In this document: in pieces, positions 1 through 38,876 of the stretch
How positions within the stretch are numbered: the stretch's first letter is position 1
Layout of the letters: each line of letters starts with the position of its first letter
IMG/VR virus record: IMGVR_UViG_3300045970_000259
Coordinates: 1 to 38,876 of that record
DNA: 38,876 bases
Reading direction: 5' to 3' (one strand)
Origin: a virus
Made by a program: the position numbers and the translations under genes
Notes under the pieces: model-generated
The model's database searches: none
Told to the model about the DNA's origin: nothing
What the model saw: the letters and a program-made list of their open reading frames with translations, nothing else

Positions 1-1145
1 TCGCCTACCTGAAGCGCGAGCACGTCGTCGAACGATTCAAACGTTGCCGACAGGTCGCACAAAATGGATTCGTTCAGCCTCTCCGTCGCGTACCGCTTCG
101 CCTGCGCGTAGTAAAGGATTCCCGGCTTGCTGATCCGCGACAAGCGGCGCGGCGTGACGGCGGGCGTCGTGTAACGCGCCGTGCGCCACGGGATGTATGC
201 GGTGTCGGTGTACTCGACCTCGATCATCGTCGGCGTATCTGCCGTGCCACGCTTGGTCAGGCGCAGCGATCCCTCGACGATGTTGGCGGCGGTAAACGAC
301 TTTATGCTGCTGCCGGGGCCGTCGAGCACCAGGCGATACGATCCGCCCTCGGGCACGACCCAGCATCCGGCGTAATCGCGCAGCGTCGTGAGCCACGTCT
401 CGCCAGGAAGTGACTGATCCATGGTCAGGCACAGAATCCGCTTCCAATCGTACCCGGCCCCGGCATCGAGATCCTGCCCGCAGTCTGACGCCAGAGTCGC
501 AACGGTTGCCCAATCGACAGATCGCCCCATACCGTAAGTGGCGTTCTCGATGAAGTCTGCAATGTGATACGCCGGGTTTGCGGTAAACGTCTTGGCGCCG
601 CCGGACGTGAGCGATACTTTCTTGCCTTGGATCGAGCAAGTGAAGCGCGGAAATCCCGTGGTGGCCCCGGGCGGAATCTCGAACACGCTGTAGCAAATTC
701 CCGGCAAAGCATCGGCGTAGGTGACTCCGAGAGCAGCGTACATCGTCCCGTCGCGCGTCTGCCCCGCAGTACCGGTATAAGGCGTCACTGTCACCGACGC
801 AGGAACGGCGAGGTCGTTGATCATGTGGTAGACGAGCGAGTCGACCTCGCCCAGACACCAGACGACCAGCACGCACAAATTCCCTGCGGCATTTACCTTG
901 ATCGCCGCGATCTTGCCGCCAACGACCTGCGTGCCATAGACCAACGGAATCAGCGAGTTCATGCCACCGGTTGTCTGCTGCGTCTGCGTCGTGCTGCGCG
1001 CGGCACGGTTGAGCGTGGTCGCGCGAGCCTGCGCGCCAACGTCGACGTATTCCATCCCCGTCGGCGCCGGACCCAAATAGCCATAGGCTTTCGTCGGGTC
1101 GCTGACCGGCGGCGCGGGGTAGGTCGGGAATGCGTAGTCGGTCAT
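1..1145 (-). CDS. Tail tip / host-specificity protein, N-terminal part (cut by left edge)
   Basis: The gene starts at ATG 1145 (MTDYAFPTYP) and stays open for 381 codons to the window edge, so the C-terminal part is missing here. This large baseplate-hub or central-fibre protein follows the tape measure and two minor tail genes, the place of lambda J. Residues such as PLVYGTQVVGGKI and the block ending FDDVLALQVG are typical of J-like and Phage-tail_3 proteins at the tail tip. The start overlaps the upstream stop as ATGA, which supports coupled translation. The matching C-terminal half, with FN3 domains, enters at the other end of the window (37771-38876). The family call is from memory of the motif pattern; the tail-tip role is well supported by gene order. 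Confidence 0.85.
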   Translation of the reverse strand, partial: MTDYAFPTYPAPPVSDPTKAYGYLGPAPTGMEYVDVGAQARATTLNRAARSTTQTQQTTGGMNSLIPLVYGTQVVGGKIAAIKVNAAGNLCVLVVWCLGEVDSLVYHMINDLAVPASVTVTPYTGTAGQTRDGTMYAALGVTYADALPGICYSVFEIPPGATTGFPRFTCSIQGKKVSLTSGGAKTFTANPAYHIADFIENATYGMGRSVDWATVATLASDCGQDLDAGAGYDWKRILCLTMDQSLPGETWLTTLRDYAGCWVVPEGGSYRLVLDGPGSSIKSFTAANIVEGSLRLTKRGTADTPTMIEVEYTDTAYIPWRTARYTTPAVTPRRLSRISKPGILYYAQAKRYATERLNESILCDLSATFESFDDVLALQVG

Positions 1146-1483
1146 TGCTGCACCAGCGATACCGTCACCGCGAACAGACCGACGGTCGTCGCTCCCGGCT
1201 TGACCGTTTCATACTTCGGCGGCTCGTCGAACAGCACGGTGTAGCTCGCGCCGTCGCGGGTCCACGTGAACGTATTGGCGGTCGTGCGGTAGGTGTCGTA
1301 AAACGTCAGCAGCGCATTGAGTTCGGTCGCGGTCAGCAAGTGCTTCAGTTTCCACTTGCGTTTGCGCGCGGTGTAGAACGCGCGCGCCTTGACGCTGCCA
1401 TTCACGGCGCGGTCGATCTTCAGATCGTCGACGCCATCCTCTGTCGAGCCGATCAGTTGGGCGTAGGCAACGAGCGCAGCCAT
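1142..1483 (-). CDS. Small minor tail protein
   Basis: A 113-residue protein beginning MAALVAYAQL, between the 1485-2027 gene and the tail-tip gene. Its middle (LLTATELNALLTFYDTYRTT, then FTWTRDGASYTVLFDEPP) matches the style of small tail proteins that carry a beta-rich domain and sit at the distal tail in lambda-like siphophages. It has no signal peptide or membrane segment. Its stop overlaps the next start (ATGA), placing it in the tail-tip translational unit. I expect a structural or assembly role at the tail tip, inferred mainly from position. No catalytic motif is visible. Confidence 0.7.
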   Translation of the reverse strand: MAALVAYAQLIGSTEDGVDDLKIDRAVNGSVKARAFYTARKRKWKLKHLLTATELNALLTFYDTYRTTANTFTWTRDGASYTVLFDEPPKYETVKPGATTVGLFAVTVSLVQQ

Positions 1484-1484
1484 C

Positions 1485-2027
1485 CTAGAATCCTTCCGCC
1501 GAAAGGCGTACCGTCTCGCCGTTCCATACTACGAGTTGGCCCTCGGTCGGGAGCCAGTTGAAGCCGTTTTCTGGTGTCATATAAGTCCTGGGGCAATAGA
1601 GAGTCGTGCCGCCAGACTGTTGCATCGTGATCCGCACCGGCCCGTCCTCGGGGATGTCGGCGTTATCGCCGACGCCTTCGAATACCTTGACCGGATCGCC
1701 GGCACCAGGCGCCGAGTCTCCGTAATAGGCCCACACCGTAATCGCCACGCCCGACACGCCGTAGAGCAGGACGAGAGCTCCGGCAGCGAGGTCGTGATTG
1801 CCGACGACAAGCGTGCCGTTGAGCGCCGATCCGCCACCGTCGGTCGTGAGGCCCGTCACTTGGACGTCGTAAGCCGTCCACGACTGCGCGTTCCACGTCA
1901 GTGTGCCGCGTGACGACCAGTAAACGGTATTGGCGCCGCCGTTGAACGCGATCTGGACGAAGTAGCCGGGGAGCGTTACGGCAGCGCTGACGCCGCTGGC
2001 GGTCGTGCCGGCGAGAGTGCGGCTCAT
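1485..2027 (-). CDS. Minor tail protein (DUF2163/L-like region)
   Basis: A 180-residue protein. I take ATG 2027 (MSRTLAGTTA) because it overlaps the tape-measure stop as ATGA; a longer open frame up to 2090 reads back into the tape-measure gene and is unlikely. The sequence is beta-rich (TVYWSSRGTLTWNAQSW, then VTGLTTDGGG) and ends with a segment containing YCPRTYMTPENGFNWLP. Its position directly after the tape measure matches distal-tail or hub adaptor proteins of lambda-like phages. A DUF2163/lambda L-like relationship is plausible but was not tested by alignment. Confidence 0.7.
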   Translation of the reverse strand: MSRTLAGTTASGVSAAVTLPGYFVQIAFNGGANTVYWSSRGTLTWNAQSWTAYDVQVTGLTTDGGGSALNGTLVVGNHDLAAGALVLLYGVSGVAITVWAYYGDSAPGAGDPVKVFEGVGDNADIPEDGPVRITMQQSGGTTLYCPRTYMTPENGFNWLPTEGQLVVWNGETVRLSAEGF

Positions 2028-5000
2028 GCGTTTACCTCGCTCGTCAGGCCGGGGATGCGCACTGTGATCGGCGTATTCGCCGAGCGCCATTGCAACTCGG
2101 CAGCCTTGTACTGGAGGTCGGCAGCGTTCTTTTGCGTTGCCGCTGCGCCGTCGAACTTGAGTGCCGCGCCATCGAGCGCAGCATTCGCCGCCGCGAACGG
2201 GTCCACGGTGGCGCTACTGATGTCGGCGCCGAGCAGCGTCAACTTCGACTGCACGATGGCAGAGATGCCGTTCAGGTATTCCAGCAACGGATTCTGCTGC
2301 GTCGTTTTCCCGGCATCGTCGAGGGCACCGAAAGCGGCATTGATGTCGGCGTTGATCCGCTCCGATAGCCGCTGCACTTGCGCCGGATCAGTGGCCGTCT
2401 GCAATTCGGCGTAGGCCGCATCGGCGTCGGCGCGGAAGCGGTCATAGAGCGCTTCCGGCGACAGGCCGAACGTCTCGAGCGAATCGCGCGTCGCCGCGAA
2501 CATCTCCTCGACTTGAACGCTGATCTGCTTGATTGCGAGCAGCGTCTGCACGACGGCAGCGCGGTAGTCGGTCGTCGCGCTGGCGAGCGCCGTCATGGAC
2601 TCGGTCGATCCGTCCATGTCGGCGGCGAGCCGGATGACCTCGCTGCCCATGTCGCGCAGGATTTGCGTCGTCGTGCGCTGCGACTGCTCCCACTGCGCCT
2701 GCGCGTCCTCGACGACGCTCCCGCTGATGGCGTCGATTACAACCTTCATCGCGCCGCCGAAGGCGAGCAGGCTATCGATGCTCTCGCTCGACGCGGATTC
2801 TGCCGCCACGCTGTTGAACACGGCCGCGATCTGCGCCGGTAGATCCGACGCCTGCATCGCCGCGAGCAGCGCGCGCTTGCTCTGCGTCTCCAGCGCGGCG
2901 GTCAGCCCCGCTTCGTCGCGACCGACGTTCAGGTCGCGAACGCCGTAGACACTGCGCCCGCCGACCATCGCGCCGGAGGAGACGCGCGACTGCGCAGTGC
3001 CGTTCGGGTCGGTGTCATAGCCGAGCGAGAACGAAGCGCTGCCGCCACCGCCGAGCGCGGCGAGGAGCTGCTTGTACGAGGCCTCGGTGGCGGTAACGAT
3101 GCTCGCCACGGCCGTGTTGCCGGTGGCGCTCGTCTCGCCGGGATACCAGTTGCCATACCCCGCCGTGCCGCCTTGCTTCGGCCCGCCCTTGGACGAGAAC
3201 ACGCCGGCCATGCTCGCAATGGCGAGCGCCGCCCCGATGAGCGGGATCGCGGCGCCGAGCGTGGTGCCGAGCCCCGTCAAACCTAAACCGCCGGCAGTGT
3301 CCAAGCCGAACGCCGACAGACCGAGCGCCTGTCCCGTCTGGCCGAGAGCGAACGAATTGCCGATGGCGCCGGCACCGAAGATGCCGCCCGCGCCACTGAA
3401 CAGGCCGCCAATGCCTCCGGACCCGAGCAGGCTACTTCCGCCACCAAACAGGTTCGCAGCGCCGCCAAGGCCCGATGCCGCCGCGCTGCCGCTGCCCAGC
3501 ATGCCGCTGATCCCGCCCGCGACCGGCGCGAGAATGCCCTGGATGATCGGCCGCAGCACCAGCGTGGAAAACATGTTCTTCAGCGTCGCGACGAAGTTTT
3601 GCGCGAAGTCCTTGCCGCTTTCGAACCCGCGCAACAGCGCATCGGTCAGGCTGTTGCCGATATCGTTCGCCGCCTTCGCCCAATCGTCAGCAGCCTTCTT
3701 TGCCGACTTTGCCGCGCGGTCGGCGCCTTGCGCGCCAATCAGTTGGTCGATCACGCCGAGCTGCTTTTGCATCGCTTCCGTTTCGGCGGTGATCCAGCCT
3801 TCGTACAGACGAGCGTCAACGATGGCCTGCAGCTTCGCGCGATCCAGCAGCAGCAATTGCTCCTCGGTCATCGTCAGCGCGTCGATCTGCTTTTGATATC
3901 CCTCGGTCGTTTTCTCGACGCTCTCGATGTTGCGCGCGTTCGTTTCGTGCATCTTGTCGAGAACTTCGAGTTGCGCGCGCTGATTCTTTTCGATCTCCTG
4001 CCCAGCAAGCTCCCAGTTCAACGCGTTGTCAAACGCAGCCTTGATCGCGTCGGCAAACTCCTTCCATCCGTCGGCCGCTTTTTTGACCTTTGCTATGCTG
4101 GCGTCGCTTATCGTCGGCGCCTCGGTCTGCCGTCCACTGCTATTGCGCGAAGGATAGGCGGCGTCGTAAATCGGCTTGTTGATGCTGTCCTGAATCGCTT
4201 TGAAGGCAGCGAGTTGCTTCTTCGCGTTCTCCAGTTGTGGGATCAAGACGTTGGCAAGACCCTTTGCTCCGTCGCTGGTGTACGCGTCAAATTGCTTTTG
4301 CAGTTTCGCCACAGACTCGGTTGCGGAATCGACCGCCTTGGCTATTCCCGCCGGCCCATAGTTTCCGACGGTCGCCAACGAATCCCAGAATCCCAACCCC
4401 GCTGCACGCGCGAGATTGAACGAAGTGATCGTCGCGGTGATTGCCGGGACTACATCTGATAGCAGGATGTTCTTGAACGTCGTTGCCTCCATGCCCATGC
4501 GCCGGTAGGCTTTCTCCAAGTCCTCGGCCGCCTTCGCCTGCTCCGCCGTCACCGTGGAGCCGATGCCGGTTTGCTCGGCCATGTCCTTCAGCACTGGCAG
4601 CAATGACGCGCCTTGCTTGCCAAAGATCGCCACCGCGAGCGCCGCCTTGTTGGCGCCGTCCTCATACGTGGCGAACTTTGCAGCGATCTCCTGCAGCGCC
4701 AGCGCCGGATCTTTGGTCTGAATGCCGAGCAGCGAAAGCGCCTTGCCCGCCTTGCCGGTTTCGTCTTCGATCCCGGCCATGCCGACGGCGAGTTTCTTGA
4801 TCGCGGCGTCGATGGTCGAGAACTGAACGCCGGACACCGTGGCGATGTTGGCGAGTTTCGACAACTCCTCGACGCTGGACCCGGTAGCGTCAGCAAGGTC
4901 ATCGAGCGCGGACGCGGCGGCGATAGTGTCCTTCGCCCAGTTGACGATCATGTCAACCGAGAACACCGACGCGAGGCCGGCGAGCGCGTTTTTCGCAATG

Positions 5001-5122
5001 CTCGCCGATGACTCGATAGACTTCATCGTCCGCGTCGTCGTCTCCGACGCGCGCTGCATATCGGTCGAGAACTTGGCGACGTTGGCCTCCAAAGAAACGA
5101 CCAGACTCGCAATGCCTGCCAT
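2024..5122 (-). CDS. Tail tape measure protein
   Basis: At 1032 residues this is the longest gene of the window. It acts as the ruler for tail length and is thought to be ejected ahead of the DNA. The N-terminus (MAGIASLVVSLEANVAKFST) is the classic start of lambda-family tape measures. Helical and coiled-coil sequence fills residues 30-520. A Gly/Ala/Ser-rich hydrophobic region at about 527-650 probably forms the membrane-active part, and a helical C-terminal third follows. It lies directly downstream of the frameshifted tail chaperone, the conserved position. The stop overlaps the next start by ATGA. No lysozyme or peptidase motif was noticed within it. Confidence 0.95.
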   Translation of the reverse strand: MAGIASLVVSLEANVAKFSTDMQRASETTTRTMKSIESSASIAKNALAGLASVFSVDMIVNWAKDTIAAASALDDLADATGSSVEELSKLANIATVSGVQFSTIDAAIKKLAVGMAGIEDETGKAGKALSLLGIQTKDPALALQEIAAKFATYEDGANKAALAVAIFGKQGASLLPVLKDMAEQTGIGSTVTAEQAKAAEDLEKAYRRMGMEATTFKNILLSDVVPAITATITSFNLARAAGLGFWDSLATVGNYGPAGIAKAVDSATESVAKLQKQFDAYTSDGAKGLANVLIPQLENAKKQLAAFKAIQDSINKPIYDAAYPSRNSSGRQTEAPTISDASIAKVKKAADGWKEFADAIKAAFDNALNWELAGQEIEKNQRAQLEVLDKMHETNARNIESVEKTTEGYQKQIDALTMTEEQLLLLDRAKLQAIVDARLYEGWITAETEAMQKQLGVIDQLIGAQGADRAAKSAKKAADDWAKAANDIGNSLTDALLRGFESGKDFAQNFVATLKNMFSTLVLRPIIQGILAPVAGGISGMLGSGSAAASGLGGAANLFGGGSSLLGSGGIGGLFSGAGGIFGAGAIGNSFALGQTGQALGLSAFGLDTAGGLGLTGLGTTLGAAIPLIGAALAIASMAGVFSSKGGPKQGGTAGYGNWYPGETSATGNTAVASIVTATEASYKQLLAALGGGGSASFSLGYDTDPNGTAQSRVSSGAMVGGRSVYGVRDLNVGRDEAGLTAALETQSKRALLAAMQASDLPAQIAAVFNSVAAESASSESIDSLLAFGGAMKVVIDAISGSVVEDAQAQWEQSQRTTTQILRDMGSEVIRLAADMDGSTESMTALASATTDYRAAVVQTLLAIKQISVQVEEMFAATRDSLETFGLSPEALYDRFRADADAAYAELQTATDPAQVQRLSERINADINAAFGALDDAGKTTQQNPLLEYLNGISAIVQSKLTLLGADISSATVDPFAAANAALDGAALKFDGAAATQKNAADLQYKAAELQWRSANTPITVRIPGLTSEVNA

Positions 5123-5123
5123 C

Positions 5124-5818
5124 TCAATCCTTCATCTTGAAAACGTCGCGCCGAATTCTCTCGGCTAACTCTTCTGGCGATAGTTCAATCGGCTTTGGAG
5201 GCGCCGGCTTTTCGTGCCACGGGAAAAACTCCATTGGCGTGACGAGCGGCGCGTTCTCTTTCCGGTTCATGTTGCACGTCAACGCAGGCATCAGCCCCGC
5301 GCGCAGATCATCGACATCAGCGCCGAACGGCTCCATGCCAGCGAACGCCATCCACTCGGCAAGCTCGGCGCTGCTAACCTCCTCAAGCAGCGCCCCGACA
5401 GTCTTGCCGAGCGCGAGGGCTAGACGGAAGGCGAAGCGTCTGCCGGGACGCTCTCGGAGTTTTTTGTTGCGGCCTCGACGGCAGCGGCATCCATGCCGTT
5501 CAACTTCTGCGCGGCCTCGAATAGCTTTCCAATGACGCTGGCAGGGATGGCGTCGGCGAGCTGCTCGACCTCGTCGTCGGCGTACAGCCTGACGCCGTTC
5601 TCGTCAACAAGGCACAACGCGACCATGCGCGAGCGCAAATGCAGCGGTTGAACGTGGCGCTTTCCTTCCTCATCCTCTTTGAACGCGGCGATTTCAAAAC
5701 GATCACGATCGGAGCCGGACATTTCGCGCAAGCGAAACGCGGCGTCGAGTTCGGGAATTTCTACATCAACAGACTTGCGGGGGATGGCGAGAAGCGAGAC
5801 GCGATTGCCGATCTTCAT
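5124..5818 (-). CDS. Tail assembly chaperone GT, -1 frameshift product
   Basis: This is the predicted long chaperone made when ribosomes slip -1 at AAAAAAC (5465-5459) while translating the shorter G-like gene. The first 120 codons come from the G frame. The ribosome then enters the -1 frame at CTC (5459) and reads 111 codons to the stop at 5124, giving 231 residues. The shifted segment reads FRLALALGKTVGALLEEV and then AELAEWMAFAGMEPFG, the conserved T-type (DUF4035-like) chaperone segment. This segment begins well upstream of the ATG at 5351, so independent translation from that ATG would lose it. G and GT proteins coat the tape measure during tail assembly. The frames and lengths were checked by hand. 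Confidence 0.85.
5420..5818 (-). CDS. Tail assembly chaperone G-like protein (unshifted product)
   Basis: A 132-residue acidic, helical protein (MKIGNRVSLLAIPRKSVDVE) located between the tail tube and the tape measure, the standard place of lambda G. It should bind the tape measure in the cytoplasm and leave before tail completion. Its codons 118-120 (ACA AAA AAC) contain a canonical -1 slippery heptamer, after which the unshifted frame continues for only 12 codons to TAG at 5422-5420. The gene lies downstream of a hairpin terminator at 5851-5879, so its level may be lower than that of the tail tube. There are no membrane segments. Confidence 0.85.
   Translation of the reverse strand: MKIGNRVSLLAIPRKSVDVEIPELDAAFRLREMSGSDRDRFEIAAFKEDEEGKRHVQPLHLRSRMVALCLVDENGVRLYADDEVEQLADAIPASVIGKLFEAAQKLNGMDAAAVEAATKNSESVPADASPSV
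5434..5465 (-). promoter_or_regulatory. Programmed -1 ribosomal frameshift signal
   Basis: On the minus strand the heptamer A AAA AAC (5465-5459) lies in the G frame as ACA AAA AAC. Six bases later an inverted repeat, arms AGCGTC and GACGCT around a CCGGCA loop (5452-5435), can form a 6-bp stem, or 7 with a G-U pair. Slippery heptamer, short spacer and stem-loop are the standard parts of a bacterial or phage -1 frameshift signal. The -1 frame stays open to the T-like chaperone segment, which agrees with conserved G/GT frameshifting in long-tailed phages. Confidence 0.85.
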
Positions 5819-5850
5819 GCTTAGACTTCCTTCGGTGGCAATGCTGGGGA

Positions 5851-5879
5851 GAAAAGAGAGGCGAGCCGAAGCCCGCCTC
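5851..5879 (-). terminator. Intrinsic terminator after tail tube gene
   Basis: On the minus strand a 9-bp stem, arms GAGGCGGGC and GCTCGCCTC with one G-U pair, is closed by a TTCG tetraloop and followed by TCTTTTC. It lies between the tail-tube stop and the chaperone start. It should give partial termination and set the ratio of tail tube to chaperone. Confidence 0.65.
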
Positions 5880-5899
5880 CAAGGTGCTACGGCAGCGGA

Positions 5900-6547
5900 T
5901 TAACTCCAGGTGATTGCTCCGTTGACGGTCACGTCGAGCGAGCCTTCGACGACGCCGTCCACAGCAGCGTTCTTGCTGAACTTCTTGATCAGCGCCGAGA
6001 AGGAAGCCGTCGGCGTGGTCCCGCTCGGCAGGATCACCTTCATGTTGACAGCGGCGCCATCGAGACGGCGCGCTTGCGCTGCGGCCTGACCGGCGTCGGC
6101 GTTGCTGTGATGGATCGCCAGCGAGAAGCCGCCGTTGTCCACCAGGCCGAGCCGCTTTTCCTTGGCCGTCGAGGAAAGGTTCGTCACGTCGATTTCCGAC
6201 GCCGAGCCGGACTCGAAGTCAGAGATCGACTTGATGTTTCCAATGGCGGTGTATGTCACCGGCGTAGCGGTGCCGCCGCTGGTGTACGTCAGGCCGGTCG
6301 TGTCCACGTTGACAGCAAACGTGTTCGTCGTCTTGTACAGAACGACGAGGTTCGCAACGTTGATCACGGTGGACATCGTGCCGGTGACGGACGCGATGGT
6401 CACGACGTCGCCGTTGTTCAGTGCGTGACCGGTCGACGTAACGATTGCAGGATAGCCAATGGTCACGGCGGTGATGGTCTTCGCTCCGCCAGTGCCAGTG
6501 GCGATTTGAACGATGGTGCCCTGCGCCGAGAGTGCAGTTGATGCCAT
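5900..6547 (-). CDS. Major tail tube protein
   Basis: A 215-residue protein (MASTALSAQGTIVQIAT), expected to polymerise into the tail tube. The second half (residues about 100-215) has the usual tail-tube pattern: IGNIKSISDFESGSASEIDV, NLSSTAKEKRLGL and a C-terminal VVEGSLDVTVNG. Residues about 20-100 are a beta-rich Thr/Val insertion containing GHALNNGDVVTI, a small all-beta decoration domain seen in some tail-tube proteins. The start is preceded by GAAGGAAA, a good ribosome-binding site. Hairpin terminators lie on both sides (6583-6605 and 5851-5879), suggesting separate dosage control of this abundant protein. Confidence 0.9.
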   Translation of the reverse strand: MASTALSAQGTIVQIATGTGGAKTITAVTIGYPAIVTSTGHALNNGDVVTIASVTGTMSTVINVANLVVLYKTTNTFAVNVDTTGLTYTSGGTATPVTYTAIGNIKSISDFESGSASEIDVTNLSSTAKEKRLGLVDNGGFSLAIHHSNADAGQAAAQARRLDGAAVNMKVILPSGTTPTASFSALIKKFSKNAAVDGVVEGSLDVTVNGAITWS

Positions 6548-6582
6548 GATATTTCCTTCACTTATGCCCGACGACGGGCGTT

Positions 6583-6605
6583 AAAAAAGCCGCTCGAAAG
6601 CGGCT
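6583..6605 (-). terminator. Intrinsic terminator before tail tube gene
   Basis: On the minus strand a perfect 7-bp stem, AGCCGCT and AGCGGCT, is closed by TTCG and followed by a run of T. It lies between the tail terminator stop (6625) and the tail-tube start (6547). The arms resemble those of the hairpins at 13127-13148 and 20909-20932. Confidence 0.8.
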
Positions 6606-6624
6606 CGATATCGGCGCTAGTTGC

Positions 6625-6966
6625 CTAGTGCCAGATTGAGAAATCCAGAATGACGCGATAGAATTGCGCCGGGTCTTCGTAAACGTCCTGCTGCATGGTG
6701 CAGACGCTCTTGAACAGTCCGGCGCCGTTCATCGCGGCCTTGACGCCGTCGGCGAGAACGTCCAGCGCTCCTTTGTCCCTGCCGAACAAGTCGATCTGGT
6801 AATGGCTGTTCGTCCGGTCTGCCTGTCCGAGCAGGTCGGATACCGGGATTCCGCTGACGAGCTGGTACACCGCGTAAGGTGCCACCACGCCAGCCGGCGC
6901 GACGCTCGGGTACAGGCGGCCACTGAGGACTCCGGTCAACGTCGTGATGAGGTCGGCAGCAATCAT
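6625..6966 (-). CDS. Tail completion / tail terminator protein (DUF3168)
   Basis: A 113-residue protein (MIAADLITTLTGVLSGRLYP) with the DUF3168 pattern: PYAVYQLVSG, then NSHYQIDLFG, and a C-terminal YRVILDFSIWH. DUF3168 proteins cap the tail tube and form the joint to the head. The position between the HK97 gp10-like protein and the tail tube is the conserved one. The start overlaps the upstream stop by ATGA. A terminator follows 20 bases after the stop. Length is normal for the family. Confidence 0.88.
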   Translation of the reverse strand: MIAADLITTLTGVLSGRLYPSVAPAGVVAPYAVYQLVSGIPVSDLLGQADRTNSHYQIDLFGRDKGALDVLADGVKAAMNGAGLFKSVCTMQQDVYEDPAQFYRVILDFSIWH

Positions 6967-7499
6967 TTTCCGGTCGCCTTGAATCGTTCGATGCGCTCGC
7001 GCAACTTCACCGCCATGGCGTCAATCGCCTCGCTCTTCTTGCCGTCGAATGCCGGCCGCAGGAACGGACGCGCCGGAACCCAATGAACCGCGCTTGACGA
7101 AATCACCGCAGCCCGCCCCGCGCCGCGAGTTATGCGCCCGCCTCCTCTCGGCCGGGTGAAGTGGCCGAACTCGACGAAGCGCCCATAGAACGCACCTTCC
7201 TCGGATGACTTCGACATCCCAGACTTGCCGTATTTCTTGAACTTGCGCCCGGCCCGCACGCCAACATAGAACACCTGGCGCTGAAGGCTCGACTGCTCGC
7301 GAATCTGCTTTTGGTAAATGCTGCGCGCCAGCGTGCCGGTATCGCGCATCGCTAGAGCATTCGTCTTCGCCTGTTTGCGGACCTCTGCCGCACCAGCCGC
7401 CACCGCCGCGCGTAACCCGTTGCGCCCGATGTTGTCAGGCAGCGCCTTCAGTTGCGCCGCGAGTTCGGCGAACCCGGTAAGTTTGATCGTGGCTTCCAC
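6963..7499 (-). CDS. HK97 gp10-like head-tail joining protein
   Basis: A 178-residue protein of the HK97-gp10 type: MEATIKLTGFAELAAQLKAL at the start, then DTGTLARSIYQKQI, YGRFVEFGHFTRP and WVPARPFLRPAFD near the end. Such proteins join head and tail in siphophages and are always next to the DUF3168 tail terminator, as here. It is strongly basic, with no membrane segment or signal peptide. The start follows the stop of the 7501-7830 gene after one base. The family call is confident; the precise place in the neck is less certain. Confidence 0.88.
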   Translation of the reverse strand: MEATIKLTGFAELAAQLKALPDNIGRNGLRAAVAAGAAEVRKQAKTNALAMRDTGTLARSIYQKQIREQSSLQRQVFYVGVRAGRKFKKYGKSGMSKSSEEGAFYGRFVEFGHFTRPRGGGRITRGAGRAAVISSSAVHWVPARPFLRPAFDGKKSEAIDAMAVKLRERIERFKATGK

Positions 7500-7500
7500 G

Positions 7501-7830
7501 TCAGCCCTGCGTCAGTCCGGTCGAGGCGTAAATGTGCATTTCGCGATCGCGCGCGAGGAAGTCCTCGACGTAGTCAATATCAAACGTCTTGCCGTCGTAC
7601 AGGATGCGGTGCAGCGTCGTCATCCCCGACAGCCACCGGATGCGAAAGCGCATCGGCTCGACGACCTGCAAGCCTTGCGCGTCGAAATACTCACGGCCGC
7701 GCCCTGGCTCAATCGCTGCCCATACCGTGGCAAACGCGCTCCATGCCGCCACCGGCTGCCCGTAGGAGTTGACGCTGTCGGCGCGAGATTGGATGACGAT
7801 CTGCTCGCGCAGCAATCCGGCGCGCATCAC
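7501..7830 (-). CDS. Head-tail adaptor (SPP1 gp16 / HK97 gp7-like)
   Basis: A 109-residue protein starting MMRAGLLREQIVIQSRADSV, the hallmark start of the head-tail joining family PF05521, and continuing WSAFATVWAAIEPGRGREYF and then MRFRIRWLSGM. It forms the ring below the connector that closes the head and receives the tail. Its start overlaps the stop of the upstream connector gene by ATGA, and gp10-like and DUF3168 genes follow. Length and motifs are typical. Confidence 0.9.
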   Translation of the reverse strand: MMRAGLLREQIVIQSRADSVNSYGQPVAAWSAFATVWAAIEPGRGREYFDAQGLQVVEPMRFRIRWLSGMTTLHRILYDGKTFDIDYVEDFLARDREMHIYASTGLTQG

Positions 7831-8399
7831 GCAATCCTCACAACCCGATACGGATCGAGCAACCCATCAAGAAAAGGCAGCGGCACAACGGACGCTCCGA
7901 TGATCGTCGTCTCTCGGTTCTCGTACAGGTTCCCAACGTGACACTTGATCCACGCCTTGATCGATTCCGGCACTGCCGCCGCTGCGCCATAGCCTGCGGT
8001 GTAGGTGATCTCGACCGCGTTAATCACGTCCTGCGGCGTCGGCCAGTCGTAGCCATATGCCGGCACCAGCCATCCCGGCTCGCTCGCTGCGTCGACCGTG
8101 TACGAGGCCGCAGACAGCAACGTCGTCACTCCGGTGACGGGCGCCAGGTAGTAAACGCTGGTCACGCCGATAATCGGCGGATACGGAAGTTCGATTGCGT
8201 CCGGAAACTGGTCGAGCGATTTCTTCCACGTCTGCGTGATCAGGGCGCGGCCCAACTCGTTTTCGCACGCCTGGCGCACCGACTTGATGAGCGCGTCGAT
8301 CAGCGCGTCCTCGGTCGCCACGGTGATGCGCATGTGCGCCTTCGCCTCGGCCGTCGTGACCGGCTCGGTTGCCGCGTCGGTGATGCGTCGCAATGCCAT
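7827..8399 (-). CDS. Head-tail connector (phiE125 gp8 / gp6-like)
   Basis: A 190-residue protein starting MALRRITDAATEPVTTAEAK. Residues AKAHMRIT and DALIDALIKSVRQACENELG, then QTWKKSLDQFPDAIELPYPP, are the well-known phiE125 gp8 / HK97 gp6-like connector signature. It docks under the portal ring. The C-terminal helix contains AWIKCHVGNLYENRE. The gene is separated from the portal by a block of virion proteins, so this phage has an expanded head region. The ATGA overlap with the adaptor indicates coupled synthesis. Confidence 0.92.
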   Translation of the reverse strand: MALRRITDAATEPVTTAEAKAHMRITVATEDALIDALIKSVRQACENELGRALITQTWKKSLDQFPDAIELPYPPIIGVTSVYYLAPVTGVTTLLSAASYTVDAASEPGWLVPAYGYDWPTPQDVINAVEITYTAGYGAAAAVPESIKAWIKCHVGNLYENRETTIIGASVVPLPFLDGLLDPYRVVRIA

Positions 8400-8407
8400 G
8401 TGATCCC

Positions 8408-9919
8408 CTATCGCGCCGACGGCCGGCGCGCGTTACCTTCGGACGGCCGGCGCGCGTTACCTTCGGACGGCCGGCGCGCGTTACCTTCGGACCGCAGCGC
8501 GTAATGGCGCGAGCCGCGCGGCCCCAGGACTCCCGCGGGCGCTGGACCTGTCACCTCATACCCCTGCCCCGAGCTGCTGCCGATGATGCTGATCTGCCCC
8601 GCCGCCGTGCCACTGATTGCCGCAAGCGTGGCAACGGATGTCGCCAGAACGTCCACATGGCCCGCTGCCGCACCGCTGACGCTGGCGAGCGTGGCAACAC
8701 TGCTGCCGACCGTGGCGCCCGTCGTGTTTCCATTGGCGACGCCCGTAACGTCATTCAGCGTCTGCGCCGACGCGCCGCCGATGCTGATGGTCCCGGCGCT
8801 GGTGCCAGTGACGATGCCAACCGTGGCCGCGCTGGTCGCTGCGAGCGCGAGCGTTCCGGCGGCGGTTCCTGTCGTCGCGGCCAACGTCGCCGCGCTGGTG
8901 CCTGTGGCTGCGCCGAGCGTCGTGCCGGTAGCGGTTCCAGTGACTGCGCCGAGCGTCTGCGCGGACGTGGCGGCGATGGCAAGCGTGCCGGCGGCTACCC
9001 CCGTCGTGGCCGCGAGCGTCGCTGCCGATGCCCCTGCAATTGCCGCTGCGCCCGATGCCGTCCCGGTTGTCGCTCCGAGAGAGGCCGCAGACGTAGCGGC
9101 AATGGCAAGCGTTGCGGCTGCGGTGCCGGTTACTGCATCAAGCGTTGCGCTCGACGTGCCGGTACTTGTCCCGCCCCCCGCACTCGCGCCGAACGTCGAC
9201 CAGATGCGGCGGGGAGAGGCGGCAATCTGAAACGTGTTCTGGTACAGGCTTGCAATCTCGGACGCCGATAGAATGTTGTTGAAGATTGCGAATGGACCGA
9301 TTAGTCCGTCCCAGTTGCGAATGCTGTCGGTTACTCGGTTGCCAATTGAGTACCGAGAAGTATTAGTAACTGGTGTCCCTGCTGGCGGACCTATGGTCTG
9401 CACTCCAGCATCATGAATCCCGTCGATATAAATTTCGGGGACGTTGCTGGTAGAACTTGAGTCATATGTAACAGCAAAATGCGTCCACCGCCCATTGGTC
9501 AGAGCATTAGTGTGACGGACCTGTATTGCCGTAGTTGAATGCGTCCGCTCGTAATGCAGATATGAGCCGTTGTAAAAGCAAATTTCTGCCTGCGCCGCTG
9601 CGCCCTCGCGCTTATCGAACAGGCGACCAACAGCCCCGCCGCCAGCACCGTTTGCGTTCACCCAAACAGCGAACGTCCGCAGCGTCGAGTGGGACGCCAG
9701 CGGAGTGATGAACGAGTCCGTAGTTGCCGCGCCAACCGTTGCCCCGAACCCTCGCGTCAGGCCAAGCGATGCGGGCGCGACTTTTGTGCCGTTGCGGACG
9801 CCAAGCATACCCGACACAACATCGTAGAACCCACCATCTGGCGAGAAGTACGACAGACCACGCGCGAGCCACTTCGGGTCGGCGCGAACGAACGTCTGCG
9901 GCTGTCTCGTCCTACTCAC
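8408..9919 (-). CDS. LamG-like virion protein with Ala/Thr-rich repeats
   Basis: A 503-residue protein in three parts. Residues about 30-240 look like a concanavalin/LamG sandwich: STLRTFAVWVNANG, NGRWTHFAVTYDSS and EIYIDGIHDAG are typical strands. Residues about 255-465 are roughly ten degenerate units of about 20-25 residues built around ATLxAxTGTAAGTLAIAATS. The C-terminus is SEGNARRP three times over, encoded by an exact 24-bp tandem repeat. It lies among head genes, so a head fibre or glycan-binding decoration is a reasonable inference. The repeat style recurs in the 13927-14694 gene. No enzyme residues were recognised. Confidence 0.75.
   Translation of the reverse strand: MSRTRQPQTFVRADPKWLARGLSYFSPDGGFYDVVSGMLGVRNGTKVAPASLGLTRGFGATVGAATTDSFITPLASHSTLRTFAVWVNANGAGGGAVGRLFDKREGAAAQAEICFYNGSYLHYERTHSTTAIQVRHTNALTNGRWTHFAVTYDSSSTSNVPEIYIDGIHDAGVQTIGPPAGTPVTNTSRYSIGNRVTDSIRNWDGLIGPFAIFNNILSASEIASLYQNTFQIAASPRRIWSTFGASAGGGTSTGTSSATLDAVTGTAAATLAIAATSAASLGATTGTASGAAAIAGASAATLAATTGVAAGTLAIAATSAQTLGAVTGTATGTTLGAATGTSAATLAATTGTAAGTLALAATSAATVGIVTGTSAGTISIGGASAQTLNDVTGVANGNTTGATVGSSVATLASVSGAAAGHVDVLATSVATLAAISGTAAGQISIIGSSSGQGYEVTGPAPAGVLGPRGSRHYALRSEGNARRPSEGNARRPSEGNARRPSAR
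8421..8492. repeat. Three exact tandem copies of a 24-bp unit
   Basis: Copies lie at 8421-8444, 8445-8468 and 8469-8492 and differ only in the final base of the last copy. Each unit is in frame and encodes SEGNARRP (written on the minus strand) at the very C-terminus of the LamG-like protein. The unit contains the palindrome-rich GGCCGGCGCGCG, which would favour slippage. Confidence 0.95.
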
Positions 9920-9953
9920 GCCGACACCTCAATCGCGTAGTGCTGGGGCATGG

Positions 9954-10391
9954 CTAGGCGTTGTTGCCCGCGATGTTGGCTTGATAGATGTTGCCACTGG
10001 TCAGTGCCACGCCAAGGTCATTGAACGCAACCAGCTTCATGTAGCGCGCTTTCGGCTGGCCCTCCAACGAATAGAACTTGCGGTGCGTGTTGGTATCGTT
10101 CATCGGTAGCACTCCGAGGGAGTGCAAGTCCATCACCTCCGTCACCGTCGTTCCAGATTCCGGCCCCGTTCCCCAGTTCGTGTTGTCGAGCGAGAACTTG
10201 GCGTACAGCGCAAGCTGTTTGTTCCCGCTCGGCGTCCCGTTGGCGTCGGCCTCGACCTCGAACGTAACGTCCGCCGGGATCGCAGCGCCGAGGTCAATCG
10301 CTGACGAGCAGATGAACGTCGCCGCCGCCAGCGTGCCAAGATTCAGGACGGTGCTAGATCGCGTCCCCTGTGCCCACGTGAAGGTCGTCAT
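9954..10391 (-). CDS. Predicted virion structural protein, unknown
   Basis: A 145-residue protein (MTTFTWAQGTRSSTVLNLGT) of beta-sandwich character without charged clusters. It contains FEVEADANGTPSG, LALYAKFSLDNTNWGTG and KARYMKLVAFNDLG. It belongs to the run of accessory head genes between capsid and connector. The strand pattern resembles small head-decoration or fibre-attachment domains, but I recognise no named family. The stop is close to the start of the LamG-like gene. Confidence 0.65.
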   Translation of the reverse strand: MTTFTWAQGTRSSTVLNLGTLAAATFICSSAIDLGAAIPADVTFEVEADANGTPSGNKQLALYAKFSLDNTNWGTGPESGTTVTEVMDLHSLGVLPMNDTNTHRKFYSLEGQPKARYMKLVAFNDLGVALTSGNIYQANIAGNNA

Positions 10392-10393
10392 GG

Positions 10394-10939
10394 TTAGCTA
10401 TACAGCGCGAGAATGAAATCGGAGTGACTGATGTTGCCCTCGTACACCGCGAGGCCGGGGACGCCCGTAGTGCCGGTTCCCGTCGCGTACAGCCGCTCTC
10501 CGCGAGTGCATTGCCGGTACATCGTGTTCTTGACCGCGAGCCAACCGCCGTCCTGAATCGCGCCCGCCGTCCCGCTCGGCACATTCTGCAAAGCGTCTGT
10601 CAATCCGTTGCGGATTTTGGTCTTGGTTGCGTTCACGCGCATCTGACCTTGCAACATGATTTGCAGGTTGATTTGCTTGGCCTGACACAGCAGAGCGCGA
10701 TTGGTGTAGAGCGCCGTGCCATCGCTGACGTCGTTCGGCGTCAGCTTCGCCCAGTCGATCGCGTCATAGATGTCGTCAACGCTGGCGTTCGTTTTCCAGA
10801 CGTAGAACGCAGGTTCAGACGGTTGGTTGTAGAACTCTGCCATCGCGCCCGTCGCGCCCGCATTGCGGAGTCCGACAAATGCGGGATTAGTCTCGGCGGC
10901 GATTGCGTTCTTGAGTGTTGCGAGTTGTTCTAGTTCCAT
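10394..10939 (-). CDS. Conserved phage protein of the capsid region, unknown
   Basis: A 181-residue mostly helical protein (MELEQLATLKNAIAAETNPA). A central block with WAKLTPND, NRALLCQAKQINLQIMLQG and KIRNGLTDALQNVPSG gives it the look of a widely shared phage protein of unknown role found next to capsid genes. A good ribosome-binding site (GAAGGGAAGG) sits before ATG 10939. It could be a neck or decoration component; there is no enzymatic motif. Function is unassigned. Confidence 0.65.
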   Translation of the reverse strand: MELEQLATLKNAIAAETNPAFVGLRNAGATGAMAEFYNQPSEPAFYVWKTNASVDDIYDAIDWAKLTPNDVSDGTALYTNRALLCQAKQINLQIMLQGQMRVNATKTKIRNGLTDALQNVPSGTAGAIQDGGWLAVKNTMYRQCTRGERLYATGTGTTGVPGLAVYEGNISHSDFILALYS

Positions 10940-10940
10940 A

Positions 10941-11348
10941 TCAGTCCTTCCCTTCGGTGTCGTAGCGCTTGATCTCGCCCCGGTAGAGCAGTTTGTGAAT
11001 CATCGCGTACTGCCAGCGTTTCATGCGCGTCCCGTGTCTCGGTTCGTAGTGCAGCAACTTGTCTGGTGCTCCGGAAGTCCAGAAAAAGTTGAAGCCCCAA
11101 CCTGACCATCCGCACCACCAATACCCGCCGTGCTTCCAGAACAATCGGAAAGACCGCCAGAAACCAATGTGAGGTGCGATGGTCGGCGTCCAGAGCCAGT
11201 GCCACCCGAATCGGTGCAGCGGCTTGCGCGTGCGCCGGATGAGGCATGAGCCACCCCGCAAAACCAGTAGGCACCACGCAAACCAAAAGCAATTGTTGCG
11301 AACCCAATTGCGGCGCAGTAAGCCCCGGCGGCGATGGGTAGGCGCCAC
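10941..11348 (-). CDS. Tryptophan-rich small protein, unknown
   Basis: A 135-residue basic protein, taken from GTG 11348 because the frame upstream of that point is a shadow of the 11356-11754 gene. It holds about 14 Trp. The core runs FGWHWLWTPTIAPHIGFW and then YWWCGWSGWGFNFFW, and the N-terminus is Arg-rich. The C-terminal segment RMKRWQYAMIHKLLYRG reads like ordinary protein. The pattern recalls small Trp-rich phage proteins found next to virion genes, whose role is unknown to me. No clean transmembrane helix is seen, though the aromatic block could lie in a membrane interface. The start codon is uncertain. A competing frame over 10930-11307 looks less protein-like. Confidence 0.5.
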   Translation of the reverse strand: MAPTHRRRGLLRRNWVRNNCFWFAWCLLVLRGGSCLIRRTRKPLHRFGWHWLWTPTIAPHIGFWRSFRLFWKHGGYWWCGWSGWGFNFFWTSGAPDKLLHYEPRHGTRMKRWQYAMIHKLLYRGEIKRYDTEGKD

Positions 11349-11355
11349 ATCACGC

Positions 11356-11754
11356 TTACGCGTTGCCCGCCGTGCGGTCCCACTGCGTGATCGTGATCGC
11401 CTGGCCGTTGGCGATGACGGTATTGTCCAGCGACAGGTCGCCCGAGCCTTGGCCCACCGTGCCCTGTTCATGGCAGGTCGTGCCGTCGGACGCGTACAAG
11501 CGATAGCTCGCCGCCGTGCCTGCGCCGCTGCCAGTGCCGGTCCAGGTGCCGGCCTTGGCCGTTGTGCCGCTGGACGACGCGCCGCACCAATCCGAAGGCA
11601 GCGTCAGTGTTGCCACCAGGCCGGCCGGGTTCGCCGCGGCGCAGTTCGCCGCAACGGTGCCGGTGAACAACTTGATTACCGCCGATACCCCGACAGTCGC
11701 CTCGAATGAATTGTTTGCCGCGTCACGTGCGGCGACACTACGTTGGATTGCCAT
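11356..11754 (-). CDS. Small virion protein (decoration-like), unknown
   Basis: A 132-residue protein (MAIQRSVAARDAANNSFEAT) rich in Ala, Thr and Gly. It contains KLFTGTVAANCAAANPAG and GTAASYRLYASDGTTCHEQG, and the C-terminus is AITITQWDRTAGNA. It lies immediately downstream of the major capsid gene, where decoration or head-fibre subunits are usual. The beta-rich composition and lack of signal peptide fit a virion surface protein. Expression may be separated from the capsid by the hairpin at 11776-11808. Confidence 0.65.
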   Translation of the reverse strand: MAIQRSVAARDAANNSFEATVGVSAVIKLFTGTVAANCAAANPAGLVATLTLPSDWCGASSSGTTAKAGTWTGTGSGAGTAASYRLYASDGTTCHEQGTVGQGSGDLSLDNTVIANGQAITITQWDRTAGNA

Positions 11755-11775
11755 TCTTTACCTCGCGTGCGCGGG

Positions 11776-11808
11776 TGAATAAAGAAGCGAGGCGACTTGC
11801 GCCGCCCC
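11776..11808 (-). terminator. Probable terminator after major capsid gene
   Basis: On the minus strand an 8-bp stem, GGGGCGGC against GTCGCCTC with two G-U pairs and a GCAA tetraloop, is followed by GCTTCTTTATT. It lies between the capsid stop (11838) and the next start (11754). The U-tract is imperfect, so partial termination or an RNA 3'-end stabiliser is more likely than full termination. Confidence 0.5.
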
Positions 11809-11837
11809 GCCGTTTGCCTCTGCTTGCTGCGCGCTGA

Positions 11838-13100
11838 TTAGGTCGCGCTGTGGGCGTAGTAGTACACCGCCTTCGCGTCAACGAGATTTCCTCCCATGCG
11901 CGCCCAAGCGAGGAACCCAACCTGGCCGAGCTTGGTATAGACGCTGTCCGTGAACCGGAACAGTTGCACGTCCATGGTGTCGCGGATCTTGTAGTACGAG
12001 AAATCACCGAACAGCAGCGACTTCGCGTTCGCGGCCGGCACGGCCACGTCGTTGTTCACCCACACGGGATAGCCGAGCAGCGTGTCGAACATCACCGGCA
12101 CGTCTTGCGACGAATACCCGCCGTGCAAGCCCGCGCCGCGACCGATGCCGGCCTCATACGACGGCATCCAGATCGGACGGTTGGCCGTGTCCTTCAGTTT
12201 GCGCACGACCTTGATGAGCGAGTCCGACGCCATGAAACTGCACTGCGCTCCGCGATAAGCCGGATCGACCGCGTGCACCAAATCCACGATGTCATCGTAG
12301 ATGATGGTGAGCGTCTGGCCGGCCGTTCCTACCTTGCCCGATGTCGCCTTCGGCACAACGCCGTCCGGCTGCGTGGTGCCCGTGCCGACGGTGAATGCCG
12401 TATTGCCGAGGCGCCCGAGGCGCTGCGACAGACGGGTGCGAATGAACGCTTCCATGTCGATTGTCGAGTCCTGCAGCAGTTCATACGGAACGGCCACAAT
12501 CTTCGACGACGCTTTGAACACGTTGAGCGACGCCGTACCGAACGTCGGATCAGCGGCGGTCGCGGTGACATTCTGCGCGATCCACTCTCCGGTTTCCGCC
12601 GTTCCGTCCGAGGTCGGGAACGACAGCGGGCGCCCATCGGCCGTGGTGAACGACTCGGCCACGCGGCGCATCACGCCGTATGCCTTCATCGCGTCGATCA
12701 ACTGCCCCGAGATCAGTGAGGGAACGGTGTAGCCGCCTTCCGCCGGAGTCGTGGTGCTCATCGTTGCGCGGATCGTCGCCCACTCTTCAGCGGACAGGCC
12801 GTCGTCACCGTGGCGAATCCATTTGTTGTAAAGCGCCTTCGCCGACTTCGGATCGACGTCGCCGGGCTTCAGGGTCGGCAGATTCGACGGGATGTGCGAG
12901 TCGTCGTCGGCCTCGAGCTGCATCTGGCGTTCGTAAGCCTTGATCTGGCCCTCGAGCGCGTCGATCTCGCCATACAGCGCGTCGACCTGGCCCGCGATCT
13001 GCGGCGTCCACTTGGCGCCTTGGTTGTCGTCCAACAACTTGCGCGCTTCGGCGGCTTTGGCGGCCCGGCGCTCCCGCAGTGCTTGAATGCTGGTACTCAT
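11838..13100 (-). CDS. Major capsid protein, HK97 fold
   Basis: A 420-residue capsid protein. Residues about 1-90 are charged and helical (EARKLLDD, YGEIDALEGQIKAYERQM), the delta/scaffold domain removed by the prohead protease. The shell domain then shows SAEEWATIRATMSTTTPAEG and GGYTVPSLISGQLIDAMKAY, YELLQDSTIDMEAFIRTRLS with the E-loop/spine helix region, and GYPVWVNNDVAVPA near the end, all typical of PF05065. The start has a strong AGGAG site. Hairpin terminators flank the gene on both sides. It lies downstream of the ClpP-type protease, the usual arrangement. Confidence 0.95.
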   Translation of the reverse strand: MSTSIQALRERRAAKAAEARKLLDDNQGAKWTPQIAGQVDALYGEIDALEGQIKAYERQMQLEADDDSHIPSNLPTLKPGDVDPKSAKALYNKWIRHGDDGLSAEEWATIRATMSTTTPAEGGYTVPSLISGQLIDAMKAYGVMRRVAESFTTADGRPLSFPTSDGTAETGEWIAQNVTATAADPTFGTASLNVFKASSKIVAVPYELLQDSTIDMEAFIRTRLSQRLGRLGNTAFTVGTGTTQPDGVVPKATSGKVGTAGQTLTIIYDDIVDLVHAVDPAYRGAQCSFMASDSLIKVVRKLKDTANRPIWMPSYEAGIGRGAGLHGGYSSQDVPVMFDTLLGYPVWVNNDVAVPAANAKSLLFGDFSYYKIRDTMDVQLFRFTDSVYTKLGQVGFLAWARMGGNLVDAKAVYYYAHSAT

Positions 13101-13126
13101 TTGTGCTTCTCCTGTCTGTTGACAAT

Positions 13127-13148
13127 AAAAAGCCGCCCGAAGGCGGCC
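13127..13148 (-). terminator. Intrinsic terminator between protease and capsid genes
   Basis: On the minus strand a 6-bp GC stem, GCCGCC and GGCGGC, is closed by TTCG and followed by a run of five T and then ATTGTC. It lies 45 bases after the protease stop and 27 before the capsid ATG. It should uncouple capsid from upstream transcription unless read through. Confidence 0.75.
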
Positions 13149-13175
13149 TATCGGCCTTACGGCGGGAACGCCGGT

Positions 13176-13922
13176 CTAGGCTGCGATTCTTTCGAGGTGT
13201 TTCATCCTGCGTTCGGAGCTCGCGCGCGACTCGATCAGCGCCGCGTCCGGCTCAGGCTGCGCCGGTTTTTCGACCCGCAGCGCCGACACGTTCCACTCGG
13301 TCAACGCCTCGGCCTTGGCCGGCGCCTCGGCGATGCGGTCACAAAATCCCATATCGACGCACTCTTCTGCCGAAAGCCACGTCTCTTCGGACAAAAGCGA
13401 CATGATTTCCTCGCATTTCATGCCGGTTTTCTTGGCATAAGTGGCGCATAACGTGGCGTCCACCTTGTCCAGCAAGTCGGCCGTCTCGCGCATGTCGTCG
13501 GCGTTGCCCATCGCCAGCGACCAGCTTTTGTGAATCATCAGGAACCCGCCGTCGCTGATTTCGACCTCGTCACCGGCAAGCGCCAGGAACGAAGCCGCGC
13601 TCGCGGCGTAGCCGTCAATGTGGCAGACAACCTTCGACTTCGACGAGCGGATCGCCGTCTCCATCGCTCGCGCCGCGAACACGTCGCCGCCGGGTGAGTT
13701 GATGCGCAGGTGGATCGTCGGCGCCGTAATGGCCGTAAAGTCGCGGACGAATTGTTCCGCAGCGACGCCGCCCCAGAATTCGGCCTCGACGGCCGAACTC
13801 ACGATGACGTCGTACAGGTAGACGGTCGCTTCTTCGTCGGCAGCCTGCACCTCGAATCGACGCCCCGCCTTGACGCTGCGGTTGTCGGCCAGCAATTGCA
13901 ACAGTCGCTTGCTCATGTTCAT
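13176..13922 (-). CDS. Head maturation protease, ClpP-like (S14/S49 fold)
   Basis: A 248-residue prohead protease. The ClpP fold is plain: HLRINSPGGDVFAARAM at about 71-87 with the oxyanion-type GGD, GYAASAAS with the likely nucleophile Ser108, and FLMIHKSW with His131; Asp155 could complete the triad. The C-terminal tail after about residue 205 is charged and probably acts in assembly or is removed. It trims the capsid N-terminal delta domain inside the prohead. It lies just upstream of the capsid gene, with the Ala/Thr repeat protein and portal behind it. Length and motifs are normal. Confidence 0.93.
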   Translation of the reverse strand: MNMSKRLLQLLADNRSVKAGRRFEVQAADEEATVYLYDVIVSSAVEAEFWGGVAAEQFVRDFTAITAPTIHLRINSPGGDVFAARAMETAIRSSKSKVVCHIDGYAASAASFLALAGDEVEISDGGFLMIHKSWSLAMGNADDMRETADLLDKVDATLCATYAKKTGMKCEEIMSLLSEETWLSAEECVDMGFCDRIAEAPAKAEALTEWNVSALRVEKPAQPEPDAALIESRASSERRMKHLERIAA

Positions 13923-13926
13923 CCCT

Positions 13927-14694
13927 TTATAGCCAGCCGGAAGCCTGCTTCATTTCGGCAAAGTCCCGTTCATCGGCACGCGCCCTGCGCGTCCGTAGCG
14001 TCACCACGTTACTGACCGCCGCGCTGACCGTCCCGCGCGCCTCGCCGGTAACGTCGTCAAGCGCGCAATTCGACCGCGCAACCACTTCGTTGCGGCGGCG
14101 AGGATTCCAACTCGCGCCACCAATCCGCACCGGCTCGGCCGCAACCTCGCCCGACGATACATCGCCGAGCGTCGCATTCGAGGCGCCTGCGATTTCCAGC
14201 GTGCCGGACGCCTGACCATAGGTCGCGTCCAATTGCGCCGAGCTGGTGCCCGCTATGCCTGCCGCAGCCCCTGTTCCGGCCGCCACTCCTGACACCGCGT
14301 CCAGCGAAATGGCGCTCGCTCCCGATACCAGCGCCGTTGCCGACGTGATTCCAGTGACGACGCCAAGCGTCGCCGCTGCTTGGCCCGTAATCGGCAAGGT
14401 GCCGGCGGCGCTGCCGCTGGTCGCTTCGAGCGTGAGCGCCGACGCGCCGTTGGTTCCTGCCGCCGCTGCCGTTCCTGCTGCGACGCCTGTCGTGTCGGCA
14501 AGCGCAACAGCACTGGCGCCACCAATGGCAACAGTGCCCAGAGCGGTACCGGACACCCCGGTCAGCGTCGCCGTACTCTGCCCCGAGACTGCCAGCGCTC
14601 CAGACGCCGTTCCGTCAACACTGGACAGCGTGACAGCCGACGTGCCAGTTATTGCACCAACTCCAGCATCCAGCAGCGCGAGGAGGAGGGACAT
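13927..14694 (-). CDS. Ala/Thr/Gly-rich repeat protein, paralogous repeats to 8408-9919
   Basis: A 255-residue protein. Residues about 10-185 are eight or so degenerate units of about 20 residues built like ATLxxVSGTAxGTxAIxGAS, the same style as in the 8408-9919 protein. The last 70 residues (RIGGASWNPRRRNEVVARS, then RADERDFAEMKQASGWL) are charged and non-repetitive, possibly the anchoring part. Its position between protease and capsid-region virion genes suggests a head-associated fibre. No enzyme motif is seen. The pair may have arisen by duplication of a repeat cassette. Confidence 0.6.
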   Translation of the reverse strand: MSLLLALLDAGVGAITGTSAVTLSSVDGTASGALAVSGQSTATLTGVSGTALGTVAIGGASAVALADTTGVAAGTAAAAGTNGASALTLEATSGSAAGTLPITGQAAATLGVVTGITSATALVSGASAISLDAVSGVAAGTGAAAGIAGTSSAQLDATYGQASGTLEIAGASNATLGDVSSGEVAAEPVRIGGASWNPRRRNEVVARSNCALDDVTGEARGTVSAAVSNVVTLRTRRARADERDFAEMKQASGWL

Positions 14695-14697
14695 TTA

Positions 14698-16176
14698 TCA
14701 GTCCCAGTACCCGCCGTACCCGACCGCGCCCGTCACCACGCCTGCCGTCACCGCGGCGCCCGCGAACAAGATCTTGCATCCGACGCTGATGAACTCACCG
14801 GGGTGAACAACCAGCGGAGTCTCGAGCGGGTAGTAGCTGTCGCCGGTTCGTGTTGCAACCACCCCCGCCGCAGCCGCGGCAGCCAACACGTCGATGACCG
14901 ACAACGGGATGATGCGCGGCGACTTGGTGCCGAGCGTTGTGCTGCCTGCGGCGTCGGTCGTCGCCTGCGTCAACGCAGTGTTTCCGATAGCCACCCACCA
15001 ATTCGCCACGAAGCCCCCGCCCGTGAGCGCAGTCGTTACGACCAGCGGCGAGACGCGGATGCCGGTGATTACCAGATTGCGCCCATTCGTCGCCGCACCC
15101 GCCGCGATCGGGAACGCCGGGTTCTGGTAGGTGTTCATTATGATGTTGTTCAACGCCACGCCCATCGACGTGGCCGTACAGGCGAAGTACCCACCAAGCC
15201 CTGTCGACGCTGTAGCAGCATTGGTGCCGGCGGCAGCGGTGATCGCCGCAGCATTGCCCGTGGCAACGGCGGTGTTCCCGCCCGTTCCCGTCAGTCCCGT
15301 CTGCGCGTAGCTCGAGTGCCTACCCATCAACGCCTGCCGGTAGGCTATCGGCAGATCGGCCTCGGGGCCGACCTTCGTCACCGAGATTTCACCGATGTCG
15401 AACGACGGCGCTGACACCGGTGCGGTCGTGAAGTACAACCGATCCAGCAGCGGATACGCGGCGCCCTTCAGGATGCACGGCGCGTCGGCCTGACGATCTA
15501 TCTTCGCCTGATACACACCGTCGATCCAGAACTCGACGACGTTGGTCGTGACCACGATCTCATAGGTTCGGGTGATGTTGTCGCTCAACGGCACGCCGCC
15601 GTTGATGTTGACCGTTACCTCGCTCGCCGCCGCGCCGAGCGTCTGCGCGACCACGCCAATCAAACCGCCCGCCAGCGTCCAACGGAACCCGGCGAACTCG
15701 ACCATCGCTCCGGCCTGGTTCGCGGCAACGGCGTACATCCCAATGCCGCTGTCGAACTGCTTGTTGATGATCGAGCCCTGCGTGCTGCGGATTTTCTTCT
15801 TGATGCGGATGGCTTGCCCGTCCTCGATGGAGAAGGATCGCGCCGACGTGATCGACACCCCGGTGTTCAGCGTCGTGACCAGGCCGCCGTTGAGCTTCAC
15901 GAAGCCGTTCGTCAGCACCGCCGTGAGCGTCGTCGCCTGCGTGTTGAACTGGTTGTTCAGCAGCGTGACGCCGTTGAAGTCGGCATAGAACATCAGGCGA
16001 CCTGACGCCCCGTACATCTCGCCCTCTTCGGTCACGCGCGTGACGCGTGCAGTTGCGGCGTCGCGGGTGAAGCTGTTCTGCACCATGCCCGCCTGCAGCG
16101 GAGCAGTGGGCAGGTTGACCTTGACGTTGCTGTTGCTGTCCAGATTCGCGCCGCCAATCAGTACGTCGAGTGCCAT
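14698..16176 (-). CDS. Large virion protein with LamG-like middle, unknown
   Basis: A 492-residue protein (MALDVLIGGANLDSNSNVKV). The first 60 residues look like an attachment or neck domain. Residues about 60-280 form a beta sandwich (LMFYADFNGVTLLNNQF, FSIEDGQAIRIKKKI, YEIVVTTNVVEFWIDGVY), resembling concanavalin-like glycan-binding modules. The C-terminal half is Ala/Thr-rich and ends in a strand-rich part (ESISVG-type pattern, AVGYGGYWD). It is placed between the HNH gene and the repeat protein, inside the head cluster. A head fibre or decoration role is inferred. I know no named family for it. Confidence 0.6.
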   Translation of the reverse strand: MALDVLIGGANLDSNSNVKVNLPTAPLQAGMVQNSFTRDAATARVTRVTEEGEMYGASGRLMFYADFNGVTLLNNQFNTQATTLTAVLTNGFVKLNGGLVTTLNTGVSITSARSFSIEDGQAIRIKKKIRSTQGSIINKQFDSGIGMYAVAANQAGAMVEFAGFRWTLAGGLIGVVAQTLGAAASEVTVNINGGVPLSDNITRTYEIVVTTNVVEFWIDGVYQAKIDRQADAPCILKGAAYPLLDRLYFTTAPVSAPSFDIGEISVTKVGPEADLPIAYRQALMGRHSSYAQTGLTGTGGNTAVATGNAAAITAAAGTNAATASTGLGGYFACTATSMGVALNNIIMNTYQNPAFPIAAGAATNGRNLVITGIRVSPLVVTTALTGGGFVANWWVAIGNTALTQATTDAAGSTTLGTKSPRIIPLSVIDVLAAAAAAGVVATRTGDSYYPLETPLVVHPGEFISVGCKILFAGAAVTAGVVTGAVGYGGYWD

Positions 16177-16182
16177 GCCTTG

Positions 16183-16662
16183 TTACTCCTGTAAATTGAT
16201 CCGGGCATAGGCGCCCCACGCAGCGCGAGCCGCAGCGTCGTATACAGACGCCGCCTCTTCTTCAGTGTGAAAGCTGCCGAGGTAGATGCTCTTGCCGTTA
16301 ACGCCAATCCACGCGCGCCATCTGTCGGATTTCGTTCTAGCCTTGCACACCCCTTTAAATCTCGACGACCCAAGCCTAGATGGCTTGTTTGCTGAATTCT
16401 GGGAGCGCGTTGCCAAGCGCAAATTCTCTTTGCGATTATCAAGTCCGTTCATGTTCACATGATCAATCTCCACGCCCAACGCTGGTACCGTCAACAACCG
16501 ATGCATGTAGACGTTTTTGCCGCCGATTGTGGTCGTTGCGTACAAGCACTCAACGCCGCCTATGCGCCCAAAGTTGTATACGTGCCACTGATGCGCCAGA
16601 ACAGCATCGGAATCGTCATCGTCGTATAAAATATCTCCGCGATTTGTGGTCAATCGGCCCAT
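16183..16662 (-). CDS. HNH-AP2 homing-type endonuclease
   Basis: A 159-residue free-standing nuclease. ATG 16662 is preferred over the longer frame to 16749, which only shadows the gene upstream. HNH residues are His54 (VYMHRLL), Asp67-His68 (EIDHVN) and Asn80 (DNRKENLR). A C-terminal AP2 DNA-binding domain covers about residues 101-156 (RFKGVCKARTKSDRWRAWIG, then LGSFHTEEEAASVYDAAA). HNH-AP2 proteins are mobile site-specific nucleases that insert next to phage genes. It overlaps the upstream virion gene by 13 bases and has lower GC than its neighbours, both signs of insertion. Confidence 0.88.
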   Translation of the reverse strand: MGRLTTNRGDILYDDDDSDAVLAHQWHVYNFGRIGGVECLYATTTIGGKNVYMHRLLTVPALGVEIDHVNMNGLDNRKENLRLATRSQNSANKPSRLGSSRFKGVCKARTKSDRWRAWIGVNGKSIYLGSFHTEEEAASVYDAAARAAWGAYARINLQE

Positions 16663-16943
16663 ACAAACCTCACAGCGACCTGACCTTCGATCTTGTGCTC
16701 GCTGCGCCCGTAGATGGTGAATCCGGTTCCCGCCGTCGGCGTGCCGCACGTCAGGCCGATAAGCATGGCAAGGTAGCGATGATCCGCCGCCGTATGGTCC
16801 GTCGTGCTGTCGTCTCCCATCACAAAAGCGTCGGCCTTGCTGGTGGCGCTGATCGTGGTCAATCCGGTGACGGAAACCGATGCTTCATTGCTTCCCGGTG
16901 ACGCACTGAAATTCAGCAAGGCCGATCCGGTTCCGCTCGCCAC
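16650..16943 (-). CDS. Small virion protein, unknown
   Basis: A 97-residue beta-rich protein (MASGTGSALLNFSASPGSNE), containing SVSVTGLTTISATSKADAFV and ending TIYGRSEHKIEGQVAVRFVW. It lies between portal and HNH genes. The short, all-beta, Ser/Thr-rich make-up resembles phage head or tail spike-associated small proteins. Neither signal peptide nor catalytic residues are seen. The role is unassigned. The last 13 bases overlap the HNH gene, so the HNH may have landed just before its stop. Confidence 0.65.
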   Translation of the reverse strand: MASGTGSALLNFSASPGSNEASVSVTGLTTISATSKADAFVMGDDSTTDHTAADHRYLAMLIGLTCGTPTAGTGFTIYGRSEHKIEGQVAVRFVWAD

Positions 16944-16944
16944 G

Positions 16945-18588
16945 TCAGATTTCCTTGGTGCGAGACGTTACGATTAGGCCATCTGCGTCGCGCTTCGTAA
17001 TCGTTGTTTCGGTGGCGCGCGCTTTGCGCGCCTTCGGTTCCGGCGGCGCGTCAATCTTGGCCGCGATATTGGCCTGCAGTGTGTATGTCGCAGGCTCTGC
17101 CGCCTGCACAGTGATGGCGCCTTGATTGATCACGATGTCCGGCTGCGAAACGTTGACGACAACCGGCGTTTCAGCAATCGCCGTCGCAAGCCGCGCCATG
17201 TCCGACGCCGTCGCCGGCTTGTCTTCCGGATCGGCGGGTTCAGCGGGCTCAACAGGATCGGCCGGTTCAGGCGCCGCAGGAGCGGCAGGCGCAGCCGGCG
17301 CGGTCTGCTGCTCGGCCAGTTCGTCAAGGTCTGGATCAGGCGGCAAGTTCTCCAGCCGCCGCACTTCCGACGGCCGCATCCATGCCGGCTCTCCCGCGCG
17401 CCCCAGCGCGATCCGGTAGGATTCGTTGCGCGACTTCATGTCGCCACGCTCCAGGCCGGCGGTGTTGAACTCACAAAAGCGCGCCGCGGTGCGGAAGATC
17501 TTGCGGTTGATCTCCTGCTCGAACTTCACCAAATGGCGCTGCAGCGTGTATTTGACGAAGGCGATGGACATCTGCTCGACGCCCGAGCCCCAACTCGTCG
17601 TTTTCTCGGTGTGGCCGACCATCCATGGCGGAACGCCGAAAATGCGGCAAATGTCCTCGACCTGAAACTTACGCGTTTCCAGCAACTGCGCGTCGTTGGC
17701 GGTCAGCGTGATCGGCTGTACCTTGAGCCCGCCGGTCAGGATCGCCGGCTTCCACGACTGCGCCGCGCCCTTGTACCGCTCCTCCCACTGCGACCGCAGC
17801 GAGTCCACCGTGCCGACCGACAGGTTGGCGGCGTCGGTCGTCAGCACGAAGTCCGGCCGCGCCGAGTTCTTGAAGAACGCGGCCATGTACTCATCCGCGC
17901 TCATGGCGACGCTGCCCGACGTCCGCAATGCGCTGGTGATCTGCGGCAAGCCGCGCAGGCCGTTAAAGCCGGGACCAGGGACATGGATCATGTCGTCTTG
18001 ATCCAGATCAACCGATGGCAGGCCGCCCTCGGTCTGCGACAACTGCGCCGACACCTTGTAGCGCAGCCGGTCATTGATCCGTCGCACCTGAACCGTGGCC
18101 GGGTGCAGCGGCTCGAAGCCGGCGATGACCGGCGAAGTCTTCGACCGGCGATGGATGCGCCAGAACGAATCACCCAGAAGCAGCAGCGACCCAGTCGAAT
18201 ACTCCCACGCCGCGGCTGCCGGCCAGCAGGAAAAGAATTCCTCGTTGAGCATCCACCATTCGTCTGGCGTGATGCGCTCGCGCGTGCCGTCCTGGCCGCG
18301 TCGGTACATCGTCAACGGAATCGACGCCAGCGCGCCGCCGATCAGCGAAATGCAGGCGTACACGGCCGAGATGTTCATCGCCGTGCGCTCGGTCACGACG
18401 CCAGAAGATGCAGTCTGCCCGCCCTTCACCCACTCGGCGAAATCGGAGAATGACAGGCCGGTCTGATCCAGCGCCTTCGGCGTCTGCTTGGCAGCCGCGC
18501 GCTCATAGTTCCACGCCGCCAGCACAACCGAGCCGGGAACCTTGGCGCGCTCCTGCGCCTGCGCGAACCGCTGGGCGTATTCACTCAT
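16945..18588 (-). CDS. Portal protein, HK97 type
   Basis: A 547-residue portal forming the dodecameric DNA gate. Recognisable parts: SAVYACISLIGGALASIPL at about 74-92, then WWMLNEEF, LLLLGDSFWRIHR, GLRGLPQITSALR, and the late VEDICRIFGVPPWMVGH with TTSWGSGVEQMSIAFVKYTL, all characteristic of PF04860. After about residue 430 a Pro/Ala/Glu-rich linker (APAAPAAPEPADPVEPAEPA) leads to a beta-containing tail, longer than the HK97 portal. The terminase start region overlaps at 18585 by ATGA. The protease gene is not immediately next to it because virion and HNH genes intervene. Confidence 0.95.
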   Translation of the reverse strand: MSEYAQRFAQAQERAKVPGSVVLAAWNYERAAAKQTPKALDQTGLSFSDFAEWVKGGQTASSGVVTERTAMNISAVYACISLIGGALASIPLTMYRRGQDGTRERITPDEWWMLNEEFFSCWPAAAAWEYSTGSLLLLGDSFWRIHRRSKTSPVIAGFEPLHPATVQVRRINDRLRYKVSAQLSQTEGGLPSVDLDQDDMIHVPGPGFNGLRGLPQITSALRTSGSVAMSADEYMAAFFKNSARPDFVLTTDAANLSVGTVDSLRSQWEERYKGAAQSWKPAILTGGLKVQPITLTANDAQLLETRKFQVEDICRIFGVPPWMVGHTEKTTSWGSGVEQMSIAFVKYTLQRHLVKFEQEINRKIFRTAARFCEFNTAGLERGDMKSRNESYRIALGRAGEPAWMRPSEVRRLENLPPDPDLDELAEQQTAPAAPAAPAAPEPADPVEPAEPADPEDKPATASDMARLATAIAETPVVVNVSQPDIVINQGAITVQAAEPATYTLQANIAAKIDAPPEPKARKARATETTITKRDADGLIVTSRTKEI

Positions 18589-20105
18589 AGCAGCACGATC
18601 CCCGGTTCCATTGCGACTGCGCTGGCAACCGATGTCGCCGCGCCCATTGCCATCGCCAACGCCACCATGCCGTCAATGCGGCCGGTCGCCTTCGTTTTGT
18701 CCAACTTCCGATTCCCCGCCGGATCGCGCGACGCAATCGCGTTCGACGCGCACCATGACAGCACCGGATGCCCGCCGTGCAGCACGCGGCCGGACGCCAA
18801 CTCCGCCTCGACCGTATCCAGCGCCGGACTCATATCCTTGAAGCCTTGGCCGAACGGATGCAGCGGCAGATCGAGGCTGCACCGCTCAAGCGCCTTCTTC
18901 ATCACGTCGATCCGCCAGCGGTCATACGCCACCATGCGCAAGTCGCAATCGCCCGCGATCTCGCCCAGGCGCTCGGCGATGAAGGCGTAATCCACGCTGG
19001 CCCCCGGCGTCGTTTCCAGGTGGCCTTGCTGCTGCCACAAGTCATACGGCGCCCGGTCCCGCCGTGCGCGGTCGATCAGCGCTTGCGCTGGCGCCCAGAA
19101 ATACGGCTTGACGTGCCAGTACCCGTCGGCATCTTTCGCCACCAACACCAGCGCCGTCAGATCCTGCCGCGCCGACAAGTCGAGGCCGGCAAACACAGGA
19201 TTCGACTCGAACGCTTCCGGCAGTGGGTCGCCGCCGTTCTGTTCCCAGATCGCGCGCGGAATGAACGGCGACACCTGACTGATTCGCTGGTTTAGGATCA
19301 AGTTCCTGAAGTTCGACTCCCGACTCGGCATCCGCCGCGCGCTCTCGGCCTGCTGCCTCACCTCGTCCGCGTTCAGGAAGTCCCCATACGCCGGATTCGC
19401 CGCTTTCCACGCCGGCTCTTCAAACGGGTTAAGATCCTCGGGCGCCGAGTACAGGTACAGTTTCGTCAACGGATCTGCGCCCGTCGCCGCGTCGTCGATC
19501 AGCACCGACAGCAAATCCGCATCGGTCGGCGCCTGCGTCGAGATCACCACCGACAACGGCGCCTCTTGTGCTCCGCTCGCCGTCTCCAACGCTTCGTACA
19601 GCTCGCTGCGCGCGCCGCGCACCTGGCCTAGTTCGTCATGCACCGTGAACACCGGAGACAAGCCATACGCTGTACTCGCGTCCGCAGACAGCGCCCGATA
19701 CAACGTGCCCAGTTCAGGACAGTGCAACTGCTTGGCGGTATCACGCACCACGACGAACGCGTTAAGGTCCGGCGAGAGACGCACCATCTTGGCCGCCAAC
19801 GCAAACAAAATTGAAGCTTGATCTCTGCTCTGCGCCGCACTGAACAGTTGCGAATTTTCACGCGCGCGTGGTCCGCATAGGTGCAGCAGAAGTAAGCAGG
19901 CCGCAAGCGCCGTCTTGCCGTTCTTGCGCCCAAAACTGACGATGGCCCGCCGCGTCGGCGTGTCGTAAATCCCTCGAATCACCTTGCGTTGCCACGGCCG
20001 CAACACAATCGGCCTCCCGACGTGCGCGCCCTCGGGAACCCGCAGGTGCTTCTCAATCCAGCGAATCGACTCCAGGCCGACCGACTTTACCCGGCGCTCT
20101 GCCAT
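18585..20105 (-). CDS. Terminase large subunit
   Basis: A 506-residue packaging motor of the Terminase_1 (HK97/phiE125) type. The ATPase has a Walker-A-like SFGRKNGKTA (about 58-67) and a Walker-B-like FTVHDELGQ with Asp-Glu. The nuclease domain has GLDLSARQDLTALVLV (RNase-H-like first Asp) and MVAYDRWRIDVMKKALE near the end. It cuts concatemeric DNA and pumps it through the portal. Its start lies inside the small subunit gene by 19 bases, and the portal overlaps its end by ATGA. Together with the HNH gene upstream this suggests cos-type packaging, as in HK97; no cos site was identified. Confidence 0.95.
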   Translation of the reverse strand: MAERRVKSVGLESIRWIEKHLRVPEGAHVGRPIVLRPWQRKVIRGIYDTPTRRAIVSFGRKNGKTALAACLLLLHLCGPRARENSQLFSAAQSRDQASILFALAAKMVRLSPDLNAFVVVRDTAKQLHCPELGTLYRALSADASTAYGLSPVFTVHDELGQVRGARSELYEALETASGAQEAPLSVVISTQAPTDADLLSVLIDDAATGADPLTKLYLYSAPEDLNPFEEPAWKAANPAYGDFLNADEVRQQAESARRMPSRESNFRNLILNQRISQVSPFIPRAIWEQNGGDPLPEAFESNPVFAGLDLSARQDLTALVLVAKDADGYWHVKPYFWAPAQALIDRARRDRAPYDLWQQQGHLETTPGASVDYAFIAERLGEIAGDCDLRMVAYDRWRIDVMKKALERCSLDLPLHPFGQGFKDMSPALDTVEAELASGRVLHGGHPVLSWCASNAIASRDPAGNRKLDKTKATGRIDGMVALAMAMGAATSVASAVAMEPGIVLL

Positions 20106-20509
20106 GGCCTCTTTGCGGCAGCGACGCTTGCCTTCGCCTTCGTTTCAGCCCGCGCCGACGTGGTCCGGCTGGACGGACACAGCCGCAACTTGACGGCCAT
20201 TTGCGCCATCGCCGACGCCTGCGAGGTCAGGATCGTCGCTGCCGGGTGCGGGCGGCTGCGACCACTCGCGGCGTCCACAATCGTGATCCCGTCGCGCTTC
20301 ATCTCGTCCGCGGCCATCGTGTAGAACGCACTGGCAATGCAGTAGGAACGCAGTAAATGCGCGTCTGAAGGCCGGAAAAAGTCGGCAGGAAGTGAATCAA
20401 CGATGGCAATCCAATGCTCACGCTCCGCTGCCGATAAATCGGCCGGCGCCGTCAGTCTCGCACCCGTGGCGCGGACAACGTTCATGCCAGCGGCGGACGT
20501 CCTGGCCAT
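20087..20509 (-). CDS. Terminase small subunit, P27 family
   Basis: A 140-residue DNA-recognition subunit. The pattern APADLSAAEREHWIAIVDSL, then RPSDAHLLRSYCIASAFY and a Ser/Ala-rich tail is that of the P27 (PF05119) family. It is expected to bind the packaging site and recruit the large subunit. It precedes the large subunit gene with a 19-base overlap. An 87-base gap separates it from the HNH gene. Length is normal. Confidence 0.9.
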   Translation of the reverse strand: MARTSAAGMNVVRATGARLTAPADLSAAEREHWIAIVDSLPADFFRPSDAHLLRSYCIASAFYTMAADEMKRDGITIVDAASGRSRPHPAATILTSQASAMAQMAVKLRLCPSSRTTSARAETKAKASVAAAKRPWQSAG

Positions 20510-20596
20510 CTATACCCCCAAACCTATCAAGTTAGCGTTTCGACGGATACCCATCGGATTCCAGCCAAAGCGCCTAGACTTTCGACCCGCCCCCAC

Positions 20597-20908
20597 CTAT
20601 CGATTCCAGTGGTGGCTCGGGTCGAGCGGCGCGCCTGATGCATCGCACCCATAGCGCACGCGCTGCCCTAGATCCTGCCGTGTCTTGAGTTCGTGGCACG
20701 GCTTGCACAGCCCTTGCATGTTGGCATCGCTGTAGTCGCCGCCATTGGTGAGCGCTACAACGTGATCCAGCACTGTTGCCACGCTCACTCGACCATCACG
20801 CTGGCACAGTACGCACAAAGGATTTGCCCGCAGCAGTCTCGACCGCAGTGCCTGCAGTTTCCTGCCTGCGATGCGTTTGTCTGCCGACCCTGCTTTTCGT
20901 GCGGGCAT
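20597..20908 (-). CDS. HNH endonuclease of the packaging module
   Basis: A 103-residue HNH nuclease with zinc ligands Cys32/Cys35 and Cys68/Cys71, catalytic Asp48-His49 (VLDHVVALTNGG) and His72. Proteins of this kind (HK97 gp74-like) assist the terminase in DNA cleavage and lie beside the small subunit, as here. I chose ATG 20908 (MPARKAGSAD). The frame can be extended to TTG 20989, but that puts coding sequence through a promoter and a terminator. A drawback is that ATG 20908 has no ribosome-binding site, since the T-run of the hairpin directly precedes it. Confidence 0.85.
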   Translation of the reverse strand: MPARKAGSADKRIAGRKLQALRSRLLRANPLCVLCQRDGRVSVATVLDHVVALTNGGDYSDANMQGLCKPCHELKTRQDLGQRVRYGCDASGAPLDPSHHWNR

Positions 20909-20932
20909 AAAAAAAGCCGCTTGTGGCGGCTT
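20909..20932 (-). terminator. Intrinsic terminator shortly downstream of the late promoter
   Basis: On the minus strand a perfect 7-bp stem, AAGCCGC and GCGGCTT, is closed by CACAA and followed by at least five further T. RNA started at the promoter of 20989-20961 would reach it after about 20 bases. In lambda the late promoter pR' is also followed by a terminator that only the Q-modified polymerase passes. Confidence 0.82.
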
Positions 20933-20960
20933 GGTTTTCGGGACGGACTGTCCCGGTGCA

Positions 20961-20989
20961 ATAATCCACGGTTCTAACGTGGATGTCAA
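20961..20989 (-). promoter_or_regulatory. Candidate late promoter with dyad in the spacer
   Basis: On the minus strand TTGACA (20989-20984) is followed by a 17-base spacer and GATTAT (20966-20961). An inverted repeat, ATCCACG and CGTGGAT with a 7-base loop (20964-20984), nearly fills the spacer and could bind a regulator. It lies over the stop codon of the Q-like gene and just before the head genes, so it is the natural start of the late operon. Confidence 0.72.
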
Positions 20990-21375
20990 TAGGTAGAGAT
21001 TAAATCGCCAAAATGCCTACATGCTGTGTCCAACGCATCCCTGTTCTGCCTATCCCGATCAGCAAAGTGCTTGATTAGAATGATGCGATGCACAACAGGC
21101 AGCAGCATCAGCAAATCGTCGGTGCGTATGCACGCCTGCTCGTCGATGTCATCCGAACGCTCTTCGGGTGCTCCTTCATCTCCCCAACCTGCATCACGCG
21201 CATCGCCCAGTGGGCGCCAGTAGGTAAAGGCAGGAGGAGGCGGCACGTCCAGATTGGGTATGGCGTTGATACGCGTCCACCTACCCCAATCCCATAGGCT
21301 GCGCTTCAGAGCCTTTAGCCATGCGTCCTGGTATGCCGAGTCATCCTCATAGACGATAGCGCTATGGCGGCTCAT
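20986..21375 (-). CDS. Q-like late transcription regulator (candidate antiterminator)
   Basis: A 129-residue protein (MSRHSAIVYEDDSAYQDAWL). The Trp motif LWDWGRWTR near residue 30 and a C-terminal helical part (LLMLLPVVHRIILIKHFADR, then ALDTACRHFGDLISTY) recall phage Q/ArpU-type late regulators, whose last helices resemble a sigma-region-4 type HTH. It is the last gene before the candidate late promoter, the same position as Q in lambda. Function is inferred from place and motif pattern. No zinc cysteines or membrane segments are present. The start overlaps the upstream stop. Confidence 0.6.
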   Translation of the reverse strand: MSRHSAIVYEDDSAYQDAWLKALKRSLWDWGRWTRINAIPNLDVPPPPAFTYWRPLGDARDAGWGDEGAPEERSDDIDEQACIRTDDLLMLLPVVHRIILIKHFADRDRQNRDALDTACRHFGDLISTY

Positions 21376-21611
21376 TCAACGCGCCCGTTGGCCTGCTTCC
21401 TCTGCCACTCATGCTCCCACTCACGTTCGCACTCAGTCCCCTCGCACCAACGCAAGCCAGGGTCGATCAGCTCCATGCAGTAGTAGCAGATGCCCCGTGC
21501 GATCGGCCCAGGTGGCTTGCGCAGTCGAAGCGCTTCCTGCAGCTCATGCTCGCACTCGTCATCGGCACGGTCGCAGACGTCACTCATGATGCTGCCGACA
21601 AATGCCGACAC
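21372..21611 (-). CDS. Small zinc-binding protein (zinc-ribbon-like)
   Basis: A 79-residue acidic protein when read from GTG 21611, which has a GGCGGGG ribosome-binding site; ATG 21587 (MSDVCDRADD) is an alternative giving 71 residues. The C-terminal half holds CYYCMELIDPGLRWC and then C, four cysteines spaced like a small zinc ribbon, followed by EREWEHEWQRKQ. It resembles phage DksA/TraR-like or DUF2116-like zinc proteins but is too short to assign. It sits directly upstream of the Q-like gene and may help late transcription, which is speculative. Confidence 0.65.
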   Translation of the reverse strand: MSAFVGSIMSDVCDRADDECEHELQEALRLRKPPGPIARGICYYCMELIDPGLRWCEGTECEREWEHEWQRKQANGRVE

Positions 21612-21773
21612 CTATGTCCCCGCCTGAAAGCCACGCCAGGCGTGGGTTTGATCTATATATGACTACACTCTCTCTCTCTCTTATATATACTTTCCACATG
21701 GGGGAATTAAAGGGAGTGCAACTCCCTGCCGTTTTGTCGGCATTAAGGCTGCAACCCGCGCCAGTGCTGGGTT
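21612..21773. other. Intergenic region with CT repeat, AT-rich tracts and hairpins
   Basis: This 162-base gap separates the primase-helicase gene from the late-regulator genes. It holds a (CT)7 tract (21668-21681) between two TATATA-rich segments that could supply minus-strand -10 elements. A hairpin with arms AGGGAGT and ACTCCCT (21711-21727), followed on the minus strand by TTTAATT, may be a weak terminator after the helicase gene. A tight inverted repeat CCACGCC/GGCGTGG lies near 21631-21645. No -35 box could be paired with confidence. Confidence 0.5.
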
Positions 21774-24035
21774 TTAGACGGGGACAGGGTTGTCGGCGTT
21801 GTCGGCGGGAATGATCCATGCTTTGCGCGCAGAGCCGCGCCCAGAGGTGGAGGGAAATTCAACCCTGACGATGTCGGCAGTGAATGCGAGCGAGTTCAGA
21901 ACATTCACCTGGCCTCGCATGTCGAGTGCCCGGAAGCGTCGCGAAAGCTTGGATAGGTCACGCTCGGTCAATCCTTTGGGAGCCCTGCTGATCAACGCCA
22001 GCACCTGATTCTTTATGCCCTCGAACTCGGAGTCGGCCACCGACGTCTTCAGCCGATCAACAGTTCGAATGGCGTTGTGCCGGACGTAGTCGATCGCCCA
22101 GGAGGCTGCGTCGCCGCTGATGGCCGACTCTCCGTTGCCAAGGGCCACGATCAACCCAAGGCGCATAGCCATCTCGCACGTGCGGCCGAACATCTCGGCC
22201 AGTCCATCCTCGTCGTGAGTGTCCATCAACCTAAGACAGTCGATCTCGAAGGCGGCATAGGCGGCTGCGGCTGCTGCCGTGAACGGGATTACTCGAGCAT
22301 TGGCGGAAACTCCCGGCAGGGGCGAAGCGTCAATCAGGTTGGCCGTCTTCTGCGCCTCGGTGGAAAAGTCGATGATCTTCCCGGGAACGGCCAAGGGCGG
22401 CACGTGCTGGCCGGCCTGGCGTCCGATGTCGGACTCGACAATCAGGAAGCGGTTGAGGAATCCGTCGCGCGCCGCGGCGCTGCCGATTGTGTCGAAGAAG
22501 GTGTCCGGCGTGGTCATAGCCAGCAAGGTAAGGGCCGGATTGATGACCGACTTCTCGGCGATCTTGTCGGCGTCCTGGTCGGACATGCCGAACGTGCTGT
22601 AACCCTGCGGGCGTAGCGTGCCATCGCAGCGCGCCCACACCTCCATCAATGAGCGCAGCGTGCTGGCCGCCCGGGCGCCGTGCTTGATGCTGGCCGCCTC
22701 GAGCACCTTGCCAAACTCGTCGATGATTGCCACATGCACGGGCTGCCGATGCAGGCTGGATAGCAAACCAGAGTCTGACGTGTAGCCGGCAGGGCCAATC
22801 AGGCGCTGCAGTTGGCAGGCGTCGAGCAAGGCCTCCAGCGCCCACTTGCCGTGCTCCTTGCCGCTGGCGCTCTTGCCGATGTTGAGCAGGTACAGGCTCG
22901 ACCAGTTGCGCTGCGTAGTGACGTAGCGCCGGCCGAACAACACAGAACCAAAGGCGATGGCCGTCTGCGTGGCAAAGACCGGCTGCAGTTTACGGCTGGT
23001 GGCGTTAACCCAGTCCTCTACTTGGCCCAACATGCCGGGCAAATGTAAATCCGGCATGGGCTCGGGTTCGGCGGCTGCCTGCGTTGTGATGACGGCAGGC
23101 GCGGCGATCGGATCAGGCAAGGACGGCGCCGTGCTGGCCAGCGGGTTGACCCAACCAACTTGCTGCGCGGCAAAGAAGATGGTTTCGAAGTGCAGGGCGT
23201 TGGGCTTGAGCGAGCTCCAGACGCGCGTCTGTTCGGCAGGGTCGTACTTGTCCGACCGTTGCGACCACTCGTCCCACAGCATGAAACCAGACTGTCCCAG
23301 CAGTTTCAGCGCATGGCCGAATCGAACCCATGTGTCCCGGTCATCGGCTGGAAGATAGGCCAAGGCCGAGCGCAGCTCGTCGATCTGGGCCGGCGTGGCA
23401 TGACGCGTTGCCGCAGCAACGCCGGGCGTGCCCGGGCGGTTGTCCATGCCGCGCAGCCAGTCGGGAAGCGGCGATGGAATCGCGCCCTCGATCGGCGAGC
23501 TGGACGCCTCGAAGGCGTAAGCGCCGCCCTTCACGTGGCTGGACGGCTCCAGCAGGATGTAGCCGTTAAGCTTCAGGTCGATGCCGGGGCCGAGCTTGCC
23601 GGGCAGGTTGGTGCCGACCGGGGCAGAAAACACCCGGTGCTCCCCTCCCCCGCCCGTGAACTGCATCACGTCAGAGACTAGCGGCCCGTGCTCGGACTCT
23701 ATCTGCTCGATCGTATCCAGGCCGCCGTTACGCGGATCGATGTCGACTGCGGCCAGCTTCGAGGCTTGCAAAAATACGCCGATGTTGGCCTTCGGGTACC
23801 GCGTCCACCAGCGACGCAGGATCGCCGGGTCAGAACTCGCAGAATTCTGACCCGCGGGCGCAAGCGCCGTGATTGGGTGCTTGTTGGGCGAAGTGCAGTC
23901 CGAACCACACGCGCATTTGCCATTTTCTGCCCACCATACAGGGATCAACTTCCAATCCAACGCCGCGTACTTCAGCGCGAACTCGAGCGGAGAATTCGGC
24001 TCGGGCTTGGCGTCTGAAATCGGGACGATATTCAC
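21774..24035 (-). CDS. Primase-polymerase / helicase fusion (Prim-Pol + DUF3987)
   Basis: A 754-residue replication protein, started at GTG 24035 because it overlaps the nuclease stop as GTGA. The longer reading to 24125 shadows the nuclease. The N-terminal archaeo-eukaryotic-type Prim-Pol domain has catalytic Asp98 and Asp100 (VDIDPRNGG) and His133 (GGGGEHRVF). A PriCT-like segment follows at about 220-290 (DDRDTWVRFGHALKLLG). The C-terminal part is a DUF3987-type helicase with a Walker A (GKSASGKE, about 387-394) and Walker B (VAIIDE, about 435-440). It probably starts and drives phage replication, and no separate helicase or DnaC-like loader is seen. It is followed by the 162-base regulatory gap. 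Confidence 0.9.
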   Translation of the reverse strand: MNIVPISDAKPEPNSPLEFALKYAALDWKLIPVWWAENGKCACGSDCTSPNKHPITALAPAGQNSASSDPAILRRWWTRYPKANIGVFLQASKLAAVDIDPRNGGLDTIEQIESEHGPLVSDVMQFTGGGGEHRVFSAPVGTNLPGKLGPGIDLKLNGYILLEPSSHVKGGAYAFEASSSPIEGAIPSPLPDWLRGMDNRPGTPGVAAATRHATPAQIDELRSALAYLPADDRDTWVRFGHALKLLGQSGFMLWDEWSQRSDKYDPAEQTRVWSSLKPNALHFETIFFAAQQVGWVNPLASTAPSLPDPIAAPAVITTQAAAEPEPMPDLHLPGMLGQVEDWVNATSRKLQPVFATQTAIAFGSVLFGRRYVTTQRNWSSLYLLNIGKSASGKEHGKWALEALLDACQLQRLIGPAGYTSDSGLLSSLHRQPVHVAIIDEFGKVLEAASIKHGARAASTLRSLMEVWARCDGTLRPQGYSTFGMSDQDADKIAEKSVINPALTLLAMTTPDTFFDTIGSAAARDGFLNRFLIVESDIGRQAGQHVPPLAVPGKIIDFSTEAQKTANLIDASPLPGVSANARVIPFTAAAAAAYAAFEIDCLRLMDTHDEDGLAEMFGRTCEMAMRLGLIVALGNGESAISGDAASWAIDYVRHNAIRTVDRLKTSVADSEFEGIKNQVLALISRAPKGLTERDLSKLSRRFRALDMRGQVNVLNSLAFTADIVRVEFPSTSGRGSARKAWIIPADNADNPVPV

Positions 24036-24358
24036 GCCGCCGCCCTCATATTCAGCGCCAGCACGGCCAGTCGTGCAGCCTCGCCTGACTTCACCATCGT
24101 GCCGCTGAAGCGCAAAACCGCCCATCCATTCATCAATGCGGTGTTGTACTTCTGCAGATCGGCCTCAAAGCCGCTGCCTCGGGTATGGCGCCCACCGGAC
24201 CAAGTGCCCCCCTCCACCTCGATGGCAACCATCAGATCCGGCCATGCGAAGTCAAACCTCCAGCGGCGCGGCTTAGCGAACACGTACTCGCGCTGGGCCT
24301 CAGGGAGCCTGAGCGCGCGCAGCTGCACGGCGAACTGCTCCTCGAGGGCGCTAGGCAT
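24032..24358 (-). CDS. PD-(D/E)XK endonuclease, Vsr/DUF559-like
   Basis: A 108-residue nuclease (MPSALEEQFAVQLRALRLPE). The core RFDFAWPDLMVAIEVEGG supplies the D-x(n)-ExE active site of the restriction-endonuclease fold, and FEADLQKYNTALMNGWAVLR continues in the style of Vsr/DUF559 proteins. Such small nucleases often accompany replication genes and might process branched DNA or nicks. It lies between the ribbon-helix-helix gene and the primase. An inverted-repeat element (24364-24424) precedes its start and covers the G-rich ribosome-binding site. Confidence 0.8.
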   Translation of the reverse strand: MPSALEEQFAVQLRALRLPEAQREYVFAKPRRWRFDFAWPDLMVAIEVEGGTWSGGRHTRGSGFEADLQKYNTALMNGWAVLRFSGTMVKSGEAARLAVLALNMRAAA

Positions 24359-24363
24359 AGAAC

Positions 24364-24424
24364 CCCCGTCCGCGAACGCTGAGTGGGAGGAGGAGCCCCA
24401 GCGGCTGTTGGAGTGCGGACGGGG
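24364..24424 (-). repeat. Nested inverted repeat upstream of nuclease gene
   Basis: An exact 10-bp inverted repeat (CCCCGTCCGC at 24364-24373, GCGGACGGGG at 24415-24424) encloses a second one (CGCTG at 24377-24381, CAGCG at 24399-24403) with a GGG/CCC pairing inside. It fills the gap between the ribbon-helix-helix and nuclease genes. In minus-strand RNA the outer stem would include the G-run just before the nuclease ATG, so it could gate translation. It could also be a protein-binding DNA site. Confidence 0.7.
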
Positions 24425-24430
24425 AGGAAA

Positions 24431-24670
24431 TCATTGCGGTCTGTGCGGTGGCGCGCATTGGTCAGCGCGACCCTTGTCCGACGTGCTCGGATTGACTCCG
24501 GCGGTGCGACAGATTGCAATGGCCTCATGGAGACGCCTGTCCGACCAGTCCTTGAGCAAGTAGCGCAACACGTCGGTGCGGCCTTTTCCTGTCGCCGAGC
24601 AATAGCCATCCAGCACGCTCACCTCCTCTATCGGCAACTCAAAGCGAATCTCGGTTCTGTCGGCGGCCAT
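24431..24670 (-). CDS. Ribbon-helix-helix (CopG/Arc-like) DNA-binding protein
   Basis: A 79-residue protein (MAADRTEIRFELPIEEVSVL). A beta strand (TEIRFELP) followed by two helices (EEVSVLDGYC and GRTDVLRYLLKDWSDRRLHE) is the ribbon-helix-helix pattern. It lies directly behind the Cro-like gene in the right early operon, where lambda has cII and P22 other regulators, so a transcriptional or replication-control role is likely. The last 25 residues are polar and probably flexible. The target site is unknown. Confidence 0.7.
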   Translation of the reverse strand: MAADRTEIRFELPIEEVSVLDGYCSATGKGRTDVLRYLLKDWSDRRLHEAIAICRTAGVNPSTSDKGRADQCAPPHRPQ

Positions 24671-24672
24671 GG

Positions 24673-24891
24673 TCAGGCGGCGATACGGCGACGCTTCTCG
24701 ACCTCGATGCCGAGCAGCGCTGCGACGCTTAGACGCCCGTTTGATGCCTCGGCCAGTCGCTTCGCTAATCCGATGGAGGGGCGACGATGACCGTATGCGA
24801 TTTGCGTAAAGTAGTTAGGCGACGTGCCGATTCGATCACACAGATCGGGCACCTCGGCGCGGTGCTTGAGGAGGAAGGTCTTGGCATCCAT
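24673..24891 (-). CDS. Cro-like HTH regulator
   Basis: A 72-residue protein of the Cro/HTH_3 type. The helix-turn-helix runs VPDLCDRIGTSPNYFTQIAY and then GHRRPSIGLAKRLAEASNG. It is the first gene of the right early operon. I chose ATG 24891 (MDAKTFLLKH) because the -10 hexamer TAATAT (24904-24899) places the transcript start at about this A, leaving no leader. An upstream in-frame ATG at 24897 would lie inside the promoter. It should bind the TTAGC-N5-GCTAA operators and oppose the repressor read from the other strand. Confidence 0.82.
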   Translation of the reverse strand: MDAKTFLLKHRAEVPDLCDRIGTSPNYFTQIAYGHRRPSIGLAKRLAEASNGRLSVAALLGIEVEKRRRIAA

Positions 24892-24898
24892 GACCATA

Positions 24899-24940
24899 AT
24901 ATTAGCGTTTTGCTAAGCAATGTCAATAGCGCGGCGCGAA
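24899..24940 (-). promoter_or_regulatory. Right early promoter and operators (PR/OR)
   Basis: On the minus strand TTGACA (24926-24921), a 16-base spacer and TAATAT (24904-24899) form a strong promoter for the Cro-like gene. The spacer holds the palindrome TTAGC-N5-GCTAA (24902-24916). A second site with two mismatches (24926-24940) is centred 24 bp away. The same promoter and operator set is found at 25740-25781. A promoter for the repressor itself is not obvious. Confidence 0.85.
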
Positions 24941-24975
24941 TACACGGCATAGACTGGATGCTGTGCAATCCACAG

Positions 24976-25356
24976 ATGGACAACAAATCCATCCGAAGGA
25001 TTAACCTGATCGGCTTGATCGCCGAATTCGGCACCATTGAGGCCCTGGCCCGGGCAACCGGCGCCGTTGCCAACTATCTGAGCCAGATCAAAAGCGGGTC
25101 GCGCAATATGGGGGATGCTTTGGCTCGGCAGTTGGAGCAGCGAATGGCTAAAGAGATGGGATGGATGGACTCCCCGCACTTCGCTTCGCCCGAGGCCACG
25201 ATGTCCGCGACTGAAGCGCTGCAAATCCTTGACGCGCTGTCAGTTGATGACCGTGAGGCTTGGATGCGGCACGGCAGGCTGCTTGTTGAGGGTAACGCGG
25301 CGCGCGGCGTCAGCAATCCGTTTGGCAAGATTCCGCGAGGCGGAAAGGGAAAGTAA
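24976..25356 (+). CDS. CI-like phage repressor, HTH without peptidase domain
   Basis: A 126-residue regulator, divergent from the Cro-like gene. The start ATG 24976 (MDNKSIRRIN) is chosen because the upstream frame runs over the Cro-like gene and the operators; ATG 24958 is an alternative, and neither has a clear ribosome-binding site. The HTH is GTIEALARATGAVANYLSQI. The C-terminal part (TEALQILDALSVDDREAWMR) resembles small phage Cro/C1-type regulators. The LexA-like Ser-Lys peptidase of lambda CI is absent, so induction should not use RecA-aided self-cleavage. It probably binds the 15-bp palindromes at OR and OL to keep lysogeny. Confidence 0.78.
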   Translation: MDNKSIRRINLIGLIAEFGTIEALARATGAVANYLSQIKSGSRNMGDALARQLEQRMAKEMGWMDSPHFASPEATMSATEALQILDALSVDDREAWMRHGRLLVEGNAARGVSNPFGKIPRGGKGK

Positions 25357-25676
25357 TGGAGTTTTTCTTCTTCATGGCGGTCGCGGCGCTGATCGCCTTT
25401 CTCGCCCTCATGTTGCAGCGCAAGAAAGACGCCCGGGGCACAGCCACCCACATTTGCGCCGGCTGCGGGGCGCAAGGAATGCCGACGCAGAGAGATAAAG
25501 GAAGTGGATTCATCGAAATCATCCTTTGGCTCTGCTTCATCATCCCCGGCCTGATTTATTCGATCTGGCGCCGCTCGGGATTGGCGAACAGTTGCCAGAT
25601 ATGCAGATCAACCGACATCATCCCGATTGACTCGCCGCGCGGCCGCAAACTGGCCGGAGAGTTCGGCGCCAGATAG
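25356..25676 (+). CDS. Membrane protein with zinc-ribbon cysteines, next to repressor
   Basis: A 106-residue protein with an N-terminal membrane helix (MEFFFFMAVAALIAFLALML), a C-x2-C pair (CAGCG), a second hydrophobic stretch (FIEIILWLCFIIPGLIYSIW, similar in style to YqaE/LITAF-like hairpins) and a second C-x2-C (CQIC). The two cysteine pairs suggest one zinc ribbon held at the membrane. It overlaps the repressor stop (TAATG), so it should be made in lysogens. In lambda this place holds rex genes. Superinfection exclusion is a plausible inference but is unproven. A terminator follows. Confidence 0.7.
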   Translation: MEFFFFMAVAALIAFLALMLQRKKDARGTATHICAGCGAQGMPTQRDKGSGFIEIILWLCFIIPGLIYSIWRRSGLANSCQICRSTDIIPIDSPRGRKLAGEFGAR

Positions 25677-25704
25677 TCTAAGCCTTCCCACCTCGTCCGC
25701 CGAA

Positions 25705-25728
25705 GCCCGCCCAGTGCGGGCGTTTTTT
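25705..25728 (+). terminator. Intrinsic terminator of the repressor operon
   Basis: A perfect 6-bp GC stem (GCCCGC and GCGGGC, loop CCAGT) is followed by GTTTTTT. It ends the repressor and membrane-protein transcript just before the left operator region. Confidence 0.88.
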
Positions 25729-25739
25729 CGTCTTCGATA

Positions 25740-25781
25740 TTCGCATTTTGCTATTGACAAGTCTTAGCAGTCTGCTAATAT
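25740..25781 (+). promoter_or_regulatory. Left early promoter and operators (PL/OL)
   Basis: TTGACA (25754-25759), a 16-base spacer and TAATAT (25776-25781) repeat the right promoter exactly. The spacer holds TTAGCAG-T-CTGCTAA (25764-25778), a perfect 15-bp palindrome. A second site with two mismatches, TTCGC-N5-GCTAT (25740-25754), is centred 24 bp upstream, as at the right operator. It drives the plus-strand early operon starting at 25933 after a leader of about 145 bases, where no clear antitermination site was recognised. Confidence 0.86.
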
Positions 25782-25932
25782 TCCTCCCATCGGCTAAGGC
25801 CGTAGCAGCAAACCGCCCCGGGAAGGTAGGGCGCCACCGACCAGCACCAATGCGTGAGTCCCAAGCGGCGGCAACGGCAAGCGGTCACCGGCAGAGGGCG
25901 GCAGCAAGGCAACGAACTGGGAGAGAGGAACC

Positions 25933-26304
25933 ATGAAAGCAAACCGCAGCATCGCCGGCCTTACCGCGCTGGCGTTCGCAGTCAGCGTCACCGGCTGCGC
26001 CACCAAGGGCGCCGACATTGCAGCGTCCTACGTCCCCGCCAGCATCTACGAGGGCGCTTCGTGCAAGCAGCTCGCAGCCGACATCGTCGAAGTGCAAGGC
26101 AAGGTCATCGAGCTGACGGCCAAGCAGGATACCGCCGCCGGCAACGACACGGCGCTGGTCGTGGTGTCCGCGATCCTGTTCTGGCCGGCCATCTTCTTCG
26201 TCGGCGGCAAGGGCGCGCAGGAAGCCGAGTTGGCGAGGCTCAAAGGCAGCGCCGAAACGATGAACAAGACGTACAAGGCCAAGAACTGCGAGGTGGCGTC
26301 ATGA
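25933..26304 (+). CDS. Lipoprotein, first gene of left early operon
   Basis: A 123-residue protein with a bacterial lipoprotein signal: positively charged start (MKANRSIAG), hydrophobic core and lipobox VTGC (Cys20). After the signal come a Lys/Ala-rich helical part and a hydrophobic stretch (ALVVVSAILFWPAIFFVGG) that may cross a membrane or form a hairpin. The start has a strong GAGAGAGGAA site. As the first gene after OL/PL it should be made early in infection. Homologous-looking lipoproteins occur in bacterial genomes, so it could be a lysogenic-conversion or exclusion gene. The function is unknown. Confidence 0.75.
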   Translation: MKANRSIAGLTALAFAVSVTGCATKGADIAASYVPASIYEGASCKQLAADIVEVQGKVIELTAKQDTAAGNDTALVVVSAILFWPAIFFVGGKGAQEAELARLKGSAETMNKTYKAKNCEVAS

Positions 26305-26546
26305 GCGATCTGGACAAAGAAGCGGTGCGCAACGCTTGCCTCGAAGCCATTCGTTACATCGGCTTCACGCTGTACCGCGCCAACGAATGCGACGAAAAGC
26401 ACTTGATGGTATGGCAATGGGAAGGGATCGCTGCGCGAATGAAGGTCGCATTGCAGGCGCTCGAATCGTCGCGCAGGAACGTTGCGCCGCTCACCGCGGC
26501 CGAACTGGACGCGCGCGACATCGCCGAAGTGGAGCTGCGCGCATGA
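26301..26546 (+). CDS. Small helical protein, unknown
   Basis: An 81-residue protein (MSDLDKEAVRNACLEAIRYI), mainly alpha-helical by composition, with amphipathic stretches (WQWEGIAARMKVALQALESS) and an acidic tail. It overlaps the lipoprotein stop by ATGA and the next start likewise, so it is part of the same unit. I do not recognise a family. The ATG at 26301 is the translation-coupled start; the longer frame upstream shadows the lipoprotein gene. Confidence 0.65.
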   Translation: MSDLDKEAVRNACLEAIRYIGFTLYRANECDEKHLMVWQWEGIAARMKVALQALESSRRNVAPLTAAELDARDIAEVELRA

Positions 26547-26725
26547 AGGACTACAAAATCAGCGCCCTCGCCGATACCGACATGCGCCAGTACGAATTCA
26601 CCCGCAACAGCCGCCTCCCGCGCGGCACGTTCGACAGCGACGCGTGGTATCGGCGGCAGGACTGCGTTGTCTTCGGCGTCTGCTGCATCGTGGGCGCGGC
26701 GTTGCTAATCGGGATCGTAGGATAA
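26543..26725 (+). CDS. Small membrane protein, unknown
   Basis: A 60-residue protein (MKDYKISALADTDMRQYEFT) whose last 20 residues (VVFGVCCIVGAALLIGIVG) form one transmembrane helix, so it is probably a tail-anchored inner-membrane protein. The N-terminal part is polar and the helix has two adjacent cysteines. It overlaps the preceding stop by ATGA. Small membrane proteins early in the left operon often affect host physiology or exclude other phages; nothing here proves that. Confidence 0.6.
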   Translation: MKDYKISALADTDMRQYEFTRNSRLPRGTFDSDAWYRRQDCVVFGVCCIVGAALLIGIVG

Positions 26726-26738
26726 AAAAGGAAACACA

Positions 26739-27542
26739 ATGAACTATGGAAATATTGAGCTATCAGTCGAGGTTGTTACTCCGGCAATCGCCGCTCTCTG
26801 GCTAGATTCGAATGACGTTAACCGCCGGCTTCGCAGCAAGGTTGTAGATATGTATGCCTCTGACATGTCAAAAGGCGCTTGGGAGTGGAAACCTATAGCC
26901 ATTTGTTTTGATACCGAAAACAAACTAGGCAACGGTCAGCACACCTTAAACGCAATCGTGAAAGCTGGCATCGAGCAGACAATGCTGATTGCTCGTAATT
27001 GCAGAAGGGAACAAATCGCCGCAATGGATATTGGAGTTCGCCGAAGCGTAGAAGACATTGGCCACTTTCTTAATATCGATGTGAACCGGCGTGAATTGTC
27101 CACGGCGAGGGCAATCAAGTATGGAATAAACGACAACAATACGCGGTCATTTTCAGACCTTTATGACGCCTTTGTTGAGCATGAGGAGGCGATAAATTTT
27201 GTTATGGAGCGGGCAGTATCAAAAACGATTGGAATGAACGCGTCCGTTTTGAGTGTCGTCGCCGTCGCATGGTACGCGCATGACAGAGATGATCTGTCTA
27301 GATTTCTGCGCCTTTTGTCCTCCGGAATAGCTGAGGAACCGAGAGATAAAACCATCATTCGTTTGCGTGATTTCTGTCACTCGCTGCGCGGCGGAGCCAA
27401 CTCGCGCCCAATACGCCTCGAATTGCATAAGAAGACGGCATCCGCGTTAGACAGCTATCTATCCGGAAAAACCAAGTCGAAGCTTTATGGATCTTCCACC
27501 AATAAATTCAAACTTTCAGCCGCAAAACATGCGTCGCTATGA
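26739..27542 (+). CDS. Phage protein with GQH motif, ParB-N-like family, unknown role
   Basis: A 267-residue protein (MNYGNIELSVEVVTPAIAAL). The segment VNRRLRSKVVDMYASDM, then GAWEWKPIAICFDTE and LGNGQHTLNAIVKAG follows a common phage family whose signature is usually DGQHRL; here the first residue is Asn and the last basic residue is replaced by Thr. These proteins look like ParB-N-domain relatives. The gene is clearly more AT-rich than its flanks and has a GGAAAC ribosome-binding region, pointing to separate acquisition. It follows the small membrane gene after 13 bases. Biochemical function is not known to me. Confidence 0.7.
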   Translation: MNYGNIELSVEVVTPAIAALWLDSNDVNRRLRSKVVDMYASDMSKGAWEWKPIAICFDTENKLGNGQHTLNAIVKAGIEQTMLIARNCRREQIAAMDIGVRRSVEDIGHFLNIDVNRRELSTARAIKYGINDNNTRSFSDLYDAFVEHEEAINFVMERAVSKTIGMNASVLSVVAVAWYAHDRDDLSRFLRLLSSGIAEEPRDKTIIRLRDFCHSLRGGANSRPIRLELHKKTASALDSYLSGKTKSKLYGSSTNKFKLSAAKHASL

Positions 27543-27648
27543 CATCGACGCCGTCATCGCCGCCGCGCGCAAGCGGCTGCACGAACGAATTAACAGATCA
27601 GTGGCGCAGCGTCTGCGCCGGATGCGAGAACAGGAGCAGAAGAAATGA
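27487..27648 (+). CDS. Very small basic protein overlapping both neighbours
   Basis: A 53-codon frame starts at ATG 27487 (MDLPPINSNF), with a second in-frame ATG at 27529 (MRRYDIDAVI, 39 residues), and stops at TGA 27648, overlapping the next gene's start as ATGA. The latter half, AARKRLHERINRSVAQRLRR, is a strongly basic helix. ATG 27487 has a GAAG-type ribosome-binding site at a good distance. The ATGA coupling and the GC-rich codons after 27543 support a real gene. The function is unknown; a nucleic-acid-binding peptide would fit. Confidence 0.5.
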   Translation: MDLPPINSNFQPQNMRRYDIDAVIAAARKRLHERINRSVAQRLRRMREQEQKK

Positions 27649-28034
27649 ACAGACCTATTGAACTGACCACACTGGCCGCAGCTTGGCGCGCCGCCAAGGA
27701 CGCAGAGGAAGCCGCAAGGCAGCAGCGGCTTGACATCGAGGCTTCGCTGCTCGAGTCCGTGCCCACCGTATCCGAGGGAACAGCGAGCCTCGAAGCCGGC
27801 CCGTACAAAGTCACCGTCACCACCAAACTGAACCGTTCGGTAGACAGCGACAAACTGCAGGGCCTGTGGGACCGGCTAGTGCCCAAGGCGCAAGGCTGCT
27901 TCACCTGGAAGGCGACGATCAAAGTCGCCGAGTTGCGCAAGGTGCAGGAATTTATCCCCGACTCCTACGCCCTGCTCGCCACCGTTATCGAGGCGAAGCC
28001 GGCCAAGGCGTCAATCAGCGTGGAGTTGATCTAA
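27645..28034 (+). CDS. Recombination-module accessory protein, unknown
   Basis: A 129-residue protein (MNRPIELTTLAAAWRAAKDA). An N-terminal helical hairpin (EEAARQQRLDIEASLL) precedes a beta-rich part (AGPYKVTVTTKLNRSVDSDK, then WKATIKVAELRKVQEF). Proteins of this plan commonly precede Sak4-type genes in phage recombination modules, and here it overlaps the Sak4-like start by TAATG. It may be a partner or loading factor; that is inference from order only. Confidence 0.65.
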   Translation: MNRPIELTTLAAAWRAAKDAEEAARQQRLDIEASLLESVPTVSEGTASLEAGPYKVTVTTKLNRSVDSDKLQGLWDRLVPKAQGCFTWKATIKVAELRKVQEFIPDSYALLATVIEAKPAKASISVELI

Positions 28035-28795
28035 TGGTCATCTCTCTTTCATCCGTCGCCCGCAACCGCGACCTCAAGCCGCCGCGCATCATGACCTTCG
28101 GTTCTCATGGCATTGGGAAATCGACCTTTGCCGCTTCTGCCCCGTCGCCAATTTTCATTCTCACTGAGGACGGCCTTGGCGTGCTCGAAGTTGATCACTT
28201 CCCTTTGGCAACAGAGTTTGACGACGTGATCGAGGCCATTGGTGCGCTGTACAACGAAGAGCATCAGTTTCAAACGGTCGTTATCGATAGCCTCGATTGG
28301 ACTGAGAATTTGATCTGGCAGGACGTCAATAGCAAGTACGACGCCAAGGATCTGGCGTACGGAAAAGGAGCCGTTATAGCGGCAGATTATTGGCGTCAAA
28401 TTCTCGATGGGCTCAATGCGCTTCGTAACGATAAAGGAATGGCGGTCGTTTTGCTGGCGCATTGCGAGATCAAGCGGTTTGATTCACCAGAGACAGAAAG
28501 CTACGAACGCTACCAACCAAAGCTGCAGACCCGATCGTCGGCATTGGTGCAGGAATGGTGCGACTGCGTTCTGTTTGCCAACTTCCGCACAATCGTGCGC
28601 AAGGAGGACGTTGGCTTCAATAATACGGTTGCGCGAGGAATAACTACCGGCGAGCGGCTGCTTTACGCAACTGAGAAGCCCGCCTATCTGGCAAAGAACA
28701 GATACTCGCTCCCTGACTCCCTGCCGTTTTCGTGGCAGGCACTCGAAGACGCCATAACGGCATCGACAGCCGTTGCCGGCAAGGGCGTCGAGTAA
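28034..28795 (+). CDS. Sak4-like RecA-fold ATPase (recombinase)
   Basis: A 253-residue ATPase. Walker A is GSHGIGKST (about 23-31) and Walker B is TVVIDS (about 81-86). A later VVLLAHCE and the QTRSSALVQEWCDCVLFANF stretch match Sak4-like, RecA-core proteins that promote annealing of single-stranded DNA with SSB. Start ATG 28034 overlaps the preceding stop; the longer frame upstream is a shadow. Next to it are a DUF669-type protein and a RecB/Cas4-like exonuclease, together a full annealing-type recombination set. GC is slightly lower than in the flanks. Confidence 0.87.
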   Translation: MVISLSSVARNRDLKPPRIMTFGSHGIGKSTFAASAPSPIFILTEDGLGVLEVDHFPLATEFDDVIEAIGALYNEEHQFQTVVIDSLDWTENLIWQDVNSKYDAKDLAYGKGAVIAADYWRQILDGLNALRNDKGMAVVLLAHCEIKRFDSPETESYERYQPKLQTRSSALVQEWCDCVLFANFRTIVRKEDVGFNNTVARGITTGERLLYATEKPAYLAKNRYSLPDSLPFSWQALEDAITASTAVAGKGVE

Positions 28796-29283
28796 TGCCG
28801 CGTCCTGCCGCACCAGTGCTCGAGCGGTTTTACGCATCGATCAAGAAGCAGCCGAATGGTTGTTGGCTGTGGGAACGGTCGATGCGCCCAAACGGTTATG
28901 GCCTGTTTCGCTTCGCCGGAACGCGCGAACAGATTTCCGCCCATCGGTTGTCGTTTCAGTTGTTCAAAGGCGACATCGCTGCCGGCGCCCTGGTTCTGCA
29001 TTCGTGCGACGTCAAGAACTGCGTCAACCCTGAGCATCTTCGACTTGGCACGCAATCGATGAACGTGCTCGAAGCATATGCACGCGGTCGGCAGAAGCCT
29101 TATGCACCTTCGCGACCAGGGCAGTTGAACGGGCAAGCAAAACTGAGCAATCAGCAAGCGGACGAGATTCGCTCGCGTCCGGAGACATGCACCGCACTAG
29201 CCCCACTGTATGGCGTTTCAATTGCGACGATCAGCTTGATCCGTCTTGGTCGTCGCTATCCCCCGCAACACCAACCTACCTAA
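28795..29283 (+). CDS. HNH_3 endonuclease with C-terminal HTH
   Basis: A 162-residue free-standing nuclease. NGCWLWERSMRPNGYGLF and AHRLSFQLFKG, then VLHSCDVKNCVNPEHLRLGT are the signature of HNH_3 (PF13392) nucleases, with the catalytic His in the AHRL and HSCD segments and Asn in CVNPEHL. A C-terminal helix-turn-helix (KLSNQQADEIRS, then ALAPLYGVSIATISLIRLGR) should give DNA specificity. Start overlaps the Sak4-like stop as TAATG. Such nucleases behave as homing elements, and here it splits the Sak4-like and DUF669-type genes. Confidence 0.88.
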   Translation: MPRPAAPVLERFYASIKKQPNGCWLWERSMRPNGYGLFRFAGTREQISAHRLSFQLFKGDIAAGALVLHSCDVKNCVNPEHLRLGTQSMNVLEAYARGRQKPYAPSRPGQLNGQAKLSNQQADEIRSRPETCTALAPLYGVSIATISLIRLGRRYPPQHQPT

Positions 29284-29297
29284 AGGACAGACCCATC

Positions 29298-29789
29298 ATG
29301 GCAGACCTATCTTTCTTTAACGCTCAGGACGTCGAACCCCTGCAGCCGATGACCGTGCTCCCGCGCGGCCGTTACAACGCGATGATCACTGCGTCCGAGG
29401 ACAAGCCGACCAAGTCGGGCACGGGTGCGTACCTGCAGCTCGAGTTCACCGTCATCGACGGCCCGTGCGCCAACCGCAAGGTCTGGGCGCGCCTCAACCT
29501 CGACAACCCGAGCGAGACGGCAGTCAAGATCGCCAAGGGCGAACTGGCCGCCATCTATCAGGCCTTGGGCATTCAAGCCGCGTCGGACTCGGCCGAACTG
29601 CACGACAAGCCGCTGGTGATCGAGGTCGCCGTCGAGGCCAAGGATGGCAACGAGAACAACCGCATCAAGGCATACATGGCTGCCGGAGGATCGACTGCCT
29701 CCCCGATCGCGCGCGCCCCCGCGCCGAAGCCGGCAAGCCCGCCCGCCGCGAAGACCGCGTCGCGCCCCTGGGCCAAGCAGGCCGCCTAA
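29298..29789 (+). CDS. DUF669-type single-strand DNA-binding protein candidate
   Basis: A 163-residue protein (MADLSFFNAQDVEPLQPMTV). The segment PRGRYNAMITASEDKPTKSG, then YLQLEFTVIDGPCANRKVW and RLNLDN is the DUF669-type pattern. These proteins lie beside Sak4/RecA-like recombinases and may act as phage SSBs. The C-terminal tail is Ala/Pro-rich and basic (ARAPAPKPASPPAAK), and ends PWAKQAA, so it lacks an acidic SSB tip. AGGA precedes the ATG at a moderate distance. Confidence 0.78.
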   Translation: MADLSFFNAQDVEPLQPMTVLPRGRYNAMITASEDKPTKSGTGAYLQLEFTVIDGPCANRKVWARLNLDNPSETAVKIAKGELAAIYQALGIQAASDSAELHDKPLVIEVAVEAKDGNENNRIKAYMAAGGSTASPIARAPAPKPASPPAAKTASRPWAKQAA

Positions 29790-29837
29790 TCAACCCTGGG
29801 GGAAAGCGCCAGCGAGTACCCCAACAACCCATCCATC

Positions 29838-30416
29838 ATGGAACAAATCAAGGCAATCGAAACACTCTATAAGGGCTTCCGTTTTCGCTCGCGACTTGAG
29901 GCGCGTTGGGCGGTGTTTTTTGATGTTCTCGGGTTGCGTTGGGATTATGAACCGCAAGGATTTGAAACAACGTTTGGACGCTATTTGCCAGACTTTTTTC
30001 TACATTGCGAGGAGGGCACCGAGCGCCGCCCTGGATCCGGGCGGTGGATTGAGATTAAAGGCGTTGAAGATCCGTTGGCTTTGCCAAAGTTGCGTGACGT
30101 ATGCATGGCAACAGAACACAGTGGTTTTCTATTTTATGGATTGCCTAGCGAGCGGGCGTGGCACCACGTTCACCATTCTGGATGCATTAAACCTTGGCCC
30201 AGCCAAATGCCAGACGGCATTGGTGAAGATGAGGAGTCTTGGCGATTCTACGTCTTTGCCTGCATGTTTCCATGGGTTGCAAACGACAACGTAAGCGAAG
30301 CGGTAAGTGCTGCAAAAGCGGCTCGTTTTGAGCACGGCGAGCAAAACGAATTCATGTCAAGTCCGTCATTTCTTCGCTCACTGGCGAACTTGATAGAAAG
30401 CAAAAGGAAGTCTTGA
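29838..30416 (+). CDS. PD-(D/E)XK nuclease-like phage protein
   Basis: A 192-residue protein (MEQIKAIETLYKGFRFRSRL). The motif FRSRLEARWAVFFDVLGLRW, then YEPQGFETTFGRYLPDFFL and WIEIKG has the Glu, Asp and ExK of the restriction-endonuclease fold, a layout seen in many phage proteins of uncertain function. The C-terminal half has no recognised domain. It is AT-richer than its neighbours. It sits between the SSB-like gene and the large exonuclease-like gene and could help DNA processing or degrade host DNA. Confidence 0.72.
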   Translation: MEQIKAIETLYKGFRFRSRLEARWAVFFDVLGLRWDYEPQGFETTFGRYLPDFFLHCEEGTERRPGSGRWIEIKGVEDPLALPKLRDVCMATEHSGFLFYGLPSERAWHHVHHSGCIKPWPSQMPDGIGEDEESWRFYVFACMFPWVANDNVSEAVSAAKAARFEHGEQNEFMSSPSFLRSLANLIESKRKS

Positions 30417-31582
30417 TGTCTAAACTCCCTGACCTGACGATTGACCCAACGCTTGCCGCCGTTGATGCGGCGCTCGAGGCCGCGCGCAACGACGAGAAGC
30501 CACGCCCGTACTTCGGCATGTCCACGATCGGCGAGGAGTGCTCGCGCAAGTCGTTTTACCGCTTCCGCTGGGCCAAGCAGGAGAAGTTCTCGGCCAAGAC
30601 GCTGAAGGCGTTCGAGGACGGGCACCGCGGCGAGGCGATGCAGGCCGAACGGCTGCGGCTGGTCAAGGGCGTCACTCTGTACCTGGTCGGAGACGACGGG
30701 CATCAGTTCGGCGTCTCGGCCTGCGGCGGCCACATGCGCGGCCACCTGGACGGCGTCATTACCGGGCTGTTGCAGTCGCCCAAGACGGCCCACGTCTGGG
30801 AGCACAAGCAGGTCAATCCCGACAAGTTCAAGGCGCTGCAGAAGGCCATCACCGACAAGGGCGAGAAGGACGCGCTCGAGCACTGGGACGGCGTTTACTT
30901 CGGACAGGCCCAGGCGTACATGCTGCACGCCGAGCTAAAGCGGCATTACCTGACCGTCAGCACGCCAGGCGGGCGCGAGACGCTGTCGGTGCGCACCGAG
31001 TACCAGCCGGCTAAGGCCAAGGCGCTGGTGGTGCGCGCGGAAGCGGTCATCTTCGCCGAGTCGCCGCCCGCGCGCATCAGTGAGGACGCGGCGTTCTATC
31101 TGTGCAAGTGGTGTTCGTTTCACTCACTGTGCCACGGCACCGACGCGCCGGCGGTTTCATGCCGGACGTGCGCCCATGTCACGCCAGAGCGTGACGGGTC
31201 GTGGACGTGCGCGAAGAACGACTGTGACGTCATCCCGCTGGAGTTCCAGCGCACTGGCTGCCCAGACCATCGTTTCATCCCGCGCATGATCGAGTCGTTC
31301 GCCGATCTTGAGAATGACGAAGACGGCGTTACGACCTGGAAGAACAAGTTGACCGGGAAGTACTTCTCGCAGCCCGAGTATTCCTCGCATGAATTCGTGG
31401 CCGCGACCGACAAGGCGTTGCTGGGCGATGAGGGCTTCGATCAGTTCAAGGGCATTTTCGGGCACGCGCGCCTGATCGACACGACTCCCAAGGCGCCCGC
31501 GCAGAACGCAGCCGATGACGACTTCAGCGACATCCCGTGGCGCACCGTTGCCAAGTCCGCAACCGAAGAGGCCCCATTTTGA
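30416..31582 (+). CDS. RecB/Cas4-like exonuclease (PD-(D/E)XK) with cysteine cluster
   Basis: A 388-residue protein from ATG 30416 (MSKLPDLTID), preceded by a GGAAG site; a TTG three bases earlier is unneeded. N-terminal FGMSTIGEECSRKSFYRFRW resembles the start of phage RecB/Cas4 nucleases. Active-site candidates are GHLDGVITG and VWEHKQ, with the Q-x3-Y motif represented by QAQAYMLHAEL. The C-terminal region has Cys pairs (CKWCSFHSLC, then CRTCAH and CAKNDC), probably an iron-sulphur or zinc site. It should produce single strands for the Sak4-like ATPase. Confidence 0.82.
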   Translation: MSKLPDLTIDPTLAAVDAALEAARNDEKPRPYFGMSTIGEECSRKSFYRFRWAKQEKFSAKTLKAFEDGHRGEAMQAERLRLVKGVTLYLVGDDGHQFGVSACGGHMRGHLDGVITGLLQSPKTAHVWEHKQVNPDKFKALQKAITDKGEKDALEHWDGVYFGQAQAYMLHAELKRHYLTVSTPGGRETLSVRTEYQPAKAKALVVRAEAVIFAESPPARISEDAAFYLCKWCSFHSLCHGTDAPAVSCRTCAHVTPERDGSWTCAKNDCDVIPLEFQRTGCPDHRFIPRMIESFADLENDEDGVTTWKNKLTGKYFSQPEYSSHEFVAATDKALLGDEGFDQFKGIFGHARLIDTTPKAPAQNAADDDFSDIPWRTVAKSATEEAPF

Positions 31583-31914
31583 TGATGCGCGACCGCCGCG
31601 ACATTACCCGCCAGACTGCCACGGGCGTCATGCGCTGCTGCAAAGGCTGCGGCCAGTGGATGCCGCAACGCATCGAGCACTTCTACCAAGTGGCCGAGAG
31701 CTCGACCAGCGTCAAGCGTGGCCAGTGGTCAACGCTGTGCCGAGTGTGCGAGAAATCGCGACGACGCGAGGCGTACCGAAATGGCGGGGCGGCGACGGCC
31801 AAGAACCTTGCTGCCGATGGAGTGACGCCGGCACGAGCGGAATACGGATCGGCAAAGCCGACGTGGGATTTTGGCAATGACGCAGGCCTGATGCTGCAAA
31901 GGATGTGGCGATGA
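31582..31914 (+). CDS. Small zinc-finger protein, unknown
   Basis: A 110-residue basic protein (MMRDRRDITRQTATGVMRCC). Two cysteine pairs, CKGCGQW near residue 20 and CRVCEKSRRREAYR near residue 52, are spaced like the zinc finger of phage HNH/NUMOD accessory proteins, and FYQVAES between them matches that style. No nuclease His motif follows, so it is a zinc-binding DNA/RNA protein only. The start TGATGATG overlaps the preceding stop, and the next gene overlaps its end by ATGA. Confidence 0.65.
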   Translation: MMRDRRDITRQTATGVMRCCKGCGQWMPQRIEHFYQVAESSTSVKRGQWSTLCRVCEKSRRREAYRNGGAATAKNLAADGVTPARAEYGSAKPTWDFGNDAGLMLQRMWR

Positions 31915-32102
31915 TTACCACTTCAATGCTCGCCCCCTGGACAGTAGACCGCAAGCCGGCGGGCAAGATCAACCTGCCGCTACCGCAGCGACGCCGGACG
32001 CCCGACGGCACCGGCATAGTCCTCGGCGCGCTTGTCGGAGCACTGATCAGCGGCATATTTGCGCTGGTGGCGCTGGCGGCGTGGAGGTGGTTCGGTGGAT
32101 AG
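31911..32102 (+). CDS. Small membrane protein, unknown
   Basis: A 63-residue protein (MITTSMLAPWTVDRKPAGKI) with a Pro/Arg-rich cytoplasmic start and one C-terminal transmembrane helix (GIVLGALVGALISGIFALVA). ATG 31911 overlaps the preceding stop (ATGA) and has AAAGGA upstream; a GTG at 31905 is possible. No family is recognised. It is one of a row of small accessory genes between the exonuclease and the excisionase. Confidence 0.6.
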   Translation: MITTSMLAPWTVDRKPAGKINLPLPQRRRTPDGTGIVLGALVGALISGIFALVALAAWRWFGG

Positions 32103-32280
32103 CCTAGACCTGTTTCGGATGTGCATCTGGGACACGTATGAACGGGACGTGGCCGACGCTAAGCTCTCGCGCATCCTGCTGTGGGTCGGCGCTAATGCTG
32201 TGCCGGATCGCGTGTTCCCTGCGGCTGCGCTGGATAAGTGGGCGATGGAAAATGGATATGTGAGGAAGGGGACGAGATGA
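32095..32280 (+). CDS. Small acidic/helical protein, unknown
   Basis: A 61-residue protein starting at GTG 32095 with a GGAGG site eight bases before it. It begins VDSLDLFRMCIWDTYERDVA and contains KWAMENGYVRKG. The start lies inside the previous gene's last codons, a coupled arrangement. It is helical with one Trp pair and no membrane segment. The longer frame upstream is a Trp-rich shadow of the membrane gene. Function unknown. Confidence 0.6.
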   Translation: MDSLDLFRMCIWDTYERDVADAKLSRILLWVGANAVPDRVFPAAALDKWAMENGYVRKGTR

Positions 32281-32513
32281 CCGCAACACCCGACGTTTGC
32301 AGGCACGGCATCCTGCGCTGCAATTGCGACGTATGCACGCTGGAGCAGCGGATACAGCAATTGGAAAGCAGGTTGATCACAGACACCACGCGGCTGGATT
32401 TCCTGCTCGCCAACGCCGTCGGAATATATTTGAGTGCGCCTTACTATTGCACGCTGCTCTCGAACACGCGCGAGGCAATCGACAAGGTGATGCCAGAGAG
32501 GGTATGGAAATGA
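32277..32513 (+). CDS. Small cysteine-containing protein, unknown
   Basis: A 78-residue protein (MTATPDVCRHGILRCNCDVC) with five Cys in all, four of them in the first 20 residues in a CRHG, CNC, C pattern that may bind zinc. A helical segment LEQRIQQLESRLITDTTRLD follows and could form a coiled coil. ATG 32277 overlaps the previous stop (ATGA) with an AGGAAGGGG site before it. The pattern is often seen in phage accessory gene strings without a known role. Confidence 0.6.
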   Translation: MTATPDVCRHGILRCNCDVCTLEQRIQQLESRLITDTTRLDFLLANAVGIYLSAPYYCTLLSNTREAIDKVMPERVWK

Positions 32514-32938
32514 CCACACTCCGAGAGGCGGCACAGGCTGCGCTGGATGCTTTGAAGGACGCATACAAGCACACTGGTTTTCGCTACGCAGCAGAGGACG
32601 AACTTGAATCCGCCCTCGCCGCCGAGCAGGCGCAGGAGCCGGTGAGAGACATTCCATGCGGCCCAATTGGGTATGCGACGTGGGAAGAGTACCGCAAGGC
32701 AAATCCAGCATCTGAGGATTGGTACGCGGCAGTGGCGAGACACAGCGAAGCGCATATCAAGCGGCTTGCCGCAGAGAACGCGAAGCTCGCCAACCCCGCC
32801 CCGGCGCAGACGCCGATGACAGACGCGGAAGCGTTGGAGTTATGGGAGCGTAACGTAGCAGGCCCAACAGAGAGTCTGATCGAGCGACTTATACGCGCCG
32901 TCGAGCGGCATCACAGCATCCTCGGGGGCGGGAAGTGA
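32510..32938 (+). CDS. Helical accessory protein, unknown
   Basis: A 142-residue protein (MTTLREAAQAALDALKDAYK). It resembles phage proteins in which short helical primer-like motifs (AAQAALDAL, EDELESALAAEQ) are followed by a Trp/Tyr-containing region (PIGYATWEEYRKANPASEDW) and a terminal helix (ESLIERLIRAVERHH). It overlaps both neighbours by ATGA/GTGA, showing operon coupling. No catalytic or membrane signature was found. Confidence 0.6.
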   Translation: MTTLREAAQAALDALKDAYKHTGFRYAAEDELESALAAEQAQEPVRDIPCGPIGYATWEEYRKANPASEDWYAAVARHSEAHIKRLAAENAKLANPAPAQTPMTDAEALELWERNVAGPTESLIERLIRAVERHHSILGGGK

Positions 32939-33189
32939 GCACATTCCAACTCACGCTGGAAGCGTTCGCCGGAACCGATATCGACAGCGCCTGCTCGGAG
33001 GCCGTTCGGCTTGCCGACCTGTTGCAAGTCGTCGTCGTGTTCCCATTCAACGGCGTAACTTGCATGGCGCGCCCGGGCGATCACCCGGACGAATTGGCCT
33101 CTGTTTGGGCAGACGAACTGAAGTCCTCGCACACCTACAAACTGGCTTGCGCGTCGCGATACCAACCCCCAGCAGAGCGGCGGGAGTAG
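32935..33189 (+). CDS. Small protein, unknown
   Basis: An 84-residue protein from GTG 32935 (MSTFQLTLEAFAGTDIDSAC), overlapping the previous stop as GTGA, with GGGGCGGG just before. A helix (ACSEAVRLADLLQ) is followed by a strand (VVVVFPFNGVTCMA) and a turn with PGDHPDEL. The plan resembles small alpha-beta phage proteins; no family is known to me. It lies five genes after the exonuclease. Confidence 0.55.
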   Translation: MSTFQLTLEAFAGTDIDSACSEAVRLADLLQVVVVFPFNGVTCMARPGDHPDELASVWADELKSSHTYKLACASRYQPPAERRE

Positions 33190-33191
33190 GC

Positions 33192-33410
33192 GTGGCGAAT
33201 GAGCACAACAATGTCGGCAACAGAAAGCATCGCGCCGGGTGGCGGTCAGTATGCCCAAGGTGCGAACACTGCATCCATTACAAAGGATTCAACGACTTTC
33301 TGCGCGACAGTTTGCCAAGGCGGCAACCGCCATTCTGCGTTCTTCACCAGTTCATAACAAGACCGCTGGCGTTTTGCAGAGTGTGGGTAGAGAACGAGGA
33401 CAAACATTGA
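33192..33410 (+). CDS. Small cysteine-rich protein, unknown
   Basis: A 72-residue basic protein read from GTG 33192 (VANEHNNVGNRKHRAGWRSV). CPRCEHCIHY near residue 21, with a later Cys and His-containing segment (FCVLHQF, then FCRV), could bind zinc. The start is two bases beyond the preceding stop, and the end overlaps the excisionase start codon. The upstream extension of this frame covers the previous gene and is likely a shadow. The role is unknown. Confidence 0.55.
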   Translation: MANEHNNVGNRKHRAGWRSVCPRCEHCIHYKGFNDFLRDSLPRRQPPFCVLHQFITRPLAFCRVWVENEDKH

Positions 33411-33688
33411 TCCTCACCCTCGCCCAGGCTGCCGATAGCCTGTCCCTATCAACCAGCACCGTGCGCCGCCTCGTTGCTTATGGCGCCCTGCCGTGCGTAC
33501 AGTTATCGGTTCGGCGTGTTGGCATCCCTGCCAGCGCCATCGACGACTATATCCGGCAGCAATGGCGATCCGCACCTACACCGACGCCCAAGGTCGCGCC
33601 CGCTACGCTATCGAATTTCAGCAGGGCGGCAGACGCATTCACCGCCGCTGCCCGCCGGGGATCACCAGGGCGGCAGCGAAAGAGCTAG
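33407..33688 (+). CDS. Excisionase-like HTH protein
   Basis: A 93-residue protein starting at TTG 33407 with GAGGA six bases before it. LTLAQAADSLSLSTSTVRRL and VAYGALPCVQLSVRRVGIPA follow the winged-helix (HTH_17/MerR-like) excisionase pattern, with DDYIRQQW as the last helix of the domain. It directs the integrase to excision and sits upstream of it, as in many phages. The basic tail continues across 127 bases shared with the integrase gene. TTG is a weak start, so levels should be low. The longer frame from 33239 covers the previous gene. Confidence 0.72.
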   Translation: MILTLAQAADSLSLSTSTVRRLVAYGALPCVQLSVRRVGIPASAIDDYIRQQWRSAPTPTPKVAPATLSNFSRAADAFTAAARRGSPGRQRKS

Positions 33689-34542
33689 AGGTTCGGCTGC
33701 GGCGGGAAGCGTTCGCCGTGGATTCGTTGCAGCATCAACAGGAGGTGCCGCTCGCGGCGGCAATACAACTATGGCTCGAAAGCACGCTGCCCCACCGGAA
33801 GGACCAGACAGTCGTCAGCAAGGCGCACCAGTGGGCGACGTTCGTGGCTGGGAAAGCACTGGATACTGCCCCCGCTGTGGCGTCAACTGGTGGAATGACA
33901 TGGGTCAAGGCCGGCTTAAGTGTGGCAACTGTGAACAGGAGGTTGTGTGTTCTGAAGGCGGTCTGCAAATGGGCGTGGGAACAGAACCTGATAGCCGAGA
34001 ACCTGTCGCCCCGGATCAAACTGCTACCGGGGGAAGTGAAGCGCGAGGTATACCTGACGCGGGGCCAGATAGCGAAACTCGCGCGCTGCGCTCCATCGGC
34101 TACTTCGAAGTCTGCGATCTTGTTGACCGCGTACTCGGGCCTGCGCGCCTCGGAATTGTTGAGATTGTCCAGCACGCCCATCGGCGCGGATTCATTGCTG
34201 GTATCGAATACCAAGAGCGGCAAGCCGCGGCAGGTTCCCATCATCCCCAAGATTCGCGTGTACCTGAAACGCCTGCCCATCGGCCTGACCTACCGGCAAC
34301 TAATCGGTGAATTCTGGATCGCGCGCAAGGCCGCTGGGCTCGATCATGTGCGCTGGCACGACCTGCGGCACTCGGCAGCGTCCATGCTGGTGAACGCAGG
34401 CGTCGACCTGTATGTGATCGGCAAGATACTCGGCCACGCGTCCATGCAAACCACCAGCCGGTACGCCCATCTTGAGCAGGAAACGCTTAGGGCGGCGATG
34501 GGGAAATTAGGGAAGAATCCCACCAAGCGCCCACCAGATTAG
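33562..34542 (+). CDS. int: Tyrosine integrase
   Basis: A 326-residue site-specific recombinase from ATG 33562 (MAIRTYTDAQ); the longer frame to 33493 lies within the excisionase and is unlikely. Catalytic residues can all be seen: Arg195 (YSGLRASELL), Lys218 (NTKSGK), His266 and Arg269 (HDLRH), His292 (LGHAS) and Tyr301 (TTSRYAHL). The N-terminal arm-binding domain and core-binding helices (NRRLCVLKAVCKWAWE) are present. The stop is 21 bases before the tRNA-like attP sequence, as usual for integrases that use tRNA genes. It is convergent with the late lysis genes. Confidence 0.95.
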   Translation: MAIRTYTDAQGRARYAIEFQQGGRRIHRRCPPGITRAAAKELEVRLRREAFAVDSLQHQQEVPLAAAIQLWLESTLPHRKDQTVVSKAHQWATFVAGKALDTAPAVASTGGMTWVKAGLSVATVNRRLCVLKAVCKWAWEQNLIAENLSPRIKLLPGEVKREVYLTRGQIAKLARCAPSATSKSAILLTAYSGLRASELLRLSSTPIGADSLLVSNTKSGKPRQVPIIPKIRVYLKRLPIGLTYRQLIGEFWIARKAAGLDHVRWHDLRHSAASMLVNAGVDLYVIGKILGHASMQTTSRYAHLEQETLRAAMGKLGKNPTKRPPD

Positions 34543-34563
34543 GCGTTTTCCCTATGACGGACG

Positions 34564-34612
34564 CGGGACTCATAATCCCTTGGTCGTTGGTTCAAGTCCA
34601 ACCGGGCCCACC
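34564..34612 (+). other. attP core: 3' half of a CAT-anticodon tRNA
   Basis: This segment matches the 3' part of a tRNA: anticodon loop CTCATAA (34569-34575, anticodon CAT, so tRNA-Met or the k2C-type tRNA-Ile), a 5-base variable loop, T stem GTTGG/CCAAC with loop TTCAAGT, and acceptor CGGGCCC-A-CC ending at 34612. The 5' half (D arm and acceptor) is missing upstream. Integration here would rebuild the host tRNA. It lies just behind the integrase. Confidence 0.88.
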
Positions 34613-34672
34613 CTCAGGAGGCGTCAGCAGGCAGCGGGGATTGTCAGGACATCCCACCAGATCTGCACCAGG

Positions 34673-34906
34673 CTATCCGCACGTCACGGTAAGGTTCCCC
34701 GCAGCATCGCGGCTTGCCCTCGGCCTCGCGCACGCCTTGATCGTCAACCAGGGCGCAGTCTGCGGCGGGCAGTAGATCAGCAGATCCCCGCCCGACGCCG
34801 CGAGCCGATACCCCGGGCATAGGTTCGCAAACGAGACCGAACCAGCCACGGCAGCGCCCGCCGCCAGCATGACCAGCGCAGCCAGTACAACAGCCGCACG
34901 GAGCAT
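34673..34906 (-). CDS. Small secreted or membrane-anchored protein, unknown
   Basis: A 77-residue protein with a signal-type start (MLRAAVVLAALVMLAAGAAV, then AG) followed by a small domain with three cysteines (LCPGYRLAA, IYCPPQT, KACARPRA) and a last Cys near the end. It overlaps the preceding stop by TAATG. It is the last gene of the late block before attP. Its position near the lysis genes and its export signal suggest a periplasmic accessory protein; no Rz-type coiled coil is visible. An even cysteine number is compatible with disulphides. Confidence 0.6.
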   Translation of the reverse strand: MLRAAVVLAALVMLAAGAAVAGSVSFANLCPGYRLAASGGDLLIYCPPQTAPWLTIKACARPRASRDAAGNLTVTCG

Positions 34907-35409
34907 TACTCGATGCCGATGGGCACGTCGACCGGCGCCACCGGTGGCCCGTTGCTGTGGATCGTGTTGGCCTGCCCTGCCGAACCCACGACGACGCGCG
35001 GATTGTCGCTAGTGCCGCCCTTGGCCCGCAGCGCTGCGACCTGTAGCACCCGAGCGGCGTACTCTGCCACCTCCTGATCGCTGCCGAACGTCTGGTCCCC
35101 GCAGATCATCCTCGGCTCGCCCACGACGGCGCCATTCGCGCCGATGGCGTAGCTCAGCGGCCATCCGGCGGCAGACCGGAACGGATACCCGGCCGGAGCG
35201 TTCGACGGATCGCGCACGATCGACGGCGGGCGCCCAAACGTGATCGCGGCGATTGAGTTTTCGAACGTCGCAGGCAACGGCGCTTGGAGCATGTACTGCA
35301 CGCCGTTGTGCGTCACCGGCTTCGGGTACGTCTGGTCGACAACGGGTGTCATTGCGTCGAGTGCTGCGAGCGCGGCCGCAAGCGCGGCGCGAAGTTCGGC
35401 GTTGGTCAT
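34906..35409 (-). CDS. Phage protein after lysis cassette, unknown
   Basis: A 167-residue protein. The N-terminus MTNAELRAALAAALAALDAM is an Ala-rich helix. The remainder has VTHNGVQYMLQAPLPATFEN, GYPFRSAAGWPLSYAIGANG and GTSDNPRVVVGSAGQANTIH. It has no signal peptide or membrane segment. A GC-rich dyad at 35418-35448 precedes it, probably stabilising the mRNA. I do not recognise the family; cell or virion location cannot be told from sequence. Confidence 0.6.
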   Translation of the reverse strand: MTNAELRAALAAALAALDAMTPVVDQTYPKPVTHNGVQYMLQAPLPATFENSIAAITFGRPPSIVRDPSNAPAGYPFRSAAGWPLSYAIGANGAVVGEPRMICGDQTFGSDQEVAEYAARVLQVAALRAKGGTSDNPRVVVGSAGQANTIHSNGPPVAPVDVPIGIE

Positions 35410-35464
35410 GTGATTCCTTTCAATGAGGCGGGACGCGCTAACGCCCCGCTTCCTACCGGGTCAA

Positions 35465-35812
35465 TCAGGGGACGGCGACTTCGTTGACGCCATCGGTCGC
35501 ATCGGCGACAGCGGCAGTTACGCCAGCGGCCAGTTCTTGCACCGCAGCCAGCGCGGCGTCGATGTTTGCTTGGTCCGTCGCCGACATTCCGGTGACGGCC
35601 GCAACAGCCGCTTCGAGCGCGTCGATTGCGGCAGGCAAAGGGGCGAACGCCGTTGCCAGCGCGGTGACTGCGTCCAACAGTTCCTGAGTGGTTGCCATGG
35701 TTTGAGATCCTTGTTGAGTTAGCCCGGTTAGGGTTGCTTGAATCGAGTCCAGCCGGGCGCTGACCTCGCCTTTGTCCGAAAATAGAAAATGGTGGTACAC
35801 GTCAAATCTCAT
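35465..35812 (-). CDS. Ala-rich helical protein of lysis region, unknown
   Basis: A 115-residue protein from ATG 35812 (MRFDVYHHFLFSDKGEVSAR), overlapping the lysozyme-fusion stop as ATGA. A second in-frame ATG (MATTQELLDA) near 35698 could give a shorter 77-residue product. The body (LDAVTALATAFAPLPAAIDALEAAV, shown here in part) is a heptad-like coiled coil without Trp. It may be an oligomeric virion or lysis accessory protein. The longer frame to 35953 covers the fusion gene and was rejected. Confidence 0.6.
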   Translation of the reverse strand: MRFDVYHHFLFSDKGEVSARLDSIQATLTGLTQQGSQTMATTQELLDAVTALATAFAPLPAAIDALEAAVAAVTGMSATDQANIDAALAAVQELAAGVTAAVADATDGVNEVAVP

Positions 35813-36912
35813 GCCTTCGCCCCGGTATCGGTTGCGCGCTTGCTGGACGTGAACATGGACCCAAAGAAGAACCCCGTCAGCGCGCCCAACAGGCCCGACA
35901 GAATCGCCGTCACTACGACGGTTCGTAGTTGCTCGCTGTACTCCTCGCCCCATAGCACTCGGTACGTCACCATGTAGACCAATGGGACAAGGATGACGCC
36001 CATCGCGAACGCGCCCTGTTTCCAGTAAGGCAACGCATTCGGATCGGATGCCACTTCGCGCGCCTTCTGCACGCCCCCGCCGACCTCGACGATGGTCAGG
36101 TAGGGTTGCACCTCGGGCGCCGTCACAATGGCGTCTGTGACCGTTTTGACGAGTTCAGGCGACGCCTGGAGCTTCTCGACGGCCTGCTGCACATTAGTGG
36201 CCCCGGCTGCGGTCGTGACAATTTCGAGGATTTTGCCCGCAGCGTCGAGCTTGGCCGGCGTCGCCGACTTGTGGTCAAGTGCCGCCGCAATGGGCGGAAT
36301 CAATTGCGCCAGAACTGGGCCGAACGCAGCGAGCAAGGCAAGAATGGGCATACGTGTCTCCGGTTGTGGCTCGACGCGCGGCGGCACGTCGGATAGATCA
36401 ATCTCGGTGATAGGCGCCGGCTCGGGTTGCTCGAGCAGCTCGCCGTTGTCCACTCGCCCGCCATAGTTGACGAACACGGCGCGCGCTTTATCCATCGTCC
36501 ACGATGCCGACGATTCTGCGGCGCCCGGCAGGCTCGTCCATTCTTTGCGGCACTTGATGCAAGCCTGCTCGAATCGTCCGGCAATGACGTCCTGCAGCGC
36601 GCCCCTGCCCTGTAGCAGCGCAATGGCGCCGAGATCCTGCGTTGCCGGCGCGAAATCCGCGAACTCGTACTGCTCGCACAGCCGCGCCCAGGTCGTGCCA
36701 AGGAACTGATATGCGCCCGCAGCGCGCCCGCCCTGCGTTGTCGGGATGCCGTGGAACGGATGCCGCGACAGGTCAGTGACATGCTCGCCGCCGTTGATGA
36801 TCGTGTAGGCGTCGGCGCCCTGCCCGCTCTCGCGCTCGCGGATAACCCGCAGGAATGCTAGAACGTTCGGATAGTCGAGCGCGGCCTTCAAGCCTTCGGC
36901 GGATAGGGTCAT
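35809..36912 (-). CDS. Lambda R-like endolysin fused to a C-terminal holin-like membrane domain
   Basis: A 367-residue protein. Residues about 14-150 match lambda R transglycosylase (GH104-type): LAFLRVIRERESG with the catalytic Glu28, YTIINGGEHVTDLSRHP, GGRAAGAYQFLGTTW and DLGAIALLQGRGALQDVIAG. After a Pro/Glu linker comes a hydrophobic helix (PILALLAAFGPVLAQLIPPI), a polar helical part and two C-terminal transmembrane helices (GAFAMGVILVPLVYMVTYR and VVTAILSGLLGALTGFFFGS). The latter layout resembles three-helix phage or gene-transfer-agent holins. A lysozyme joined to a membrane domain is unusual. The N-terminus has no secretion signal. ATGA links it to the flanking genes. Confidence 0.85.
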   Translation of the reverse strand: MTLSAEGLKAALDYPNVLAFLRVIRERESGQGADAYTIINGGEHVTDLSRHPFHGIPTTQGGRAAGAYQFLGTTWARLCEQYEFADFAPATQDLGAIALLQGRGALQDVIAGRFEQACIKCRKEWTSLPGAAESSASWTMDKARAVFVNYGGRVDNGELLEQPEPAPITEIDLSDVPPRVEPQPETRMPILALLAAFGPVLAQLIPPIAAALDHKSATPAKLDAAGKILEIVTTAAGATNVQQAVEKLQASPELVKTVTDAIVTAPEVQPYLTIVEVGGGVQKAREVASDPNALPYWKQGAFAMGVILVPLVYMVTYRVLWGEEYSEQLRTVVVTAILSGLLGALTGFFFGSMFTSSKRATDTGAKA

Positions 36913-37535
36913 TCAGCCGATCCAGGCGCGATTACGCGTAGCCGCAGAGGCGGCAGTTCGACGCGTATAACCGTCAGCGGGTTGTTTTCTGTCCACAAGT
37001 CTGCGCGATAGTCGAACGTTCGCGACGGGTTGCTTGCAGGAGCGAGTAGGTAGCTCGGCGATACGCGGCACCCAATCTTTTTCTCTTCTATTGGGCGCTC
37101 TGGCGAAGGCCACGATGACGAGGCTGTCTCCCACGCGGCTTTGACGGTTCCGGTGTAGGGGCGAATGACGCAGATTTCTCTATAGACCCACACCGGAGAC
37201 CCCGATTTTACGGTGTCGATCTCAAACAGTTTTGCTTCGTCGCGATTCGTTGCCAGCCCGGAAAGAAATTTTGGGTGCTGATAGGCCAGCGTTACCGGCG
37301 GCTTGTCGTCCCAGAATACCCAATAGACCGCCATCAGGAACATTGACCACGGCGGCACTAGTAGGATGATGATCATGATCCACTGATTACGCCGCGACAC
37401 GTTATTGCCGCGCTCGCCTTTCTCGCCCCGCTCACCCGTGTCACCGTGCACTCCCTGCAATCCCTGAATACCCTGATCGCCGTGGAAACCCTGCTCGCCC
37501 CGCGCACCCCTGTCGCCCTGCCTTCCGATGTTCAT
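36909..37535 (-). CDS. Collagen-like membrane protein, unknown
   Basis: A 208-residue protein. Residues about 4-43 are Gly-X-Y triplets (GRQGDRGARGEQGFHGDQG and onward to GERGEKGERG), about 13 in a row, with charged X and Y positions typical of collagen-like trimers. A transmembrane helix (WIMIIILLVPPWSMFLMAVY) follows, then a 130-residue C-terminal domain ending PLRLRVIAPGSAE. With the collagen part cytoplasmic or outside, it could trimerise at the membrane. It lies between the holin-like and endolysin genes, an unusual place. Spanin, holin partner or surface protein are all possible, and none is proven. Confidence 0.75.
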   Translation of the reverse strand: MNIGRQGDRGARGEQGFHGDQGIQGLQGVHGDTGERGEKGERGNNVSRRNQWIMIIILLVPPWSMFLMAVYWVFWDDKPPVTLAYQHPKFLSGLATNRDEAKLFEIDTVKSGSPVWVYREICVIRPYTGTVKAAWETASSSWPSPERPIEEKKIGCRVSPSYLLAPASNPSRTFDYRADLWTENNPLTVIRVELPPLRLRVIAPGSAE

Positions 37536-37747
37536 TTCAGCACCTGCGCAATGATCGCCGCGACCACCGCAGACAACAACAGGCCGGCGAGGCCCAGCGA
37601 GATAACTTTGGTTGCCCAGAATTCGTGCTTGGTCACATAGTCTTCCAACAACGTTCGCAGAACATGCGTCTCCCGCTGCATCGAAATAACGCGCTCGTCC
37701 AGGCGGGCCAGCAGGATCATTGAGTCGCTGTCGTCGTCACGATTCAC
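37532..37747 (-). CDS. Holin-like small membrane protein (XhlA-like layout)
   Basis: A 71-residue protein from GTG 37747, with a GAGGG ribosome-binding site. The N-terminal part (MILLARLDERVISMQRETHV, then LRTLLEDYVTKHEF) is a coiled-coil helix, followed by one transmembrane helix (KVISLGLAGLLLSAVVAAII). This is the XhlA/haemolysin-type architecture associated with phage holins. It starts the lysis cassette behind the tail-tip gene and overlaps the collagen-like gene by ATGA. Confidence 0.72.
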   Translation of the reverse strand: MNRDDDSDSMILLARLDERVISMQRETHVLRTLLEDYVTKHEFWATKVISLGLAGLLLSAVVAAIIAQVLK

Positions 37748-37770
37748 GTCGGCCCTCGTTTGATTTCGTA

Positions 37771-38876
37771 TTAAATGACCGGATAACTAAAAACGACGGT
37801 GCATTTTGCGATCAGCGTTGCAGACGACACCCAGGCACAAACAGCTTCGTCATTCGTTGCATCGCCATACACCCGAACGGGGCCGAATACCGTCCCAGAT
37901 ACGCGAAACGCGCCCGCTCCGATCAAGTCATAGATGTCAATGTTGGACGCGACTGGCAGCGTTACTCGTAGCGTTATTTCTGTACCCGCCGTCGTGCAGC
38001 CTGAATCAAACGCAACAGAGCACGTTACGATGTTTCCATCGCGCGTCCACAAACTCTGGCGCGATGAAATACTTGTGGCGTTGCTGACATTGGTCAGCGT
38101 CGGCGTGTAGGTGCCGCTCTTTCCAAGCACGGTTTGTGTCGTGGTGACTTCGCTGGTCGCCTCCTGCCCCTTCGGGTACGTCGCGGTGCGTACCGCGTCC
38201 AGAGACTTGATGCGAAATACCGTCGACCCCGCTGGCACTTTGTCAGTCTCGTAGCGGACGGCCGGATATGCGACCACGTCGAGCACGGTTGCTGCCGCCC
38301 AATTGGCGCCCCCGTAGCGAAGTTCGTAAGAGCGAATGTCGGTCCCAGACGCGGCCGGCCACGTCAGCGTTACGGTGCCAGGAACGGAAACATCCGCAGA
38401 CAGGCTGGCAACGTTCGCTGGCGGAGTTCCAACCCGGCCGACAGGCGTTATTGCGCTCGGAGATCCAACCATCGCCGACAGTTTGCCCGACGTGCTAACG
38501 CTTCGCACCGACGCCGCGTATGTGACGCCGATGGCAATTTGCGGCGACGTCCATGATGTTTGGCCGCGGCTGACTTCCGCGTAAAAGAACTGGACGCCAC
38601 CGCGCCCGAACACCCAAATATTGTAGTGATCGATGAACGGATAGCCGACGGGTTCCGTCCAGCCGAGCGTGATTGTATGTACCCACTCTCCACCCTGCGA
38701 TTGCTCTAGCGTTTCTGTCCACGCAAGGCCGGTAGGAAGTGGCGGCGCGTCCAGCGGATTGGGCATCGTGGTATCCGGCGTCGTCGGCGCGGTGGCAATG
38801 GCGTTGCTGTACTTTGCCGCATCGTATTCCACGCACCCGATGCGCCAGCGTCCGGCAGAGATTGGATCAAGCCGAG
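37771..38876 (-). CDS. Tail tip protein, C-terminal part with FN3 domains (cut by right edge)
   Basis: A 368-residue open frame enters from the right edge; the first codons (RLDPISAGRWRIGCVEYDAA) are those expected within a J-like tail tip after its hub part. Two FN3-like domains follow (PTGLAWTETLEQ and PPANVASLSADVSVPGTVTL), then a C-terminal beta domain of the receptor-binding type (GTYTPTLTNVSNATSISSR and ITLRVTLPVASNIDIY). The stop is 23 bases before the holin-like start. It completes the protein whose first 381 codons leave the left edge. Frames at the ends differ by an amount that needs a missing segment of length 3k+2, so roughly 20-30 residues are probably absent. Confidence 0.9.
   Translation of the reverse strand, partial: RLDPISAGRWRIGCVEYDAAKYSNAIATAPTTPDTTMPNPLDAPPLPTGLAWTETLEQSQGGEWVHTITLGWTEPVGYPFIDHYNIWVFGRGGVQFFYAEVSRGQTSWTSPQIAIGVTYAASVRSVSTSGKLSAMVGSPSAITPVGRVGTPPANVASLSADVSVPGTVTLTWPAASGTDIRSYELRYGGANWAAATVLDVVAYPAVRYETDKVPAGSTVFRIKSLDAVRTATYPKGQEATSEVTTTQTVLGKSGTYTPTLTNVSNATSISSRQSLWTRDGNIVTCSVAFDSGCTTAGTEITLRVTLPVASNIDIYDLIGAGAFRVSGTVFGPVRVYGDATNDEAVCAWVSSATLIAKCTVVFSYPVI

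Follow-up and report, generated by a model that had tools for sequence, protein, structure and literature searches.

Paired TTAGC-N5-GCTAA operators in the predicted lambda-type immunity region of a temperate phage

Two near-identical promoter modules flank a short gene for a predicted DNA-binding protein in IMG/VR record IMGVR_UViG_3300045970_000259, and the question arises whether they form the switch between lysis and lysogeny and which protein reads the palindromes that they contain. The whole record, 38,876 bp in length, was analyzed and is termed the window here. Our analysis indicates, with a probability of about 0.9, that the stretch represents a temperate-phage immunity region with the same wiring as that of lambda. 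The elements on which the argument depends are as follows.

24673-24891, minus strand: cro-like gene, 72 aa, helix-turn-helix (HTH); ATG at 24891, with the open reading frame extending to 24897
24926-24899, minus strand: PR, reading TTGACATTGCTTAGCAAAACGCTAATAT, TTGACA-N16-TAATAT; -35 box TTGACA at 24926-24921, 16-bp spacer, -10 box TAATAT at 24904-24899
24902-24916: OR1, exact TTAGC-N5-GCTAA, within the PR spacer
24926-24940: OR2, ATAGC-N5-GCGAA (two mismatches), overlapping the PR -35 box
24950-24964: decayed OR3 position, TAGACTGGATGCTGT, 5/10 mismatches, centre 19 bp from the repressor ATG
24976-25356, plus strand: repressor of CI/Rep type, 126 aa; PHROG 12107/5736, profile and fold matches, homologues in operator-bearing loci
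25356-25676, plus strand: open reading frame for a small membrane protein with CxxC pairs, its start overlapping the repressor stop
25705-25731, plus strand: hairpin resembling an intrinsic terminator, at the end of the repressor operon and ahead of OL
25740-25754: OL2, TTCGC-N5-GCTAT (two mismatches), its final T also beginning the PL -35 box
25754-25781, plus strand: PL, reading TTGACAAGTCTTAGCAGTCTGCTAATAT; TTGACA, 16 bp, TAATAT, with an extended TG
25764-25778: OL1, exact TTAGC-N5-GCTAA, within the PL spacer

In lambda terms, 24899-24926 is PR/OR, on the Cro side, and 25754-25781 is PL/OL. An earlier note on this DNA had described twin promoters of the form TTGACA-16-TAATAT, an exact palindrome in each spacer and a two-mismatch copy 24 bp upstream; the promoters and palindromes proved exact to the base, and the copies were found at 24926-24940 and 25740-25754. 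At both ends, O1 and O2 are separated by 24 bp from centre to centre with O2 upstream, and the centres of OR1 and OR2 are located 67 and 43 bp from the repressor ATG. When read in promoter orientation, O2 is TTCGC-N5-GCTAT at OR and OL alike, carrying the identical two mismatches, and at both promoters its final T also begins the -35 box. The OR and OL modules are identical at 31 of 45 bp and lie 862 bp apart. It had also been suggested that the paired dimers occupy one face of the DNA, but this does not hold, as 24 bp corresponds to 2.3 helical turns and places them approximately 100 degrees off, as in lambda. DNA looping over the 862 bp is possible but unsupported. The predicted operators overlap PR and PL, OL is located beyond the repressor gene, and the repressor and cro genes are divergent with operator sites between them, all features of a lambda-type switch; the type with a TTAGC signature in its DNA is common to dozens of proteobacterial phages.

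The arrangement lies far above chance. Across 400 dinucleotide-preserving shuffles, exact TTAGC-N5-GCTAA palindromes appeared at a mean of 0.01 and never twice, and no shuffle contained an exact site with a partner of at most two mismatches at 24 bp (0/400). A weight matrix whose training set comprised other phages only places the four sites at ranks 1, 2, 4, and 6 of approximately 38,860 positions. The two-mismatch pattern by itself (8 sites) is not above chance, while the arrangement is. A search of the 38,876-bp record for TTAGC-N5-GCTAA, which the earlier note had proposed, returned the two switch sites only. Were these ordinary strong promoters with incidental palindromes and no dedicated operator, some matching would be expected, since the -10 TAAT and the -35 T lie within the palindromes and force it. 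That reading is refuted because register and spacing are conserved in many phages; the shuffles and the scrambled motif described below, which retrieved no repressor homologues, also speak against it, leaving it virtually no chance. Similarly, service to a host regulator in place of the phage repressor, in favour of which nothing was found, is extremely improbable, given that the sites are confined to the switch in this record and track the type of phage repressor in hosts from Burkholderia to Klebsiella.

The link between operator and repressor was approached from the DNA side by scanning 2.9 million viral contigs with the motif only. Its N5 form, TTGACA-N5-TTAGC-N5-GCTAAT, retrieved 31 viral loci, 12 of which carry strong repressor-family matches (E 1e-23 to 1e-31), and several further loci carry different CI-type repressors. 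With the N4 motif, which has the window's own spacing, repressor relatives were present in 14 of 20 loci, and a longer motif in genome contigs gave 3 of 5 loci with relatives (Parvibium, Nitrosomonas, Ferrovum, Pseudothauera, Nevskia). The control motif, scrambled by reversing the halves at the same composition, produced 7 loci and no repressor relatives. The operator is thus specific enough to be searched for, as had been anticipated. It should be noted that motif-fetched loci contain the motif by construction, and the independent evidence consists of the repressor matches and the additional sites lying beyond the motif: the distal OL pair, OR2, and OR3. Other or unassigned repressors are encoded by about half of these loci, indicating that the operator is not exclusive to the Rep/PaaR2/KS9-gp41 family. 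When the window proteins were used to scan viral and genome contigs, few matches were obtained, and the repressor-family alignment offered no stretch conserved enough for scanning. In three loci (L016, L021, and L068), TTAGC palindromes were observed at an O1-O2 spacing of 32-34 bp; L016 and L021 carry different S24-type CI repressors.

The link was also approached from the protein side, with 17 phages retrieved only by the similarity of their repressor or Cro proteins. Their half-sites upstream of the repressor are as follows.

TTAGC type: S1, AUS531phi, PotUPM1, Chronis, KO-TP1, KS9, BgManors32, CF63a, IFTN9, Ostro, AV001
Other half-sites: mEp506, TTATC; an Acinetobacter phage, TTAGT; BUCT554, TTACC
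Other or none: JBD68 and LESphi3, ACC/GGT-type repeats; L003, no such sites

Absence of the palindromes from relatives that keep the repressor had been named as the outcome that would speak against the switch; instead, TTAGC-type sites are present in 11 of the 17. The residue aligned with Q37 of the window repressor, located in the recognition helix, is Q or N in the 11 TTAGC phages, mEp506 and the Acinetobacter phage, and R in BUCT554, JBD68, LESphi3, and L003. TTAGC therefore accompanies 11 of 13 Q/N repressors and 0 of 4 R repressors (Fisher p 0.006, with kinship ignored and the groups set after the data had been seen). This tracking of the half-site by residue 37 suggests that TTAGC is read by the repressor; Cro helices follow the half-site in part. 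Together with the motif-repressor link and the integrase described below, these phages support the claim that the region is the core lysis-lysogeny regulator. A broader proposal is put forward tentatively, as a possibility rather than a likelihood. The TTAGC half-site would have been kept across phages of many hosts despite differing repressor C-termini (S24 or short and non-cleavable) and Cro types, and distant phages could consequently be mutually immune; changes of half-site would follow the replacement of Q/N by R at a single position of the recognition helix, and the window would run a 2+2 circuit without OR3.

The gene between the promoters had been called the repressor, and the product of 24976-25356 matches PHROG repressors as well as the Rep/PaaR2 profile and fold. 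The protein consists of an HTH domain and a short helical tail; its DNA-binding domain is modeled at pLDDT >90 and its C-terminal tail with low confidence. The top PDB match is the SPC32H Rep (5d50; profile E 7e-13, Foldseek E 7e-4), with PaaR2 (7nkv) also among the profile and fold matches. The N-terminal domain fits the family profile (IRR..NL, HTH, GWMD), which was seeded with the window repressor, and the independent part of the assignment is therefore the PHROG and PDB matches. Furthermore, the operator of the Q/N-type members is present upstream of the window repressor, in keeping with membership of the Rep/PaaR2/KS9-gp41 family. A domain search detected no S24 peptidase domain in the 126-aa repressor, which separates it from RecA-cleavable CI proteins; the domain is present in related repressors (L005, L027, L037), and other family members are without it. 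RecA-driven cleavage is therefore unlikely, and induction probably proceeds via an antirepressor or repressor turnover. No antirepressor gene, including Ant, was identified in the window phage. A LexA box as the route of induction was rejected, there being no exact site and one-mismatch sites at chance frequency.

The leftward gene encodes a Cro-like protein with weak HTH_3 and PHROG 35 matches. Its AF2 model (pLDDT 88) finds its best fold match in YdaS of CP-933P; the profile match is to YdaS chain 8co2 (E 1.3e-10), and the structural match is modest (Foldseek E 0.005, TM 0.72-0.74), which together place the protein in the YdaS type. The cro ATG lies 7 nt past the PR -10 box, implying that the message is probably leaderless, as it seemingly is in relatives too. 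The recognition helices, NYFTQI in the Cro-like protein and NYLSQI in the repressor, have a common xxYxxQ motif. As both are short HTH proteins with this motif, sequence alone separates them incompletely, and the roles might be swapped, with the leftward 72-aa protein as lysogenic repressor and the rightward 126-aa protein as its lytic, Cro-like antagonist. We regard this as very unlikely: the 126-aa protein groups with KS9 gp41, SPC32H Rep, and mEp506 CI and has homologues that carry S24 domains, and the 72-aa protein groups with YdaS/Cro and heads the replication arm.

With the 126-aa protein retained as repressor, the symmetry stressed by the earlier note can be considered. Measured from the repressor start, the centres of OR1, OR2, and OR3 in relatives (L053, L055, L058, and others) lie at 67, 43, and 19 bp or at slight variants of these positions, and the 67/43 register of the window is identical to that in L053, L055, L058, and others. 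L053, L058, L040, and L011 have the same non-consensus OR2 halves (ATAGC..GCGAA), which are therefore conserved and not damage. The three OR sites typical, though not universal, of a lambda-type switch are not found in the window; OR3 is present in most relatives, and one other locus (L065) is without a recognisable OR3. The twin modules consequently stand as described, but their symmetry is secondary: with three OR sites in relatives and the third decayed here, the 2+2 arrangement is most plausibly what remains of a three-plus-two layout. The loss of OR3 has probably weakened or abolished the ability of Cro, or of repressor in excess, to shut off PRM separately.

The analysis shows the architecture of the sites and its conservation, the tie of operator to repressor family, the missing S24 domain, the loss of OR3, and the integrase; binding by both proteins, activity of the promoters, a PRM, a leaderless cro message, and cooperativity are inferred. 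In the proposed mechanism, dimers of the 126-aa repressor would occupy OR1/OR2 and OL1/OL2, and, with O1 between the -10 and -35 boxes and O2 over the edge of the -35 box, RNA polymerase would be excluded from PR and PL. The repressor and the small membrane protein would be transcribed rightward, beginning at a PRM located between OR2 and the repressor start and stopping at the terminator at 25705. PR would transcribe leftward through leaderless cro and then the primase-polymerase arm, and PL rightward through the recombination arm. During lytic growth the Cro-like protein would compete for the same operators. Induction would probably depend on an antirepressor, the route reported in Gifsy, SPC32H, and Qin. 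Cro may instead bind a different sequence, for instance one near the decayed OR3, leaving the repressor alone to read TTAGC-N5-GCTAA. PY54 Cro is known to bind only OR3 (PMC4488713), and the window OR3 is no longer operator-like. This is nevertheless unlikely, as the Cro helix carries the xxYxxQ of the repressor, kept in most TTAGC phages with this Cro type but not in most of the R type, and the footprints of PaaR2 and YdaS overlap in CP-933P (PMC8630535). Competition of both proteins for the same sites remains the preferred reading.

The genes around the switch were also characterized, and two further features are required.

25933-26304, plus strand: first gene of the PL transcript, 123 aa, lipoprotein-like, with weak spanin/PHROG matches
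33493-34542, plus strand: tyrosine integrase, Pfam Phage_integrase 2.5e-21

The presence of the tyrosine integrase marks the phage as temperate. After it, at 34559-34612, there is a segment similar to a tRNA 3' half, the anticodon being CAT; judged by this resemblance it is a probable attP in a host tRNA gene, and no complete tRNA was found at the integration site. The PL arm carries AAA_24 and DUF669 genes, and a primase-polymerase gene lies beyond cro on the minus strand. The small membrane protein is probably the product of a co-transcribed accessory gene; a homologue adjoins the repressor in L031 (5975-6265), and its position suggests an exclusion or accessory role expressed in lysogeny. 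The weak matches of the 25933-26304 product are to the Rz-like spanin family, an odd location for a lysis gene. The large terminase (18588-20105) is 57% identical to that of Pseudomonas phage PAJU2, and the DNA of the immunity region had no similarity match among phage records. A 5' hairpin in the PL leader hiding the ribosome site was considered and rejected, there being no consistent excess over shuffles, in a comparison where the assumed transcript start may clip hairpins; the window leader folds worse than its shuffles. The PL leaders of L007, L028, L070, and L010 have strong hairpins with a 3' arm that holds or abuts the ribosome-binding site, absent in the window.

A repressor family that is widespread yet has received little study gains a well-supported operator sequence. 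From DNA alone, this sequence can serve to locate immunity regions, to tell repressor from Cro, and to predict which prophages might have immunity in common. Mechanistically, the switch is of the familiar lambda type. In lambda, repressor and cro are likewise divergent, O1 falls within the spacer of the promoter, O2 lies at the -35 box at a spacing of approximately 24 bp, and OL is beyond the repressor gene; the window differs in a repressor without an S24 domain, another operator sequence, two OR sites only, and its OL-OR distance of 862 bp. Repressor and Cro have structurally solved relatives in PaaR2 and YdaS of the cryptic prophage CP-933P in E. coli O157:H7 (7nkv for the repressor; 8co2 and 8c7k for Cro). 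There, too, the genes are divergent, the PaaR2 and YdaS footprints overlap, and the PL -35 and -10 boxes are the same as those of PR (PMC8630535). The leaderless transcript in CP-933P is that of the repressor gene (PMC8630535), whereas in the window it is predicted for cro; moreover, the CP-933P sites are reported to be 18-bp repeats with the half-site GTTTAGTAA, numbering three to four in each region, against 15-bp TTAGC-N5-GCTAA sites at two per side, and a toxin-antitoxin pair follows the repressor there, unlike in the window. The SPC32H Rep (5d50), from a Salmonella phage, is a 199-residue chain with a separate tetramerisation domain where the window repressor has a short helical tail, carries R in place of Q37, and is removed from DNA by the antirepressor Ant.

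Burkholderia phage KS9 gp41 (133 aa) belongs to the same family and is 31% identical to the window repressor over 85 residues. In KS9, unlike in the window, OR3 has been kept; the OR operators are of the TTAGC type, and a TTCGC..GCTAA site is located on the OL side. Its gp41 is a genetically identified repressor, inactivation of which is reported to have yielded an obligately lytic phage (PMC8310193, citing the original study). Gifsy GfoR/GtgR and Qin DicA are repressors of approximately 135 aa without a cleavage motif that are inactivated by antirepressors (PMC3121763, PMC10448788); the window repressor resembles GfoR/GtgR in its short length and in the missing motif. A profile search detected no homology of RacR or DicA to the window repressor. 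A paper stating the TTAGC-N5-GCTAA operator was not found in the open literature; subscription journals were mostly outside this coverage, and the operator may therefore be published. The RacR/YdaS region of Rac in E. coli K-12 (the racR-ydaS intergenic locus L073, TTAGGCACAGCCTATTGACAATTGCGTTAGGCGTCGCCTAATAT) has a window-like promoter-operator layout, TTAGG-N5-CCTATTGACA-N6-TTAGG-N5-CCTAATAT, with the same O2/-35/O1/-10 order and the half-site TTAGG. The layout is already known from CP-933P and Rac, and the window adds a minor twist, the loss of OR3, together with a useful family-wide operator.
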